Shown one piece after another: positions 1 to 64,000 of a stretch of DNA of 64,000 bases (the first letter of the stretch is position 1; the number at the start of each line of letters is the position of its first letter). The notes beneath the pieces were generated by a model that was not told the DNA's origin, made no database searches, and saw only the letters and a list, made by a program, of their open reading frames with translations. The DNA lies in assembly GCF_002563715.1 (NCBI RefSeq), contig NZ_PDJJ01000001.1, positions 2,976,001-3,040,000 on the forward strand, given 5' to 3'. The position numbers and the translations under genes were made by a program. This DNA comes from Isoptericola jiangsuensis. Lineage in GTDB: Bacteria > Actinomycetota > Actinomycetes > Actinomycetales > Cellulomonadaceae.

Positions 1-173
1 TGCGCCGCCTCCCAGGTCCGGTAGGCCCCGACGACGCGGTTCAGCTCGGCGTACCGACGCCCGAGCGTGCGGGCCCGGCCCGCGTCGGCGTGCACGGACG
101 GGTCGGCCAGCGCCCGCTCGATCTCGGCGTGCTCGGCGAGCAGCGGCCGTGCCACCGCGAAGTCCTCGGTCAC
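1..173 (-). CDS. prfA: Peptide chain release factor 1, N-terminal part
   Basis: The first 57 codons of a protein that starts MTEDFAVARPLLAEHAEIE and contains RYAELNRVV and YRTWEAA, which matches the N-terminal helical domain of RF1, the factor that reads UAA and UAG and releases the peptide from the ribosome. The rest, including the PxT and GGQ motifs, lies outside the window. The GTG start has an AGGGAG ribosome site nine bases upstream. It follows rpmE on the same strand after about 170 bases, the usual actinobacterial order rho-rpmE-prfA, which supports the call strongly. Confidence 0.85.
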   Translation of the reverse strand, partial: MTEDFAVARPLLAEHAEIERALADPSVHADAGRARTLGRRYAELNRVVGAYRTWEAA

Positions 174-344
174 GTCTTCAGGCTCCCTGGGTCGCTCGGC
201 GGTCGGGGCGCCCGGCCGGTGCCGCCGTCGGCGACACCCTGGTCGCGCTCCGCCCGTGGGGTGCAGACACGACAGCGCCGGCGGTCCGGCGTCCGACTGC
301 CCCTGGAGAGGTTGTCGGGCGGACCACCGGCGCTGCCGGGGGTG

Positions 345-557
345 CTACTTGGACTTCTTGCCGTAGCGGGCCTCGAAGCGGGCCACGCGGCCACCGGTGT
401 CGAGGATCTTCTGCTTGCCCGTGTAGAACGGGTGGCAGGCGCTGCAGACGTCGGCGCTGATCTTGCCCGACTTCTCGGTGCTGCGGGTCACGAAGGTGCT
501 GCCGCAGGTGCAGGTGACCTCGGTGAGGACGTACTCGGGGTGGATACCGGACTTCAT
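345..557 (-). CDS. rpmE: 50S ribosomal protein L31 (zinc form)
   Basis: A 70-residue protein opening [20 protein letters not shown], which is L31 of the large ribosomal subunit. Cysteines 16, 18, 38 and 41 (CTC and CSAC) form the zinc ribbon, so this is the zinc-binding C+ paralogue rather than the zinc-independent form made under zinc starvation. The tail GKKSK is basic, as usual. The ATG has an AAGGAG site seven bases upstream. It lies about 130 bases after rho on the same strand and before prfA, the conserved order in this phylum. Confidence 0.97.
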
Positions 558-690
558 GATGCTCCTTGGGGTGATGCCCCCGGGTCGCCTCGCAGGACCG
601 CGAGCCGTGAACCGGAAGGCCGACGAACCATTGTGCCAGAACGCCCGGCCGCGCGGAACGATTCCGCGCGACCGGCCGCTGTGACGTGGA

Positions 691-2577
691 TCAGATCGTC
701 TCGCCGGGACGGTCGGTCGTCAGACCGGCCGGCGTCGTCTTCTGGACCTGCAGCAGGAACTCGACGTTCGTGCGGGTGTCCTTGAGCTTGCCGAGCAGCA
801 GCTCGATCGCCTGCTGCTGGTCGAGGGCACCCATGACACGGCGGAGCTTGTACACGATCCCCAGCTCGTCCTTCGACATGAGGATCTCCTCGCGGCGGGT
901 GCCGGACCCGTTGACGTCCACCGCCGGGAAGATCCGCTTGTCGGCGAGGTTGCGGGACAGGCGCAGCTCCATGTTGCCGGTGCCCTTGAACTCCTCGAAG
1001 ATCACCTCGTCCATCTTCGAGCCCGTCTCGACGAGCGCGGAGCCGAGGATGGTCAGCGAGCCGCCGTTCTCGATGTTGCGCGCGGCACCGAAGAAGCGCT
1101 TCGGCGGGTACAGAGCCGCGGCGTCGACACCACCGGACAGGATGCGACCCGAGGCCGGCGCGGCCAGGTTGTAGGCGCGCGACAGGCGGGTGATCGAGTC
1201 CAGGAGCACGACGACGTCCTGCCCGAGCTCGACGAGACGCTTCGCGCGCTCGATCGCGAGCTCGGCGACGACCGTGTGGTCCGACGCGGGGCGGTCGAAC
1301 GTCGAGGCGATGACCTCGCCCTTGACCGTCCGCTCCATGTCGGTGACCTCTTCGGGCCGCTCGTCGACCAGGACAACCATGAGGTGGACCTCGGGGTTGT
1401 TCTGCGTGATCGCGTTCGCGATCTGCTGCATGATGATCGTCTTGCCGGCCTTGGGGGGCGCGACGATGAGGCCGCGCTGGCCCTTGCCGATCGGCGCGAC
1501 GATGTCGATGACGCGCGGCGTCAGACGGGTCGCCTCGGGGTTCTCCAGGCGGAGCCGCTCCTGCGGGTACAGCGGCGTCAGCTTGGTGAACTCGGGACGC
1601 TCGCGCGACTCCTCCGGCGACATGCCGTTGACCGTGTCCAGGCGGACCAGCGCCGCGAACTTGCTGCGCGGGTTCTTCGGCGAGCCGCCCGTGGGCGGCT
1701 CCTCGCCCTCGCGCGGCTGCCGGATCGCCCCGACGACGGCGTCGCCGCGGCGCATGCCGGCCTTCTTGACCTGGTTCATCGACACGTAGACGTCGTTGGC
1801 GCCCGGCAGGTAGCCGCTGGTGCGCACGAACGCGTAGTTGTCGTGGATGTCGAGGATGCCGGCGACCGGGATGAGGACGTCGTCCTCGCGGACCTCGACC
1901 TCCTCCGGACCGATGTCCGGACCGCCCGGGCGTCCGCCGCGGTTGCGCTTGCGGTCGCGGCCGCGGTCGCGACCCCGGCGGCGGCGCGAGCGGTCGCCGT
2001 CGGACTGCGGGCCCTGCCCGCCGCCCTGGTGGCCGCCCTGGCCGTTGCCGCCCTGGTTGCCCTGGCGTCCGCCGTCCCGGTCGGAGCGGTCGTCGCCGTC
2101 CTGGCCGGACCGGCCACCGCCGGAGTCCTGGCGCTGACCGCGCTCGCGCGGTGCGGCGACGGCCTCGGCCAGCTCGGCCAGGCGCGCCTCGCGCTCCTCG
2201 CGCGGCGGGGACTGACGGCCCTGCTGCTCGCCGGACGCGCGGCCGTCGCCGGACGCGGTCGCGGCGTCGACGCCGGTGGTCGGCCGGACGGCGCGCCGCT
2301 GACGGCGCTGCGGCGCCTCGGCCGTGGCGTCGGTCCGCAGGGTCGGTGCCTCTGCGGCGGCCGCGGCGACCGGCGCCGCGGCAGGCTCGCTCGTCGCACG
2401 ACGGCGCGGGGCGGAGCCCTCGGCCGGCGCGGAGGACGTGCCACCGCGACGCGTACGGATCGCGTCGGCGAGGTCGCCCTTGCGCATGCGACTGGTTCCC
2501 TTGACGCCCATCTCGGACGCCATGGCCTGCAGCTCGGCGAGCTTCATCGAGCTGAGGTTGTCGGTGCTGTTCGTCAC
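691..2577 (-). CDS. rho: Transcription termination factor Rho
   Basis: Hexameric RNA-dependent ATPase that releases RNA polymerase from nascent transcripts. At 628 residues it is about 200 longer than E. coli Rho. The first ~45 residues are the Rho N-terminal helical domain ([16 protein letters not shown]); residues ~45-230 are a low-complexity insert rich in Arg, Gly, Asp and Gln, typical of actinobacteria. Then come the RNA-binding cold-shock-like domain, a Walker A loop APPKAGKT near residue 375 and a Walker B region [15 protein letters not shown] near 460. The GTG start has GAAGGG six bases upstream. A 258-base leader with a hairpin separates it from thrB, so it probably has its own promoter or attenuation control. 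Confidence 0.97.
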
Positions 2578-2636
2578 GAAGGACCCTTCCCCCTCGTCTG
2601 CGGTCCTGGGGTTGGTCCCACCAGGGCCGAGTGATG

Positions 2637-2665
2637 GCGTCCGGGCACAGGGGGCACCCGGACGC
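2637..2665 (-). terminator. Hairpin in the thrB-rho gap
   Basis: GCGTCCGGG and CCCGGACGC form a perfect 9-bp stem around an 11-base loop, about 60 bases before the rho start codon. No T-run follows on the rho-proximal side. It may end some transcripts from the thr genes or act as a structure in the rho leader; the sequence alone does not decide. Confidence 0.4.
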
Positions 2666-2835
2666 GAACCTCACATCAGTGGTACGACGACGTCGGCTGA
2701 CGGGGTTGCTTGCAGCCTTCGGCAGTGACGTGGGAGGCGCTGGATCTGCCGCCGCGGGCCTGACGTCTCCATCCCGTGGCCGCGCGCGATGGCGCCGCAG
2801 GCGGGGAGAGTGCCGTCATGGTCGGTCCCGAAGGC

Positions 2836-3765
2836 TCACACCATGCTAACACTGCTGGCCGTCGCCCCGGTCGTGTCGATGCCGGGACGCAGCGCGCGCC
2901 ACCCCGCCACCGCGTCGACGGTGTCGGCGAGCACCGCGTCCAGGGTCCCGGCCTGCGCCGCGGTGGTGAGGACCAGCACGGTCGGCCCCGCCCCCGACAC
3001 GGTCGCGGCCAGCCCGTGCTCGCGCAGGGTGCGCACCAGCTCGGCCGTCCCGGCCATCACCCCCGCCCGGTAGTCCTGGTGCAGCCGGTCCTCGGTCGCG
3101 TCGAGCAGCAGCTCGGGACGCCTGGCCAGCGACTCGACCAGCAGGGCCGCGCGGCCCGCCGTGAACGCGGCGTCGGCGTGCGGCACCTGCGCCGGCAGGA
3201 CGCCGCGCGCCCGACTCGTCGCCAGGCGGACCTCCGGCACCAGCACGGTCGCGGTGATGCGCGGGTCGATCTCCAGGTCGACGGCCCGCGGGCCGTCGAC
3301 CCCCGCCCAGGCCACCGTCGCGCCGCCGCGCAGCGCCGGCGCCGCGTTGTCGGGGTGCCCCTCGAACTCCGTGGCGACCCGCAGCATCGTCGCGAAGTCC
3401 AGCACGCCCGGGTCGGCCAGCAGCCCGCGCGCCGCCACGACCCCCGAGACGACGGCGGCCGCGGAGGACCCGAGCCCCCGACCGTGCGGGATCCGGTTCA
3501 CGCACCGCATGTGCAGCCCCGTCAGGGGTGCCCCCGCCAGCTCGAGGGTGTGCCGCAGCGCCCGCACCACCAGGTGGTCGGCACCCTCCGGCACCTCCCC
3601 CGCGCCCTCGCCGACGACCTCGACGGTGATCTCGTCGCTGGCGACCAGCCGCACCTCGACCTCGTCGTGGAGGGCGAGCGCCATCCCCAGCGCGTCGAAG
3701 CCCGGTCCCAGGTTGGCGCTCGTCGCCGGGACGCGGACGTGGACGCGGTCGACGCCGAGCCGCAC
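2836..3765 (-). CDS. thrB: Homoserine kinase
   Basis: ATP-dependent phosphorylation of L-homoserine to O-phosphohomoserine, the step before threonine synthase. The 309-residue protein is a GHMP kinase: the N-terminal motif VPATSANLGPGFDALG (~residues 11-27) and the glycine/serine ATP loop HGRGLGSSAAAVVSG (~93-107) are both intact, and SGAGPTVLVL near the C terminus is the third GHMP motif. The GTG start lies one base after the thrC stop (TGA-C-GTG), so translation is probably coupled. Length is normal for the family. Confidence 0.96.
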   Translation of the reverse strand: MRLGVDRVHVRVPATSANLGPGFDALGMALALHDEVEVRLVASDEITVEVVGEGAGEVPEGADHLVVRALRHTLELAGAPLTGLHMRCVNRIPHGRGLGSSAAAVVSGVVAARGLLADPGVLDFATMLRVATEFEGHPDNAAPALRGGATVAWAGVDGPRAVDLEIDPRITATVLVPEVRLATSRARGVLPAQVPHADAAFTAGRAALLVESLARRPELLLDATEDRLHQDYRAGVMAGTAELVRTLREHGLAATVSGAGPTVLVLTTAAQAGTLDAVLADTVDAVAGWRALRPGIDTTGATASSVSMV

Positions 3766-3766
3766 G

Positions 3767-4873
3767 TCAGCCCAGCCCGAGGGCGTCCGCGACGGACACC
3801 ACGTCGGCGGTGACCCGCGTCGGGGCGACCTCCCCGCCGTCCGGCGTGCGCAGGGCCCACTGCGGGTCCTTGAGACCGTGGCCCGTGACGGTCACGACGA
3901 TCCGCGCGCCGGCGGGGACCAGGCCCCGCTCCGCCCGGGACAGCAGGCCGGCGACGCCCGCCGCGGACGCCGGCTCGACGAACACGCCGACCTCGGCGGA
4001 CAGGACGCGGTGCGCGGCGAGGATCTCCTCGTCGGTCACGGCCTCGATGACGCCGCCGGACTCGTCGCGCGCGGCCTCGGCCTGCGCCCACGACGCCGGG
4101 TTGCCGATCCGGATGGCCGTCGCGATGGTCTCCGGGTCCACGGGGTGGCCCTTGACGATCGGGGCGGCGCCCGCCGCCTGGAAGCCCCACATCGCGGGCG
4201 TCCTCGTGGCGACGGCGACCGGCGCCGCGCCCGGGCCGTCCTCGCTGGTCGGGATGCCCGCGTACTCGCGGTAGCCCTTCCAGTAGGCGGTGATGTTCCC
4301 GGCGTTGCCGACGGGCAGCGCGTGGATGTCCGGGGCGTCGCCGAGCGCGTCCACGACCTCGAAGGCGGCGGTCTTCTGGCCCTCGATGCGGTCCGGGTTG
4401 ACGGAGTTGACGAGCTCGACCGGGTAGGCCTCGGCGAGCTTGCGCGCCACGACCAGGCAGTCGTCGAAGTTGCCGTCGACCTGGAGCAGCCGCGCGCCGT
4501 GGGCGACGGCCTGGCTGAGCTTGCCCATCGCGATCTTGCCGTCCGGGACCAGGACGGCGCAGACCATCCCCGCCCGCGTGGCGTAGGCGGCGGCCGACGC
4601 GGACGTGTTGCCCGTGGAGGCGCACACGACGGCCTTCGCGCCGCGGGCCGCGGCGGCGGACATCGCGGTCGTCATGCCGCGGTCCTTGAACGAACCGGTC
4701 GGGTTCATGCCCTCGACCTTGACGTACACCTCGGCACCCGTGCGCTCGGACAGGACGGGTGCGGCCACGAGGGGCGTACCGCCCTCCGCGAGGGTGACGA
4801 TCTTCTCGGCGACGTGCGCCGGGAGACGGTCGGCGTACTCGGTGATGACACCCCGCCACTGGTGGGCCGGCAT
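3767..4873 (-). CDS. thrC: Threonine synthase
   Basis: PLP enzyme converting O-phosphohomoserine to L-threonine. The 368-residue product begins [18 protein letters not shown]. Lys63 in GSFKDRG is the PLP Schiff-base lysine; [13 protein letters not shown] is the substrate/phosphate loop and [14 protein letters not shown] the cofactor phosphate cradle. The ATG at 4873 was chosen because it aligns with the family N terminus and has GAGGGAG eight bases upstream, inside the end of hom; only two bases separate the genes. A longer in-frame reading upstream overlaps hom and is not real. Confidence 0.96.
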
Positions 4874-4875
4874 GC

Positions 4876-6246
4876 TCAGACTCCCTCGACTCGCAGGACG
4901 GACGTGATCCGCTGGACGGGCTCGAGCCCCTCCAGCGCGGCGACCGTGGCCGCCAGCGACGCCTCGCGCGCCGCGTGGGTGGTGATGACGAGGTCGGCGA
5001 CCGGCTCGGTCGTGGTCTCCGGTCCCGCGCCGTGGACGGCCTCCGCGACGTGCGTCGGCGGGTGGGCGACGGTCTGCCGCACCGTGTCGATGGACACGCC
5101 GTGGTCCGCCAGCACGCCGGCCACCTGGGCGAGCACGCCCGTGTGGTCGTCCACCTGGAGGCGGACCTGGTACCGGGTCACCGCGGCGTCGGCCGGCAGC
5201 ACCGGCAGCGACGCGTAGGCCGACTCGAACGACCCCTTGCCGCCGATGAGGCGGTCGCGGGCCACGGAGACGAGGTCGCCCAGGACGGCGGACGCCGTGG
5301 GACGACCGCCCGCGCCCTGCCCGTAGAACATCAGGGGGCCCGCGGCCGCGGCCTCGACGAACACCGCGTTGAACGCGCCGCGCACCGCGGCCAGGGGGTG
5401 CTCGACCGGGACGAGGGCGGGGTGGACGCGCGCCGACACGCCGTCTGCGGTGCGCTCCGCGATGGCGAGCAGCTTGACGACGTGACCCGTGCGGCGCGCC
5501 CACTCGACGTCGTCGGCCGTCACCGACCGGATGCCCTCCCGGGCCACCTGGTCGATGGAGACCCGCGTGTGGAACGCGAGCGACGCGAGGATCGCGGCCT
5601 TGGCGGCGGCGTCGAAGCCGTCGACGTCGGCCGTCGGGTCGGCCTCGGCGTAGCCGAGCGCCTGCGCCTGCTTGACGACGTCGTCGAGGTCGAGGCCCTT
5701 GGTGGCCATCTCGTCGAGGACGTAGTTGGTGGTGCCGTTGACGATGCCGAGGACGCGCGTGACGTGGTCCCCCGCGAGGGACTCGCGCACGGGACGCACG
5801 ATGGGGATCGCGCCGGCGACGGCGGCCTCGAACGCGATGTCGACCCCGGCGGCGTCGGCGGCCTCGAACAGCACGGGACCCTGCTCGGCCAGCAGGGCCT
5901 TGTTGGCCGTGACCACCCCGGCGCCGCCCGCGATCGCGCGCAGGATGAGGCTGCGGGCCGGCTCGATGCCGCCCATCAGCTCCACGACGAGGTCGGCACG
6001 GTCGACGAGCGACTCGGCGTCGTCGGTGAGGAGCTCGGCGGGCACGCCGTCGCGGGGCCGCGTCACGTCGCGCACGGCGACGCCGACGAGCTCGAGCGGG
6101 GCGCCGGTGCGGGCGGCGAGGTCGTCCGGGTGGTCGAGCAGGACGCGCGCCACCTCGGTTCCGACGACCCCGCAGCCCAGGAGCGCGACGCGCAGCGGAC
6201 GCACGGCGTCCGCGGGGGCCGGCGCGCTGGCAGCAGGAGCGGACAC
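4876..6246 (-). CDS. hom: Homoserine dehydrogenase
   Basis: NAD(P)H-dependent reduction of aspartate semialdehyde to homoserine, the branch point to threonine and methionine. The Rossmann motif [15 protein letters not shown] sits at residues ~22-36, the catalytic region [14 protein letters not shown] and TANKALLAE at ~100-117, and a C-terminal ACT domain ([19 protein letters not shown], ~residues 358 on) should give threonine feedback control. The GTG at 6246 has GAAGG eight bases upstream; a GTG three codons earlier abuts that site and is less likely. First gene of a tight hom-thrC-thrB unit. Confidence 0.96.
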
Positions 6247-6317
6247 GGGTCTCACCTTCGGTGTCGGGATCCGGGGGGACGGACGTCAGGATAACGGTGC
6301 GGGAGGGCCCTCGGCCC

Positions 6318-6369
6318 GGCCGTCCCGCATGCGGACGGCCCGGCCGCCGCCCGGTCCGGACGGCGGCCG
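6318..6369 (-). terminator. Two stacked hairpins downstream of lysA
   Basis: CGGCCGCCG/CGGCGGCCG gives a 9-bp stem at 6341-6369 and GGCCGTCC/GGACGGCC an 8-bp stem at 6318-6340. Both lie just after the lysA stop and before hom on the minus strand. GC-rich stacked hairpins without a T-run are common actinobacterial terminators, so hom may have its own transcription start. Confidence 0.55.
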
Positions 6370-6376
6370 CGGCACG

Positions 6377-7795
6377 TCAGCCGAGGTCGAGACCGAGGAG
6401 GTCGTCGAGCGTCTCGCGACGCACCAGCACGCGGGACGTCCCGTCGACGGCGGCGACCACGGGCGGACGTGTCAGACCGTTGTAGTTCGACGCCATCGAG
6501 CGGCCGTAGGCACCGGTCGCGGCGACCGCCAGGAGGTCGCCCGCCCGCACGTCGCCCGGCAGCATCACCTGGTGGACGACGATGTCGCCGCTCTCGCAGT
6601 GCTTGCCGACGACGCGGGCGAGCACCGGCTCGGCGCCCGACGCCCGGCCCACGACCTCGGCGTGGTACTGCGCCCCGTAGAGCGCCGGACGGATGTTGTC
6701 GCTCATGCCGCCGTCCACCGACACGTACAGGCGCGTGAACGTGGCGTCGTCGTCGGAGACCGTGACGGGTTTCACCGTGCCGACCGTGTAGAGCGTCAGA
6801 CCGGCGGGGCCGACGATCGCGCGCCCCGGCTCCACGGAGATGCGCGGCAGGGGCGTGCCGAGCTCGGCGCACACCGCCGCCACCGACCCGGCGACCTCCC
6901 GCGCGACGGGGGCAGGCTCCAGGGCCTCCTCCCCCGGCAGGTAGGCGATGCCGTACCCGCCGCCGAGGTCGACCTCGTCCACCAGCACGCCCGTGCGCGC
7001 GGCGAGGTCCGCGCGCAGCCGCAGCACGACGCGCGCCGCCGCCTCGAACCCCGACGGGTCGAGGATCTGCGAGCCGATGTGCGAGTGGATGCCGAGCAGC
7101 CGCAACGACGGCCGCGCCAGGACCGCCTCCAGGGCCGCGAGCGCCGGCGAGGTGCCGCCGTCGGCCGCGGGCGCGACGGACAGGCCGAACTTCTGGTCCT
7201 CGTGCGCGGTGGAGATGTACTCGTGGCCGCCCGCGTGGACGCCCGTGGTGACGCGCACCATGACGGGCACGACGACGCCGCGCCCGGCCGCGAGGTCCGC
7301 GACGCGCTGCACCTCGACCAGCGAGTCCACGATGATCCGGCCCACGCCCGCGTCGAGCGCGGCCAGGACCTCGGCGTCGGACTTGTTGTTGCCGTGCAGG
7401 CCGATCGCGGCGCCCGGCACGTCGGCACGCAGCGCCACGGCGAGCTCGCCGCCCGACGCCGTGTCGACGCACAGGCCCTCGTCGCGCGCCCAGCGCGCCA
7501 CCGCGACGGTGAGCAGGGCCTTGCCCGCGTAGTAGACGTCGACGCCCGTGCCGACGGCCGCGAACGCCGCCTCGAACGCCTGCCGGTAGGCGCGGGCCCG
7601 CGCCCGGAAGTCCGCCTCGTCCAGCACGTACGCGGGGGTGCCGTGGTCGGCCGCCAGCGCGGCGACGCCGACGCCCGCGACCTCGACCTCGCCGTCCGGT
7701 CGGCGGCGCACGCCCGACGACCACGGGGCGCCCGCCGCGTCGGGACCGCCGGTGGGCAGCCCCGCCGCGACGGCCTCGGCCCCGGGGCCGGTCAC
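6377..7795 (-). CDS. lysA: Diaminopimelate decarboxylase
   Basis: PLP-dependent decarboxylation of meso-diaminopimelate to lysine. The 472-residue protein is a fold-III PLP enzyme: [12 protein letters not shown] carries the PLP lysine (~residue 93), [10 protein letters not shown] and [12 protein letters not shown] bind cofactor, and CESGD (~residue 399) supplies the cysteine from the partner subunit. The GTG start overlaps the argS stop (ATGTGA), so the two genes are translationally coupled. Adjacency to hom, thrC and thrB groups aspartate-family synthesis together, as in most actinobacteria. Confidence 0.96.
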
Positions 7796-9492
7796 ATCCG
7801 CTCCGGCGCGCTCACGCCCAGCAGGCCGAGACCGTTCGCCAGGACCTGGCGCACGGCGTCGTTGAGCCACAGGCGGGTGCGGTGCAGGTCCTCGACCGGC
7901 TCGTCCGGGTAGGGCAGCACGCGGCGGTCCTTCTGCTGGTACCACGTGTGGTAGTCGCCGGCGAGCGCCTCGAGGTAGCGGGCGACGCGGTGCGGCTCGC
8001 GCAGCTCCGCGGCCTGGGCGACGATCCGCGGGAACTCCGTGAGGCGGCCCAGGAGGGCGGACTCGGAGGCGTGGTCGAGCAGCGACGGGTCGAACCCGTC
8101 CGTGCCGTCCTCGAGCGTGCGCGACACCGCCCGGTCCGCCGCGTTGCGGTCCACGGCGCACGTGCGCGAGTGCGCGTACTGCACGTAGTAGACCGGGTTC
8201 TCGTTGGTGGCCCGCGTGAGCAGGTCGAGGTCGAGGTCGATGCTGGAGTCGACCGACGAGCGCGCCAGCGAGTAGCGGGCGGCGTCCACCCCGACGGCGT
8301 CCACGAGGTCCTCGAGCGTGACGACGGTGCCCGCGCGCTTGGACATGCGCACCGGCTGGCCGTCCTTGACGAGGTTGACCATCTGGCCGATGAGGAGCTG
8401 CAGGTTCTTGCCCGGGGTGTCGCCGAACGCGGCGCACACCGCCATCATGCGGCCCACGTACCCGTGGTGGTCGGCGCCCAGCATGATGATGACGTCGTCG
8501 AACCCGCGCTCGCGCTTGTCGAGGTAGTACGCGATGTCACCGGCGATGTACGCGGCGTCGCCGTCCGACTTGATGACGACGCGGTCCTTGTCGTCGCCGA
8601 AGTCGGTGGTGCGCAGCCACGTCGCGCCGTCCTTCTCGAACATCTTCCCCGCGTCGCGCAGGCGCGCGACGGCGCGGTCGACCGCCCCGGACTCGTGCAG
8701 CGAGTCCTCGTGGAAGTACACGTCGAAGTCCACGCCGAAGTCGTGCAGCGACGCCTTGATCTCGCCGAACATGCGCTCCACGCCCCGGGCGCGGAACACC
8801 TCCTGCGCCTCCGCGTCCGGCAGGTCGCGCGGGTCCGGGCCGCCGGCGGCCACCGCGTCCGCGATGACGGCGTCGGCGATCTCGGCGATGTACTGGCCGC
8901 CGTAGCCGTCCTCCGGGGCCTCCAGCCCGCGGGCCCGGGCGAGCAGCGACCGGGCGAAGCGGTCGATCTGCGCGCCGTGGTCGTTGAAGTAGTACTCGCG
9001 GGTCACCTCGGCGCCGCTGGCCTCCAGGACGCGCGCCAGCGAGTCGCCGACGGCCGCCCAGCGGACGCCGCCGATGTGGATCGGACCCGTCGGGTTCGCC
9101 GAGACGAACTCCAGGTTGACCTTCGTGCCCGCCTCGGAGTCGCCGCGGCCGTACGCGGCGCCCGCCTCGACGACCGTGCGCGCCAGCTCGCCCGCGGCAC
9201 CGGCGTCCAGGGTGATGTTGAGGAAGCCCGGCCCGGCCACGTCCACGGCCTTCACGCCCGGCGTCGCGCCCAGCCGGGCGGCCAGGTCCTCCGCGAGCGC
9301 GCGCGGCGTCGTGCCCGCCTTCTTCGCGAGCTGCAGGGCGACGTTGGTCGCCCAGTCGCCGTGCTCGCGCTGCCGGGGTCGCTCCACGTGGACCGACGAC
9401 GGGACGTCGTCGGCGGGCAGGGCGAGGGTGCCGTCGGCCACGGCCGAGGCGAGGGCGGCGCTGAGTGCTCGGGAGAGCTCGTCGGGAGTCAC
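7792..9492 (-). CDS. argS: Arginyl-tRNA synthetase
   Basis: Class I synthetase charging tRNA-Arg. The 566-residue protein has the N-terminal Add-1 domain (~1-100), the HIGH-type motif [11 protein letters not shown] at ~132-142, a KMSKS-type motif MSKRAGT at ~384 and a C-terminal DALR anticodon-binding domain ending [11 protein letters not shown]. No ribosome site is visible, but TAGAAT ends six bases before the GTG, which suggests a leaderless mRNA. A tRNA-Arg gene lies divergently about 120 bases away, a suggestive pairing. lysA overlaps its stop codon. Confidence 0.97.
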
Positions 9493-9498
9493 CGGGCG

Positions 9499-9504
9499 AT
9501 TCTA
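9499..9504 (-). promoter_or_regulatory. -10 box for a leaderless argS transcript
   Basis: TAGAAT on the minus strand, followed by six bases and the argS GTG. This is the spacing expected when transcription starts at the start codon itself. No Shine-Dalgarno sequence is present. The call is by pattern only. Confidence 0.5.
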
Positions 9505-9612
9505 TCGAGCCGACGGTGCCGCCCCGCGCAGGGTTTTCCGACCAGCGGACCGACGGTGGTAGTCTCGGTGATCGTGCCGCGACGTCACCTGTGGTGACGC
9601 ACCCGGCACAGC

Positions 9613-9688
9613 GCGCCTGTAGCTCAGCGGATAGAGCGTCTGCCTCCGGAGCAGAAGGTCGGGGGTTCGAGTCCCTTCAGGCGCACCA
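9613..9688 (+). tRNA. tRNA-Arg, anticodon CCG
   Basis: A 76-base cloverleaf with the 3' CCA encoded. The acceptor stem pairs GCGCCTG with CAGGCGC; the D arm has AGCTCAGCGGATAGAGC; the anticodon stem TCTGC/GCAGA encloses the loop CTCCGGA, giving anticodon CCG (9646-9648), which reads CGG, a frequent arginine codon at this base composition; the T arm carries GGTTCGAGTCC. A strong hairpin terminator follows directly. It faces away from argS, whose product should charge it. Confidence 0.97.
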
Positions 9689-9690
9689 GC

Positions 9691-9725
9691 ACGACGGCCC
9701 CGGTCCCACGGACCGGGGCCGTCGT
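9691..9725 (+). terminator. Terminator of the tRNA-Arg gene
   Basis: A perfect 16-bp stem (ACGACGGCCCCGGTCC with its complement) around the three-base loop CAC, starting three bases after the tRNA. This is one of the strongest hairpins in the window and should both end the tRNA transcript and insulate prpD. Confidence 0.85.
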
Positions 9726-9831
9726 CGTCCCCGCGCCGCGATACCCCGTGCCGGTGTCGGCAGAGACGCGGTATCACGTAGGGTGCGAGGGCAGCCACGA
9801 GCGACGACGCTCCCGCGATCCGGAGGACCCC

Positions 9832-11349
9832 ATGATCGACCACACCGTCCGCGTCTACCGTGCCGACGAGCCTCTGCCGCGTGCCGACCAGCTCGCCTGG
9901 AAGATCGCGGAGGTCGCGACCGAGCGCCTGGAGCCGACGCCCGAGGTCACCGACATGGTGATCAACCGCGTCATCGACAACGCGGCGGTGGCGACGGCGT
10001 CGCTCGGGCGGGCACCCATCCTGGCGGCGCGGGCGCAGGCGGAGGCCCACCCGGTATCCCGGGGTGGTTCGGGCGCGACGATCTTCGGGTCGCCGGAGCG
10101 GACGAGCCCCGAGTGGGCGGCGTGGGCCAACGGCGTGGCGGTGCGCGAGCTGGACTACCACGACACCTTCCTCGCGGCGGACTACTCCCACCCCGGGGAC
10201 AACATCCCGCCGATCCTCGCCGTCGCCCAGCACCTGGGCCGGTCGGGGGCCGACCTGCTGCGCGGCATCGTCACCGGCTACGAGATCCAGGTCGACCTCG
10301 TCAAGGGCATCTGCCTGCACGAGCACAAGATCGACCACGTCGCCCACCTCGGGCCGAGCGCCGCCGCCGGCCTCGGCACCCTGCTGGGCCTCGACACCGA
10401 GACGGTGTACCAGGCGGTCGGGCAGGCCCTGCACACCACGACGGCCACCCGGCAGTCCCGCAAGGGCGAGATCTCCACGTGGAAGGCGCACGCCCCGGCG
10501 TTCGCCGGCAAGCTCGCCGTCGAGGCCGTCGACCGGGCCATGCGCGGCCAGACCTCCCCCAGCCCCATCTACGAGGGCACCGACGGGTTCATCGCGTGGA
10601 TGCTGTCCGGCCCCGACGCCCGCTACACCGTGTCCCTGCCGGCGCGCGGCGAGGACCGCACCGCCATCCTGGACACGTACACCAAGGAGCACTCGGCGGA
10701 GTACCAGGCGCAGGCCTGGATCGACCTGGCCCGGCGCCTCGGCCGCGAGCGCCCCGAGCTGCGCGACCCGGCAGCGGTGCGCGCGGTGGTGCTGCACACC
10801 AGCCACCACACCCACTACGTCATCGGGTCCGGCTCCGGGGACCCCCAGAAGTACGACCCGACGGCCTCCCGCGAGACCCTCGACCACTCGATCCCGTACA
10901 TCTTCACCGTCGCGCTGCAGGACGGCGCCTGGGACCACGTGGGCAGCTACGCGCCCGAACGGGCGGGTCGTCCCGACACCGTCGAGCTGTGGCGCAAGGT
11001 CACCACCGCGGAGGACCCGGAGTGGACGCGCCGCTACCACTCGTCCGACCCGGCCGAGAAGTCGTTCGGCGGGCGCGTCGAGATCGAGCTGGCCGACGGC
11101 TCGCGGGTCGTCGAGGAGATCGCCGTCGCCGACGCCCACCCGCTGGGTGCGCGCCCCTTCGGCCGGGAGCAGTACGTCGCCAAGTTCCGCACCCTGGCCG
11201 CCAATGTCCTCGCCGACGACGAGGTCGAGCGGTTCCTCGACGTCGCGCAGCGCCTGCCCGAGCTCACCGCGGACGAGCTGTCCGGCCTCACCGTGACGCC
11301 CGTCGTCGACCCGGCCGCGGCCGCACCCGGCGCCCGCGGGATCTTCTGA
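9832..11349 (+). CDS. prpD: 2-methylcitrate dehydratase (MmgE/PrpD family)
   Basis: Dehydrates 2-methylcitrate to 2-methyl-cis-aconitate in the methylcitrate cycle, which converts propionyl-CoA to pyruvate and succinate. The 505-residue protein has MmgE/PrpD features: [15 protein letters not shown] near residue 48, the active-site stretch [21 protein letters not shown] near 110 and GFIAWM near 255. The ATG at 9832 has GGAGGA five bases upstream; earlier in-frame ATGs lack one. It opens a prpD-prpB-prpC operon, with prpB ten bases downstream. No prp regulator is encoded nearby. Confidence 0.93.
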
Positions 11350-11359
11350 GGAGGACCCG

Positions 11360-12271
11360 GTGCTGTACTCGACCCTGACGCCCGCGGCGAAGCGCGCCGC
11401 GTTCCGCAGCCGTCTCGCCTCCGGGGAGATGCTGCAGCTCCCCGGCGCGTTCAACCCCCTGTCCGCCCGGCTGATCGAGCGCAAGGGGTTCGACGGCGTC
11501 TACGTCTCGGGCGCGGTGGTCGCGGCGGACCTCGGCCTGCCCGACGTCGGCCTGACGACGCTCACCGAGGTCGCCGGCCGGGCCGGGCAGATCGCCCGCA
11601 TGACGGACCTGCCCGTGCTGGTGGACGCCGACACCGGGTTCGGGGAGGCGATGAACGTCGCCCGCACGGTGCAGACGTTCGAGGACGCCGGGGTGGCGGG
11701 CCTGCACGTCGAGGACCAGGTCAACCCGAAGCGGTGCGGCCACCTCGACGGCAAGCAGGTCGTCGACGAGCCGACGGCGCTGCAGCGGATCCGCGCCGCG
11801 GTCACGGCCCGCCGGGACGAGAACCTGCTCGTCATGGCGCGCACCGACGTCCGCGCCGGCACGAGCCTGGAGGCGACGATCGAGCGGGCACAGGCCCTCG
11901 TGGACGCCGGGGCGGACGCCGTCTTCCCGGAGGCCCTGCGCGACCTCGACGAGTTCGCGGCCGTCGCCTCCGCCCTCGACGTGCCCGTCCTCGCGAACAT
12001 GACGGAGTTCGGCAAGTCGGAGCTGTTCACCGCGGCCCGCCTGCGTGACGCCGGCGTCGCGCTCGTCATCCACCCCGTGTCCCTGCTGCGCCTCGCGATG
12101 GGGGCCGCGGACCGCGCTCTCGACGCGCTGCGCACCGAGGGGTCGCTCACCTCGCAGGTCCCGCACATGCAGACCCGCGCCGAGCTGTACGACCTCCTGG
12201 ACTACCCCGCGTACGGCGCGTTCGACGCGGGCGTCTTCGACTTCTCCCTCGAAGGCCACCACCACCAGTGA
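11360..12271 (+). CDS. prpB: 2-methylisocitrate lyase
   Basis: Cleaves 2-methylisocitrate to pyruvate and succinate, the last step of the methylcitrate cycle. The 303-residue protein belongs to the isocitrate lyase/PEP mutase barrel family: VDADTGFGEAMNVART binds metal and KRCGHLDGK (~residues 124-132) carries the catalytic cysteine of the KKCGH type typical of PrpB. The GTG start has GAGGAGG well placed upstream and lies ten bases after prpD, so the genes are cotranscribed. Length matches PrpB rather than the larger isocitrate lyase AceA. Confidence 0.94.
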   Translation: MLYSTLTPAAKRAAFRSRLASGEMLQLPGAFNPLSARLIERKGFDGVYVSGAVVAADLGLPDVGLTTLTEVAGRAGQIARMTDLPVLVDADTGFGEAMNVARTVQTFEDAGVAGLHVEDQVNPKRCGHLDGKQVVDEPTALQRIRAAVTARRDENLLVMARTDVRAGTSLEATIERAQALVDAGADAVFPEALRDLDEFAAVASALDVPVLANMTEFGKSELFTAARLRDAGVALVIHPVSLLRLAMGAADRALDALRTEGSLTSQVPHMQTRAELYDLLDYPAYGAFDAGVFDFSLEGHHHQ

Positions 12272-12277
12272 CCCGCC

Positions 12278-12317
12278 TGCGTCCGCCGGGCACCACCCCG
12301 CCCGGCGGGCGGACGCA
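12278..12317 (+). terminator. Intra-operon hairpin between prpB and prpC
   Basis: TGCGTCCGCC and GGCGGACGCA form a perfect 10-bp outer stem with further pairing (CGGG/CCCG) inside. It fills most of the 70-base gap between prpB and prpC, whose own AAGGAG ribosome site lies beyond it. It could partly terminate or process the operon mRNA and so set different levels of PrpC. Confidence 0.5.
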
Positions 12318-12341
12318 CGTCATCCGAGCAAAGGAGCACCG

Positions 12342-13478
12342 ATGACCGACTCCCCCACCGTCGAGGTCCACCGCGGCCTGGCCGGCGTCGTCGCCGACAC
12401 CACGGCGATCTCCAAGGTCGACCCCGAGTCCAACTCGCTGCTGTACCGCGGCTACCCCGTGCAGGACCTCGCGGCCACGCAGCCGTTCGAGGCCGTCGCG
12501 CACCTGCTGTGGCACGGTGAGCTCCCCACCCCTGCCGAGCTCGCCGCGCTGGAGGCCCAGGAACGGGCCCTGCGGCCGATGGACGAGCGCACCCGGCGCG
12601 TCATCGACGACCTGCCGCTCGACACGCACCCGATGGACGTGGTGCGCACGGCCGTCAGCCAGCTCGGCGGGCTCGACGCCACGCTGCTACGCGACGGCGG
12701 TGTGCTGGACCCCGAGCTCAACCGCGGCCGCGCCGTCCACCTCCTCGCCCAGCTGCCCGGCATCGTCGCGTACGGCCAGCGGCGCCGGCGCGGCCTCGAG
12801 CCCGTCGCCCCTCGCGACGACCTCGACTACGCCCGCAACTTCCTGTGGCAGACGTTCGGCGAGGTGCCCGACGACGTCGTCGTCGACGCGTTCCGCACGT
12901 CGCTCGTGCTGTACGCCGAGCACTCCTTCAACGCCTCCACGTTCACGGCGCGCGTCGTCGCGTCCACCCTGTCGGACGTCTACTCGGCCGTCACCGCCGC
13001 CGTCGGCGCCCTCAAGGGCCCGCTGCACGGCGGCGCGAACGAGGCCGTCATGCACGCGTTCGCCGAGATCGGGTCCGCCGACCGGGCCGAGGCCTGGCTG
13101 GACGAGGCCCTGGCCGCGAAGCGGAAGGTCATGGGGTTCGGGCACCGCGTCTACCGCCACGGCGACTCCCGCGTCCCCGCCATGAAGGCCGCGCTCGACG
13201 CCCTCGTCGCGCACTACGACCGGCCCGACCTGGCGGCGCTCTACGACACCCTGGAGTCGGCGTTCGTCGCCCGCAAGGGCATCTACCCCAACCTCGACTA
13301 CCCCGCGGGCCCGGCCTACCACCTCATGGGCTTCGACACCGAGACGTTCACGCCGATCTTCGTCGCCGCCCGCGTCGTCGGCTGGACGGCGCACGTCGCC
13401 GAGCAGCAGGCGGCGAACTCCCTCATCCGCCCGCTCTCGGCGTACACCGGCCCGGCGCGACGCGACGTCCCGCGCTGA
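12342..13478 (+). CDS. prpC: 2-methylcitrate synthase / citrate synthase family
   Basis: Condenses propionyl-CoA with oxaloacetate to 2-methylcitrate, the entry step of the cycle. The 378-residue protein is a type I citrate synthase fold of the short bacterial kind: GPLHGGANEAVMHAF (~residues 226-240) and MGFGHRVYRHGDSR (~264-277) hold the two catalytic histidines. The ATG has AAAGGAG seven bases upstream. Position after prpD and prpB makes methylcitrate synthase the likely role, though these enzymes often also make citrate. Confidence 0.93.
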   Translation: MTDSPTVEVHRGLAGVVADTTAISKVDPESNSLLYRGYPVQDLAATQPFEAVAHLLWHGELPTPAELAALEAQERALRPMDERTRRVIDDLPLDTHPMDVVRTAVSQLGGLDATLLRDGGVLDPELNRGRAVHLLAQLPGIVAYGQRRRRGLEPVAPRDDLDYARNFLWQTFGEVPDDVVVDAFRTSLVLYAEHSFNASTFTARVVASTLSDVYSAVTAAVGALKGPLHGGANEAVMHAFAEIGSADRAEAWLDEALAAKRKVMGFGHRVYRHGDSRVPAMKAALDALVAHYDRPDLAALYDTLESAFVARKGIYPNLDYPAGPAYHLMGFDTETFTPIFVAARVVGWTAHVAEQQAANSLIRPLSAYTGPARRDVPR

Positions 13479-13490
13479 CCGCCGCGCGGT

Positions 13491-13536
13491 GCCGGTGCGC
13501 GGGCCGAGCCGGACCGGGTCCGCGCCGCGCACCGGC
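13491..13536 (+). terminator. Terminator of the prpDBC operon
   Basis: GCCGGTGCGCGG pairs perfectly with CCGCGCACCGGC (12 bp) around a 22-base loop that can fold further. It starts 12 bases after the prpC stop. Confidence 0.65.
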
Positions 13537-13576
13537 CCGCCGACCCGCCGAAGCGTGCGCTCCCTCGCCCGCCTCT

Positions 13577-13736
13577 GCGCTGACTCACGCACATCCACGC
13601 TGACTCGCGTGACGGTGCGCTGACTCGCGCGAACCAGCGCTGACTCACGTGACCTTGCGCTGACTCGCGTGGCGGTGCGCTGACTCGCGTGGCGGTGCGC
13701 TGACTCGCGTGGCGGTGCGCTGACTCGCGGGAAGCG
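13577..13736 (+). repeat. Eight tandem 20-bp repeats, core GCGCTGACTCRCG
   Basis: Eight units of exactly 20 bp begin at 13577, 13597, 13617, 13637, 13657, 13677, 13697 and 13717. Each opens with GCGCTGACTC or ACGCTGACTC, then G/A-C-G and about six variable bases; the later copies are identical (tail GTGGCGGT). The array fills the gap between the convergent ends of prpC and the CYTH gene, so it is not a promoter of either. The same core occurs at 46013-46120. No spacers of unique sequence are present, so it is not a CRISPR array. Function unknown. Confidence 0.9.
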
Positions 13737-13754
13737 GGTCGTGAGCCGACGGAG

Positions 13755-13859
13755 CCGGGTGGTGGGGGTGCGGGGCGCGCGGCTGGCCGGGCCTGGCGGG
13801 AGGCCGCGAGGAACGAGCGGCCGGATGGAAGCCGCGCGCCACGCACCCCCACCACCCGG
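13755..13859. repeat. 30-bp inverted repeat with nested hairpin
   Basis: The arms 13755-13784 and 13830-13859 are complementary at 29 of 30 positions. The 45-base loop between them can itself fold (GGCCGC/GCGGCC). It directly follows the 20-bp repeat array and precedes the CYTH gene end. It could act as a bidirectional terminator for the convergent genes, but the arms are far longer than terminators need, and it may be a structured RNA or a mobile repeat. Confidence 0.8.
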
Positions 13860-13860
13860 C

Positions 13861-13910
13861 GACCCGACCCAACCCGACAAGACCCGACGGGACCCGACGA
13901 GACCCGCCCC
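13861..13910 (+). repeat. Five 10-bp units of the GACCCGACNN type
   Basis: The 50 bases before the CYTH stop codon divide into five 10-bp units (GACCCGACCC, AACCCGACAA, GACCCGACGG, GACCCGACGA, GACCCGCCCC). The period is one helical turn. It closes the repeat island that starts at 13577. Confidence 0.75.
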
Positions 13911-14539
13911 TAGGTGGCGTCGATGGAGGTGTTCTCGCCGAAGTCCTCGCGGAACCGCGGGCCGGTACGGACGAGCTCCTGGGCGTACTCCGCGGCCCAC
14001 TCGGCGTAGGGCTGCACGGCGAGGGACTCGTTGGAGAACCGGCGGTCGTCGGTGATCTCGGTGACGCAGAAGTCGGGGATCTGGAGTCCGGTGACGGGGC
14101 CGGAGCGTTCGCACTCGGCGACGACGAGGGGGTGGTTGGCGCCGCCGAAGACGTCGAGGGACCAGCCGTCGGCGCCGATCCAGGCGGCGTAGCGGGTCTT
14201 GACGACGCGGGCGCCGCCGCGGCGGACGAGCTCGAGCGCGACGAGGGGGTCGAGCTCGCGCTCGGCCTCGTAGCGGGTGCCGCCGGCGGAGGGGCCCTTG
14301 ACGGTGACGGCGGCGAAGTCGACGCGGTCGCGGACGGCGTCGAGGACGTCGGCGGGGTCGCTCTGCGCGTCGAGGCGTCCGTCCACCCCGCCGGCCTGGA
14401 CGCGGACGCGGAGCGCGTACCCGCCGTCGGACAGGAAGTAGGACTGGACGATGAGCGACGGCGCGTCACGGAGCGCGTCGGGGAGGGCGCGGACGAGGAA
14501 GCGCCGTTCGAACTCGAAGTCGGTGTACGCGGTCGACAT
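13910..14539 (-). CDS. CYTH-domain protein
   Basis: A 209-residue protein of the triphosphate tunnel metalloenzyme superfamily, whose members hydrolyse triphosphates such as inorganic tripolyphosphate or thiamine triphosphate, or make cAMP. The hallmark ExExK-type motif appears at the N terminus as E9-F-E11-R-R13. Strands with alternating charged residues follow (ALRVRVQ, AAVTVKG, RYEAERELD, ARVVKTRYAAW). Substrate cannot be told from sequence. There is no ribosome site; TAGTGT ends seven bases before the ATG, suggesting a leaderless mRNA. The vanY-type gene on the same strand ends 47 bases upstream. Confidence 0.75.
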   Translation of the reverse strand: MSTAYTDFEFERRFLVRALPDALRDAPSLIVQSYFLSDGGYALRVRVQAGGVDGRLDAQSDPADVLDAVRDRVDFAAVTVKGPSAGGTRYEAERELDPLVALELVRRGGARVVKTRYAAWIGADGWSLDVFGGANHPLVVAECERSGPVTGLQIPDFCVTEITDDRRFSNESLAVQPYAEWAAEYAQELVRTGPRFREDFGENTSIDAT

Positions 14540-14546
14540 GCTGCCG

Positions 14547-14552
14547 ACACTA
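14547..14552 (-). promoter_or_regulatory. -10 box of the CYTH gene
   Basis: TAGTGT on the minus strand with seven bases to the ATG. This places the transcription start at the start codon. No Shine-Dalgarno sequence is visible. Confidence 0.45.
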
Positions 14553-14586
14553 CGCGCCCGCGGTGGTCGCGGGGCGGGGGCCGACG

Positions 14587-15432
14587 TCAGTGCCAGGTGG
14601 TGATCTTCTCGACGCCGGCGCGGTACTCCCAGTGCCAGGGCTCGTACTTGCCGGAGCCGCCGCGCTGCGCCCACGGCGGGTTCTCCCAGCCGTAGGCGGG
14701 GGCGTTGTCCCACAGCCAGCTGTAGACCTCGGAGCTGCCGGTCTCCTTGGAGCACAGGTCGATGGCGAGGCCCCAGCCGTGCATGGAGGTGCCGGGGGTG
14801 GCGGCGAGGTAGCCGCGGCTGGCCTTGACCGAGTACTGGGAGGACAGCGAGCGGTAGCTGTCGACGAGGCAGAGGTTGCGGCCGAAGCGGGCGTTGAACG
14901 CCTCGTTGAGCGCGCTGAGGGAGATCGCGGCGTCGGGCTGGAGCTGTTCGCCGTCCTGCCAGAGGGCGCACAGGGAGTGGTCGGCGAGCTGGCCGTTGCC
15001 GCCCTCGACGGGGGTGTCGCCGTCGCAGTCGGGCAGGGGTTCGCGCTCGGTGGCGCGGCTGGCGGCGGCGACGCTGCGCTCGCGGGGCGCGGCGGCGATG
15101 GCGGCGGAGGTGGCGGGCGCGGTGCTCCCGGACTGCAGGACCGCGAGGGTCGAGGGTCCGGTGGGCGCGGTCTCCAGGTCGAACGGGGAGCGGGCCTCGC
15201 TGTCGGCGCTGGCCGTGAGCGGGACGGCGATGGTGGCGGCGGCGAGGGAGCCGAGGACGGTCACGCGCGTCACCCAGGTGTGCCCGGCGGACGCGGCGTG
15301 GGTGCCGCGGGTGCGGGTCCGGGAGGCGGGTGCCGTCCGGCGGGGGGCGCGGCCTCCCCGGGCCTCCTCGGCCTCGCGGATCTCCCGACGGGAACGCGGG
15401 ACGGGGTTGCCGTCCGGCGACGTCGTGCCCAC
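14587..15432 (-). CDS. VanY-family D-Ala-D-Ala carboxypeptidase-like exported protein
   Basis: A zinc peptidase domain of the VanY/DacY type that would trim peptidoglycan stem peptides. The N terminus is cytoplasmic and basic, with one hydrophobic segment (VTVLGSLAAATIAVPLTASA, ~residues 59-78) acting as signal or anchor, then a low-complexity linker. The catalytic domain is C-terminal: SYRSLSSQYS, the zinc ligands in SMHGWGLAID (~215) and WHWEY (~269). The GTG at 15432 has AGGAGG four bases upstream and is preferred over a GTG seven codons earlier without one. A sigma-70-like promoter lies about 110 bases upstream. Confidence 0.8.
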   Translation of the reverse strand: MGTTSPDGNPVPRSRREIREAEEARGGRAPRRTAPASRTRTRGTHAASAGHTWVTRVTVLGSLAAATIAVPLTASADSEARSPFDLETAPTGPSTLAVLQSGSTAPATSAAIAAAPRERSVAAASRATEREPLPDCDGDTPVEGGNGQLADHSLCALWQDGEQLQPDAAISLSALNEAFNARFGRNLCLVDSYRSLSSQYSVKASRGYLAATPGTSMHGWGLAIDLCSKETGSSEVYSWLWDNAPAYGWENPPWAQRGGSGKYEPWHWEYRAGVEKITTWH

Positions 15433-15543
15433 GACACCTCCTGCCTCAGCCACGTCCGTGGCGCCGACTCGACCTGGTCCCGACCTGCGAGGACGTCGTC
15501 GTGACCCGTCCGGGCCACCGGGTCCTCACCGGTTCGTGACCGC

Positions 15544-15572
15544 ACACTAGCGGTGACGGACGTCTCGGCCAA
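15544..15572 (-). promoter_or_regulatory. Promoter of the VanY-type gene
   Basis: On the minus strand, TTGGCC (15567-15572), a 17-base spacer, then TAGTGT (15544-15549). Spacing is ideal for the housekeeping sigma factor. It predicts a leader of roughly 100 bases before the GTG. Confidence 0.55.
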
Positions 15573-15624
15573 GTCCCGAGTTGTTCAGGACTTGTTCACG
15601 CCGTGGGCGTCCCCGGGCGGGGCC

Positions 15625-16671
15625 TCAACGACGGCGCTGCATCGCGTCACGGACCTCGCCGACGAGCTCCTCGAGGATGTCCTCGAGGAACACGACGCCC
15701 ACCGTGCGGCCGCCGTCCTCCACGCGCGCGAGGTGCGCGCCGGTGCGCTGCATGGCCCGCAGCGCCTCCTCGACCTCGTCGCCGGGCGCGACGGACGCCA
15801 TCGCGCGCACGCGCCAGGACGGGACGGGGCGGGTGCGGTTGCCGTTGGTCGCGTAGAGCACGTCCTTGAGGTGCAGGTAGCCCAGCAGGGCGCCCGGCTC
15901 GGCGTCGTCGTCGCACAGCGGGAACCGGCTGTAGCCGGTGCGCGAGACGAGGTGCTCGACGTCGTCGGGGGTCGCCTGCGACGTGATGGTGACGAGCTCG
16001 GCGGACGGCACCATGACGTCGCCGGCCGTGCGCGACGAGAACTCGATGGCGCCGGTGAGCAGGCCCTGGTCGTCGTCGAGGACGCCCTCGGCGCGCGAGT
16101 GCTCGACGATGGACTGGACCTCCTCGACGGTGAACGCGGAGGCGACCTCGTCCTTCGGCTCGACGCCGAGCAGCCGCACGCAGTGGTTGGCGACCCAGTT
16201 GAGGGCGACGATGACGGGCTTGAGGACCCGGGCGACGAGGACGAGCGGCGGGGCGAACCACAGCGCGGCCGTCTCCGGCCCGGACACGGCCAGGTTCTTG
16301 GGGACCATCTCGCCGAGCACGACGTGCAGGTAGACGACGATGCCGAGCGCGATGACGAGGGCCACGGGGTGGACGAGCTGCTCGGGGACGCCCAGCGCCT
16401 CGAACGGGCCCTCGAGCAGGTGCGCGAGCGCGGGCTCGGCGATGATGCCGAGGCCGGTCGAGCAGACGGTGATGCCGAGCTGCGCGCACGCCAGCATGAG
16501 CGAGACGTGCTCCATCGCCCACAGGACGATCTTGGCGCGCTTCTCCCCCGCCTCGGCGCGGGGCTCGATGGTGCTGCGCCGCACGGACAGGACGGCGAAC
16601 TCGGCGCCGACGAAGAACGCGTTGGCGGCCAGCAGGAGCAGGCCGACCAGCAGGGCGGTCCCGGTGGTCAC
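15625..16671 (-). CDS. DUF21/CBS-domain membrane protein (CorB/HlyC type), second of pair
   Basis: A 348-residue protein with an N-terminal DUF21 (CNNM) transmembrane domain (ALLVGLLLLAANAFFVGAEF, then LVIALGIVVYLHVVLGEMVPKN) and a CBS pair at ~200-335 (DVMVPSAELVTI, TGYSRFPLCDDD, LEDILEELVGEV). Family members export Mg2+/Co2+ or regulate such export. It lacks the C-terminal CorC/HlyC domain found in its neighbour. The GTG overlaps the stop of the preceding gene by four bases (GTGA), so the pair is coupled and may form a hetero-oligomer. Confidence 0.85.
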   Translation of the reverse strand: MTTGTALLVGLLLLAANAFFVGAEFAVLSVRRSTIEPRAEAGEKRAKIVLWAMEHVSLMLACAQLGITVCSTGLGIIAEPALAHLLEGPFEALGVPEQLVHPVALVIALGIVVYLHVVLGEMVPKNLAVSGPETAALWFAPPLVLVARVLKPVIVALNWVANHCVRLLGVEPKDEVASAFTVEEVQSIVEHSRAEGVLDDDQGLLTGAIEFSSRTAGDVMVPSAELVTITSQATPDDVEHLVSRTGYSRFPLCDDDAEPGALLGYLHLKDVLYATNGNRTRPVPSWRVRAMASVAPGDEVEEALRAMQRTGAHLARVEDGGRTVGVVFLEDILEELVGEVRDAMQRRR

Positions 16672-17999
16672 GCGCCCACCTCCCGCACGCGCAGGCGTTC
16701 GACGCGGCGGGTCTCGACGACCTCGACGCGCAGCGCCACACCGTCGACGACGACCTCGTCGCCGGGCTCGGGGAGCCGCCCGAGGCGGTCCATGACGAGG
16801 CCGGCAAGGGTCTCGTAGGTGGCCCCCTCGGGCACGCGCAGACCGGTGGTCTCCTGGAGCTCGTCGGGGCGCAGCACGCCCGGCACGACCCACGAGCCGT
16901 CCGCCTGACGGGACACGCCGCCGCGCCGCCGGTCGTGCTCGTCGGCGACGTCGCCCACCAGCTCCTCCACCACGTCCTCCAGGGTGACGACACCGGAGGT
17001 GCCGCCGTACTCGTCGACGACGACCGCCATCTGCAGCCCGAGCCCGCGCAGCTCGACCAGGAGCGGTCCGAGCGTGACCGTCTCGGGGACGCGAGGCGCG
17101 TCGGTCATCAGCGCGGCGGCCGGCACGTCGTGGCGGCGCTCGAACGGCACGCCGACGGCGCGTCGCAGGTGCACGAGCCCGACGACGTCGTCACGGTCGT
17201 CGCCGATGACGGGGAACCGGGAGTGCCCGGTGCGGTGCGCGAGCGCGACCACCTCGGTGGCGCTGGTGTCCCGGTCGACGACGGACATGCGGGTGCGGTC
17301 GGTCATGACGTCGCGCGCGGTGAGCTCGTCGAGCTCGAGGGAGTTGGCGAGCAGCGTCGCGGTGCCGGCCTCCAGGGTGCCCTCCTGCGCGGAGCGCTTG
17401 ACGAGCGAGATCAGCTCGGACGCCGAGCGTGCGCCGGACAGCTCCTCGCGCGGTTCGACGCCGACGCGCCGCAGGATCGCGTTCGCGGACCCGTTGAGCA
17501 CCCGGATGAGCGGGCCGAAGACGATCGTGAAGACCCGTTGCAGCGGGACGACGGCGCGCGCGGTGGCGTGCGGCGCGGACAGCGCGAAGTTCTTGGGGAC
17601 GAGCTCGCCGAACAGCATGGAGAACGCGTTGACCACGACCAGCGCCAGCACGCCCGCGAGGACGGCCGCGACGCCCTCCCCGAGGGAGGTGGAGGCCAGG
17701 CCCGCGCCGAACAGCGACAGCAGGGCCGGCTGGGCGGTGTAGCCCAGCAGGATCGTGGTGACGGTGATGCCGACCTGGGCCGAGCTGAGCTCGGTCGACA
17801 GGTGCTTGAGCCCGGAGCGGACGATGCGGTCCCGACGATCGGGAGGCGTCCGGCCGGGCGACGGACTGTCGCCCTCCTCGTCGTCGGCCCCCACCACGGC
17901 AGGGTCCAACGTCACCAGGGAGAACTCGCTCGCCACGAAGATCGCGGTTCCGGCGGTGAGCAGCACGCCGAGGCCGACCAAGAGCACATCGGTCAGCAT
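16668..17999 (-). CDS. DUF21/CBS/CorC-HlyC membrane protein, first of pair
   Basis: A 443-residue paralogue of the next gene. Order: DUF21 membrane domain (LLVGLGVLLTAGTAIFVASE to GELVPKNFAL), CBS pair at ~205-335 (ARDVMTDRTRM, GHSRFPVIGDD, VVDEYGGTSGVVTLEDVVEE) and a C-terminal CorC_HlyC domain at ~355-440. Such proteins, often misnamed hemolysins, belong to the CNNM/CorC magnesium or cobalt efflux group. The ATG at 17999 fits the first membrane helix; a longer upstream reading has no support. It is transcribed divergently from the two-component system. Confidence 0.87.
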   Translation of the reverse strand: MLTDVLLVGLGVLLTAGTAIFVASEFSLVTLDPAVVGADDEEGDSPSPGRTPPDRRDRIVRSGLKHLSTELSSAQVGITVTTILLGYTAQPALLSLFGAGLASTSLGEGVAAVLAGVLALVVVNAFSMLFGELVPKNFALSAPHATARAVVPLQRVFTIVFGPLIRVLNGSANAILRRVGVEPREELSGARSASELISLVKRSAQEGTLEAGTATLLANSLELDELTARDVMTDRTRMSVVDRDTSATEVVALAHRTGHSRFPVIGDDRDDVVGLVHLRRAVGVPFERRHDVPAAALMTDAPRVPETVTLGPLLVELRGLGLQMAVVVDEYGGTSGVVTLEDVVEELVGDVADEHDRRRGGVSRQADGSWVVPGVLRPDELQETTGLRVPEGATYETLAGLVMDRLGRLPEPGDEVVVDGVALRVEVVETRRVERLRVREVGA

Positions 18000-18138
18000 G
18001 GTTCGTACCGCCGGCCGGTATATCGACTGTCGTCCATCGTGGACCGATGGTAACCGGTCGTCCGCGTGATGTCCCGTGACGGTCGCCACGCCAGCGTGTG
18101 CCCAGCGAAACCTCAGGTTCACCGTGCAAGATGGTGCA

Positions 18139-18867
<729 letters not shown>

Positions 18868-18868
18868 C

Positions 18869-19972
18869 GTGCCCGACGTGCACGACGACGGCGTCCGACG
18901 ACGCGACCACCGGCTGCCCGACGTCCGCCCGCTCGACCCGGTCCACTCGCTCAAGGCGAAGCTGGGCCTGCTGGTCGTGGCGAGCGTGACGGTCGCGGTC
19001 CTCATCACGTGGATCGGCCTGCGCAACGGCCTCGGGCCGAGCCGCACGTTCCCGCTGGCCATCATCGTGTCGCTGGTGCTCACGCAGCTGCTGGCGCGCG
19101 GCATGACGTCGCCGCTGCGGCAGATGACGGCGGCGGCCCGGGCGATGGCGGACGGCGACTACTCGATCCGCGTGCGGTCGACGAGCCGGGACGAGGTGGG
19201 GCAGCTCGCCCTGGCGTTCAACACGATGGCGCAGGACCTGGGCGCCTCGGACCGGGTGCGGCGCGACCTCATCGCGAACGTGTCGCACGAGCTGCGCACG
19301 CCGGTGGCGGCGCTGCAGGCGCAGCTGGAGAACCTCGTGGACGGGGTGACCGAGCCGACGCCGGCGGCCCTCGAGCTCTCGCTGGAGCAGACGGAGCGGC
19401 TGACCCGCCTGGTGACGTACCTGCTGGACCTGTCGCGGGTGGAGGCCGGGGCGTCGGCGCTCGTGCTGAGCGAGTTCTCCGTGGGCGACTTCCTCGAGGA
19501 GTGCGCGGAGGCCGTGTCGATGGTCGACGCCGCCAAGGGCCTGACGTACGTCGTGGACGTCACCCCGGAGGACCTCGCGCTGGAGGCCGACGTGGAGCGC
19601 CTGCGGCAGGTCGTGACGAACCTGCTCCAGAACGCGATCCGCCACTCGCCGTTCGGCGGGACGGTGCGGCTGGACGCCTACCCGGTGGGCGACAGCGTGG
19701 TAATCGAGGTGGGCGACGAGGGTCCCGGGATCGCTCCGGAGGACCGGGACCGGGTGTTCGAGCGCTTCGCCCGCGGGACGCCGTCGGGTCGTCCGGCGGC
19801 GACGGGCTCGAGCGGCGGCACGGGGATCGGCCTGGCGATCGTGCGCTGGGCGGTGGACCTGCACGGCGGGCACGTGGAGGTGGCCGACACGCCGGTCGGC
19901 GCGACGATGCGGGTGACGCTGCCCGCGGTGGCCCGCCCGGCCCCGGGCGTGTCGACCGAGACGCCCGTCTGA
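18869..19972 (+). CDS. Membrane sensor histidine kinase
   Basis: A 367-residue kinase partnering the regulator immediately upstream. Two membrane helices (LGLLVVASVTVAVLITWIG at ~32-50 and FPLAIIVSLVLTQLLA at ~61-76) enclose only about ten external residues, so it has almost no extracellular sensor and probably senses the membrane or internal state. A HAMP linker follows, then the HisKA box with H140 (NVSHELRTPVAAL), and an HATPase domain with N (LLQNAIRHS), G1 (DEGPGI) and G2 (GGTGIGLAI) boxes. The GTG start follows the regulator stop by one base. Confidence 0.93.
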   Translation: MPDVHDDGVRRRDHRLPDVRPLDPVHSLKAKLGLLVVASVTVAVLITWIGLRNGLGPSRTFPLAIIVSLVLTQLLARGMTSPLRQMTAAARAMADGDYSIRVRSTSRDEVGQLALAFNTMAQDLGASDRVRRDLIANVSHELRTPVAALQAQLENLVDGVTEPTPAALELSLEQTERLTRLVTYLLDLSRVEAGASALVLSEFSVGDFLEECAEAVSMVDAAKGLTYVVDVTPEDLALEADVERLRQVVTNLLQNAIRHSPFGGTVRLDAYPVGDSVVIEVGDEGPGIAPEDRDRVFERFARGTPSGRPAATGSSGGTGIGLAIVRWAVDLHGGHVEVADTPVGATMRVTLPAVARPAPGVSTETPV

Positions 19973-20157
19973 CCGTGATCTCCGTCACACCTGTCATGTG
20001 GCGGACATCTCGCCGTGAGGCGCGCATGACGGCTCTCGACACAATGTCGCCTCGTCCTTTCCCGCCCTATTACCCGACCCGCACGTCCCGGTGGGACAGG
20101 CCTCGCCGGGCCCGCGCCGCCGCCCCGCGAGCCGCTCCGGCCCGGAGCAGGAGGGCC

Positions 20158-20193
20158 TACCCTTGGTAGGTGCCCGGGGACACCCCTGGGCAC
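20158..20193 (+). promoter_or_regulatory. Possible kgd promoter and 5' hairpin
   Basis: TACCCT (20158-20163) is a good -10 box; its transcript would begin near 20170. Right there GTGCCC and GGGCAC (20170-20193) can pair, extended by GGGG/CCCC with one bulge, giving a hairpin at the very 5' end of a ~50-base leader. Such a stem could stabilise the mRNA or take part in control. Pattern-based only. Confidence 0.4.
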
Positions 20194-20219
20194 GACCGTC
20201 AACGAAGCAATGTGGGAAA

Positions 20220-23200
20220 GTGGGCGAACCGGGCGTGGCATCCCCTCAGGCTGGGTCAGAGTCGATCAACGCCGAAAGTGCGTCGTTCGGGGCCAACGAA
20301 TGGCTCGTGGACGAGCTCTACGAGCAGTACCTCAAGGACAAGAACGCGGTCGATCCCGCGTGGTGGGACTTCTTCGCCGACTACACGCCGGGCGAGTCGT
20401 CCGACGGGACGCCGGCCGAGACCAGCACCCCCGCCGCACCCGCGCCGTCGGCGCCCGCGGAGCCCGCCTCGCCGGCCACCGCGTCCCCGGCACCGGCGTC
20501 CCCGGCGGCCGCGTCGACGCCCGCGACGGACGGCACGGCCGCGGCCGAGGCGTCGCAGCCCGCGGCCGCCGCGCCGGTCCCCGCCGACCCCGAGGTGACG
20601 GCGGTCAAGCCCGTCGCCGAGGCCGTCGCCGCGACCGCCCCCTACGCCGAGGTGGCCCGTCGCGCGCCCCAGGCGGACGACGAGGAGGCGACCGACGAGG
20701 TGCAGAAGCTGCGCGGCCCCGCCGCGCGCGTCGTGACGAACATGGAGGCGTCGATCGCGGTCCCGACCGCGACGTCGGTCCGTGCCGTGCCCGCCAAGCT
20801 CATGGTGGACAACCGGATCGTCATCAACAACCACCTGGCCCGCGGCCGCGGCGGCAAGATCTCGTTCACCCACCTCATCGGCTTCGCGCTGGTCGAGGCG
20901 CTGGCCGACATGCCGGTGATGAACGCCCACTACGAGGAGGTCGACGGCAAGCCCGGCGTCGTCCAGCCCGCGCACGTCGGCTTCGGCCTGGCGATCGACC
21001 TGGCCAAGCCGGACGGCTCCCGCCAGCTCCTCGTGCCCAGCATCAAGAAGGCCGACGAGCTCGACTTCGCCGGGTTCTGGGCCGCGTACGAGGAGCTCGT
21101 GCGCAAGGCCCGCGGCGGCAAGCTCGGCGTGCCCGACTTCGCCGGCACCACCATCTCCCTGACGAACCCCGGCGGCATCGGCACCGTGCACTCCGTGCCG
21201 CGCCTCATGCAGGGCCAGGGCACGATCATCGGCGTCGGTGCGATGGACTACCCGGCGGAGTTCGCCGGCGCGTCCGAGGAGCGCCTCGCGCGCATGGGCG
21301 TGTCGAAGGTCATGACGATCACCTCGACCTACGACCACCGCATCATCCAGGGTGCGCAGTCGGGCGAGTTCCTCAAGATCCTCAGCGGCAAGCTCCTCGG
21401 CCTGGACGGCTTCTACGACCGCGTCTTCGCGGCGCTGCGCGTCCCCTACGAGCCCGTGCGCTGGGTCCGCGACAACAGCAAGGACGACGACGTCGAGGCG
21501 GCCAAGCCCGCCAAGATCGCCGAGCTCATCCACGCGTACCGCTCGCGCGGCCACCTCATGGCGGACACCGACCCGCTCGCCTACCGCCAGCGCAAGCACC
21601 CCGACCTGGACATCCAGAACCACGACCTCACGCTGTGGGACCTGGACCGCACGTTCCCGACCGGCGGGTTCGGCGGCAAGCCCAAGGCGACGCTGCGCGA
21701 CACCCTCGGCCTCCTGCGCGACTCGTACTGCCGCTCCATCGGCATCGAGTACATGCACATCTCGGACCCGGCGCAGCGCCGGTGGCTCCAGGACCGCCTG
21801 GAGCACGGGTACGCCCGCACCCCGCGCGAGGACCAGCTGCGCATCCTGCGCCGCCTGAACTCCGCCGAGGCGTTCGAGACGTTCCTGCAGACCAAGTACG
21901 TCGGCCAGAAGCGCTTCTCGCTGGAGGGCGGCGAGTCCGTCATCCCGCTGCTCGACGCGATCCTGTCCAAGGCCGCCGAGAACGGCCTCGACGAGGTCGG
22001 CGTCGGCATGGCGCACCGCGGTCGCCTCAACGTGCTCGCGAACATCGCCGGCAAGAGCTACGCGCAGATCTTCGCGGAGTTCGAGGGCCAGCTCGACCCC
22101 AAGTCCGTGCAGGGCTCCGGCGACGTGAAGTACCACCTCGGCACCGAGGGCACGTTCACCGCCGAGTCCGGCGCGACCACCAAGGTCTACCTCGCGGCCA
22201 ACCCGTCGCACCTGGAGGCCGTGGACCCGGTGCTCGAGGGCATCGTGCGCGCCAAGCAGGACCGCATCGACCTGGGCGGCGACGGCTTCTCCGTGCTGCC
22301 GATCCTCATCCACGGCGACGCCGCGTTCGCGGGCCAGGGCGTGGTGCCCGAGGTGCTGAACCTCGCGCAGCTGCGCGGCTACCGCACCGGCGGCACCATC
22401 CACGTCGTCATCAACAACCAGGTCGGCTTCACCACGGCCCCGTCGTCGTCCCGCTCCACGACGTACGCCACGGACGTCGCCAAGGGCTACCAGGTCCCGG
22501 TGTTCCACGTGAACGGCGACGACCCGGAGGCGTGCGTGCGCGTCGCCGAGCTGGCCTTCGCCTACCGCGAGCAGTTCGACCGCGACGTCATCATCGACCT
22601 CGTCTGCTATCGCCGCCGCGGTCACAACGAGGGCGACGACCCGTCGATGACGCAGCCGCTCATGTACAACCTCATCGAGGCGAAGCAGTCGGTCCGCAAG
22701 CTCTACACGAAGAACCTCGTGGCGCGCGGCGACATCACCGTCGAGGAGGCCGAGCAGGCCCTGCAGGACTACCAGGCGCAGCTGGAGCGCGTCTTCACCG
22801 AGACCAAGGGCGGCGGCTACACGGCGCCCGCGGGCACGGAGGAGGTCGCCGGCCTGGAGCGTCCGGAGTCGCAGCGCGAGGACGCCGGCACGATGGTCGG
22901 CTGGCGCACCGCGATCTCCCACGCGATGCTCGAGCGCGTCGGCGACGTGCACGTCGCGCCGCCGGAGGGCTTCAACGTCCACCCCAAGCTCGGCAAGCTG
23001 CTCGAGAAGCGCCAGATCATGGCGAAGGAGGGCGACATCGACTGGGGCTTCGGCGAGCTCGTCGCCTTCGGCTCCCTCCTCGCCGAGGGCACCCCGGTGC
23101 GTCTCGCGGGCCAGGACTCCCGCCGCGGCACGTTCACGCAGCGCCACGCCGTGCTGCACGACCGCCTCACCGGCGCCGAGTGGACCCCGCTGCTGTACCT

Positions 23201-24065
23201 GTCGGGCGACCAGGCGAAGTTCTGGGTCTACGACTCCTCCCTCAGCGAGTACGCCGCGCTCGGCTTCGAGTACGGCTACTCCGTGGAGCGGCCCGACGCG
23301 CTGGTCCTGTGGGAGGCGCAGTTCGGCGACTTCGTCAACGGCGCCCAGACCGTCATCGACGAGTTCATCTCGTCGGCGGAGCAGAAGTGGGGCCAGAACT
23401 CCTCGGTCGTCATGCTGCTCCCCCACGGCTACGAGGGCCAGGGGCCGGACCACTCGTCGGCCCGCATCGAGCGGTTCCTCCAGCTCGCCGCCGAGAACAA
23501 CATGACGGTCGCGCAGCCGTCGACCCCGGCGTCGTACTTCCACCTGCTGCGCAAGCAGGCGTACGACCGTCCCCGCCGTCCGCTGGTGGTGTTCACGCCG
23601 AAGCAGCTGCTGCGCCTCAAGGCCGCGGCCTCCGGCGTGGAGGACTTCACGACCGGCACGTTCGAGCCCGTGCTCGGCGACGTCGCGGTGGCCGACGGCA
23701 GCATCACGCCGTCGAAGGTCGAGCGTCTCGTGCTCTGCACCGGCCGCGTCTACTACGACCTGCTCGCCGAGCGGGCCAAGCGGGGCGACGACCGCACCGC
23801 GCTGGTGCGCCTGGAGCAGCTCTACCCGTTCCCGGAGGAGCAGGTCCGCGAGCAGATCGCCCGCTACGAGGGCGCCGAGGTCGTGTGGGTCCAGGACGAG
23901 CCGCAGAACCAGGGCGCCTGGTCGTACCTGCACCTGGCCCTGCCGACCGACCTGCCCCGCGTCGACGTGATCTCGCGTCCCGCGTCGGCCTCCACCGCGG
24001 CGGGCACCGCCAAGCGGCACAAGGAGGAGCAGGCCGCTCTGCTGGAGCGCGTCTTCACCCGCTGA
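20220..24065 (+). CDS. kgd: Multifunctional 2-oxoglutarate decarboxylase/dehydrogenase (Kgd)
   Basis: The actinobacterial fusion of E2-like and E1 parts of 2-oxoglutarate dehydrogenase, about 1281 residues, making succinyl-CoA in the TCA cycle together with AceF/Lpd and controlled elsewhere by GarA/OdhI-type FHA proteins. Domains: N-terminal segment [20 protein letters not shown]; an Ala/Pro-rich linker (~50-155); an acyltransferase domain ending [10 protein letters not shown] (~371); then the thiamine-diphosphate E1 domain with [10 protein letters not shown] (~697) and [10 protein letters not shown]. No lipoyl domain is present, as expected. The start is uncertain: GTG 20220 or GTG 20235. 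It follows a two-component system and ends at a strong terminator. Confidence 0.95.
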
Positions 24066-24076
24066 GGTCGTACGAC

Positions 24077-24112
24077 GAAGGGCCCGGCAGCCGTACTGCT
24101 GCCGGGCCCTTC
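24077..24112 (+). terminator. kgd terminator
   Basis: A perfect 15-bp stem (GAAGGGCCCGGCAGC and complement) with a six-base loop, 11 bases after the kgd stop codon. Confidence 0.85.
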
Positions 24113-24123
24113 GGCCGTCCTGG

Positions 24124-24153
24124 TGGTCGGCGCACCGTCGGGTGCGCCGACCA
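24124..24153 (-). terminator. Terminator of the aldo/keto reductase gene
   Basis: A perfect 13-bp stem (TGGTCGGCGCACC and complement) with loop GTCG, eight bases beyond the reductase stop on the minus strand. Together with the kgd hairpin it separates two convergent genes. Confidence 0.75.
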
Positions 24154-24161
24154 CGAAACGG

Positions 24162-25154
24162 TCACCAGCGGTCGTGCACGTGCTCGCGGATCGCCTCGTC
24201 GTAGATCTCGCGCACGCCGGCGGCGAACAGCGGTCCGAGCACGTCGGCGTGTCCCGCGGCGGCGTTGAGCCGCGCCTGCTCCGGGTTGCGGGCACCGGGG
24301 ATGACGGTGGAGACCCCGGGACGCTGCCACACCCACGCCAGGGCCGCCTGGGCGGGCGTGAGGTCGCCGGGGAGCTGCTCGGTCAGCGCGGTGAAGCGAC
24401 GGGCCGCCTCGACGCCGGTCTCGAACGGCACGCCGGAGAACGTCTCGCCGACGTCGAACGCCTCGCCGGAACGGTTGTAGGTGCGGTGGTCGTCGTCCGC
24501 GAAGGTGGTCTCGGCGGTGTACCGCCCCGACAGCAGGCCCGAGGCGAGGGGCACGCGGGCGATGATCCCGACGCCCGCCTCCGACGCCGCCGGCAGCACC
24601 TTCTCCAGCGGCTTGTGGCGGAACGCGTTGAGGATGATCTGCACCGACGCGACCCCGGGGCGCGCGATGGCCGCGAGCGCCTGGTCGACGGTCTCCACGG
24701 ACAGGCCGTAGGCCGCGGTGACGCCGTCGGCGACGAGCGTGTCGAGGGCGTCGTAGACCTCGTCGTCCTCGACGACGGCGCTCGGCGGGCAGTGCAGCTG
24801 CACGAGGTCGAGGCGCTCGACGCCGAGGTTCTTGCGGGAGCGGTCGGTCCACTGCCGGAAGTTGTCGAGGACGTAGTTCTCCGGCACCTGCTCGCTGCGG
24901 CGGCCCATCTTCGTGGCGATCGTGATCCCGGCGTCGGGGTGGTCGGCCAGGAAGCGGCCGATGATCTGCTCGCTGCGCCCGTCGCCGTAGACGTCGGCGG
25001 TGTCGTAGAAGGTCACGCCCTGCTCGAGCGAGGTGTCGAGGACGGCGCGTGCGTCCTCCTCGCTGACGTCGCCCCAGTCGGCGCCGAGCTGCCAGGTTCC
25101 GAGGCCGATGACGGACACCATCCGTCCGGTCCGTCCGAGCACCCGCTGTTCCAT
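24162..25154 (-). CDS. Aldo/keto reductase
   Basis: A 330-residue NADPH-dependent oxidoreductase with the (beta/alpha)8 AKR fold. The catalytic tetrad is visible: D51 and Y56 in YDTADVYGDG, K82 in ATKMG and the histidine in LVQLHCPP. The C-terminal cofactor loop VIPGARNPEQ is intact. Its form resembles bacterial AKRs acting on sugars or small aldehydes; the substrate is unknown. The divergent neighbour is an aldose 1-epimerase, so a sugar substrate is plausible. The ATG has GGAGGA five bases upstream. Confidence 0.9.
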   Translation of the reverse strand: MEQRVLGRTGRMVSVIGLGTWQLGADWGDVSEEDARAVLDTSLEQGVTFYDTADVYGDGRSEQIIGRFLADHPDAGITIATKMGRRSEQVPENYVLDNFRQWTDRSRKNLGVERLDLVQLHCPPSAVVEDDEVYDALDTLVADGVTAAYGLSVETVDQALAAIARPGVASVQIILNAFRHKPLEKVLPAASEAGVGIIARVPLASGLLSGRYTAETTFADDDHRTYNRSGEAFDVGETFSGVPFETGVEAARRFTALTEQLPGDLTPAQAALAWVWQRPGVSTVIPGARNPEQARLNAAAGHADVLGPLFAAGVREIYDEAIREHVHDRW

Positions 25155-25217
25155 CTGTCCTCCAAGGTGGGGTCGACTCCACACGGTACGCGTACCGCGA
25201 CCGGCTGGCTCTCCGAC

Positions 25218-25223
25218 TACCGT
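25218..25223 (+). promoter_or_regulatory. -10 box for a leaderless epimerase transcript
   Basis: TACCGT ends six bases before GTG 25230. No ribosome site is present. The arrangement TACCGTGTGA-N2-GTG is nearly the same as that before hisN. Confidence 0.45.
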
Positions 25224-25229
25224 GTGAGG

Positions 25230-26153
25230 GTGAACACGACTCTTGAGACCGCCGTGCCGTCCGGTGCCCAGCACCGGATCAGCGCCGGCGACCACACCGC
25301 CACGATCGTCGAGGTGGGTGCCATGGTGCGCGAGTACCGCGTCGGTGACCGGGACGTCTTCGTCCCGTTCGACGTGGCCGAGCTCGCCCCCGTCTACAAC
25401 GCGGCCGTCCTGGTGCCGTGGCCGAACCGGTTGCGCGACGGCCGGTACACGCTGGACGGGGAGACCTTCCAGCTGCCGGTGAACGAGCCGGACCGTGGCA
25501 CGGCCCTGCACGGGCTGGGCTGCTGGTACCGCTGGGAGCTGGTCCGGGCCGCCGCGGACGAGATGACGCTCGAGCTCGCCCTCCCCGCGCAGAAGGGCTG
25601 GCCGTTCCAGCTCACGACGCGCGTGACGTACCGCGTGGACGCCGTCGACGGCCTGGAGGTGCGGGTCCGCACCACCAACGTCGGCGGTGGGAGCGCTCCC
25701 TACGGCGTGGGCTTCCACCCCTGGCTGTCCACCGGCGGCGCGGACCTCGACGACTGCGTCGTGCGCCTCGACGCGGGCTCGCACGTCACCGTGGACGACC
25801 GCCTCCTGCCGACCGGCGTCGAGCCCGTCACGGGCGACCACGACCTGCGCTCCGCCCGCTCGATGAAGGGCCTCGACCTGGACGACGCGTGGGTGGACGC
25901 CACGCGGGACGCCGACGGTCTGTCCTGGTGCCTCCTGGAGCGGCCCGACGGCAGCACGGCGGCCGTGTGGATGGACGAGTCCATGGACTGCTGGCAGGTC
26001 TGCTCGGCGGACCACATCGCCGGGTACGAGCGCTTCGGCCTCGCCGCCGAGCCGATGAGCTGCTACGCCGACGCCTACAACTCGGGCGACCGGCTCGTGC
26101 GTCTCGCGCCGGGCGACAGCCACGAGGTGCGCTGGGGTGCGACCCTGCGCTGA
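25230..26153 (+). CDS. Aldose 1-epimerase family protein
   Basis: Interconverts alpha and beta anomers of aldoses (mutarotation). The 307-residue protein has the galactose mutarotase fold signatures: VLVPWPNRLRDGRY (~residues 52-65), the catalytic histidine regions TALHGLGCWYRW (~91) and GVGFHPWLSTGG (~158), and a C-terminal glutamate region. It is closer to the YphB/actinobacterial subgroup than to classical GalM. The GTG at 25230 fits a leaderless start; GTG 25224 is also in frame. The divergent aldo/keto reductase may share its regulatory region. Confidence 0.87.
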   Translation: MNTTLETAVPSGAQHRISAGDHTATIVEVGAMVREYRVGDRDVFVPFDVAELAPVYNAAVLVPWPNRLRDGRYTLDGETFQLPVNEPDRGTALHGLGCWYRWELVRAAADEMTLELALPAQKGWPFQLTTRVTYRVDAVDGLEVRVRTTNVGGGSAPYGVGFHPWLSTGGADLDDCVVRLDAGSHVTVDDRLLPTGVEPVTGDHDLRSARSMKGLDLDDAWVDATRDADGLSWCLLERPDGSTAAVWMDESMDCWQVCSADHIAGYERFGLAAEPMSCYADAYNSGDRLVRLAPGDSHEVRWGATLR

Positions 26154-26351
26154 GCCGCCACCGGGTCCGCGTCGGTGGAAGGTCGTGGACGTCACGTTCA
26201 CACCTCGTGCCCGAAACGTCACGAATCCCCCGCTCGTCCCTCCCCACACCCCGAGGACGCGAGCAGGCACGGCGTGGGATCATGCGGTGCTGCGCCGGGT
26301 CCGGTGACAATGACGGCGCAGGAAGCGACAGGCAGGGGATGGTGACGGGTC

Positions 26352-26957
26352 GTGACCGAGCGACAGGTGCGCATCTGCGTGGTGGGCGACGAGCTCAGCG
26401 CCGGCGTCGGCGACGCCCGCGCGCTGGGCTGGACCGGCAGGGTGCTGGCACGGACCCGGTTCGACCGGCCGGCGATGACGTTCGTGCTGGCGGTGCCCGG
26501 CGAGGGCACGTCGGCGCTGGGCGCCCGGTGGGAGGCGGAGACGGACTCACGGTTCGGGCCGGAGGCCACGCACGACAACCGTCTGGTCGTCGCCCTGGGG
26601 CGGCACGACCTCGACCCGGGACTGTCGGTGGCGCGGTCGCGGCTCAACCTGGCGAACATCCTCGACATGGCGGACAGCCGGCGGCTGTCGACGTTCGTCG
26701 TCGGGCCGCCCCCGGGGCGTCCCGAGGACGGCGGCCGCATCGCCGAGCTGTCGGCGGCGTTCGCGGACGTCGCGAGCCGCCGCCGCGTGCCCTACGTCGA
26801 CACGTACACGCCGCTGGTGCAGCACGAGCAGTGGCTGGCCGACCTCGCGACCACGGGCGACACCTACCCGGGTCAGGCGGGGTACGGCCTCATGGCGTGG
26901 CTGGTGCTGCACACCGGGTGGCACGCCTGGCTCGGGGTGCCCGCCGAGGGCGAGTGA
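26352..26957 (+). CDS. SGNH/GDSL-like protein lacking catalytic residues
   Basis: A 201-residue protein that follows the SGNH hydrolase layout: strand plus block I (ICVVGDELSAGVGD), then ALGWTGRVLART, block III-like VVALGRHDLD and a C-terminal block near TYPGQAGYGLMAW. The nucleophile serine of GDSL is replaced by glutamate (GDEL) and the expected DxxH is replaced by DTYP, so classical esterase chemistry looks impossible. It may be a binding protein or a pseudoenzyme. No signal peptide. It stands alone between galM and a convergent DUF4097 gene. Confidence 0.6.
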   Translation: MTERQVRICVVGDELSAGVGDARALGWTGRVLARTRFDRPAMTFVLAVPGEGTSALGARWEAETDSRFGPEATHDNRLVVALGRHDLDPGLSVARSRLNLANILDMADSRRLSTFVVGPPPGRPEDGGRIAELSAAFADVASRRRVPYVDTYTPLVQHEQWLADLATTGDTYPGQAGYGLMAWLVLHTGWHAWLGVPAEGE

Positions 26958-27027
26958 GGCCGTCGCCCGCCCTCGGGCCGGCCGCCGCGACCGAGGTCTC
27001 CTCGACGCGGGGCCGGTCCGGGCCGGG

Positions 27028-27828
27028 TCAGGTCCGGGACACGACGACGCGCGCCGACGTCACCGTGGCGGTGACGTAGGCGACGGACCGGCCGTCGCTG
27101 GGCGGGTCGGCGTGGTCGACGCTGAGGGTCCGGCCCTGCGAGTCGAGGACGTGGCCGTCGAGCACCGCCTGCCCCGCCGCGCCACGCACCCGCAGGCTCA
27201 CGGGCGTGCCCGGGTCGAGCCGGACCGTGACGTCGCCGGAGACCGTCTTGGCGGACACCATCGGCGTGGTCCCGCTCGCGGCGACCGCGATCGCGGCGGA
27301 CACGCTCGCCACGGTGACGCGACCGAGGTTGCCCGTGACGGACAGGTTCCCCGAGACCGTCTGCGCGGAGACGTCACCGGCGTGGGCGTCGATCCCGGCG
27401 TCGCCGGACACCGTCTTGAGGTAGAGGGAGCCGGACGTCCCGACGGTCCGCACGGCGCCCGTGACGGTCTTGACCACGGTGCCGGGCGTGCCGGTGACGT
27501 CGATGTCGGCCTCGGTGGTGCCGACGTCCACCGTGACCCCCGCGGGGAGGCGGAGCCGCACGACGGCGTGCTCGGAGTCCCCCAGCGACCGCACGCGGGC
27601 GACGAACGCCTCGACGGCCGTGCGCTCGTACCCGACGCGGAGCCGCCCCGCCTCGAGGACGACCTGCAGCGGCTTGTCCCCCACCTCGACGACCTCGAGG
27701 ACCGCCGAGGTGCCCTCGGCGTCCGCGACCACCTCGACCCGTCCCGCCTGGAGCCGGACCGACGCCGCGGTGACGGCACCGACCTCGATCGTCTGCGGGG
27801 CGGCGACCGCCCAGGACTCCGTGCTCAT
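27028..27828 (-). CDS. DUF4097-family beta-repeat protein
   Basis: A 266-residue protein of short beta-strand repeats. At least five copies of a (K/Q)TVSG(D/N)-type turn are visible: KTVTGAVRTV, KTVSGDAGI, QTVSGNLSV, ASVSAAIAV and KTVSGDVTV, spaced about 18-20 residues, which predicts a right-handed beta-helix like adhesin-type DUF4097 proteins. No signal peptide or membrane helix is seen, so it is cytoplasmic. Function unknown. The ATG at 27828 has GGAGGT five bases upstream. It is transcribed away from bL37. Confidence 0.75.
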   Translation of the reverse strand: MSTESWAVAAPQTIEVGAVTAASVRLQAGRVEVVADAEGTSAVLEVVEVGDKPLQVVLEAGRLRVGYERTAVEAFVARVRSLGDSEHAVVRLRLPAGVTVDVGTTEADIDVTGTPGTVVKTVTGAVRTVGTSGSLYLKTVSGDAGIDAHAGDVSAQTVSGNLSVTGNLGRVTVASVSAAIAVAASGTTPMVSAKTVSGDVTVRLDPGTPVSLRVRGAAGQAVLDGHVLDSQGRTLSVDHADPPSDGRSVAYVTATVTSARVVVSRT

Positions 27829-27920
27829 CGAAACCTCCGTGGTGCCGGCGATTCCCTGGCTGCGGTCCCGGTGTGGGACCATGGGGCGACACCCGTCCAC
27901 CTTCTCGTGAGGAGTCCGCC

Positions 27921-27995
27921 ATGAGCAAGCGCGGCAGCAAGCGTCGCGCCCGCAAGGGCAAGGCCGCCAACCACGGCAAGCGTCCCAACGCCTGA
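27921..27995 (+). CDS. 50S ribosomal protein bL37
   Basis: A 24-residue, very basic peptide starting MSKRGSKRR and ending ANHGKRPNA. This matches bL37, the tiny extra large-subunit protein described in mycobacterial ribosomes and widespread in actinobacteria. It is easily missed because of its size. The ATG has GAGGAG seven bases upstream. Eleven of 24 residues are Lys or Arg, as expected for an rRNA-binding peptide. The family assignment rests on remembered similarity, not a search. Confidence 0.85.
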   Translation: MSKRGSKRRARKGKAANHGKRPNA

Positions 27996-28104
27996 GGCCG
28001 AGGTGAAGCGAGGGTGAGGGCCGACGAAGGAGGCACTCGCCCGCAGCGGAACCGGCAGCCTCAGGCGTTCGCAGGAACAGCGTGAGGCACCAGCGTGTGA
28101 CGTG

Positions 28105-28140
28105 ACGAAGGGCCGGACCCCACGGGGTCCGGCCCTTCGT
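28105..28140. terminator. Bidirectional terminator between bL37 and rsrA
   Basis: ACGAAGGGCCGGACCCC pairs perfectly with GGGGTCCGGCCCTTCGT (up to 17 bp, very short loop). It lies 10 bases after the rsrA stop on the minus strand and about 110 bases after bL37 on the plus strand, so it can serve both convergent transcripts. Confidence 0.75.
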
Positions 28141-28150
28141 CGTCGGTGCG

Positions 28151-28432
28151 TCAGTCGGCGATCGCCATGACGGTGATCTGCTGGTGGATGCGCACGTAGA
28201 GCTCCTGGGGTGCGCGTTCGGCGCAGGACCGCTTGACGAGCTTCTTGACGAGCTCCTCGATGGAGAGCTCGGCGAGGCACGGCGAGCAGTGGGCGACGTG
28301 GGCGCGCATGCGTCGCTCGTCGGCCTCGGTCATCTCGGAGTCGAGGAACTCGTAGAGGTGGACGAGCGCGTGCTCGCACTCGGTCTCGCCCTCGGCGGGC
28401 TCGTGCGGGATGGGGGTGATCTCGCCGCTCAT
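28151..28432 (-). CDS. rsrA: Mycothiol-system anti-sigma-R factor
   Basis: A 93-residue zinc anti-sigma factor that holds SigR inactive and releases it on thiol oxidation. The ZAS motif is H45-x3-C49-x2-C52 (AHVAHCSPC), and C19 in [12 protein letters not shown] matches the third redox cysteine that forms the disulfide in RsrA/RshA. The ATG overlaps the sigR stop (ATGA), so both are made together in a defined ratio. In Streptomyces and mycobacteria this pair controls thioredoxin and mycothiol genes. Confidence 0.95.
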
Positions 28433-29091
28433 GACTCTCCTTGACGTGCTGCCGTCAGACCACGGTCTGCGGCGTAGTCGGCGAGCAGCTCGCGCAGCTG
28501 CCGCCGGCCGCGGTGCAGGCGGGACATCACCGTCCCGATGGGTGTTCCCATGATCTCCGCGATCTCCTTGTAGGGGAAGCCTTCGACGTCCGCGTAGTAC
28601 ACGACCATGCGGCGGTCCTCGGGGAGCTCGGCGAGGGCCTGCTTGACGTCGGAGTCGGGGAGCCGGTCGAGGGCTTCGGCCTCGGCGGAGCGCAGCCCCT
28701 GGGAGGTATGGGTGGCGGCGCGCGCGATCTGCCAGTCCTCGATCTCGTCGGTCTGGGACTGCTGCGGCTGCCGCTGCTTCTTGCGGTACGAGTTGATGAA
28801 GGTGTTGGTGAGGATGCGGTACAGCCAGGCCTTGAGGTTGGTGCCGGGCTTGTACTGGTGGAACGCCGCGTAGGCCTTGGCGAAGGTCTCCTGGACGAGG
28901 TCCTCTGCGTCGGTGGGGTTGCGCGTCATCCGTAGTGCCGCCGAGTAGAGCTGGTCGACGTACTGGAGGGCGTCGCGCTCGAACCGGGCGGCGCGGTCGG
29001 CGCCGCTCTCCTCGGTGGGTGCGCGCTCGGTGTCCTCGCCGATCTCGGCCTCGGTCTCCTGCGCGGTGCTGGGCCCGCTGTCGTCGCTCAT
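28429..29091 (-). CDS. sigR: RNA polymerase sigma factor SigR/SigH (group 4)
   Basis: A 220-residue ECF sigma factor for the thiol-oxidative stress response. Region 2 shows [20 protein letters not shown] and [14 protein letters not shown]; region 4 shows [19 protein letters not shown] and [18 protein letters not shown]. The acidic N-terminal ~35 residues are a typical extension. ATG 29091 is used; a GTG directly before it is also possible, and TAGGCT lies just upstream as a housekeeping-like -10. No clear SigR autoregulatory GGAAT/GTT promoter was found here. It overlaps rsrA by four bases. Confidence 0.95.
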
Positions 29092-29297
29092 CACCGTCGA
29101 GCCTAGCCCTGTCGGCCAGGGTGCGCGGGCGGGGCCGGTCGGCGTCAGCGCGGCGGGCGCGAGGGCGAAGAGCGGGACCTCGGTGGGGGCGGCGGCGGGT
29201 CGCGTCGGGCAGGGTGTCACGTGTGGCGTCAACGGGCGGGTGCGGCGGCGCATTCCCGGTGGCGGGTGTGGCGTCGGTCCGGGGCGGCGCGGCGGTG

Positions 29298-30263
29298 TCA
29301 GGAGGCGACGTCGGCGAAGCGGCGGCGGTAGGTGCTGGGGCTGGTGCGCAGGACGCGGGTGAAGTGGTGGCGCAGGACGGCGGCGCTGCCGAACCCGACG
29401 GCGTCGGCGATCTCGTCGACGGACGCGGTGGTGCCCTCGAGGAGCTCCTGCGCGCGGGCGAGCCGTTGCCGGACGAGCCAGGAGGCGGGCGTGGTGCCGG
29501 TCTCGGCGCGGAAGCGGCGGGCGAAGGTGCGTTCGGAGAGCATGGCGCGCCGGGCGAGGGTGGGCACGGTGTGGGGTTCGGCGAGGTGGGCCCGCATCCA
29601 GTCGAGGAGGTCGCGCAGGGAGGTGGCGTCGTCGGGCACGGGGTCGACGACGTACTGGGCCTGGCCGCCGTCGCGCTGCGGCGGGACGACCATGCGGCGG
29701 GCGACGTTGCGGGTGGCCTGGCCGCCGAGCTCGGTGCGCAGGAGGTGCAGGGCGGCGTCGATGCCGGCGGCGGTGCCGGCGCTGGTGAGGATCTTGCCGT
29801 CCTGGACGTAGAGGACGCCGGGGTCGACGGCGGCGGTGGGGACGGTCTCGGCGAGGAGGTCGGCGTACATCCAGTGGGTGGTGCAGCGCCGCCCGTCGAG
29901 GAGGCCGGCGGCGCCGAGGACGAACGCGCCGGTGCAGAGCGTGAGGAGCCAGGCGCCGCGGTCGTGGGCGCGGCGGACGGTGTCGACGACGGCGGCGGGG
30001 ACGTCGACGTGGCCGTCGGTGTCGAGGAGGTCGTACGCGACGACGATGACGACGTCGGCGTCGTCGGCGGCGTCGAGGCCGGCGTCGACGACGACGGGGA
30101 ACCCGCCCTTGGTCATGACGGGGCCGGGTTCGGGGGTGCAGAGGGTGAAGTCGAACGACGGGCCGCCGGTGGCGCTGCGGTCGATGCCGAACACCTCGTA
30201 GGCGATGCCGAGCTCGAACGGCGCGACGCCGGGGACGACGAGGGCGGCGACCTTGCGGATCAT
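29298..30263 (-). CDS. GlxA-type AraC-family transcriptional regulator
   Basis: A 321-residue regulator with an N-terminal DJ-1/PfpI (class I amidotransferase-like) domain (~1-185; [41 protein letters not shown]) and a C-terminal AraC DNA-binding domain (~215-315; [20 protein letters not shown] and [20 protein letters not shown]). The amidotransferase-like domain is thought to sense a ligand. CACGAT ends six bases before its ATG, so it may be leaderless. A 26-bp palindrome lies between it and a divergent small membrane protein gene, its likely operator and target. Confidence 0.9.
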
Positions 30264-30308
30264 GTGGCCATCGTGCCACAGCACTGGCAGAAGATCGATG
30301 GTGAATGT

Positions 30309-30334
30309 CGATCCTGCCACTAGTGGCAGGATCG
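30309..30334. promoter_or_regulatory. 26-bp perfect palindrome, probable operator
   Basis: The sequence reads CGATCCTGCCACT then its exact reverse complement, centred at 30321/30322. Further half-sites of the CTGCCA/TGGCAG type occur at about 30284 (TGGCAG) and 30353 (CTGCCA). It lies 46 bases before the GlxA-type gene start and about 20 bases before the 46-residue peptide gene, overlapping where the latter's -35 box would be. The divergent AraC-family regulator is the likely binder. Confidence 0.7.
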
Positions 30335-30356
30335 AACCGGTCGAAGAATTACTGCC

Positions 30357-30497
30357 ATGAGCCTCCTCCTGATCCTCCTCCTGGTCCTCGCCCTCCCCTA
30401 CGCCGTGCTGCTGGCCCGCGCCGTCCGGCACGACGGCCTCGGGCACCGCCCCGCACCCCGGTCGCACCGCGACTGGGACGAGCTGCCCACCACCTGA
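30357..30497 (+). CDS. Small single-pass membrane protein, 46 residues
   Basis: The peptide starts MSLLLILLLVLALPYAVLLA, one membrane helix, followed by a polar tail RAVRHDGLGHRPAPRSHRDW ending DELPTT. The hydrophobic start and ordered basic tail look like a genuine small membrane protein; I recall similar short actinobacterial proteins but know no function. AAGAAT ends seven bases before the ATG and no ribosome site is seen, so it may be leaderless. It is divergent from the GlxA-type regulator across the palindrome and may be its target. Confidence 0.65.
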   Translation: MSLLLILLLVLALPYAVLLARAVRHDGLGHRPAPRSHRDWDELPTT

Positions 30498-30572
30498 CCC
30501 GGGCGCCGGGCGCCCGCCGACCTCGCTCGCTCCGGTGGGCAACCGCCCGCCCGCTCTGCCACAGTGGGGAGC

Positions 30573-31238
30573 ATGCTGCTGCGACGCCTCGCCCGCCCCC
30601 TGCTGGCCGTCCCGTTCGTCCACGACGGCCTCTCGGCCGCGCTGCGACCGACCGAGCACACCGACGCCGCCCGCGAGGGCGCCGACCTCGTGACGCGCAC
30701 CCTCGGCGTCGACCCGCTGGACGACACCCAGGTGTCCCTGCTGGTCCGCGCCCACGGGATCGCGACCGTCGCCGCCGGCGTGCTCCTCGCCGTCGGCCGC
30801 GCACCACGCACCGCCGCGCTGACCCTGGCCGCGCTCACCGCGCCGCTCGCCGCCGTCAACCAGCCCTTCACCTCCAAGGGCGAGGTGCGCAAGGAGAAGA
30901 CGACGAAGTTCGTGCGGAACGTCGGCGCCGTAGGCGCCGCCGTCATCGCCGGCATCGACCTCGAGGGCCGCCCGGGCGTCTCCTACCGCATCGGGCAGAA
31001 GCGCGCCGCCGCGGGGCGCTCGATCGAGCACGCCGCCGAGCGGACGAAGCTGCGCGCCGACGCCGCGGCGTCGTCGGCGAAGAAGTCGGCCAAGCACGCG
31101 GCGAAGGACGTCAGGCACGCGGCCGGATCGGCCCGCAAGGACGCGAAGCACGCCGCCGGCTCCGCCCGCAAGGACGTGAGGCGGGCCGTCGCAGAGGCGA
31201 AGGCGTCGGCCGGGAAGGCCGCGGCGAAGTTGTCCTGA
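30573..31238 (+). CDS. DoxX-family membrane protein with histone-like tail
   Basis: A 221-residue protein. Residues ~1-130 resemble Dox[59 protein letters not shown]. These form about four membrane helices; DoxX proteins take part in redox or thiol homeostasis. Residues ~140-221 are almost only Ala, Lys, Arg, Ser, Asp and His, with repeats of the [20 protein letters not shown] kind, like the tails of histone H1-like proteins. ATG 30573 or GTG 30564 may start it. Proximity to sigR-rsrA fits a redox role by inference. Confidence 0.75.
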
Positions 31239-31274
31239 GCCCGGACCACCGGGCCGCCGACGGGGCCCGTCCAC

Positions 31275-31280
31275 TACCCT
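31275..31280 (+). promoter_or_regulatory. -10 box for leaderless aroA transcript
   Basis: TACCCT, then seven bases, then the aroA ATG. The GGAG inside the gap is too close to the ATG to be a ribosome site. The arrangement predicts transcription from the A of ATG. Confidence 0.5.
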
Positions 31281-31287
31281 CGGAGCC

Positions 31288-32613
31288 ATGACGACCACGC
31301 CTGCCCGGACCGACCTCCCGCTCTGGCCCGCCCCTCTCGCGGGCGGCCCCCTGGACGCGACGGTCGAGATCCCGGGCAGCAAGTCGCTGACCAACCGGCT
31401 GCTGGTCCTCGCCGCCCTCGCGGACGGCCCGGGCGTCCTGCGCGGGGCCCTGCGCTCCCGCGACGCCGACCTCATGATCGCCGCGCTGCGCTCCCTCGGC
31501 GCGACCATCACCGAGGGCGACGCCCCCGGCACGCTCCACGTGACCCCGGGGCCGGTCACGGGCGGCGTCGAGATCGACTGCGGCCTCGCCGGCACCGTGA
31601 TGCGGTTCCTCCCGCCCGTCGCCGCGCTCGCGGACGGCGCCGTCCGGTTCGACGGCGACCCGCAGGCCCGCGTCCGCCCGATGCTGCCGGTGCTGGCCGC
31701 CCTGCACGCCCTCGGCGTGACCGTCAGCAGCGACGGCCCCGAGCTGCCCTCGCACCTGCCGTTCACCGTGCACGGCCGTGGTCACGTCGCCGGCGGCGCC
31801 GTCGACGTCGACGCGTCCGGCTCGTCGCAGTTCGTGTCCGCGCTGCTGCTGGCCGCCGCCCGGTTCGACCGGCCTCTCATGCTGCGCCACATCGGCGCCA
31901 CCCTGCCGAGCCTGCCGCACATCGAGATGACGGTGGCGACGCTGCGCGAGGTCGGCGTGCAGGTCGACGACTCCCGCGACGGCATCTGGGAGGTCGTCCC
32001 CGGTCCGATCACCGCGCGCGACGTGCGCGTCGAGCCGGACCTGTCCAACGCCGCGCCGTTCCTCGCCGCGGCGCTCGTGTCCGGCGGGACCGTGCGGGTC
32101 GCGGGCTGGCCCGCCGAGACCACGCAGCCCGGCGCGATGGTGCCGGGGCTGCTGGAACGCATGGGCGGCACCGTCTCGCTCGACGGCGACGTCCTGTCGG
32201 TCACCGGGACCGGTGAGATCCACGGCATCGACGTCGACCTGCACGCCGGCGGCGAGCTCGCCCCCGCGTTCGCGGCATTGGCCGCGCTCGCCGACTCCCC
32301 CAGCCGGCTGCGCGGCATCGCGCACCTGCGCGGGCACGAGACCGACCGCCTGGCGGCGCTCGCCACCGAGATCACCCGCCTCGGCGGGCGGTGCGAGGAG
32401 ACGCGCGACGGGCTCGTCATCACCCCGCGCCCCCTGCACGGCGCGACGTTCCGCACCTATGCCGACCACCGCATGGCCCACGCCGGCGCGATCATCGGGC
32501 TGCGCGTGCCCGGCGTGCAGGTGGAGGACGTCGCGACCACCGCCAAGACCCTGCCCGGCTTCGACCTCCTGTGGACGCGGATGCTCGCGTCCGGCGGCGA
32601 GGGCCGGGCCTGA
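31288..32613 (+). CDS. aroA: 5-enolpyruvylshikimate-3-phosphate synthase
   Basis: Transfers enolpyruvyl from PEP to shikimate-3-phosphate, the sixth step of the shikimate pathway. The 441-residue protein has the [13 protein letters not shown] motif (S31-K32), the PEP loop in its actinobacterial form [13 protein letters not shown] (~90-102) in place of the usual NAGTAMRPL, and the late signatures [14 protein letters not shown] and [12 protein letters not shown]. Its stop overlaps the rsgA start (TGATG), so the genes are coupled. As in mycobacteria it lies close to the sigR/sigH locus. Confidence 0.97.
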
Positions 32614-33653
32614 TGGCCCGGGACCGCGACGAGCACGCGCGCTTCGCGCGGCCCTCCAAGCACGGGTCCCGGCCGCGCACCAAGCAGCGCCCCGAGCACG
32701 CCGACGCCGTGCCCGCGATGGTCACCGGGGTCGACCGCGGCCGGTACACCCTCGTGATCGACGACGGCGGACCGGACGAGCGCGAGATCCTCGCCATGAA
32801 GGCGCGCGAGCTCGGGCGGACCCGCACCGTCGTCGGGGACCGCGTCGACGTCGTCGGGGACACCACCGGCGACGAGGGCACGCTGGCGCGCATCGTCCGC
32901 GTCCAGGACCGCACCTCGGTGCTGCGCCGCACCGCCGACGACACCGACCCGTACGAGCGGATCGTCGTCGCCAACGCCGACCAGCTCGTCGTCGTCACCG
33001 CGCTCGCCCAGCCCGAGCCCCGCACGGGCATGATCGACCGCTGCGTCGTGGCGGCCTACGACGCCGGGATGGACGTGCTGCTCTGCCTCACCAAGGCCGA
33101 CCTCGCCTCCCCCGACGAGCTGCGCGACCTCTACGAGCCGCTCGGCGTCGAGGTGGTGGTCACCCGCCGCGACGACCCGACCAGCGTGGAGGAGGTCCGC
33201 GGCCACCTGCTGGAGCGCACCTCGGTGCTCGTCGGGCACTCCGGCGTCGGCAAGTCGACCCTCATCAACGCGCTCGTGCCCGACGCCCGGCGGGCCACCG
33301 GCGTCGTCAACGACGTCACCGGCCGCGGCCGGCACACGTCCACCTCCGCGGTCGCGCTGCGGCTGCCCCGCTCCCCCGGCACCCCCGAGCACGACGGCTG
33401 GGTCGTGGACACGCCCGGCGTGCGCTCGTTCGGCCTGGCGCACGTCGAGACGGACCGGCTGCTGCACGCCTTCGAGGACCTCGACGCCGCCGCGCAGGAG
33501 TGCCCGCGCGGGTGCACGCACGCCGCGGACGCCCCCGACTGCGCGCTCGACGAGTGGGTCGAGGCCGCCGCCGACGACGAGACCCGGGCGACACGCACGG
33601 TCCGCCTCGCGTCGTTCCGCCGCCTGCTGAGGTCGCGGACCGCTACCGTGTGA
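32613..33653 (+). CDS. rsgA: Small ribosomal subunit biogenesis GTPase RsgA
   Basis: A circularly permuted GTPase that checks late 30S assembly. The 346-residue protein has an OB-fold N domain (~30-110), G4 LTKAD before G1 [14 protein letters not shown] (~208-221) and G3 DTPGVRSF, then a zinc finger with [14 protein letters not shown]. The ATG shares one base with the aroA stop. Permuted order of the G motifs is diagnostic. It is followed closely by hisN, giving an aroA-rsgA-hisN unit seen in many actinobacteria. Confidence 0.95.
33644..33649 (+). promoter_or_regulatory. -10 box for leaderless hisN transcript
   Basis: TACCGT within the last codons of rsgA, six bases before GTG 33656. It could give hisN its own transcript inside the operon. 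Confidence 0.4.
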
Positions 33654-33655
33654 CC

Positions 33656-34474
33656 GTGGCCACCTTTCAGCAGACCTCCAGCCCGCAGGGGCACGGGCGC
33701 ACGTACGAGGACGACCTGCGCCTGGCGCACGTCATCGCGGACCAGGTCGACTCCCTGACGATGTCGCGGTTCCGGGCGCTCGACCTGCACGTGGAGACGA
33801 AGCCGGACCACACCCCGGTGTCGGACGCCGACCGCGGCGCGGAGGAGTTCATCCGCGCGCAGCTCGCCCGCGCCCGCACGCGCGACGCCATCGTCGGCGA
33901 GGAGTTCGGCGAGGCGGGCACGGGGTCGCGCCGCTGGATCATCGACCCCATCGACGGCACGAAGAACTTCGTGCGCGGCGTCCCCGTCTGGGCCACCCTC
34001 ATCGCGCTGGCCGACGGCGACGAGGTCGTCATGGGCCTGGTGTCCGCCCCGGCGCTGGGCCGACGCTGGTGGGCCGCGAAGGGGTCGGGGGCCTGGACGG
34101 GCAAGTCCATCGCGGCGGCGTCCCGCATGCACGTGTCGGGCGTGTCCACCCTCGCGGACGCGTCGTTCGCCTACTCGTCGCTGAGCGGGTGGGAGGAGCG
34201 CGACAAGCTCAACGGCTTCCTCGACCTCACCCGCGAGTGCTGGCGCACCCGCGGCTACGGCGACTTCTGGTCGTACATGCTGGTCGCCGAGGGCGCCGCG
34301 GACATCGCGGCCGAGCCCGAGCTGGAGCTGTACGACATGGCCGCCCTCGTGCCGATCGTCACCGAGGCCGGCGGCCGCTTCACGTCGCTCGACGGCGAGC
34401 ACGGCCCGTGGGGCGGCAACGCGCTGGCCACCAACGGCCTGCTGCACGACCAGACGCTCGTCTACCTGGGCTGA
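33656..34474 (+). CDS. hisN: Histidinol-phosphatase, inositol monophosphatase type
   Basis: A 272-residue Mg2+-dependent phosphatase of the IMPase superfamily, of the HisN type that dephosphorylates histidinol phosphate. Motifs: VGEEFGEAG (~81), the metal-binding [15 protein letters not shown] (~98-112), and the C-terminal [16 protein letters not shown] (~224) in place of WDxAA. GTG 33656 fits a -10 box six bases upstream; GTG 33650, two codons earlier, overlaps the rsgA stop and is the alternative. Related enzymes act on inositol phosphate or NADP, so the substrate is inferred from family and context. Confidence 0.83.
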
Positions 34475-34504
34475 GCCGGCCCGCGGATCCCGCCGGGTGC
34501 CTGC

Positions 34505-35005
34505 TCAGGGACGCGGGACGGCGTGGACCTCGCTCGGGTCGTACCAGAGCAGGTCGCGGTCCGTGACGCGCTCGACGGCCTCGCCCAGCGCCTCGTCGTC
34601 GTCGGCGTCCACCGCCGCGAGGACGGCGAGGACGTCCGCCGCGGCCTCCGGCTCGTCCGCGTGCACCGCCTCGACCCGCACCCCCGGCAGGTCCCGGGTC
34701 ACGGTCACACCCGACGGCGCCCCGTCCGTCGGGCCGCCGACCTCGACCGCGTCGTCCGGCACGTCGAGGGACAGCACGACCCGCAGCGGCGCCCCGTCGC
34801 CCGCGGCCACCAGGGCCAGCGAGTCGTCGGCCGCCATGAGGAACGCCGCGTACTCGTGCCCCTCGGTGTCCTCGTCCGGCAGCGCCGCCACGAGCGCGGC
34901 GGTCACCGCGTGGGCGGGCCGCGCCCCCAGGTCCCAGCGGGTGGCGTTCCGGGAGACGACGGCGGTGGCGAGCTCCTCGAGCGTCACGGGCACGTAGATG
35001 CGCAT
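34505..35005 (-). CDS. Conserved actinobacterial protein (DUF6912-like)
   Basis: A 166-residue cytoplasmic protein starting MRIYVPVTLEELATAVVS and ending WYDPSEVHAVPRP. The opening and the acidic, alanine-rich helical middle match a family of unknown function common in actinobacteria (I recall the label DUF6912). No catalytic motif or membrane segment is seen. CACACT ends six bases before the ATG, so the mRNA may be leaderless. It ends 31 bases from hisN, convergently. Confidence 0.6.
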   Translation of the reverse strand: MRIYVPVTLEELATAVVSRNATRWDLGARPAHAVTAALVAALPDEDTEGHEYAAFLMAADDSLALVAAGDGAPLRVVLSLDVPDDAVEVGGPTDGAPSGVTVTRDLPGVRVEAVHADEPEAAADVLAVLAAVDADDDEALGEAVERVTDRDLLWYDPSEVHAVPRP

Positions 35006-35098
35006 GGCACCAGTGTGCCCGTGCCGGGCGCCCGACCGTCCTCGACCCGCAGGTGGGCCGGGACCCGCGCGGGCCGCGCGACGGACCCGCCGGGGTCG

Positions 35099-36385
35099 TC
35101 AGGCGACGGGCGCGGCCACCGCCGACCGCAGGGACGCCGCCAGCCCCGCGAACCCGGCCCGGGCCGCCGACGCCGGGGCCTGCTCCGCGAGCGTCCGGCC
35201 CGCGAGCACGCAGGCGTCGAGGGCCGCCGGGTCGTCCGGGACCGTGTGCAGCACCTCGACCCCCGCGTACCGCGCCAGCGCGTCGCCCACGGCGCGGGCC
35301 GGGTCCGGACCCACCGCGGAGGACCGGACGCGGTTGGCGACCACCACCCGCTCCGGGGTCACCGGGACCGGGACGTCGGCCAGGTCCTCCAGGGCCCGCA
35401 CCAGCCGCTGCACCCCGATCGGGTCGGCGGCACCCACCACGACGACGACGTCCGCCGCCTGGAGCGCGGCCAGCGTCGCACCGTTGCGCTGCGGCGCGTG
35501 CGTGTCGTACATGAGCAGCTCGTCCGCCTCGACGAGCGGTCCGCAGTCCACGACCGTCCAGTCCGCCACGCGGCGGGCCGTGGCGAGCACCGCCTCGACC
35601 GCGCCGGCCGACAGCTCCGGCCACCGCGCGGCCCGCGTGATCCCGGTGAGGACCCGCAGGCGACCCGCCACCACGGGGGCGAGGCGGGCGAGCGTGACCG
35701 CGTCGAGGTCCCCGCGCCCGGCGACCCGCGCGGCCGCCGCCAGGCCGGGGGCGTCGTCGAGCAGCCCCAGGCGCGCCGCCAGGCACGCGCCGTACGTGTC
35801 GGCGTCGACCAGCAGGACCGGCTGCTCGGCCGGGACGTGACCCCGCTCGCCGCGGCGGCGTCGCCGTCCCGCCGACCCCAGCCCCGCGAGCTCGGCCGCC
35901 AGCTCGACGGCGGTGGTCGTGCGGCCCGGTGCCCCCACCGGCCCCCAGACCGCCACGACGCGGCCGTCCCGCACCGGACCGGAGGGCGAGGTCAGCTCGG
36001 ACAGGTCGTGCTCCGCGGTCGCGAGCGGGTCGCGGATCGGGGCGGTGTCCCGGACGGCGTCCAGGAGCCGGGGGTCGTCGGGCCCGGCCACCACGGCCTC
36101 CACCCCGAGGGCGAGGAGCCGTTCGACGGGGCCGTCGTCGGCGAGCGCCACGACCCGCGTGCCGGCCGCGTGCAACCGCGCCACGGCGTCCCGGTCCAGG
36201 CCGGACAGCTCGGCCGACACCACCGCGACCGTCCCGGTGCCCGCCGCCGCCGCGGCGAGCAGCTCGGCGAGGTCGCCGCAGCGGCGCGTGACCGTGGTCC
36301 CGGCACCGGGGGCGCCCAGCGCGAGGACGACGTCGGTCTCGGTGGGTCCCTGGACGGCGCACAGCACCGTCACGGCGGGCGTCAT
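35099..36385 (-). CDS. CpaE/MinD-like ATPase with altered P-loop
   Basis: A 428-residue protein. Residues ~1-130 look like a degenerate receiver-like domain (VVALADDGPVERLLALGVEAVV); ~150-425 is a SIMIBI (ParA/MinD/CpaE) ATPase domain. The P-loop reads VWGPVGAPGRTTTAVELA, with Arg where the conserved Lys of GKT would be; Walker B-like VDADTYG and VVDCGPLVEADEL are present. CpaE-type proteins position pilus or envelope machinery. The ATG shares one base with the stop of the SAF-domain gene upstream, so the two are coupled. Confidence 0.7.
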   Translation of the reverse strand: MTPAVTVLCAVQGPTETDVVLALGAPGAGTTVTRRCGDLAELLAAAAAGTGTVAVVSAELSGLDRDAVARLHAAGTRVVALADDGPVERLLALGVEAVVAGPDDPRLLDAVRDTAPIRDPLATAEHDLSELTSPSGPVRDGRVVAVWGPVGAPGRTTTAVELAAELAGLGSAGRRRRRGERGHVPAEQPVLLVDADTYGACLAARLGLLDDAPGLAAAARVAGRGDLDAVTLARLAPVVAGRLRVLTGITRAARWPELSAGAVEAVLATARRVADWTVVDCGPLVEADELLMYDTHAPQRNGATLAALQAADVVVVVGAADPIGVQRLVRALEDLADVPVPVTPERVVVANRVRSSAVGPDPARAVGDALARYAGVEVLHTVPDDPAALDACVLAGRTLAEQAPASAARAGFAGLAASLRSAVAAPVA

Positions 36386-37026
36386 CAGCTCGCCACCGGC
36401 ACGACGGCCACGGACCCGTCGGCGCCGAGGGCCGCGAGGACCGCCGGCAGGTCGACGTCCCGCACCAGGACGTGCAGCGTGCCCTGGTCGGACACCACGA
36501 GGCCGCTCTCGGCCACGTCGACCTGCTCCACCACCACGTCGGAGACGACCGGTGCGGGGTCGGCCGCGTCGCCGTCGCGGCCGGGCGCCGGGACGAACCA
36601 GAGGTCGACGGCGGCGCCGGGGTGGATCCGCTCGGACAGGCCGGAGTCCACCGGTACGGCGACGGACCGGACGTCGACGGCGGCCGCGTCGCCCAGCGCG
36701 GACGCGGCCACGAGCTCGCCCTCGTCGACGACGCGCAGGGCGACCCGGCCCTCGGGCAGCCCGGCCTCGGCGAGCAGGTAGGCGTCCTGCTGGTCGCCCA
36801 GGTTCACGTCCACGACCCGGAGGCTGTCCGGTCCGACAGGCTCGCCCGGGGTCAGGGTGCCCGCCGCGGCGTACACCGGCACGGTGCGGTCCGCGCCGGA
36901 CACGACCCACGCGCCCAGGGCGACCGAGGCCGCCACGAGGAGGAGCCCGACGACGAGCCGCGGGTCGCGCCAGGTGGGGCGACGCAGTCGTGGTGCGGAG
37001 GGTGCCGGCAGTGCTTCGTCGCTCAC
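36385..37026 (-). CDS. SAF-domain membrane protein (CpaB/FlgA-like)
   Basis: A 213-residue protein with a short basic N terminus, one membrane helix (LVVGLLLVAASVALGAWVV, ~24-42) and an external SAF domain (~50-130; AAGTLTPGEPVGPDSLRVV and VPVDSGLSERIHPGAAVDLW). CpaB and RcpC of tight-adherence pili have this layout, but no pilin, secretin or TadA/B/C genes occur here. GTG start with GAAGGA six bases upstream. Coupled to the CpaE-like gene that follows. The pair probably acts at the envelope; the exact role is unknown. Confidence 0.75.
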   Translation of the reverse strand: MSDEALPAPSAPRLRRPTWRDPRLVVGLLLVAASVALGAWVVSGADRTVPVYAAAGTLTPGEPVGPDSLRVVDVNLGDQQDAYLLAEAGLPEGRVALRVVDEGELVAASALGDAAAVDVRSVAVPVDSGLSERIHPGAAVDLWFVPAPGRDGDAADPAPVVSDVVVEQVDVAESGLVVSDQGTLHVLVRDVDLPAVLAALGADGSVAVVPVAS

Positions 37027-37219
37027 GGGCTGTCCTTCGGATCGGCCGGACGCCGTCGGCGGGTCCGGGAGTCGGGAGGTCCGTCGTGGTCGCGTCGCAG
37101 GCTAGCGACGTGACGACCGCACCGGACACCGCCATCCATGATCCGGGACGGACCACGCTCGGCGAAGTCAACGAGCATCACCTGTGGACAAACGGCTTCA
37201 AACGTTGTCGTGTGCCACC

Positions 37220-37438
37220 ATGGACGACATGGGCAGCCGATTCCTCTCCCTCGCCGACGTCCAGGAGATGCTCAACATCTCCGCCGCCCAGGCGTACTCC
37301 CTCGTGCGCTCCGGCGAGCTCCCCGCCATCCAGGTGGGCCCCAAGAAGGTCTGGCGGGTCGAGGCAGCCAAGCTCGAGGAGTACATCGAGCAGCAGTACT
37401 CGCGCACCCGGGAGCGGATCGCGTCCGGCGAGCTGTGA
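37220..37438 (+). CDS. Excisionase/MerR-type helix-turn-helix protein
   Basis: A 72-residue DNA-binding protein: RFLSLADVQEMLNISAAQ and AYSLVRSGELPAIQVGPKKV form the winged HTH of the excisionase/BldC class, followed by WRVEAAKLEEYIEQQY. No integrase is nearby, so it is a host regulator and not a phage excisionase. ATG 37220 is used; ATG 37229 is also in frame. It is divergent from the SAF/CpaE-like pair across about 190 bases and could regulate it. Confidence 0.8.
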   Translation: MDDMGSRFLSLADVQEMLNISAAQAYSLVRSGELPAIQVGPKKVWRVEAAKLEEYIEQQYSRTRERIASGEL

Positions 37439-37443
37439 CCTGA

Positions 37444-37986
37444 TCAGCCCTCGCTGACGCGCAGCAGCGCGGCGAAGGGCACCAGCCGCGCGGTCCCCGG
37501 CGCACCGTCGGCGGTCGTGAGGTCGAGGTGGTCCTGCCCGACCCGGTCGATCCGGCCGACGAGCGTGCCCGCCGTCGTCCGGACCAGCACCCGGGCGCGG
37601 TCGCGCTGGAGCGCGCGGAGCGCCGTCCCCAGACCGAGGCCGTCGGTCCTGCTCGTGGACGGCCTGGCCTGGGGGCCGATCCCCGCCAGCGACGCGACGG
37701 CGGACGTCGGCACGAGGTGCTGCACGCCGTGCGGGGAGGTCCGGGCGTCGACCTGGAACCACGCGTCCGCGACATGGGCGAGCCGGCCGTCGACGACGTC
37801 CCCGTCCCGCAACTCCACCCGGACCGGTCGGCCCAGGGCGGCCCGCAGCCGGTCGGCGAGCGGGACGGACGCCTGCTCGGCGCGCGTCAGCTCCGCGACC
37901 GTCCCGTCCCGCTCCGCCGCCGCGGCGGCGTCGAGCTGCGCCTCCAGGTCGGCGAACAGCGCCGCCCACCTCGCACCCGAGGTCAT
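37444..37986 (-). CDS. Uncharacterised protein with two Sm-like beta modules
   Basis: A 180-residue cytoplasmic protein, not recognised by name. After a helical, Ala/Glu-rich N terminus (~1-50) two similar strand patterns occur: PVRVELRDGDVVDGRLAHV (~53-71) and RVLVRTTAGTLVGRIDRV (~130-147), each followed by a D/H-x-(F/L)-x-(V/L) strand. The pattern of a turn GxxxxGxIxxV resembles Sm/LSm or SH3-like barrels. The ATG has GGGAGGAG upstream. It converges on the HTH gene with a five-base gap. Confidence 0.55.
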   Translation of the reverse strand: MTSGARWAALFADLEAQLDAAAAAERDGTVAELTRAEQASVPLADRLRAALGRPVRVELRDGDVVDGRLAHVADAWFQVDARTSPHGVQHLVPTSAVASLAGIGPQARPSTSRTDGLGLGTALRALQRDRARVLVRTTAGTLVGRIDRVGQDHLDLTTADGAPGTARLVPFAALLRVSEG

Positions 37987-38129
37987 GCCTGCTCCTCCCG
38001 TCGGCCGGCCAGGCGCCCAGGATGCCCTTCTGCTGGACAGCGACGCCAACCTGCGCTTTGATATCCAGCATCCAACAGCACCAAATGATATCAACCAGCA
38101 TCATCAAGGCTCATCCGACGGAGGTTGCC

Positions 38130-39233
38130 ATGACCGCCCCGCGCCCGTCCCGCCGCACGTCCAGCGCCGCCGCGCTGCTCGGGCTCGCCGGCCTCGCCGC
38201 CACGACGCTCACCCTCGTCGGCGTGCGGCTCCGCAGCACGCTGCCGGCCGCCGTCCAGGACCCGCGGCTCGTGACCGTCGACGGCTGGGTGGAGCTCGTC
38301 GTGCTCGGCCTGGGCGCCGCCGTCGCCGGGTGGATGCTGGCCGGGACCCTCGTCGCCCTCCTGTGCGCCCTGCTCGTCCGTGGCCGCCGGGCCGGGGAAC
38401 GGGTGGACGCCGCGCTGGGTCGCTGGACCCCCGCCCTGGTCCGGCGGCTCGCCCGGTCGGCGGTCGGCGTCGGCGTCGGCGCGGGGCTCGCCCTCACCCC
38501 CGTCGCCGCGACCGCCGCCGACGCACCCCCCACCCCGGCACCCGCGGTCGTCCTCGACCTCGGGTGGCAGCCCACCGCGACCGAGGACACGCCCGCCCCG
38601 TCGTACCCCGGGCCCGGGCAGCCCGGCACCGACGGGACCACCACGGCCGCTCCGCAGGGCTCGGCCCCGGCCGTGACCGCGGCGGTCGACGCGCCCACCA
38701 CGGCACCGCTCCCCGCCGCCGACCCGTCCGGCACGCCGTCGTCCGAACCGGGCGGACCGAGCGCCGCCACGAGCACCGCCCCGACGCCCGGGGACCGCGC
38801 GACCGCCGCGGACCCCGGTCCGGGTTCCTCGCCGGGATCCGGCGCCGCCACCACGACCGAGGAGCACGGGGGCGCGGCGCCGGACGCCGGCACCGCGGGG
38901 CCGAGCCCGGCCGGAGCCGGCACGCAGGGTCCCGGACCGGGACCCGAGCAGGAGACCACCCGTCGGACCACCGCCCCGGTCGAGCAGGCCGACGGCACCG
39001 CCGGCGCCCCCGCCACGACGCGGGACCGCCGAGCGGCCGCCCCCGGCGACGACGCCGAGGTCGTGGTCGTCCGCGGCGACACCCTGTGGGACATCGCCGC
39101 CCGGCACCTGCCGGCGGACGCCACGGACGGAGACGTGCTGCGCGCGATGCTGCGCTGGCACGACGCCAACCGTGACGTCGTGGGCGACGACCCCGACGTC
39201 GTCCTGCCCGGTCAGGTGCTCCGCGCCCCCTGA
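38130..39233 (+). CDS. Membrane-anchored LysM-domain protein
   Basis: A 367-residue protein with two N-terminal membrane helices (SSAAALLGLAGLAATTLTLV and ELVVLGLGAAVAGWMLAGTL), a third hydrophobic stretch near residue 110, a long Pro/Thr/Ala/Gly-rich linker (~130-305) and a C-terminal LysM domain (~310-365; VVVRGDTLWDIAARHL to LPGQVL). LysM binds peptidoglycan, so the protein probably spans from membrane to wall. It begins after an unusually AT-rich patch (about 38050-38110) that may hold its promoter. GGAGG precedes the ATG. Confidence 0.8.
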   Translation: MTAPRPSRRTSSAAALLGLAGLAATTLTLVGVRLRSTLPAAVQDPRLVTVDGWVELVVLGLGAAVAGWMLAGTLVALLCALLVRGRRAGERVDAALGRWTPALVRRLARSAVGVGVGAGLALTPVAATAADAPPTPAPAVVLDLGWQPTATEDTPAPSYPGPGQPGTDGTTTAAPQGSAPAVTAAVDAPTTAPLPAADPSGTPSSEPGGPSAATSTAPTPGDRATAADPGPGSSPGSGAATTTEEHGGAAPDAGTAGPSPAGAGTQGPGPGPEQETTRRTTAPVEQADGTAGAPATTRDRRAAAPGDDAEVVVVRGDTLWDIAARHLPADATDGDVLRAMLRWHDANRDVVGDDPDVVLPGQVLRAP

Positions 39234-39340
39234 GGCTCGCCGCCCGCCCCCGTGCCGCCCCGGCCGTCGCGACCCGACGTCCGTCGCGGCGCGCCCCACG
39301 CCCGACCCAGCCGCTCCGTCCCGCCCGTGAAGGGAACGTC

Positions 39341-39886
39341 ATGACCAGCACCGCGATCTCGCCCGCCCCCGCCGTCCGTCCGCTGCGCGTCACCGCGCCG
39401 CCGACCCGACGTCGCCCGGCGGAGCCCCCGGCCGGACCCCGGCGTCCCGGACCCGTGCGCCGGGTCCGTGTCGGCGCTCCCGCGGTCGCAGCCGCACCGC
39501 TGCCGGGACGGCTCGCGGAACCGGGACCGAGCGCACCGGCGCCGGAGCCCGGCGACCCGACGGCCCTGTGCTGCTCGGTCGTGCGCGCGGCCGTCGAGGT
39601 GCTGCGGGACGAGCGACCCGCGACGCACGTCGCACGCTGGGTGGCGCCGGCCGTGCTCGACCACCTGGTGGAGCGCGCACGGCTCGTCCGGGCGGCACGG
39701 AGCGCCCGACCGTCACAGCGCCGGGGCACCCCCGTCACCGTCCGGCGCGTGCGGATGCTCCGCCTCGGCGCGGGCACCGCGGAGGCGTCGGTCGTGCTGG
39801 ACGACGACGGCAGAGTGCGCGCGGCCGCGGTGCGCCTGGAGGCGCACCGCGGCCAGTGGCGGGTGGTCGTGCTCGAGCTCGGCTGA
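39341..39886 (+). CDS. Rv3235-family protein
   Basis: A 181-residue protein. The first ~70 residues are Pro/Arg/Ala-rich and disordered; the C-terminal ~105 residues (ALCCSVVRAAVEVLRDERPA, VARWVAPAVLDHL, VRMLRLGAGTAEASVVLDD, QWRVVVLELG) form a small alpha/beta domain matching the Rv3235 family. Members lie beside secA in many actinobacteria and are thought to serve as accessory factors of unknown function. It ends four bases from the convergent secA stop. Confidence 0.7.
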   Translation: MTSTAISPAPAVRPLRVTAPPTRRRPAEPPAGPRRPGPVRRVRVGAPAVAAAPLPGRLAEPGPSAPAPEPGDPTALCCSVVRAAVEVLRDERPATHVARWVAPAVLDHLVERARLVRAARSARPSQRRGTPVTVRRVRMLRLGAGTAEASVVLDDDGRVRAAAVRLEAHRGQWRVVVLELG

Positions 39887-39889
39887 GGA

Positions 39890-42826
<2,937 letters not shown>

Positions 42827-43000
42827 GCAGTTCTCCCGTGTCGGTGGTGCCCGGTCGGCCCGGGCCCGTTCGCTGGCAGCACGTGGACCCGGCTGATCCG
42901 CCGTCGTCCTCGTCGCACCGTCCGCCATCCTATTCCCCTGCCCGGCGGGCTCGGGACCGGGTTTCGCGGCCGACGAACACCCGGCACCCGACCTCGCAGG

Positions 43001-44584
43001 TCAGCGACCCGAGCTCAGCACCTCCGCGGCGCGGTCGGCGAGCTCCGCGCCGGCCGCCCCGTACAGGTGGTACACGGCGTGCGCGCCGTGCCGACGCAGC
43101 TCGGCCGCGTCGTCGTCGTACCGCGCGATCGCCGCGACGTGCCCCTCGAACCCGGCGTCCTGCAGCCGGGACAGGGCGATGAGGTTCGCGTTGTGGAACG
43201 GCATCGCCAGCACGGCGAGGCGGACGTGACCCGCCCGTTTCACCCGCGCCCAGAACTCCAGGTCCGTGGCGTCGGCGCGCACCACGTCGAACCCCTCGTC
43301 CCGGGCCGCCACGACGCGCGCCACGTCGTGCTCCACGCCGATCGCGCGCAGCCCGTACTCGTCGCGCAGCTTCGCGCACGTCGCCGACCCGACCCGACCC
43401 AGGCCCAGCACGAGGACGTCCGCGTCTCCCACGTCGACCAGCCGGTCGTCCGGGTGCAGACGCGACGGGTCGCGGGCGGGCAGCAGACCCGTGAGCCGGG
43501 TCGCGAGCTCGACGCCGCGCCGGTTCACCATCGCGGAGATCGCGAAGCTCGCCGCGACGGCCAGCGAGACCACCACCACCCAGTCCTCGCCGAGCAGCCC
43601 CGCCTCCGCGCCCACGGCGACCACGATGATGCCGAACTCGGAGTAGTTGCCCAGCACCAGACCCGACAGGAAGGACGTCCGGCGGCGCAGCCGCAGCAGC
43701 CACAGCACCACCGCGAACACCGCCACCTGGACGGGGAGCAGCAGCAGCAGTCCCGCCGCCATCGCCAGGTGCTGGCCCTGCGGCGTCCCGTGCAACCCGA
43801 TCTCCAGGAAGAACGCGACGAGCATGAGGTCCTTGAACGTCATGAGCGACCGCGACATCTCGCCCGCCTGCGGGTGGGACGCCAGCAGCGCACCCATGAC
43901 CAGCGCGCCGAGGTCGCCCCGCAGCCCCAGGAGCTCGAACAGGAAGAAGCCCGGCACGAGCGCGACCGCCACCCCGAACAGGGCCTGCAGCTCGCCGTGC
44001 CCCACCCGGTCCCACAGCGCGTGCAGCACCCGCCGGCCCGGGATCAGCAGCAGCAGCGCGACCGCCCACGGGCTCGGCGGTTCGCCCTCCGCGACGGCGA
44101 GGAAGACCACCGCGACGAGGTCCTGGACGACCAGGATGCCGATCGCGACCCGCCCGTACAGGCTCGTCGCGTCGGACCGGTCCTCCAGCACCTTCACCAC
44201 GAACACCGTCGACGAGAACGACAGCGCCAGCCCCACCAGCGCCAACGTCCCGAGCGACTGACCGCTCACCAGGGCGACGCCCACCAGGCCCGCCAGGGCG
44301 AGCGCACCGGCCGTCAGCACGACGGTGACCACCATGTGAGTGGCCGACGTCAGCCAGACCTCCGGCCGCACCAGCGTCCGGACGTCCAGCTTCAGACCGA
44401 TGGTGAAGAGCAGCAGCGCGACGCCGATCTCCGCCACGACCGCGAGACCCGGCATCTCGGGCGCGTGCACCGCCCCGAGCGCGAAACCCGCCGCGAGGAA
44501 CCCGACCAGCGGAGGGAGCTTGACGAACGACGCCAGCACCCCCGCGACGAACGCCACCCCGACGTAGAGCGCCACGACCTCCAT
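43001..44584 (-). CDS. Kef-type cation:proton antiporter with TrkA-N domain
   Basis: A 527-residue CPA2 transporter. Residues ~1-375 form about 12 membrane helices (VALLLFTIGLKLDVRTLV, VGLALSFSSTVFVVKVLED, GRVAIGILVVQDLVAVVFLA, GNYSEFGIIVVAVGAEAGLL), and the C terminus is a nucleotide-binding TrkA-N domain (VLVLGLGRVGSATCAKL, ~396-412). It should exchange K+ or Na+ for H+ under nucleotide control. ATG 44584 has GGAGG five bases upstream; TAGGAT at 44603-44608 is a likely -10. A kefB homologue also lies near secA1 in M. tuberculosis. Confidence 0.9.
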   Translation of the reverse strand: MEVVALYVGVAFVAGVLASFVKLPPLVGFLAAGFALGAVHAPEMPGLAVVAEIGVALLLFTIGLKLDVRTLVRPEVWLTSATHMVVTVVLTAGALALAGLVGVALVSGQSLGTLALVGLALSFSSTVFVVKVLEDRSDATSLYGRVAIGILVVQDLVAVVFLAVAEGEPPSPWAVALLLLIPGRRVLHALWDRVGHGELQALFGVAVALVPGFFLFELLGLRGDLGALVMGALLASHPQAGEMSRSLMTFKDLMLVAFFLEIGLHGTPQGQHLAMAAGLLLLLPVQVAVFAVVLWLLRLRRRTSFLSGLVLGNYSEFGIIVVAVGAEAGLLGEDWVVVVSLAVAASFAISAMVNRRGVELATRLTGLLPARDPSRLHPDDRLVDVGDADVLVLGLGRVGSATCAKLRDEYGLRAIGVEHDVARVVAARDEGFDVVRADATDLEFWARVKRAGHVRLAVLAMPFHNANLIALSRLQDAGFEGHVAAIARYDDDAAELRRHGAHAVYHLYGAAGAELADRAAEVLSSGR

Positions 44585-44684
44585 GCCCACCTCCCGGGGC
44601 CGATCCTACGGTCGGCGGGCGCCGCTCCCCCGTCGCCGTCCGCAGGCCGGGCCCGCCACCGCGCACCCGGGCGGTCGGCCGCCG

Positions 44685-45920
44685 CTACCCGGGAACGCCC
44701 TGCGCCGCCGCCAGGGCACCACGGAGGTCCGCCGCGAGGTCGCCCTGCGCCACGTCCACCTCGTCGAGCCCGAGCCAACCCGCGAGGAGCCGCAGCTCCG
44801 CGGCCAGCCGGTCCGCCGTCGTCGCGCCCGTCACCGCGGTCCGGTGCGCCGCCACCACGCGCAGCACGCCACCGGCCCGGTCCGCCTTGAGGTCGACCAT
44901 CGCGGTGAGCTCCTCGCCCTCGAGGAACGGCAGCACGTAGTAGCCGAGCTGCCGCTTCGCCGCCGGCACGTAGATCTCGATCCGGTAGTAGGCGTCGAAC
45001 AGCGACTCGAGCCGCCGCCGCTCCCACACCAGCGGGTCGAACGGGCTGAGCAGCGCGACACCCGTCGCACGCCGTGGGACGACGGCGTCCCGGTGCAGGT
45101 ACGTCGGCTCACCCCAGCCCTCGACCGCGACGGGCAGCAGGACGCCGTCCTCCACGAGGTCCGCGAGCGCCCGCGAGGCCGCCGGGCCCCGCAGCCGGAA
45201 GTAGTCCCGGAAGCAGCGGGCCGTGCCCACACCGTGCGCCCGGGCACCGAGCTCCAGGAGTCGGCGCACCGCGTCGTCCTCCGGCACCGGCGCGGCCGCG
45301 CGCACGGCGGGCGGCAGCACCCGCTCCGCGAGGTCGTAGCGCCGCTCGAACGCCGCGTTGCGCGACGAGGACAGCACCTCGCCCGTGAAGAACAGGTGCT
45401 CCAGGCAGAGCTTCGCCGTCGTCCAGTTCCAGCCCCACTCGATCCGCTCGCGCGGCTGCGTCCGGCCCGAGGACAGGAGCTCGTCGTGGATCTGCGCCGC
45501 CGTCACCGGGCCCCGCTCCGCGACCAGGGAGCGCACCAGGTCCAGCTCCGCGCGCCGCTCGGCCGCGTTCGCGATGGCCCGCCACGCCTCCCGCTCGAAC
45601 GCGCGCCGCCGCCACTCCAGCAGGGGGTACGTCGACGCCGGCACGTAGGACGCGACGTGCGCCCACGTCTCGACCAGCCGCCGCGGCGCGACCCCGGCCG
45701 CCCGGTCGAGGAGCGCCGTGTCGTAGGGGCCGAGCCGGGAGTACAGCGGCACCAGGTGCGCCCGGGCCAGCACGTTCACCGAGTCGATCTGCAGCAGGTT
45801 CACCCTGTCGACCGTCGTCGTGAGCCGTCGCATCGTCACCGGTCCGGTCGGCCGGGCGCGATCCAACCCCTGCGCGCGCAGCGCCACCCGCCGGGCCTGG
45901 GACCGGGACATCGTCAGCAT
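44685..45920 (-). CDS. AlkX/YcaQ-type DNA glycosylase (winged-helix, HTH_42)
   Basis: A 411-residue protein of the AlkZ/YcaQ superfamily, monofunctional glycosylases that release alkylated bases and unhook interstrand crosslinks. The catalytic QxD motif is present as Q44-I-D46 in NLLQIDSVNVL. Tandem winged-helix domains (ARAHLVPLYSRLGPYDTALL, LVRSLVAERGPVTAAQIHDE) and the C-terminal beta barrel (LLSPFDPLVWERRRLESLFD, LGYYVLPFLEGEEL) fit. CAGGGT ends six bases before the ATG, suggesting a leaderless mRNA. The upstream gap contains the second 20-bp repeat array. Confidence 0.85.
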   Translation of the reverse strand: MLTMSRSQARRVALRAQGLDRARPTGPVTMRRLTTTVDRVNLLQIDSVNVLARAHLVPLYSRLGPYDTALLDRAAGVAPRRLVETWAHVASYVPASTYPLLEWRRRAFEREAWRAIANAAERRAELDLVRSLVAERGPVTAAQIHDELLSSGRTQPRERIEWGWNWTTAKLCLEHLFFTGEVLSSSRNAAFERRYDLAERVLPPAVRAAAPVPEDDAVRRLLELGARAHGVGTARCFRDYFRLRGPAASRALADLVEDGVLLPVAVEGWGEPTYLHRDAVVPRRATGVALLSPFDPLVWERRRLESLFDAYYRIEIYVPAAKRQLGYYVLPFLEGEELTAMVDLKADRAGGVLRVVAAHRTAVTGATTADRLAAELRLLAGWLGLDEVDVAQGDLAADLRGALAAAQGVPG

Positions 45921-46012
45921 GCCCCCACCCTGCCGGACGCCACCGACACCGTCCTGTCGTCACCTGGCGATCACGCGGGCCCTGCTGTCCGGGGGGTCGT
46001 ATCGCCGGGTCG

Positions 46013-46126
46013 CGCGACTCAGCGCCGGCCCCCGCGACTCAGCACACCCTCCGCCGAGTCAGCGCAGCGTCACGCGAGTCAGCGCACGCTCCGCCGAGCC
46101 GCGGGAGGCTGCGCTGAGTCGCGGGG
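46013..46126 (+). repeat. Second 20-bp-period repeat array, core GASTCAGC
   Basis: Five to six units of exactly 20 bp: GACTCAGCGC, GACTCAGCAC, GAGTCAGCGC, GAGTCAGCGC, GAGCCGCGGG and a GAGTCGCGGG end, beginning at 46016, 46036, 46056, 46076, 46096 and 46116. GAGTCAGCGC is the reverse complement of the core GCGCTGACTC at 13577-13736, so both arrays share one motif on opposite strands. It lies between hpf and the glycosylase gene, some 95-200 bases upstream of the latter's start. Together with the adjoining inverted repeat it fills the 309-base gap. Confidence 0.85.
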
Positions 46127-46135
46127 ACGGCACGA

Positions 46136-46199
46136 CGCCGGGCCCCGTCCCGACGGGCCGGCACGGGAGGTGCGCGGCGGGTCGGGACGGGGCCCGGCG
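46136..46199 (-). terminator. hpf terminator / 19-bp perfect inverted repeat
   Basis: Arms 46136-46154 and 46181-46199 are perfectly complementary over 19 bp (CGCCGGGCCCCGTCCCGAC and complement), with a 26-base loop that can fold further. It lies 30 bases beyond the hpf stop. The long loop is unlike a simple terminator, and like the first repeat island it adjoins a 20-bp array. Confidence 0.65.
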
Positions 46200-46229
46200 T
46201 TCAGGTGGTGCGAGGTGCTGGTGCGTGGA

Positions 46230-46883
46230 CTACGTCAGCTCGGTCACCGGTGCGGTGGCGCTGCACGTGGTGTCCAGCTCGATGACGCCGTACGTCCAGC
46301 CGCGACGCCGGTAGACGGCGGCGGGCCGGGCGGACTCCTTGTCGATGTAGAGGAAGAAGTCGTGGCCGACGAGCTCCATGCGCTCGACCGCCTCGTCCGT
46401 CGTCATCGGCTCGCCCCGGTGGAGCTTCTGCCGGATGAGGACGGGTGAGTCGCCGAGCTGGTGCTCGACGGCGTCGCCGGGTTCGCTGAGGGTCGCCGGT
46501 TCGGGTTCCGGCTGCGCCTCGGCGCTGCCGTCGTACGGACGGACGTCGACGGCGGGGACGACGTCCTCACCTCGACGGCGGTGGTCCTTGCGGCGGTCAC
46601 GGGAGCGGCGGAGCCGCTCGTTCAGCTTGTCCAGGGCGAGGTCCAGCGCGCCGAACCGGTCGTCCGCGGCCGCTTCGGCGCGGATCACGGGTCCCTTCGA
46701 CCGGACGGTCAGCTCCACCCGTTCGCTCACGTTCGCGAGCTTCGGGTTCTTCTCGTGCGTGACCTCGACGTCCACGCGGCGCGCGTGCGGCGCGAGCTGG
46801 GTGACCTTGGCGAGCTTGTCCTCGACGTGGCGACGGAACCTGTCCGTCACCTCCGTGTGCCTGCCGACGACGGCGATCTCCAT
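46230..46883 (-). CDS. hpf: Ribosome hibernation promoting factor, long form
   Basis: A 217-residue HPF that binds the 30S decoding region and dimerises ribosomes into 100S particles in stationary phase or stress. The N-terminal domain (MEIAVVGRHTEVTDRFRRHV to LNERLRRSRDRRK, ~1-105) is the YfiA-type fold; the C-terminal dimerisation domain (~155-205; VLIRQKLHRGEPMTTDEAVE, HDFFLYIDKESARPAAVYRR) marks the long type. The ATG has GGAG seven bases upstream. It lies between comF and secA, the same neighbours as in mycobacteria. Confidence 0.95.
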   Translation of the reverse strand: MEIAVVGRHTEVTDRFRRHVEDKLAKVTQLAPHARRVDVEVTHEKNPKLANVSERVELTVRSKGPVIRAEAAADDRFGALDLALDKLNERLRRSRDRRKDHRRRGEDVVPAVDVRPYDGSAEAQPEPEPATLSEPGDAVEHQLGDSPVLIRQKLHRGEPMTTDEAVERMELVGHDFFLYIDKESARPAAVYRRRGWTYGVIELDTTCSATAPVTELT

Positions 46884-47065
46884 CGTGTCGCTCCACTTCG
46901 TTCAGTGGCCGTCGCATCCCGCGGCGGCCGGTTTGCTCCTGGTCTGGGCACCGTGAGCGGTGCCAGTGAGAGCACCACCTCCCGGTCGCCGGAACCTGGG
47001 TCCGACCCGCTCGTGGGTTGCGACGACGGGCCCCTCGCGGGTCCCGGCGTCGTCGGGTTCCCAGG

Positions 47066-47827
47066 CTATCCCGAAGGTGTCCCCGGGGTGAACTCGGGTG
47101 GTCGAACTCGCTGCGGAGAATTGGTGACGACCCCGGGCGGAGGGGTCGCGGCGAGCACGACGGCGGCCGCGACGACCGCTCCGGCGGCGTCCAGGGCCCG
47201 CTCCGCGGCGGCGAGGGTCGCGCCGGTGGTGAGGACGTCGTCGACGAGGACGTGCAGGTCGCCGGGCCGCACGGCGCGGGGTGCGGCGACGACGGAGCCC
47301 GCGAGGTTGCGGGCGCGGTCGCGGGCCCCGAGCCCGACCTGGTCGCGGACCCGGCCGCGGCGGCGCAGCGCCCGCACGACGTGGGCGTCGACGCCGGCGG
47401 CGCGCAGGCCGCGGGCGGCGGCCCGTGCGAGGACGGCGACCGGTTCCCGGCCGCGGCGGTGCCGGGCGAGTCGGCCTGACGGCGCGGCGACGACGGCGAC
47501 GGTGCGTCCGGCGGCGAGGTCCCGCAGCGCGGCGCCCGCGTCCCGGGCGGCCCGTTCGACGGCGCCGGCGAGCAGGGGGTCGAGGTCGGCGCGCTCGCGG
47601 TCCTTCCAGGCGACGACGAGGTCGCGCACGGGTCCGGTGCAGTCGGCGACGGCCCAGGTCGGCAGGGGTGGCACACCGTCGAGGCGGTCGAGGCGGGCGG
47701 CGCCGGCCTCGACGCGGCGGGGGCGGGCGCGCAGGGGCGCGGTGCAGGGTCCGCACCACGGGACGTCGGGGACGCCGCACGCGGGGCAGGCCACGGGGAC
47801 GACGAGCCGCGCGAGCCGGGTGAGCAC
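47066..47827 (-). CDS. ComF-family phosphoribosyltransferase-like protein
   Basis: A 253-residue ComF-type protein. An N-terminal zinc ribbon (C14, C17, C25, C28 in CPACGVPDVPWCGPC) precedes the double-zinc-free PRT domain with the PRPP loop LVDDVLTTGATL (~191-202) and APSGRLARHRRGREP. In competent bacteria ComF helps single-stranded DNA enter the cell; in actinobacteria its role is unclear. GTG start with GGGGAG nine bases upstream. The lpqB stop lies 101 bases upstream on the same strand, and hpf follows after 182 bases. Confidence 0.85.
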   Translation of the reverse strand: MLTRLARLVVPVACPACGVPDVPWCGPCTAPLRARPRRVEAGAARLDRLDGVPPLPTWAVADCTGPVRDLVVAWKDRERADLDPLLAGAVERAARDAGAALRDLAAGRTVAVVAAPSGRLARHRRGREPVAVLARAAARGLRAAGVDAHVVRALRRRGRVRDQVGLGARDRARNLAGSVVAAPRAVRPGDLHVLVDDVLTTGATLAAAERALDAAGAVVAAAVVLAATPPPGVVTNSPQRVRPPEFTPGTPSG

Positions 47828-47928
47828 GTGCCGATGCTCCCCGACCGCCGCCCGGTCGACGCGGTACGCGGGCAGGATCGGTGGACGGCGGTGCGTCCCG
47901 GCCGTCGGTGGACGGGCGCCCGGGCGCC

Positions 47929-49659
47929 TCAGCCCGGGTAGGTGACCGCGACGACGTCCTCGGACACGGAGGGCCAGAGGGCCGCGCTCTGGCGGACCTG
48001 GAGCGTCCCGTCGGCGTCGACGACCAGGGGCGGGCTGCCCCCGCCCACACCGGACGTCACCTGGGTCACCCCGGTGGGCGCGGTGTACTGGCGGGACTCA
48101 CCGCCGCCGGCGCCGGCGAGCCCGCCGATCCCGGCGAGGTAGAGGGCGTCGGCGCCGTCGGGGTCGCGCCCGAGCAGGAGGAGCGTCGACTCCTCGAACC
48201 AGGCGGCCGAGGTGACACCGGCGACGGGCGCGCCGACACGGACCGCCTCGGACAGCCCGGTCGGGGCGTCGTCGGCGTCGCGCTGGACGGCGGCGACCCA
48301 AGTCTCGGGCCCGGCGGGACCGTCCAGCACGACCGCGATCCGCGCGCCCTCGGGGGACACGGCGACCGACCGGGCGTGCCGGGCGTCGGTCCAGTCGCCG
48401 TCGACCTCGAGCGTGCCGCCGTCGGGCAGCACGGCCCGCACGGCCGCGCTGTCGGCGGTCCACACGGTCCCGAACCGGTCGACGCTCGGTGACGCGAGGC
48501 CGTCCCCGACGAGGAGCTCGACCGGGGCCTCCCCCGAGACGCGCACCAGCCGGTCGGTCCCGTCGCGGACGACGACGGTGCCGTCGTCCGGCGCCACGCC
48601 CAGCGCCGTCGGGTCGAGCCCGTCGAGGACGTACGCCTGGGCCGTGTCGGTGAGCTCCCGTCCGACCACCCGCCGCAGCACGGTCGCGCCGTCGACCTCG
48701 ACCAGGGCGAGCGCGTCGCCGACGGTGAGCGGCCGCGACGGTTCGGTGACGGACTGCGTCGCGAGGGGCGACGTGCCCTCGGACAGCACGACGCTGCGGC
48801 CCTCACGGTCCCGCAGCGTCTCGGACAGCTGGGCGACCAGCAGCGCACGGTCCTCGGCGGACGCGCCGCCGATCGGCGACGTCACAGACACCTCGATGAC
48901 GCCGCTGTCGTCGACGGTCACGGCGTCCAGGGCGAGGGTCGTGCCGTCGGGCACGACGGAGATGGTGGAGTGGGCGAGGTCCGCCGGCGGCCCGGCGAGG
49001 ATCTCGCGGGTGGCGGCGGTCCGCCAGGACTGCTCGGGGAACCACCGGACGTCCGGCACCCACCACTCGCGGTCCGGGGTCGGGTAGCTGAGCGTCGTGC
49101 GGTGGAACGAGTCGCCGAGGAAGTTGGCCAGCACGAGCAGGCCGTCGTCGAGGCCGGAGATGCGCCACTGGCCGCCGGCGGCGCGGGACAGCTCGAAGGA
49201 GACGTCCACGGGGCTCGGCTCGGGGAGCTCGGTGTAGACGCCGATCTCGTCGACGGTCGCGACGACCTGCGCCTGGCCGGTCACGGTCGCGGTGGTCGCC
49301 TCGTCGTCGACGACGCCCGTCTCCCACTCCGGGTACTGGGACAGCACGAGGACGCGGGACGTCCGGTCCCAGCCGGACCAGGCGCTGGGCAGCACGTACT
49401 CGCGGGCGACGTTCGCGGTGCTGGCGTTGGCGGGGGCGAACTGCGCGACGCTCACGAAGCTCTGCACGAGCTGCTCGGGGTCGGCGTCGACGGCGGGACC
49501 CTGGACGTTGAACGCGATCTCGCGTGCGGTGTCGACCTGGACGGTGCTCTCCATGACGGCCCCGTGGTCGGGCATGGAGGCGCACGCGCCGAGCACGAGC
49601 GCGACGGCGGCGGCGCCGGCGAGGGCGCCCGCTGCGCGGCGGCGGTCAGCTGCCGTCAT
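47929..49659 (-). CDS. lpqB: Lipoprotein LpqB
   Basis: A 576-residue lipoprotein that binds the outside of MtrB and tunes its activity. The signal peptide ends in lipobox LGAC with C26. A GerMN domain (~190-330; FHRTTLSYPTPDREWW, REILAGPPADLAHS, VTVDDSGVIEVSV) is followed by a beta-propeller-like region (~340-570). The ATG lies inside the end of mtrB, overlapping 14 bases, so the three genes mtrA-mtrB-lpqB are coupled, as in Mycobacterium and Streptomyces. Confidence 0.93.
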   Translation of the reverse strand: MTAADRRRAAGALAGAAAVALVLGACASMPDHGAVMESTVQVDTAREIAFNVQGPAVDADPEQLVQSFVSVAQFAPANASTANVAREYVLPSAWSGWDRTSRVLVLSQYPEWETGVVDDEATTATVTGQAQVVATVDEIGVYTELPEPSPVDVSFELSRAAGGQWRISGLDDGLLVLANFLGDSFHRTTLSYPTPDREWWVPDVRWFPEQSWRTAATREILAGPPADLAHSTISVVPDGTTLALDAVTVDDSGVIEVSVTSPIGGASAEDRALLVAQLSETLRDREGRSVVLSEGTSPLATQSVTEPSRPLTVGDALALVEVDGATVLRRVVGRELTDTAQAYVLDGLDPTALGVAPDDGTVVVRDGTDRLVRVSGEAPVELLVGDGLASPSVDRFGTVWTADSAAVRAVLPDGGTLEVDGDWTDARHARSVAVSPEGARIAVVLDGPAGPETWVAAVQRDADDAPTGLSEAVRVGAPVAGVTSAAWFEESTLLLLGRDPDGADALYLAGIGGLAGAGGGESRQYTAPTGVTQVTSGVGGGSPPLVVDADGTLQVRQSAALWPSVSEDVVAVTYPG

Positions 49660-51415
49660 GGTGGTCCTCCTCGGCGGCCGCCAGGTCGGGGATGGCGGTG
49701 GGGGTGGGGCCGGTCGGCGGGTTGACGACGGGGACCTGGCCGGTGGGCACGTGCTGCCCGCCGGCGCGGGAGGGTCCGCGCAGCGGCAGCGGGGACTCGC
49801 CGAGGGCGATGCCGGCACGACGCGGGAGGGTGAGGCGGAAGCTGGCGCCCTCCCCCGGTCGTCCCCACGCCTCGAGGCGGCCGGCGTGCAGGCGGGCGTC
49901 CTCCTGGGAGATGGCCAGGCCCAGGCCGGTGCCGCCGGTGGTGCGGGCGCGCGCGGGGTCGGCCCGCCAGAACCGGTCGAAGACGTGCGCGAGCTCCGGG
50001 ACGGTGAGCCCGACGCCGTGGTCGCGCACGACGACGGCGACGGCGGTGTCGTCGCCGTCGACGGTGACCTCGACGGGCTTGCCCTCGGCGTGCTCGACGG
50101 CGTTGACGACGAGGTTGCGCAGGATGCGCTCGACGCGGCGGGGGTCGATGTCGGCGCGGACGGGGTGCTCGGGCATCGCGACGGAGAGGAACACCTCCTT
50201 GCGCTCGGCCAGGGGCGCGGCCGTGTCGACGACCGCCGTGACGACGTCGCGCAGGTCCCGCTGCTCGACGTCGAGCTCGGCGGCACCGGCGTCGAACCGA
50301 CTGATCTCGAGCAGGTCGGTGAGGAGGTCCTCGAAGCGGTCGAGCTGCGTCTGGAGCAGCTCGGCGGAGCGCCGGGCGGCGGGCTCGAGGTCGTCACGGG
50401 CGCCGTGGATGACCTCGCCGGCCATCCGGATGGTCGTCAGGGGGGTGCGCAGCTCGTGGGAGACGTCGGACACGAAGCGTCGCTGCGCGGCGGAGAGCTC
50501 CTCCATCCGCGCGATCTGCTCCTCCAGGCCGGCGGCCATCTCGTTGAACGTGCGCGCGAGTGTCGCCATCTCGTCGTCGCCGCGGGAGCCGGGGACGCGG
50601 ACGTCGAGGCGGCCCTCGCCGAGCTGCGCGGCGGCCGTCGCGGCGCGGCGCACGGGCGCGACGGTCTGGCGCGTGACGATCCAGGTGAGGACACCGATCA
50701 TCGCGAGGATGGCGAGGGCCCCGACGCCGAGGGTGCGCTGCACGAACCGCAGGGTCTCCTGCTGGGAGGCGAGCGAGTACAGGGCGTACAGCTCGAAGGT
50801 CCCGCCGGACGGCACCTCGACGGTGGAGCCGACGACGACGCCGGGCTCGTCGAACCCGGAGTCGGTGGCGGCGCCGGGGATGAGGACGGACTGCAGCGCC
50901 TGGTCCTGGGTGGCCAGCGTCGCGGTGCGCAGGGCGGGCGACACGACGTCCTCGACGGACAGGGCGCGGCTGGAGGCCGGGTCGACCAGCGGCAGGCCCT
51001 GCCCGGGCGCCTGCCGCAGGAAGTAGTCCTGGGCGCTGGACCCGCCCGCGGCGAGCGACAGGATCACGTCGCGCAGCAGGGACTGCTGGTCGCCGGGGCT
51101 CGTGGCCGACGACGCGGCGAGCGTCGTGCGCACCTGCTGGGTCAGCGCCGCGTTCTCGCTCTCGATCTGGTCGACGCGCTGCTCGAACAGCCCGTCGCGC
51201 ACCGAGTACGACAGGTAGATCCCCAGCACCGCGACCGCCACCACGCCGAGGGCGAGCGCGGAGGTGACGACGCGCACCTGCATGGAGGAGCGCCAGCGGC
51301 GGGCGAGGGAACGCGCGCCGGCCACGACCCAGTCGACGACCTCGACGCCGCGGCGACGTCGGTCCCCGGCCGGGGCGCGGTCAGCGGGGGGCACCGGCCT
51401 TGTATCCGACGCCAC
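49646..51415 (-). CDS. mtrB: Sensor histidine kinase MtrB
   Basis: A 589-residue kinase of the MtrAB system that links cell division and wall synthesis. Membrane helix 1 (VVTSALALGVVAVAVLGIYL, ~48-67), a ~155-residue external domain, helix 2 (TLGVGALAILAMIGVLTWIV), HAMP, HisKA with SDVSHELRTPLTT (H near 314), HATPase motifs NLVVNAVEHAEG, DHGVGLT and GTGLGLAI. The tail is Pro-rich. GTG start overlaps mtrA by 35 bases, an unusually long overlap; its stop lies inside lpqB. Confidence 0.95.
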   Translation of the reverse strand: MASDTRPVPPADRAPAGDRRRRGVEVVDWVVAGARSLARRWRSSMQVRVVTSALALGVVAVAVLGIYLSYSVRDGLFEQRVDQIESENAALTQQVRTTLAASSATSPGDQQSLLRDVILSLAAGGSSAQDYFLRQAPGQGLPLVDPASSRALSVEDVVSPALRTATLATQDQALQSVLIPGAATDSGFDEPGVVVGSTVEVPSGGTFELYALYSLASQQETLRFVQRTLGVGALAILAMIGVLTWIVTRQTVAPVRRAATAAAQLGEGRLDVRVPGSRGDDEMATLARTFNEMAAGLEEQIARMEELSAAQRRFVSDVSHELRTPLTTIRMAGEVIHGARDDLEPAARRSAELLQTQLDRFEDLLTDLLEISRFDAGAAELDVEQRDLRDVVTAVVDTAAPLAERKEVFLSVAMPEHPVRADIDPRRVERILRNLVVNAVEHAEGKPVEVTVDGDDTAVAVVVRDHGVGLTVPELAHVFDRFWRADPARARTTGGTGLGLAISQEDARLHAGRLEAWGRPGEGASFRLTLPRRAGIALGESPLPLRGPSRAGGQHVPTGQVPVVNPPTGPTPTAIPDLAAAEEDHHDGS

Positions 51416-52061
51416 GCACCGTCTGGACGACCTCGGGGTTCTCCGGGTCCCGCTCGATCTTGGACCGGAGCCGCTGGACGTGGACGTTCACGAGCCGGGT
51501 GTCGGCGCTGTGCCGGTAGCCCCAGACCTTCTCCAGGAGCACCTCTCGGGTGAACACCTGCCAGGGCTTGCGCGCGAGCTCGACGAGGAGGTCGAACTCG
51601 AGGGGCGTGAGGGCGATCCGCTGCCCCTCGCGGGTGACGGCGTGCCCGGTGACGTCGATCTCGACGTCGCCGATGCGCAGCCGCTCGGGGCCGGGGTCGT
51701 CGGTGCGTCGCAGGCGGGCGCGCACGCGGGCGACGAGCTCCTTGGGCTTGAACGGCTTGGTGACGTAGTCGTCGGCGCCGGACTCGAGGCCGAGCACGAC
51801 GTCGACGGTGTCGGTGCGGGCCGTGAGCATGATGATGGGCACGCCGGACTCGGCGCGGATCTCACGCGCGATCTCGATGCCGTCCTTTCCGGGCAGCATC
51901 ACGTCGAGGAGGACGAGGTCGGGCTGGGTCGAACGGAACACGTCGAAGGCTTGGTCGCCGTCGGCGCAGAAGCTCGGTTCGAACCCCTCCGACTCCAGGA
52001 CGATGCCGATCATCTCGGCCAGCGCTGTGTCGTCGTCGACCACCAGGACACGGGACTTCAT
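51381..52061 (-). CDS. mtrA: Response regulator MtrA
   Basis: A 226-residue OmpR-family regulator, essential in mycobacteria, that controls division and wall hydrolase genes. Receiver: D10/D11 acidic pocket, phospho-acceptor D53 (LLDVMLPG), K102 (VTKPF). The winged helix ends VVQTVRGVGYKAGAPR, very close to known MtrA. CACACT ends six bases before the ATG and no ribosome site is seen, suggesting a leaderless mRNA. First gene of mtrA-mtrB-lpqB. Confidence 0.96.
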   Translation of the reverse strand: MKSRVLVVDDDTALAEMIGIVLESEGFEPSFCADGDQAFDVFRSTQPDLVLLDVMLPGKDGIEIAREIRAESGVPIIMLTARTDTVDVVLGLESGADDYVTKPFKPKELVARVRARLRRTDDPGPERLRIGDVEIDVTGHAVTREGQRIALTPLEFDLLVELARKPWQVFTREVLLEKVWGYRHSADTRLVNVHVQRLRSKIERDPENPEVVQTVRGVGYKAGAPR

Positions 52062-52175
52062 GCGGACAGTGTGCCAGGGGTTCCACAGGTCCCGCTGGCG
52101 CGGCACGTCCGCAGGTGGCGAGACGATAGGGTCGTGGCGGTCACCACTCGTCCCCCGGCGCCTCAGGGAGGCCGC

Positions 52176-53345
52176 ATGAGCACGCCCGACCAGCCGACCC
52201 CGCCCACGGGCTGGGGGGATGCGCCGCGCCCGCCGGCGCCCGAGCCGGGTCAGTACGGTCAGGGGCAGTACGGCCAGGGTCAGTACGGTCAGCCCCGCTA
52301 CGGCGCCCCCGGCCCGCAGGGCGCCCCGGCGACGCCGCCCGGGTCCCCCTACCCCCCGTCGCCGTACGGGCCGGCCGCCGTCAAGCCCGGCATCGTGCCG
52401 CTGCGCCCGCTCTCGCTGGGCGAGGTGTACGACGGCGCGTTCGGCGCGGTGCGGCACAACCCCGCGGTGGTGCTCGGCCTGGTCACCCTCGTCGTCGCCG
52501 TCGCGACGCTCCTGGCGACGCTCCTCGCCCAGCTCGCCGTGCCGTGGCTGACCGGGCTGTTCGGCGACGTCACCGGCGAGCCGGGCATGGAGCTCCTCGT
52601 CGGCCCCGACGTGGCGATGCTGGCCCAGCTCATGGCCGTGTCCGGCGCCCTGTCCCTGACGCTCCTGGTCGCGCAGCCGATCGCCGAGGGCGTCGTCACC
52701 GTGTCCGTCAGCCAGTCCGTCATCGGCCGCAAGCTGTCCCCGGGCGAGGTGTGGGCCCGCCTGCGGCCCCGCCTCGGCCTCCTCGTCGGCTGGATGGTCC
52801 TGCGGACGATCGGCGTGGCCGTGGGGTTCACCGTCGTCCTCGTCGCTGCCGTGCTCCTCGTCGCGGGCGTCGCGAACGTCACCGACTCCGCCGCGCTCGC
52901 CGTCGTGCTGGGCCTCCTGATCGCGCTCGGCGTGGTCGCGCTGGTCCTGTGGCTGACGGTCCGCCTGGTCCTCGTCGTCCCGGCGCTCGTCCTCGAGGGC
53001 GCGGGGCTCGGTTCCACGATCGCCCGTGCGTGGCGCCTGACCCGCGGGAACTTCTGGCGGGTGCTCGGCACCTACCTCCTGGCGAGCATCATCGCCGGGT
53101 TCGTCGGGCAGATCGTCGGGTACCCGCTGAGCCTGGCCGGGATGGCGATCGACGGCGGGGACACCCTCGGGTGGGGCTTCCTCCTCGCGACGATCGTCGC
53201 GAGCGTCGTGTCGACCCTCGTCGTCATCGTCTTCGTGTCCGGCGTCGTCGCGCTCGTCTACACCGACGTGCGCATGCGCCGCGAGGGACTCGACGTGACG
53301 CTCGCCCGGGCGGCGGCGCGCGCCGCGCAGACCCCGGCACCGTGA
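52176..53345 (+). CDS. Polytopic membrane protein with QYGQG repeats
   Basis: A 389-residue protein. The first ~75 residues are Pro/Gly/Gln/Tyr-rich with QYGQG repeated in tandem, a cytoplasmic disordered tail common in actinobacterial membrane proteins. About six membrane helices follow (LVTLVVAVATLLATLLAQLA, MVLRTIGVAVGFTVVLVAA, VVLGLLIALGVVALVLWLTV), with the amphipathic stretch GSTIARAWRLTRGNFWRVLG typical of the glycerophosphodiester phosphodiesterase membrane-domain family. Function unknown. AGGGAGG precedes the ATG. It opens the coupled cluster with DUF4129, DUF4350, MoxR and DUF58. Confidence 0.7.
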   Translation: MSTPDQPTPPTGWGDAPRPPAPEPGQYGQGQYGQGQYGQPRYGAPGPQGAPATPPGSPYPPSPYGPAAVKPGIVPLRPLSLGEVYDGAFGAVRHNPAVVLGLVTLVVAVATLLATLLAQLAVPWLTGLFGDVTGEPGMELLVGPDVAMLAQLMAVSGALSLTLLVAQPIAEGVVTVSVSQSVIGRKLSPGEVWARLRPRLGLLVGWMVLRTIGVAVGFTVVLVAAVLLVAGVANVTDSAALAVVLGLLIALGVVALVLWLTVRLVLVVPALVLEGAGLGSTIARAWRLTRGNFWRVLGTYLLASIIAGFVGQIVGYPLSLAGMAIDGGDTLGWGFLLATIVASVVSTLVVIVFVSGVVALVYTDVRMRREGLDVTLARAAARAAQTPAP

Positions 53346-54001
53346 CGGCCGCGACGGCGGCCCTCGCGGCGCTGGCGGCCCAGGTGCCGGTCGACCCGGA
53401 CCGGCCGACCGCGACCCGGTGGCTCGCCCGGGAGCTGTCCCGTCCGGAGTACGCGCAGGACGAGTCCCTGCTGCTCCGCCTGGTCGAGTGGCTCGAGGGG
53501 CTCTTCGACGGGATCGACGCGACGGCGGTCGGGACCGGCCAGCTCGCCGTGGTCGTCCTGCTGGTCGTCGCCGTCGTCGTCGGCCTCGCGTGGTGGCTGG
53601 CCGGCCCCGTCCGGCTGCGCCGCCGACGCGCCGCCGCGTCGATCGTGGTCCACGAGGACGACCCGCGCACCGCCGCCCAGATGCGCGCGGCGGCCGACGC
53701 CGCGGCCGTGCGCGACGACTGGACGACGGCCGTGCTGGAGCGGTTCCGCGCCGTCGTGCGCGAGTTGGAGGAGCGGGTCGTCCTCGACGAGCTGCCCGGA
53801 CGCACCGCCGTGGAGGCGGCGCGCCAGGCCGGCGACCGGCTCCCGGACCTCGCCGGGTCGCTGCGTGCCGCCGCCACGCTGTTCGACGGCGTCTGCTACG
53901 GGCACCTGCCCGCGAGCGCCGCGGACGACGCCGTGCTGCGCCGCCTCGACGCCCAGGTGCAGGAGTCCCGGCCGGTGCCCGCCGGGGCGGTGGTCGCATG
54001 A
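53342..54001 (+). CDS. DUF4129-domain membrane protein
   Basis: A 219-residue protein with one membrane helix (GTGQLAVVVLLVVAVVVGLAW, ~66-86) and a cytoplasmic DUF4129 region (~120-205; DDWTTAVLERFRAVVRELEE, RTAVEAARQAGDRLP). DUF4129 domains often sit C-terminal to transglutaminase-like membrane proteins; here it stands alone, as in other actinobacterial MoxR clusters. The GTG overlaps the preceding stop by four bases, and its own stop overlaps the next ATG. Confidence 0.75.
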   Translation: MTAATAALAALAAQVPVDPDRPTATRWLARELSRPEYAQDESLLLRLVEWLEGLFDGIDATAVGTGQLAVVVLLVVAVVVGLAWWLAGPVRLRRRRAAASIVVHEDDPRTAAQMRAAADAAAVRDDWTTAVLERFRAVVRELEERVVLDELPGRTAVEAARQAGDRLPDLAGSLRAAATLFDGVCYGHLPASAADDAVLRRLDAQVQESRPVPAGAVVA

Positions 54002-55217
54002 GCGCGCCGAGCGACGTCCCCACGCGGACGTGGACCAGCACCCCCGAGCAGCGCGTCCCCGACCGGGCCCGCGCGGCGCGCCGCCGCCGCTCCGTCACCT
54101 GGTTCGTCGTCGGGCTCGCCGCGCTCGCGCTGACCGTGCTCGTCCTGGCCGTGTCCCGCCCGCCCGGTTCCGTGATCCCGTACGACCCCGACAACAGCCG
54201 GCCCGACGGGTCCCGCGCCCTCGCCCAGGTCCTCGGCGACCAGGGCGTGGAGGTCGAGCACGTCACGACCGTGGCCGACGCGATCGACGCGGCCGGTCCC
54301 GGCACCACGCTGCTCGTGGCCCCCGCCCCGCTGATGGTGCGCGAGCAGGCCGACGCCCTCGCGGCCTCGGGCGCCGACGTCGTCCTCGCCGGTGCCGGCC
54401 GTCAGCTCGCGGCCGCGTTCACGGGAGGCCGGGTGGAGCCCGACGACTGGGGCACCGCGCCCCGCGTGCGCGAGCCCCGCTGCGACCTGCCCGCCGCCGT
54501 CGCCGCGGGCACGGTCCGGCTCGGCACGGGTCTCGTCGCGACCGGCCCGGACGTCACCACCTGCTGGACCGACGGCGACGGGACGTCCGCCCTGGCCGCG
54601 GTGACCGCGGACGGCCGCCAGGTCACCCTGGTCCACGACCCGGCGTTCCTGCGCAACGACACGGTGCTCGACGAGGGCGCCGGCACCCTGGCCCTGCACC
54701 TGCTGGGCGCCCACGACCGACTGGTCTGGCTCGTGCAGGACCCCACCGACCTGACGGCGATCGACGACCCGCCCGCCTCCGACGGCGACCTCGAGCCCGA
54801 CACGTCCGCCGTGGTGCCGCGCTGGCTCGCGGCGGTGCTCGGGTGGGCGGCCGTGGTCGCGGTCGTCGCCGCGCTGTGGCGAGGACGGCGGCTCGGCGGC
54901 CTGGTCGGCGAGGACCTGCCGGTCGTCGTGCCGTCCGCGGAGTCGACCCGGGGCCGTGCCCGCCTGTACCGCCGGGCTCGCGCCCGCGGCCACGGCGGTG
55001 CCGCGCTGCGCGCCTCGACGGCGGACCGGATCGCCCGTCGCCTCGGCGTGCCGCGGACCGCCGACCCGGCGGTCCTCGTCGACGCCGTCGCCCGCGCCAC
55101 CGGGCACGACCCGGTCGAGGTCGACGCCCTGCTGTACGGCCCACCACCCGCCGACGACGCCGGGCTCGTCGAGCTCGCGCACCGACTCGACATCCTGGAG
55201 AGCGAGGTCCACCGATC

Positions 55218-55221
<4 letters not shown>
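53998..55221 (+). CDS. DUF4350-domain membrane protein
   Basis: A 407-residue protein with an N-terminal membrane helix (VTWFVVGLAALALTVLVLAV, ~32-51), an external Rossmann-like DUF4350 domain (~55-260; PDNSRPDGSRALAQVLGDQG, TTLLVAPAPLMV, ADVVLAGAGRQLA), a second helix (WLAAVLGWAAVVAVVAALW, ~275-293) and a cytoplasmic tail. DUF4350 resembles the solute-binding part of gliding/ABC accessory proteins. ATGA overlaps on both sides make it part of a strictly coupled operon. Confidence 0.78.
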
Positions 55222-56363
<1,142 letters not shown>

Positions 56364-56364
56364 C

Positions 56365-57735
56365 ATGGCAGTGACCTGGCGGGCCGTGGCCCTCGCGGCG
56401 CTCGGCGTGCTCCCGGTCGCGCTGTGGCCCGTCCCGGGCACGGCCCTCGCGTGGGGGCTGCTCGTCGTGCTGGCGTGCGCCGTCGACGTCGTGCTGGCGG
56501 CGTCCCCGCAGCAGGTCGCGGTCCAGCGGTCGACCCCGACGTCGGCGCGTGTCGGGGTCCCGACGACGTCGACGCTCGTGATCACGCACACCGGTGCCCG
56601 CCGGCTGCGCGGCACGGTCCGCGACGCGTGGCCGCCGTCGCTCGCCGTGGACCGCACCGCTGACGGGCTGACGCCCCACACCGATCCGGCGACGGTCACG
56701 GGCACGGCCCGGCACGACGTCGACCTGCGACCCGGTGGCGCGGTGCGGCTGCGCACGCCGCTGCTGCCCACCCGGCGCGGGCAGCGGCCCGCCGGCCCGG
56801 TGACGGTCCGCACGGTGGGGCCGCTCGGCCTCGCCGGGCGGCAGCGGTCCCTGCCGGTCGGCGGCACGCTGCGGGTCCTGCCCGAGTTCGCGTCCCGACG
56901 GCACCTGCCCAGCCGGCTCGCCCGGCTGCGGGAGATGGACGGCCGGGCCGCCGTACAGGTGCGCGGCGAGGGCACCGAGTTCGACTCGCTGCGCGAGTAC
57001 GTCGTGGGCGACGACGTCCGCTCGATCGACTGGCGCGCGACCGCCCGGGGCGGCGACGTCGTCGTGCGCACTTGGCGTCCCGAACGGGACCGGCGCGTCG
57101 TCGTCGTGCTCGACACGGGGCGCACGTCGGCCGCCCGGATCGGGCTGCTCGACGACGGCTCGGTCAACACGGGCGGCACGCGCCTGGAGGCCTCCATCGA
57201 GGCCGCGCTGCTGCTGGGGGCGCTGGCCGACCGGGCCGGCGACCGGGTGCAGGTGCTCGCCTACGACCGGGCCGTGCGGGCGCAGGTCGCCGGCGCGTCC
57301 GGCCCACGGCTCCTGCCCGCGATGGCCGAGGCGCTGTCCACGGCCGAGCCGGTCCTGCTGGAGACCGACTGGCCGGGCCTCGTCTCACAGGTGCGCTCGC
57401 GCGTGTCGCAGCGCTCCCTCGTGGTGCTCCTCACCTCCCTCGACCCGGCGGCCGTCGAGACCGGGCTGCTGCCCGTCGTGGACCGGCTGACGGGCACCCA
57501 CCAGGTGGTGGTCGCCGCGGTCGCCGACGCCGAGGTCGCGGCGATGCGTCAGGAGCGCGACGACTCCGAGACCGTCTACGCGGCGGCCGCGGCGGCCCGC
57601 GCCGACCTGGAGCGCACCGCGGTGGCCACCGTCCTGCGCCAGCACGGCGCCGAGGTCGTGGAGGCGCTCCCGGCCGACCTCGCCCCGCGGCTCGCCGACA
57701 CCTACCTGGCGCTCAAGGCCGCCGGACGCCTCTGA
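56365..57735 (+). CDS. DUF58 / VWA-like protein, MoxR partner
   Basis: A 456-residue protein with two membrane helices near the N terminus (VALAALGVLPVALWPVPG, ALAWGLLVVLACAVDVVLAA), a beta-rich segment and the DUF58 signature REYVVGDDVRSIDWRATARG (~residue 211), followed by a VWA-like domain starting VVVVLDTGRTS with partial metal-site residues. Such proteins pair with MoxR ATPases. It starts one base after the moxR stop and converges on the SpoIIM-type gene. Confidence 0.9.
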   Translation: MAVTWRAVALAALGVLPVALWPVPGTALAWGLLVVLACAVDVVLAASPQQVAVQRSTPTSARVGVPTTSTLVITHTGARRLRGTVRDAWPPSLAVDRTADGLTPHTDPATVTGTARHDVDLRPGGAVRLRTPLLPTRRGQRPAGPVTVRTVGPLGLAGRQRSLPVGGTLRVLPEFASRRHLPSRLARLREMDGRAAVQVRGEGTEFDSLREYVVGDDVRSIDWRATARGGDVVVRTWRPERDRRVVVVLDTGRTSAARIGLLDDGSVNTGGTRLEASIEAALLLGALADRAGDRVQVLAYDRAVRAQVAGASGPRLLPAMAEALSTAEPVLLETDWPGLVSQVRSRVSQRSLVVLLTSLDPAAVETGLLPVVDRLTGTHQVVVAAVADAEVAAMRQERDDSETVYAAAAAARADLERTAVATVLRQHGAEVVEALPADLAPRLADTYLALKAAGRL

Positions 57736-57753
57736 GTTCCGCCCCGGCGGGGG

Positions 57754-58743
57754 TCAGCCGGCCGTCGGCAGGACGGCCCCCGCCCGGTCGGCGTCGAGGT
57801 CACCCGTCTCGCCCGCCCGCACCGCGCGGCGCCCCAGCACGAGGAAGTACGCGAGGAACACGGCGAGCGCCAGGGCGCCGACGACGATCTTCACCCACCA
57901 GGGCAACGACGACCCGGTGACGAACCCCTCCACGAGGCCGGACAGCGCAAGCGCCCCGACGAGGCCCACGACGACCGTGAACAGGGCGCGGCCCTCCGTG
58001 GCCAGCGCGTCGGCCCGGCGTCGCGGCCCCGGGGACACCCACGCCCAGAAGATCCGCAGGCCGGCGGCCCCCGCGACGAAGATCGCGGTGAGCTCGAGCA
58101 GGCCGTGCGGCGTGATGAGGGTGAGGAACAGCCCGAGCTCGCCGTGCGCGGCCATCATGCCGCCGATCCCGCCGATCGCGACGGCGTTGTTGAGCAGCAC
58201 CCAGACCGGCCCGATCCCGGTGATGCCGAGCGCGATGGTCTGCGCCGCGATCCAGGCGTTGTTGGTCCACACGACCGCGGCGAAGGACAGCTTCGGGTCG
58301 TAGTAGGACGCGAAGGCGTGCCGGACGTACTGCTCCTGCTCCGACGGCGTCCCCATCGCGGCCAGGGCCTCCGGGTCCGTGGCGACGCGCACCCCGACGA
58401 CGACGGCCACGGCGAGGAACGCGAGGGTGACGGCGAGCGTCCACCAGCGGATCCGGTACAGCGCGGCCGGGACGGTGACGGCGACGAAGCGGGTGACGTC
58501 GCTCCAGCCGGGCTCGTGCGCGCCGGCGATGCGGGTGCGGGCGCGCGCCAGCAGGTCGGACAGGCGCGCCACGGTCACCGGGTCGGGTGCGGCGGAGCGG
58601 ACCGTCGACAGATGGGTCGCGACCGCCTGGTAGAGCCGAACCATCTCGTCGGCCTCCGCCCCGTCGAGGCGGCGGCGGCGCACCAGCTCCTCGAGGCGGC
58701 GCCACTCCGGTCCGTGCACGGTGCTGAAGGCGTCCAGGTCCAC
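57754..58743 (-). CDS. SpoIIM/DUF95-family membrane protein
   Basis: A 329-residue protein. A cytoplasmic helical N terminus (FSTVHGPEWRRLEELVRRRR to ARARTRIAGA, ~1-75) is followed by five to six membrane helices (WWTLAVTLAFLAVAVVVGV, VLLNNAVAIGGIGGMMAAHG, LITPHGLLELTAIFVAGAAG, FTVVVGLVGALALSGLVEG). The NN-x-GG and PHG-x-LE motifs mark the SpoIIM family, named for sporulation septum remodelling but common in non-sporulators. The GTG at 58743 faces the RDD gene, a usual partner, across 90 bases. Confidence 0.87.
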   Translation of the reverse strand: MDLDAFSTVHGPEWRRLEELVRRRRLDGAEADEMVRLYQAVATHLSTVRSAAPDPVTVARLSDLLARARTRIAGAHEPGWSDVTRFVAVTVPAALYRIRWWTLAVTLAFLAVAVVVGVRVATDPEALAAMGTPSEQEQYVRHAFASYYDPKLSFAAVVWTNNAWIAAQTIALGITGIGPVWVLLNNAVAIGGIGGMMAAHGELGLFLTLITPHGLLELTAIFVAGAAGLRIFWAWVSPGPRRRADALATEGRALFTVVVGLVGALALSGLVEGFVTGSSLPWWVKIVVGALALAVFLAYFLVLGRRAVRAGETGDLDADRAGAVLPTAG

Positions 58744-58833
58744 GGGCGCTACCCTGCCACAGGTGACCCGTCGGCCGGGTGACCGGCGGTGCCCCCGCAG
58801 CGGGGACCGCCGACCCACGACTGCGGAGGTTCG

Positions 58834-59667
58834 GTGGACCAGGGAATCGTCATCGGCGAGGGCGTCGTCCTCGAGACCCGGCCCGCGTCGTTCGCGTCCC
58901 GCGCGGTGGGGGCGCTGCTGGACGTCGTGGTCACGCTGGTCCTCGCGTTCGGTGCGCTCTACCTCGTGACCGGCACGGCCGTCGCGGGCTCGGAGCTCGT
59001 CCTGGACCCGCAGTGGGGCCAGACGCTCACGGTCGTCCTCGTGGTGACCCTGCTCGTCGTGTGGCCGGTGACGTTCGAGACGCTGTCGCGCGGCCGGTCG
59101 CCGGGCAAGCTCGCGATGGGTCTGCGCGTGGTGCGCGACGACGGCGGCCCGGTGCGGTTCCGGCACGCGTTCGTGCGGGCGCTGGTGGGGGTGTTCGAGC
59201 TGTGGCTCACGTTCGGGTCGGTGGCGGTCGTGGCGTCGCTGTCGAACGCGAGGGGGAAGCGGCTGGGTGACGTCCTCGCCGGGACGTACGCGGTGCGGGT
59301 GCGCAGCTCGCGCGGCTGGACGACGCCGCTCGTCCTCGCGCCGGGCCTGGGGGCCTGGGTGGAGGGCGCCGACATCCGCCGCCTGCCCGACGGACTCGCG
59401 CTGGAGGTGCGCCAGGTGCTCGACCGGGCGCCCCGGCTGTCCCCCGAGTCGCGGCGGCAGCTCACCGACGCCCTCGCCGGTCAGGTGGAGCCGTACGTGG
59501 CGCCGGGGCCGCCGCCCGGCACCCCCGCGGAGCTGTTCCTGCACGCGGTCCTGCACGAGCGCCGGCGTCGCGAGCTGGAGCGGGGCGAGGTGGAACGGGA
59601 CCGGGCCGCCGCGCAGGCCGCCGTCCTGCACCGCCTCCCCTACGGCGTCCCCGACCCGCGAGGCTGA
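58834..59667 (+). CDS. RDD-family membrane protein
   Basis: A 277-residue protein. The RDD domain (~10-150) has the conserved Arg and Asp residues in FASRAVGALLDVVVTLVLAF and KRLGDVLAGTYAVRV, with three membrane helices between. The cytoplasmic C terminus (~165-277) is helical and charged (DRAPRLSPESRRQLTDALAG, HERRRRELERGEVERDR). RDD proteins are suspected transporters of small solutes or ions. GTG start with GGAGG four to five bases upstream. Divergent from the SpoIIM gene, with which it commonly travels. Confidence 0.87.
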   Translation: MDQGIVIGEGVVLETRPASFASRAVGALLDVVVTLVLAFGALYLVTGTAVAGSELVLDPQWGQTLTVVLVVTLLVVWPVTFETLSRGRSPGKLAMGLRVVRDDGGPVRFRHAFVRALVGVFELWLTFGSVAVVASLSNARGKRLGDVLAGTYAVRVRSSRGWTTPLVLAPGLGAWVEGADIRRLPDGLALEVRQVLDRAPRLSPESRRQLTDALAGQVEPYVAPGPPPGTPAELFLHAVLHERRRRELERGEVERDRAAAQAAVLHRLPYGVPDPRG

Positions 59668-59726
59668 TTCGTCAGGTTTCCGTCCCAATTCGCCGCAGGG
59701 TCTAGGCGCGGGCCCGACGAGCGCCC

Positions 59727-59732
59727 TAGGGT
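59727..59732 (+). promoter_or_regulatory. -10 box of the lipoprotein gene
   Basis: TAGGGT followed by seven bases and ATG 59740. No ribosome site is seen, so a leaderless transcript is likely. Confidence 0.5.
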
Positions 59733-59739
59733 GACCGCC

Positions 59740-60168
59740 ATGCGCACACACCTCACGCGCCTCGGTGCCGCCGCCGCTGCCGCCGCCGTCGCCCTGACCC
59801 TGTCGGCCTGCTCCGCGCAGGACGAGACCGTCGTCGCGTTCTGCGACGCGTTCGACTCCCTCGAGGCCCTCACCGGCCAGCCCCAGGACGCCGACGACGA
59901 CGACCCGGCCGCCGCGGCCGCGGCCCGGCTCGAGACCGTCACCGTCGAGATGGAGGGGATCGACCCGCCCGCGGAGATCGACGCGTCCTTCACCCTGGTC
60001 ACCGAGCACTTCCGCGCCCTGTCGGACGCCACGGCGAAGTCCCTCGCCGTGCCCGACGACGAGGCCGAGCAGACGGCGGTCGCCGAGGCCTCGCAGCGGA
60101 TGACGACGGCCGAGTTCACCGACGCGACGGCCGAGCTCGACGCGTTCACCGAGGAGCACTGCTCCTGA
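59740..60168 (+). CDS. Small putative lipoprotein
   Basis: A 142-residue protein with a signal peptide (RLGAAAAAAAVALTLSAC) ending in lipobox LSAC, so C24 should be lipidated. The mature part is acidic and helical (FCDAFDSLEALTGQPQDADD, ALSDATAKSLAVPDDEAEQT) with two further cysteines, one two residues from the C terminus, that could form a disulfide. No known domain recognised. It ends at a strong hairpin shared with ahcY. Confidence 0.75.
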   Translation: MRTHLTRLGAAAAAAAVALTLSACSAQDETVVAFCDAFDSLEALTGQPQDADDDDPAAAAAARLETVTVEMEGIDPPAEIDASFTLVTEHFRALSDATAKSLAVPDDEAEQTAVAEASQRMTTAEFTDATAELDAFTEEHCS

Positions 60169-60173
60169 CCCAC

Positions 60174-60214
60174 GACGACGCCCCCTGCCGCGGTGTGCGG
60201 CAGGGGGCGTCGTC
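60174..60214. terminator. Bidirectional terminator between lipoprotein gene and ahcY
   Basis: A perfect 18-bp stem (GACGACGCCCCCTGCCGC and complement) with loop GGTGT, between two convergent genes. Confidence 0.85.
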
Positions 60215-60252
60215 GCGCGGGTCGAAGCCCGGCGTTCCGGCCCGCGACCGGC

Positions 60253-61782
<1,530 letters not shown>

Positions 61783-61867
61783 GGGTGCCCTCCTGGGACG
61801 TCGTCGTGTCGTGTCGCGCACTGGGGGCTCCCGTCGGCGCAGGCCGCGCCCTGGGCGCGATCACCCC

Positions 61868-61873
61868 AGGGTA
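61868..61873 (-). promoter_or_regulatory. -10 box upstream of ahcY
   Basis: TACCCT on the minus strand, predicting transcription from about 61861 and a leader near 80 bases that contains GGCGCG-rich pairing but no recognised riboswitch. Confidence 0.4.
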
Positions 61874-61926
61874 GTCCGCCCGCGCGCCCGACGGCGGCCC
61901 CTCTCGGGGTGACATCGGCGGGACGA

Positions 61927-61960
61927 CGACGGGCCGGCACCCGCAGGTGCCGGCCCGTCG
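61927..61960 (-). terminator. Terminator after the secreted-protein gene
   Basis: A perfect 15-bp stem (CGACGGGCCGGCACC and complement) with loop CGCA, ten bases after the stop codon of the gene that ends at 61971. Confidence 0.85.
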
Positions 61961-61970
61961 CACGGGTTCG

Positions 61971-62585
61971 TCAGCCGTTCTTCGAGGCGCGGTAGCCGGC
62001 CTCACGCGCCGCCGACGCCGTCGTGAAGCACTCCTCGGGGTTGGTCACCTCGTACCAGCGGCCGCCGGGCACGTGGTAGATCCAGTCCGTGCTCCCCCGG
62101 TTGCCCTTGATCGGCGCCCAGCCCGGGCAGTCCCATCCGTCGGGCGACGTGCTGGTCGGGCGCACGCCCGCCTTCACGACGAGGGTCTGGGTGCGGGTCT
62201 TCGTCCTGACCTCGCCCCGCTTCTGCCGGGTCACGGAGTCGTACCGCTGGAAGCGCACCTTGGTCGTGACGCGGTACGTCCCCGGCGCCAGCCTCGCCTT
62301 GCGCACGTTCTTCGCGACCGTCGCGCCCGTCGACGTCTTCTTCACGGTGATCGTCTTCTTCCGCACCGACACCACGCCGGTGGTCGCCACGCGCGGCTTC
62401 ACCGTGGCCTTGCCGCCGTACGGGGCACGCTTCGTGGGAATCTTCCTGATCGTCAGCTTCGGGACGACCTTCGTCGCGGCCACCGTCGTACCGACGGGGG
62501 CCGCGGTCGCGGCGGGGGTGGCGACGGCGAGCGAGCCGCCGGACAGCAGGGCGCCGATCGTGACGGCGGCGAGGAACGTGCGCAT
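61971..62585 (-). CDS. Secreted protein with C-terminal sunset-like domain
   Basis: A 204-residue exported protein. The signal peptide is MRTFLAAVTIGALLSGGSLA with cleavage near ATAA (~29). A Lys/Arg/Thr-rich beta domain follows (~40-140; KRAPYGGKATVKPRVATTG, LAPGTYRVTTKVRFQRY). The C-terminal ~50 residues (CPGWAPIKGNRGSTDWIYHV, PGGRWYEVTNPEECFTTASA, AREAGYRAS) match a short domain found at the ends of many secreted actinobacterial proteins and nucleases, which I recall as the sunset domain. Function unknown. It follows the Ig-like gene on the same strand. Confidence 0.7.
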   Translation of the reverse strand: MRTFLAAVTIGALLSGGSLAVATPAATAAPVGTTVAATKVVPKLTIRKIPTKRAPYGGKATVKPRVATTGVVSVRKKTITVKKTSTGATVAKNVRKARLAPGTYRVTTKVRFQRYDSVTRQKRGEVRTKTRTQTLVVKAGVRPTSTSPDGWDCPGWAPIKGNRGSTDWIYHVPGGRWYEVTNPEECFTTASAAREAGYRASKNG

Positions 62586-62631
62586 GAGGGGTGCTCCGGG
62601 TCGTGGCCGCGGCGCGGCCGGGTGGGATGGC

Positions 62632-62671
62632 GCGGGGGCGGGTCGCGCCGCACGGCGCGGCCCGCCCCCGC
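62632..62671 (-). terminator. Terminator after the Ig-like secreted-protein gene
   Basis: Arms 62632-62650 and 62653-62671 pair at 18 of 19 positions (one mismatch) with a minimal loop. It lies just beyond the stop codon at 62684 and before the next gene's start. Confidence 0.7.
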
Positions 62672-62683
62672 GGGGACCGTCGG

Positions 62684-63997
62684 TCAGTTCAGACCGTCGA
62701 CGTACTGCGTCGTGGGGCCGAACTCGGACTCGCCGCTCCAGTCGGTGATCGCCCAGATCCCGCCGCGCGCGGTCGCGGTCGGGACCGTGGCCTCGATCAC
62801 GACCACTCCGCACCCGTCCTCATCGATCCCGTAGTCCGACTCCGTACCCGTGTACCACGCACCGTTCGACGTGCGGTAGCGGGAGTAGAGGTCCCAGTAC
62901 GGCGTCGAGGAGACGTCGTCCGACAGCGCGCACGCGGCGACTCCGGCGACGAGCCAGGTGGTGCCGTCACCCATGTTGACGGCCTCGGTCGGGCTCACCA
63001 TCTGGAGCCAGTAGTTGCCTACGTAGGCGGTCTCCGCGGGGTACGGGTCCGACTCCGTGGAGTCGACGAGGAGCCCGGCGGCCTTGCTCGTGGCAGACCC
63101 GCCGGAGTTCTTCACGACCACGCGGTACTCGGCCAGGGTGTCGACAGCGCGCGCCGTGAACGACAGCGCGGACGTGGTGCGACCCGAGAGGTTCTTCCAC
63201 ACGTCTTCCCCGAAGGCGCGGCGCTGCCACTGGTAGGACAGACCCGAGCCGCTCGCCGTGACCGAGAATCGAACGGTGTCACCGGCCAGGACGTAGGTGT
63301 TGTCGGGCTGATCGGTGATCCGCGGGGCGACGCGGGTCACGGTGGCGGTGGCCGCGCTGGCGCGGGTCTTCGTGGTGTAGCCGGCGCGCTTGCCGGTGAC
63401 CTTGACCGTGATCTTGTCGCCGAGCTGGGCGGTGGTCACCTTGAACGAGGTGCCGGTGGCGCCGGAGATGGCGCGGCCGTCGGCGTACCAGCGGTACGCG
63501 AAGCTGCTCGGCGCGGGGGTCCAGGTGCCGCGGGTGACCTTGAGGGTGGAGCCGACCTTGGCGGTCCCGGAGATCTTGGGCGTGGCGGCGCTGAACGTGC
63601 CGGCGGCGACCGTCTTCTTGGCGCTCTTGCGGACGACCTTGGCGTGGCCGGGGCGCTTGCCGGTGACGACGAGCTGGAGGGTCTTGCCCCGGTGCGACGC
63701 CTTGGGCGTGAAGGTCTTGCGGGTGCCGACGGTGGTGCCGGCGACCTTCCAGGCGTAGGTGAGGGTGGTGCCGGACGGCCAGGTGCCGGGCTTCGCGGTG
63801 AGGCGGGAGCCGACCTTCACCGTGCCGGAGATGGTGGGGGTCGTCTTCGACGCGGCGACGACGTGGACGCTCGAGGCGACGGGGGCGACGGCAGCCGTGG
63901 CGGTGGCGCCGAGGCCGGTCGTGGCGAGGGTCGCGGCGGTGAGGGCCGCGACGAGGCCCGCGCGCACGCGCGCGCGAGGGGACAGCGTGATCTGCAA
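62684..63997 (-). CDS. Secreted protein with Ig-like beta repeats, possibly 5'-incomplete
   Basis: At least 437 residues. A signal peptide (VRAGLVAALTAATLATTGLG) precedes two similar modules of about 85 residues, each starting with the ISGTVKVGSRLTAKPGTW or ISGTAKVGSTLKVTRGTW pattern, then an Ig-like domain (~226-315; VLAGDTVRFSVTASGSGLSY, YRVVVKNSGGSATSKAAGL). The C-terminal ~115 residues (YVGNYWLQMVSPTEAVNMGD, TTWLVAGVAACALSDD, EDGCGVVVIEATV) are a distinct domain I do not recognise, with two cysteines. The only start inside the window is TTG at 63997; the true start may lie upstream of the edge. Confidence 0.7.
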   Translation of the reverse strand: MQITLSPRARVRAGLVAALTAATLATTGLGATATAAVAPVASSVHVVAASKTTPTISGTVKVGSRLTAKPGTWPSGTTLTYAWKVAGTTVGTRKTFTPKASHRGKTLQLVVTGKRPGHAKVVRKSAKKTVAAGTFSAATPKISGTAKVGSTLKVTRGTWTPAPSSFAYRWYADGRAISGATGTSFKVTTAQLGDKITVKVTGKRAGYTTKTRASAATATVTRVAPRITDQPDNTYVLAGDTVRFSVTASGSGLSYQWQRRAFGEDVWKNLSGRTTSALSFTARAVDTLAEYRVVVKNSGGSATSKAAGLLVDSTESDPYPAETAYVGNYWLQMVSPTEAVNMGDGTTWLVAGVAACALSDDVSSTPYWDLYSRYRTSNGAWYTGTESDYGIDEDGCGVVVIEATVPTATARGGIWAITDWSGESEFGPTTQYVDGLN

Positions 63998-64000
63998 CAG

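Follow-up and report, generated by a model that had tools for sequence, protein, structure and literature searches.

The eight-unit array in the window (the whole stretch of DNA analysed, 64,000 nucleotides long) belongs to a dispersed family of intergenic 20-base tandem rows that recurs in related genomes with the core re-spelled. Each 8-base core is a putative binding site of one sequence-specific DNA-binding protein, a reading that rests on sequence comparison and is preferred tentatively, at a probability of roughly 0.43. Dispersed bacterial repeats are usually put down to a transposase or to a known binding protein, and neither was found here for the 20-base rows. The step and many of the positions persist through the re-spelling of whole genomes, which makes the family a natural experiment on the rewriting of a genome-wide DNA code; if the protein is found, it would represent a new chromosome-wide DNA-binding system in Actinobacteria. 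The species dialects, the conservation of positions and the arrays that stand at gene ends and supply stop codons are beyond the reach of the sequence-only reading that first described the array from this single window.

The repeat family in its home genome

The window covers bases 2976001-3040000 of G000, a genome in a single contig of 4,041,252 bases. The array lies at 13577-13736 on the plus strand and consists of eight units, each with a core GCGCTGACTCRCG and a 7-base tail. The units start at 13577, 13597 and so on to 13717, and the step is always exactly 20 bases. Seven units match GCGCTGACTCRCG without mismatch, and unit 2 has one mismatch (it starts with A). Tandem Repeats Finder gave 13598-13729 with a period of 20, 6.6 copies, 87% matches and 0% indels, which bears out the earlier description of eight 20-bp units without slippage. 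The period had also been described as exactly two helical turns; the exact step of 20 bases stands, but two turns of B-DNA take about 21 bp and 20 bp falls slightly short of them.

The array is located between two convergent genes, as had been stated, with gene ends at 13478 (plus) and 13910 (minus). Upstream is a citrate synthase family gene (12342-13478, plus), whose neighbours are genes of the PEP-mutase/ICL type (11360-12271) and of the MmgE/PrpD family (9832-11349). The convergent gene (13910-14539, minus) encodes 209 amino acids and had no Pfam match at 1e-5; CYTH is a tentative label for it. A long hairpin at 13754-13860 separates it from the array; the RNA fold of 13737-13880 reaches -105.6 kcal/mol (z -7.49 against shuffles), and the hairpin is likely a two-way transcription terminator. 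A known RNA family for the array was dropped as a candidate: at gathering scores the sole Rfam match in the window is a tRNA, and none falls on the array. The gene that follows citrate synthase is convergent in G000, G136, G134 and others, and co-directional in L116-L118, L122, L124, L127, L128 and L131.

The earlier observation that the core recurs 32 kb away at the same period is real. A second, degenerate array at 46013-46085 (minus) has four units at 20-base spacing, starting at 46013, 46033, 46053 and 46073 with 1, 2, 2 and 0 mismatches, behind an S30EA (ribosome-hibernation type) gene at 46230-46883 (minus). A lone opposed unit, GCGCTGAGTCGCG (46111-46123, plus), adjoins it, followed by an inverted repeat at 46136-46199 (arms read by eye) that is likely a terminator. 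The G134 ortholog of the S30EA-type gene is likewise followed by an array, in the spelling CTAC. The loose 13-mer with up to two mismatches is by itself not above chance in the window (18 found, 25.8 expected); what is beyond chance is the count of exact copies and the 20-base register.

Genome-wide, the exact 12-mer CGCTGACTCGCG occurs 280 times in G000 (139 forward, 141 reverse), and the control read backwards occurs 0 + 1 times. The DNA of G000 examined amounts to 1.42 Mb, made up of a nearly contiguous 2.976-4.04 Mb, stretches around matches and the first 20 kb. It holds 256 of the 280 copies in 74 clusters (all 139 forward and 117 of the 141 reverse copies, the remaining 24 being reverse-strand), and family shares over the full 1.42 Mb are not those of a random sample, because the part outside 2.976-4.04 Mb was picked for matches. 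Arrays were built by extending each exact CGCTGASTCGCG in 20-base steps with at most three mismatches. This yielded 122 arrays with 642 units; 119 arrays have at least two units and three are single units. The unit in G000 is GCGCTGASTCGCG (S = C in 73%, G in 26%) followed by a weak tail near GGAACCT. Its core is the 8-base CTGASTCG, in general form CTNNSTCG.

Core and tail were compared in 101 units that stand in register, have exact 13-mers to either side and themselves depart from the 13-mer by one mismatch or more. The 8-base core, with S free, is kept in 741 of 808 letters (92%; 640 of 707 for the seven fixed letters). Agreement is 1094 of 1313 letters over the whole 13-letter motif, and 403 of 707 (57%) for the seven tail letters, each scored against its own majority. 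Successive same-strand spacings of at most 110 bp (n=297) are multiples of 20 in 284 cases, 10 or 30 in five and off register in eight. The units are not palindromic. A candidate stem of 3 bp flanking the core survives in 41 of the 101 units, and in 52 of 54 units with an altered right side the left side is unaltered, so no unit hairpin is conserved. Since the core outlasts the tail and the period is almost free of indels, recognition of each unit is favoured over simple microsatellite growth. The sequence-only reading had proposed a row of protein-binding sites in place of such growth; the kept core and the near indel-free period agree with that, while the protein is still putative and a selfish satellite, discussed below, is a further candidate.

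Plain local expansion by replication slippage, functionless, is extremely improbable. Some adjacent units are identical, as are the tails of window units 5-7, which is as slippage would have it; it is contradicted by recurrence genome-wide and across species, with 280 copies against one in the control and a related core with the same period in other genera, and by a core that outlasts its tail. Absence of the motif elsewhere had been named as the sign of a chance expansion; instead there are 280 cores in G000 and 321 in its sister G136, and the motif is re-spelled in most of the genus.

Two irregular places were seen on the chromosome. At G000:C1 33640-33740 the period falls from 20 to 10 (repeats of CGCTGAGTCG), a stretch which suggests that the 20-base unit may be two 10-base halves. 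At G000:C1 798640-798780 opposed rows join in a 38-base palindrome, tails included (by eye).

Placement at gene ends and along the chromosome

Genes were called with a simple codon-usage finder, which left one stretch of 8.3 kb without any call. Among the exact C- and G-variant cores in the G000 DNA examined (n=344), 343 lie outside called genes, six of these in the 8.3-kb stretch, and one lies in the last codons of a gene. The cores are spread over 77 intergenic regions. Convergent, tandem and divergent gaps hold 190, 131 and 22 cores against 33, 81 and 45 kb of intergenic DNA, i.e., 190 of 343 cores fall in 33 of 159 kb, an excess in convergent gaps. The 22 of 343 in divergent gaps agree with the earlier remark that the window array is not a promoter, and a promoter array was set aside; the arrays that do stand in divergent gaps did not lead to a regulator. 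Opposed rows are frequent in convergent gaps, with '<>' eight times and '><' four times in G000, and 13 times and never in the congener G134. The G134 sample comprises 45 places that cover all 86 listed matches, with 70 arrays of at least three units.

In tandem gaps the rows run antisense in 23 cases and sense in 17 (G000), or 15 and 10 (G134), and row direction there is not significantly tied to transcription (pooled P 0.21). Behind genes the picture is more one-sided: 111 genes of G000 have an array within 600 bp of their end, with the nearest row antisense in 71 and sense in 40 (P 0.004), and in G134 the nearest row is antisense in 58 of 74 such genes (P 1e-6). Because the nearest row at gene ends is mostly antisense, row direction is not fully independent of the genes. 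In 13 of the 71 antisense-side genes of G000 the row begins 0-1 bp past the stop codon. In nine of the 40 sense-side genes the TGA stop is the TGA of a unit (the first unit in eight, the second in one). The G134 core reads TAG on the opposite strand, and 22 of the 58 antisense-side genes of G134 stop at the TAG of a unit (first unit 15, second unit 7). The arrays therefore extend into gene ends and provide stop codons, the TGA or TAG of the unit serving as that of the gene.

A 3'-end RNA or termination element, i.e., rows that halt transcription or protect messages chiefly between convergent genes, would account for the excess in convergent gaps and for rows that abut stop codons, and such a role would be compatible with the antisense excess at gene ends. 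The lack of a significant strand preference in tandem gaps, a unit hairpin that is not kept and the lack of an Rfam match at the window array speak against it. Hairpins with arms of at least 12 occur in 13 of 18 convergent gaps with arrays and in 55 of 72 without (2.976-4.04 Mb), and with hairpins equally common in both, arrays as a replacement for terminator hairpins were dropped. On this evidence a 3'-end element is quite unlikely, even with the hairpins of the next kind counted in its favour. These form a second dispersed element in G000, a hairpin whose head GAAGTGGAGGGCCCCCTGGGGCCCGTGAACGCG is conserved and whose outer stem varies between sites yet looks complementary; 25 were found in the DNA examined, 19 of them within 400 bp of an array. 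They often sit between opposed rows, for example as spacers between opposed arrays at G000:C1 33900-34010, 3325630-3325760 and 3428840-3428990.

On the chromosome scale, dnaA is located at 56.5 kb in G000 and the terminus was assumed to lie opposite. Forward-strand clusters per 253-kb bin away from dnaA number 8, 13, 11, 10, 6, 4, 3 and 0, so that 42 of 55 are in the dnaA-proximal half, a count complete for that strand. G139 has 26 of 36 loci in the dnaA half among 100 of 104 matches listed, and in G136, among 100 of 139 matches listed, the 1.26 Mb near dnaA hold 25 loci and the 1.71 Mb distant from dnaA hold 13. Copies thin out with distance from the origin in these three species, by raw locus counts and not per available convergent gap. 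The sequence-only reading had proposed to map copy number, strand and origin distance; the outcome is 280 copies, 139 and 141 by strand, fewer away from dnaA.

Spelling and position in related genomes

Among 221 genomes of the family, the exact G000 12-mer is found 181 + 140 times in the sister G136, 12 times in G159 and 0-6 times in the others; 105 genomes have at least one. With a pair pattern that leaves the middle bases free, the same 221 genomes show 20-base rows as GCGCTACCTCG in G138, G141, G148, G149 and G150, and a mix of CTATCTCG, CTAACTCG and CTAGCTCG in G215, a member of another genus. Elsewhere the pattern gave one lone match in G026, and the reversed control gave one match in the 221 genomes.

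The generic triple CTNNSTCG at 20-base steps occurs in 14 of the 18 genomes of the genus, from four matches in G144 to 225 in G150, and zero times in G135, G140, G142 and G147. Since four of 18 congeners are without a match and G144 has four, the array system is dispensable. The reversed triple matches 127 + 146 times in G000 and 97 + 60 times in G136, where it is invalid as a control because the reversed pattern also fits their arrays; it gave 0-2 matches in the other 16 genus genomes and 16 + 7 in G215. Beyond the genus, the triple is found among the 221 family genomes in eight of the 17 of g6 (1-6 each, with the same period and mostly as CTACSTCG), in G173 (15), G215 (123) and G159 (4), and once each in five further genomes. 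In an order-wide draw of 396 genomes, six outside the family match, five of them with 1-2 matches and G286 with seven from one 10-base tandem. A collection of named genomes, which may omit the window's own, gave two matches in Isoptericola sediminis and six lone ones in other organisms. G134 aligns with the I. sediminis locus at 79-84%, the same site having CTGA rows in I. sediminis and CTAC rows in G134; the genus of these genomes is therefore probably Isoptericola.

In all 14 genus genomes sampled, at 4-357 units per genome, a single middle pair is dominant. It is GA in 343 of 357 units of G000 and AC in 185 of 194 of G134; the samples of the other genus genomes are small (4-47 units), and that of G146 consists of ten listed matches and six units from a single locus. 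The spellings CTGA and CTAC each dominate whole genomes, with CTACSTCG in most relatives that have arrays. A tree of citrate synthase places G000 and G136 (GA) with G141 and G145 (AC) and G140 (no matches), and makes G146 (GA) the sister of G139 (AC). The GA spelling thus stands on two separate branches of this one-gene tree, as G000/G136 and G146 group with different AC genomes.

Positions were compared between G134 and G000 through orthologs of at least 55% identity, which 43 of the 74 array genes of G134 have in the G000 DNA examined. Of 28 with the ortholog in 2.976-4.04 Mb, 17 have an array there as well, in a different spelling. In that stretch an array lies behind 55 of 872 genes (6%), or 37 of 182 (20%) at convergent gaps of at least 40 bp, and the shared positions exceed both baselines (binomial 4e-14 and 4e-6). 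Fifteen further orthologs, 12 of them with an array, were kept out of the count because their stretches had been chosen for matches. For 29 genes with arrays in both genomes, the nearest row is antisense in both for 19. With the sister G136 (400 kb), the array is common to both genomes at 13 of 16 array genes, and at 13 of 20 in the reverse direction. The window's own site is labile between species: in G136 the two stop codons are 13 bp apart with no array between them, as against 431 bp in G000, and at the citrate synthase gene a CTAC row is found in G148 and G149 and one unit in G138. At G136:C1 3518994-3519323, a gap of 329 bp holds five '<' units, a hairpin and four '>' units; the gap in G000 is about 30 bp.

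This turnover, together with dispensability and the invasion of gene ends, fits a selfish REP-like satellite, in which a core-recognising enzyme would copy the unit into tolerated gaps behind genes and re-homogenisation in each species would give the dialects. It is the main rival to binding sites, a possible account although a doubtful one. REPs are described as extragenic and close to 3' ends (PMC3733652), arrays can be present in one sister and absent in the other, opposed arrays round a hairpin form a composite found in one sister alone, triple matches vary from 0 to 225 per genome within the genus, and arrays supply the stop codons mentioned above. Points on the other side are the non-palindromic units, positions shared across dialects above baseline, and a kept core with a decayed tail in the same old array, which copying leaves unexplained unless it acts on single cores. 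Moreover, the REP transposase domain Y1_Tnp (PF01797) had no match at E 0.001 in any of the 18 genus genomes, with a positive control in five of 14, and identity with REP/RAYT was dropped.

Proposed docking sites and known systems

Docking of a putative protein with shifting specificity is favoured because the core outlasts the tail, the step is kept across genera, no unit hairpin is conserved and positions often stay while the spelling changes. The thinning of copies away from dnaA and the lack of a significant strand preference in tandem gaps count in its favour too. One and the same protein would bind the cores throughout, and the 20-base step would let its copies sit adjacent on double-stranded DNA, each row forming a compact protein-DNA platform behind a gene end. 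Changes of spelling would track changes in the specificity of the protein, and the platform may serve chromosome organisation or division timing, not the neighbouring genes. Against binding sites, four of 18 congeners do without arrays, sites come and go, arrays reach gene ends as an invading repeat does, the antisense excess there ties row direction in part to the genes, and G215 mixes several spellings. It is unlikely that the rows go further and form a chromosomal address system throughout this family of Actinobacteria, with origin-biased docking rows for a putative division- or segregation-marking protein, as with Noc or SlmA, and with a code that changed across whole genomes at least twice inside a single genus, many addresses being kept.

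No known system compared fits in all features tested, as far as the relevant passages of PMC3733652, PMC3630211, PMC4331003, PMC4117426 and PMC9426499 describe them. The open-licence part of the literature yielded nothing on such repeats in Isoptericola or on 20-bp dialect arrays. REPs combine a GTAG or CGTC tag with an adjacent palindromic stem of 5-13 bp, and those of the CGTC type seem to lack a RAYT transposase too (PMC3733652). Like REPs as described there, the 20-base rows are short, extragenic, often between convergent genes and at most 20 bp from gene ends, and often in opposed pairs; 343 of 344 cores are extragenic, 111 genes have an array within 600 bp behind them, and CTAC reads GTAG on the opposite strand. 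Unlike REPs, they have non-palindromic units (best stem 3 bp) in fixed 20-base tandem rows, and GTAG is present in the CTAC spelling alone, not in CTGA species; unlike REPs of the GTAG type, they occur in genomes without a match to the RAYT transposase.

The DNA uptake sequences (DUS) of Neisseriaceae resemble the rows in having dialects. These fill a genome and share a common core; every dialect except one contains a stop codon, and inverted pairs stand between genes by terminators (PMC3630211). The 20-base rows likewise share the core CTNNSTCG with one pair dominant in each of 14 genus genomes, G215 being mixed. An uptake or recombination signal of this kind, in which a binding protein favours DNA in the local dialect, with biased recombination spreading that dialect and changing its spelling, would best explain the in-place re-spelling of whole genomes. 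It is nevertheless very unlikely: DUS are also common within genes, whereas one of 344 20-base cores is genic, and the rows are tandem at 20 bp, a word ('tandem') that does not appear in the main text of PMC3630211.

Further parallels are sites that known proteins bind on chromosomes or plasmids. Noc sites are absent from the terminus region and SlmA sites are more abundant near the origin (PMC4331003, PMC4117426). The 20-base rows resemble both as many dispersed chromosomal sites that are depleted away from the origin (G000 42 of 55; G139 26 of 36 among the loci listed), and differ from Noc sites, described as discrete palindromes with a known protein, in being tandem and non-palindromic with a putative protein. 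The ParR protein of pSK41 binds 20-bp repeats, and plasmid parC sites bound by ParR are, like the rows, direct repeats at a step of 10 or 20 bp that a small protein can tile (PMC9426499). parC, however, is one locus by parM on a plasmid, and the cores here are in 77 chromosomal gaps of the DNA examined. The STRR heptamer repeats of cyanobacteria are intergenic short tandem repeats spread through the genome as well; by description alone, they are alike in this and set apart by another lineage and another period.

An origin from plasmids or viruses was set aside as far as the plasmid collection and the viral contigs go. The window array had no match in the plasmid collection. In the viral contigs, the CTGASTCG triple had no match and the CTACSTCG triple matched two stretches, both short 10-base tandems and chance-like. 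These are L260 2510-2560 and L261 10750-10800, where CGAGGTAG stands five times in steps of 10 bases, probably by chance.
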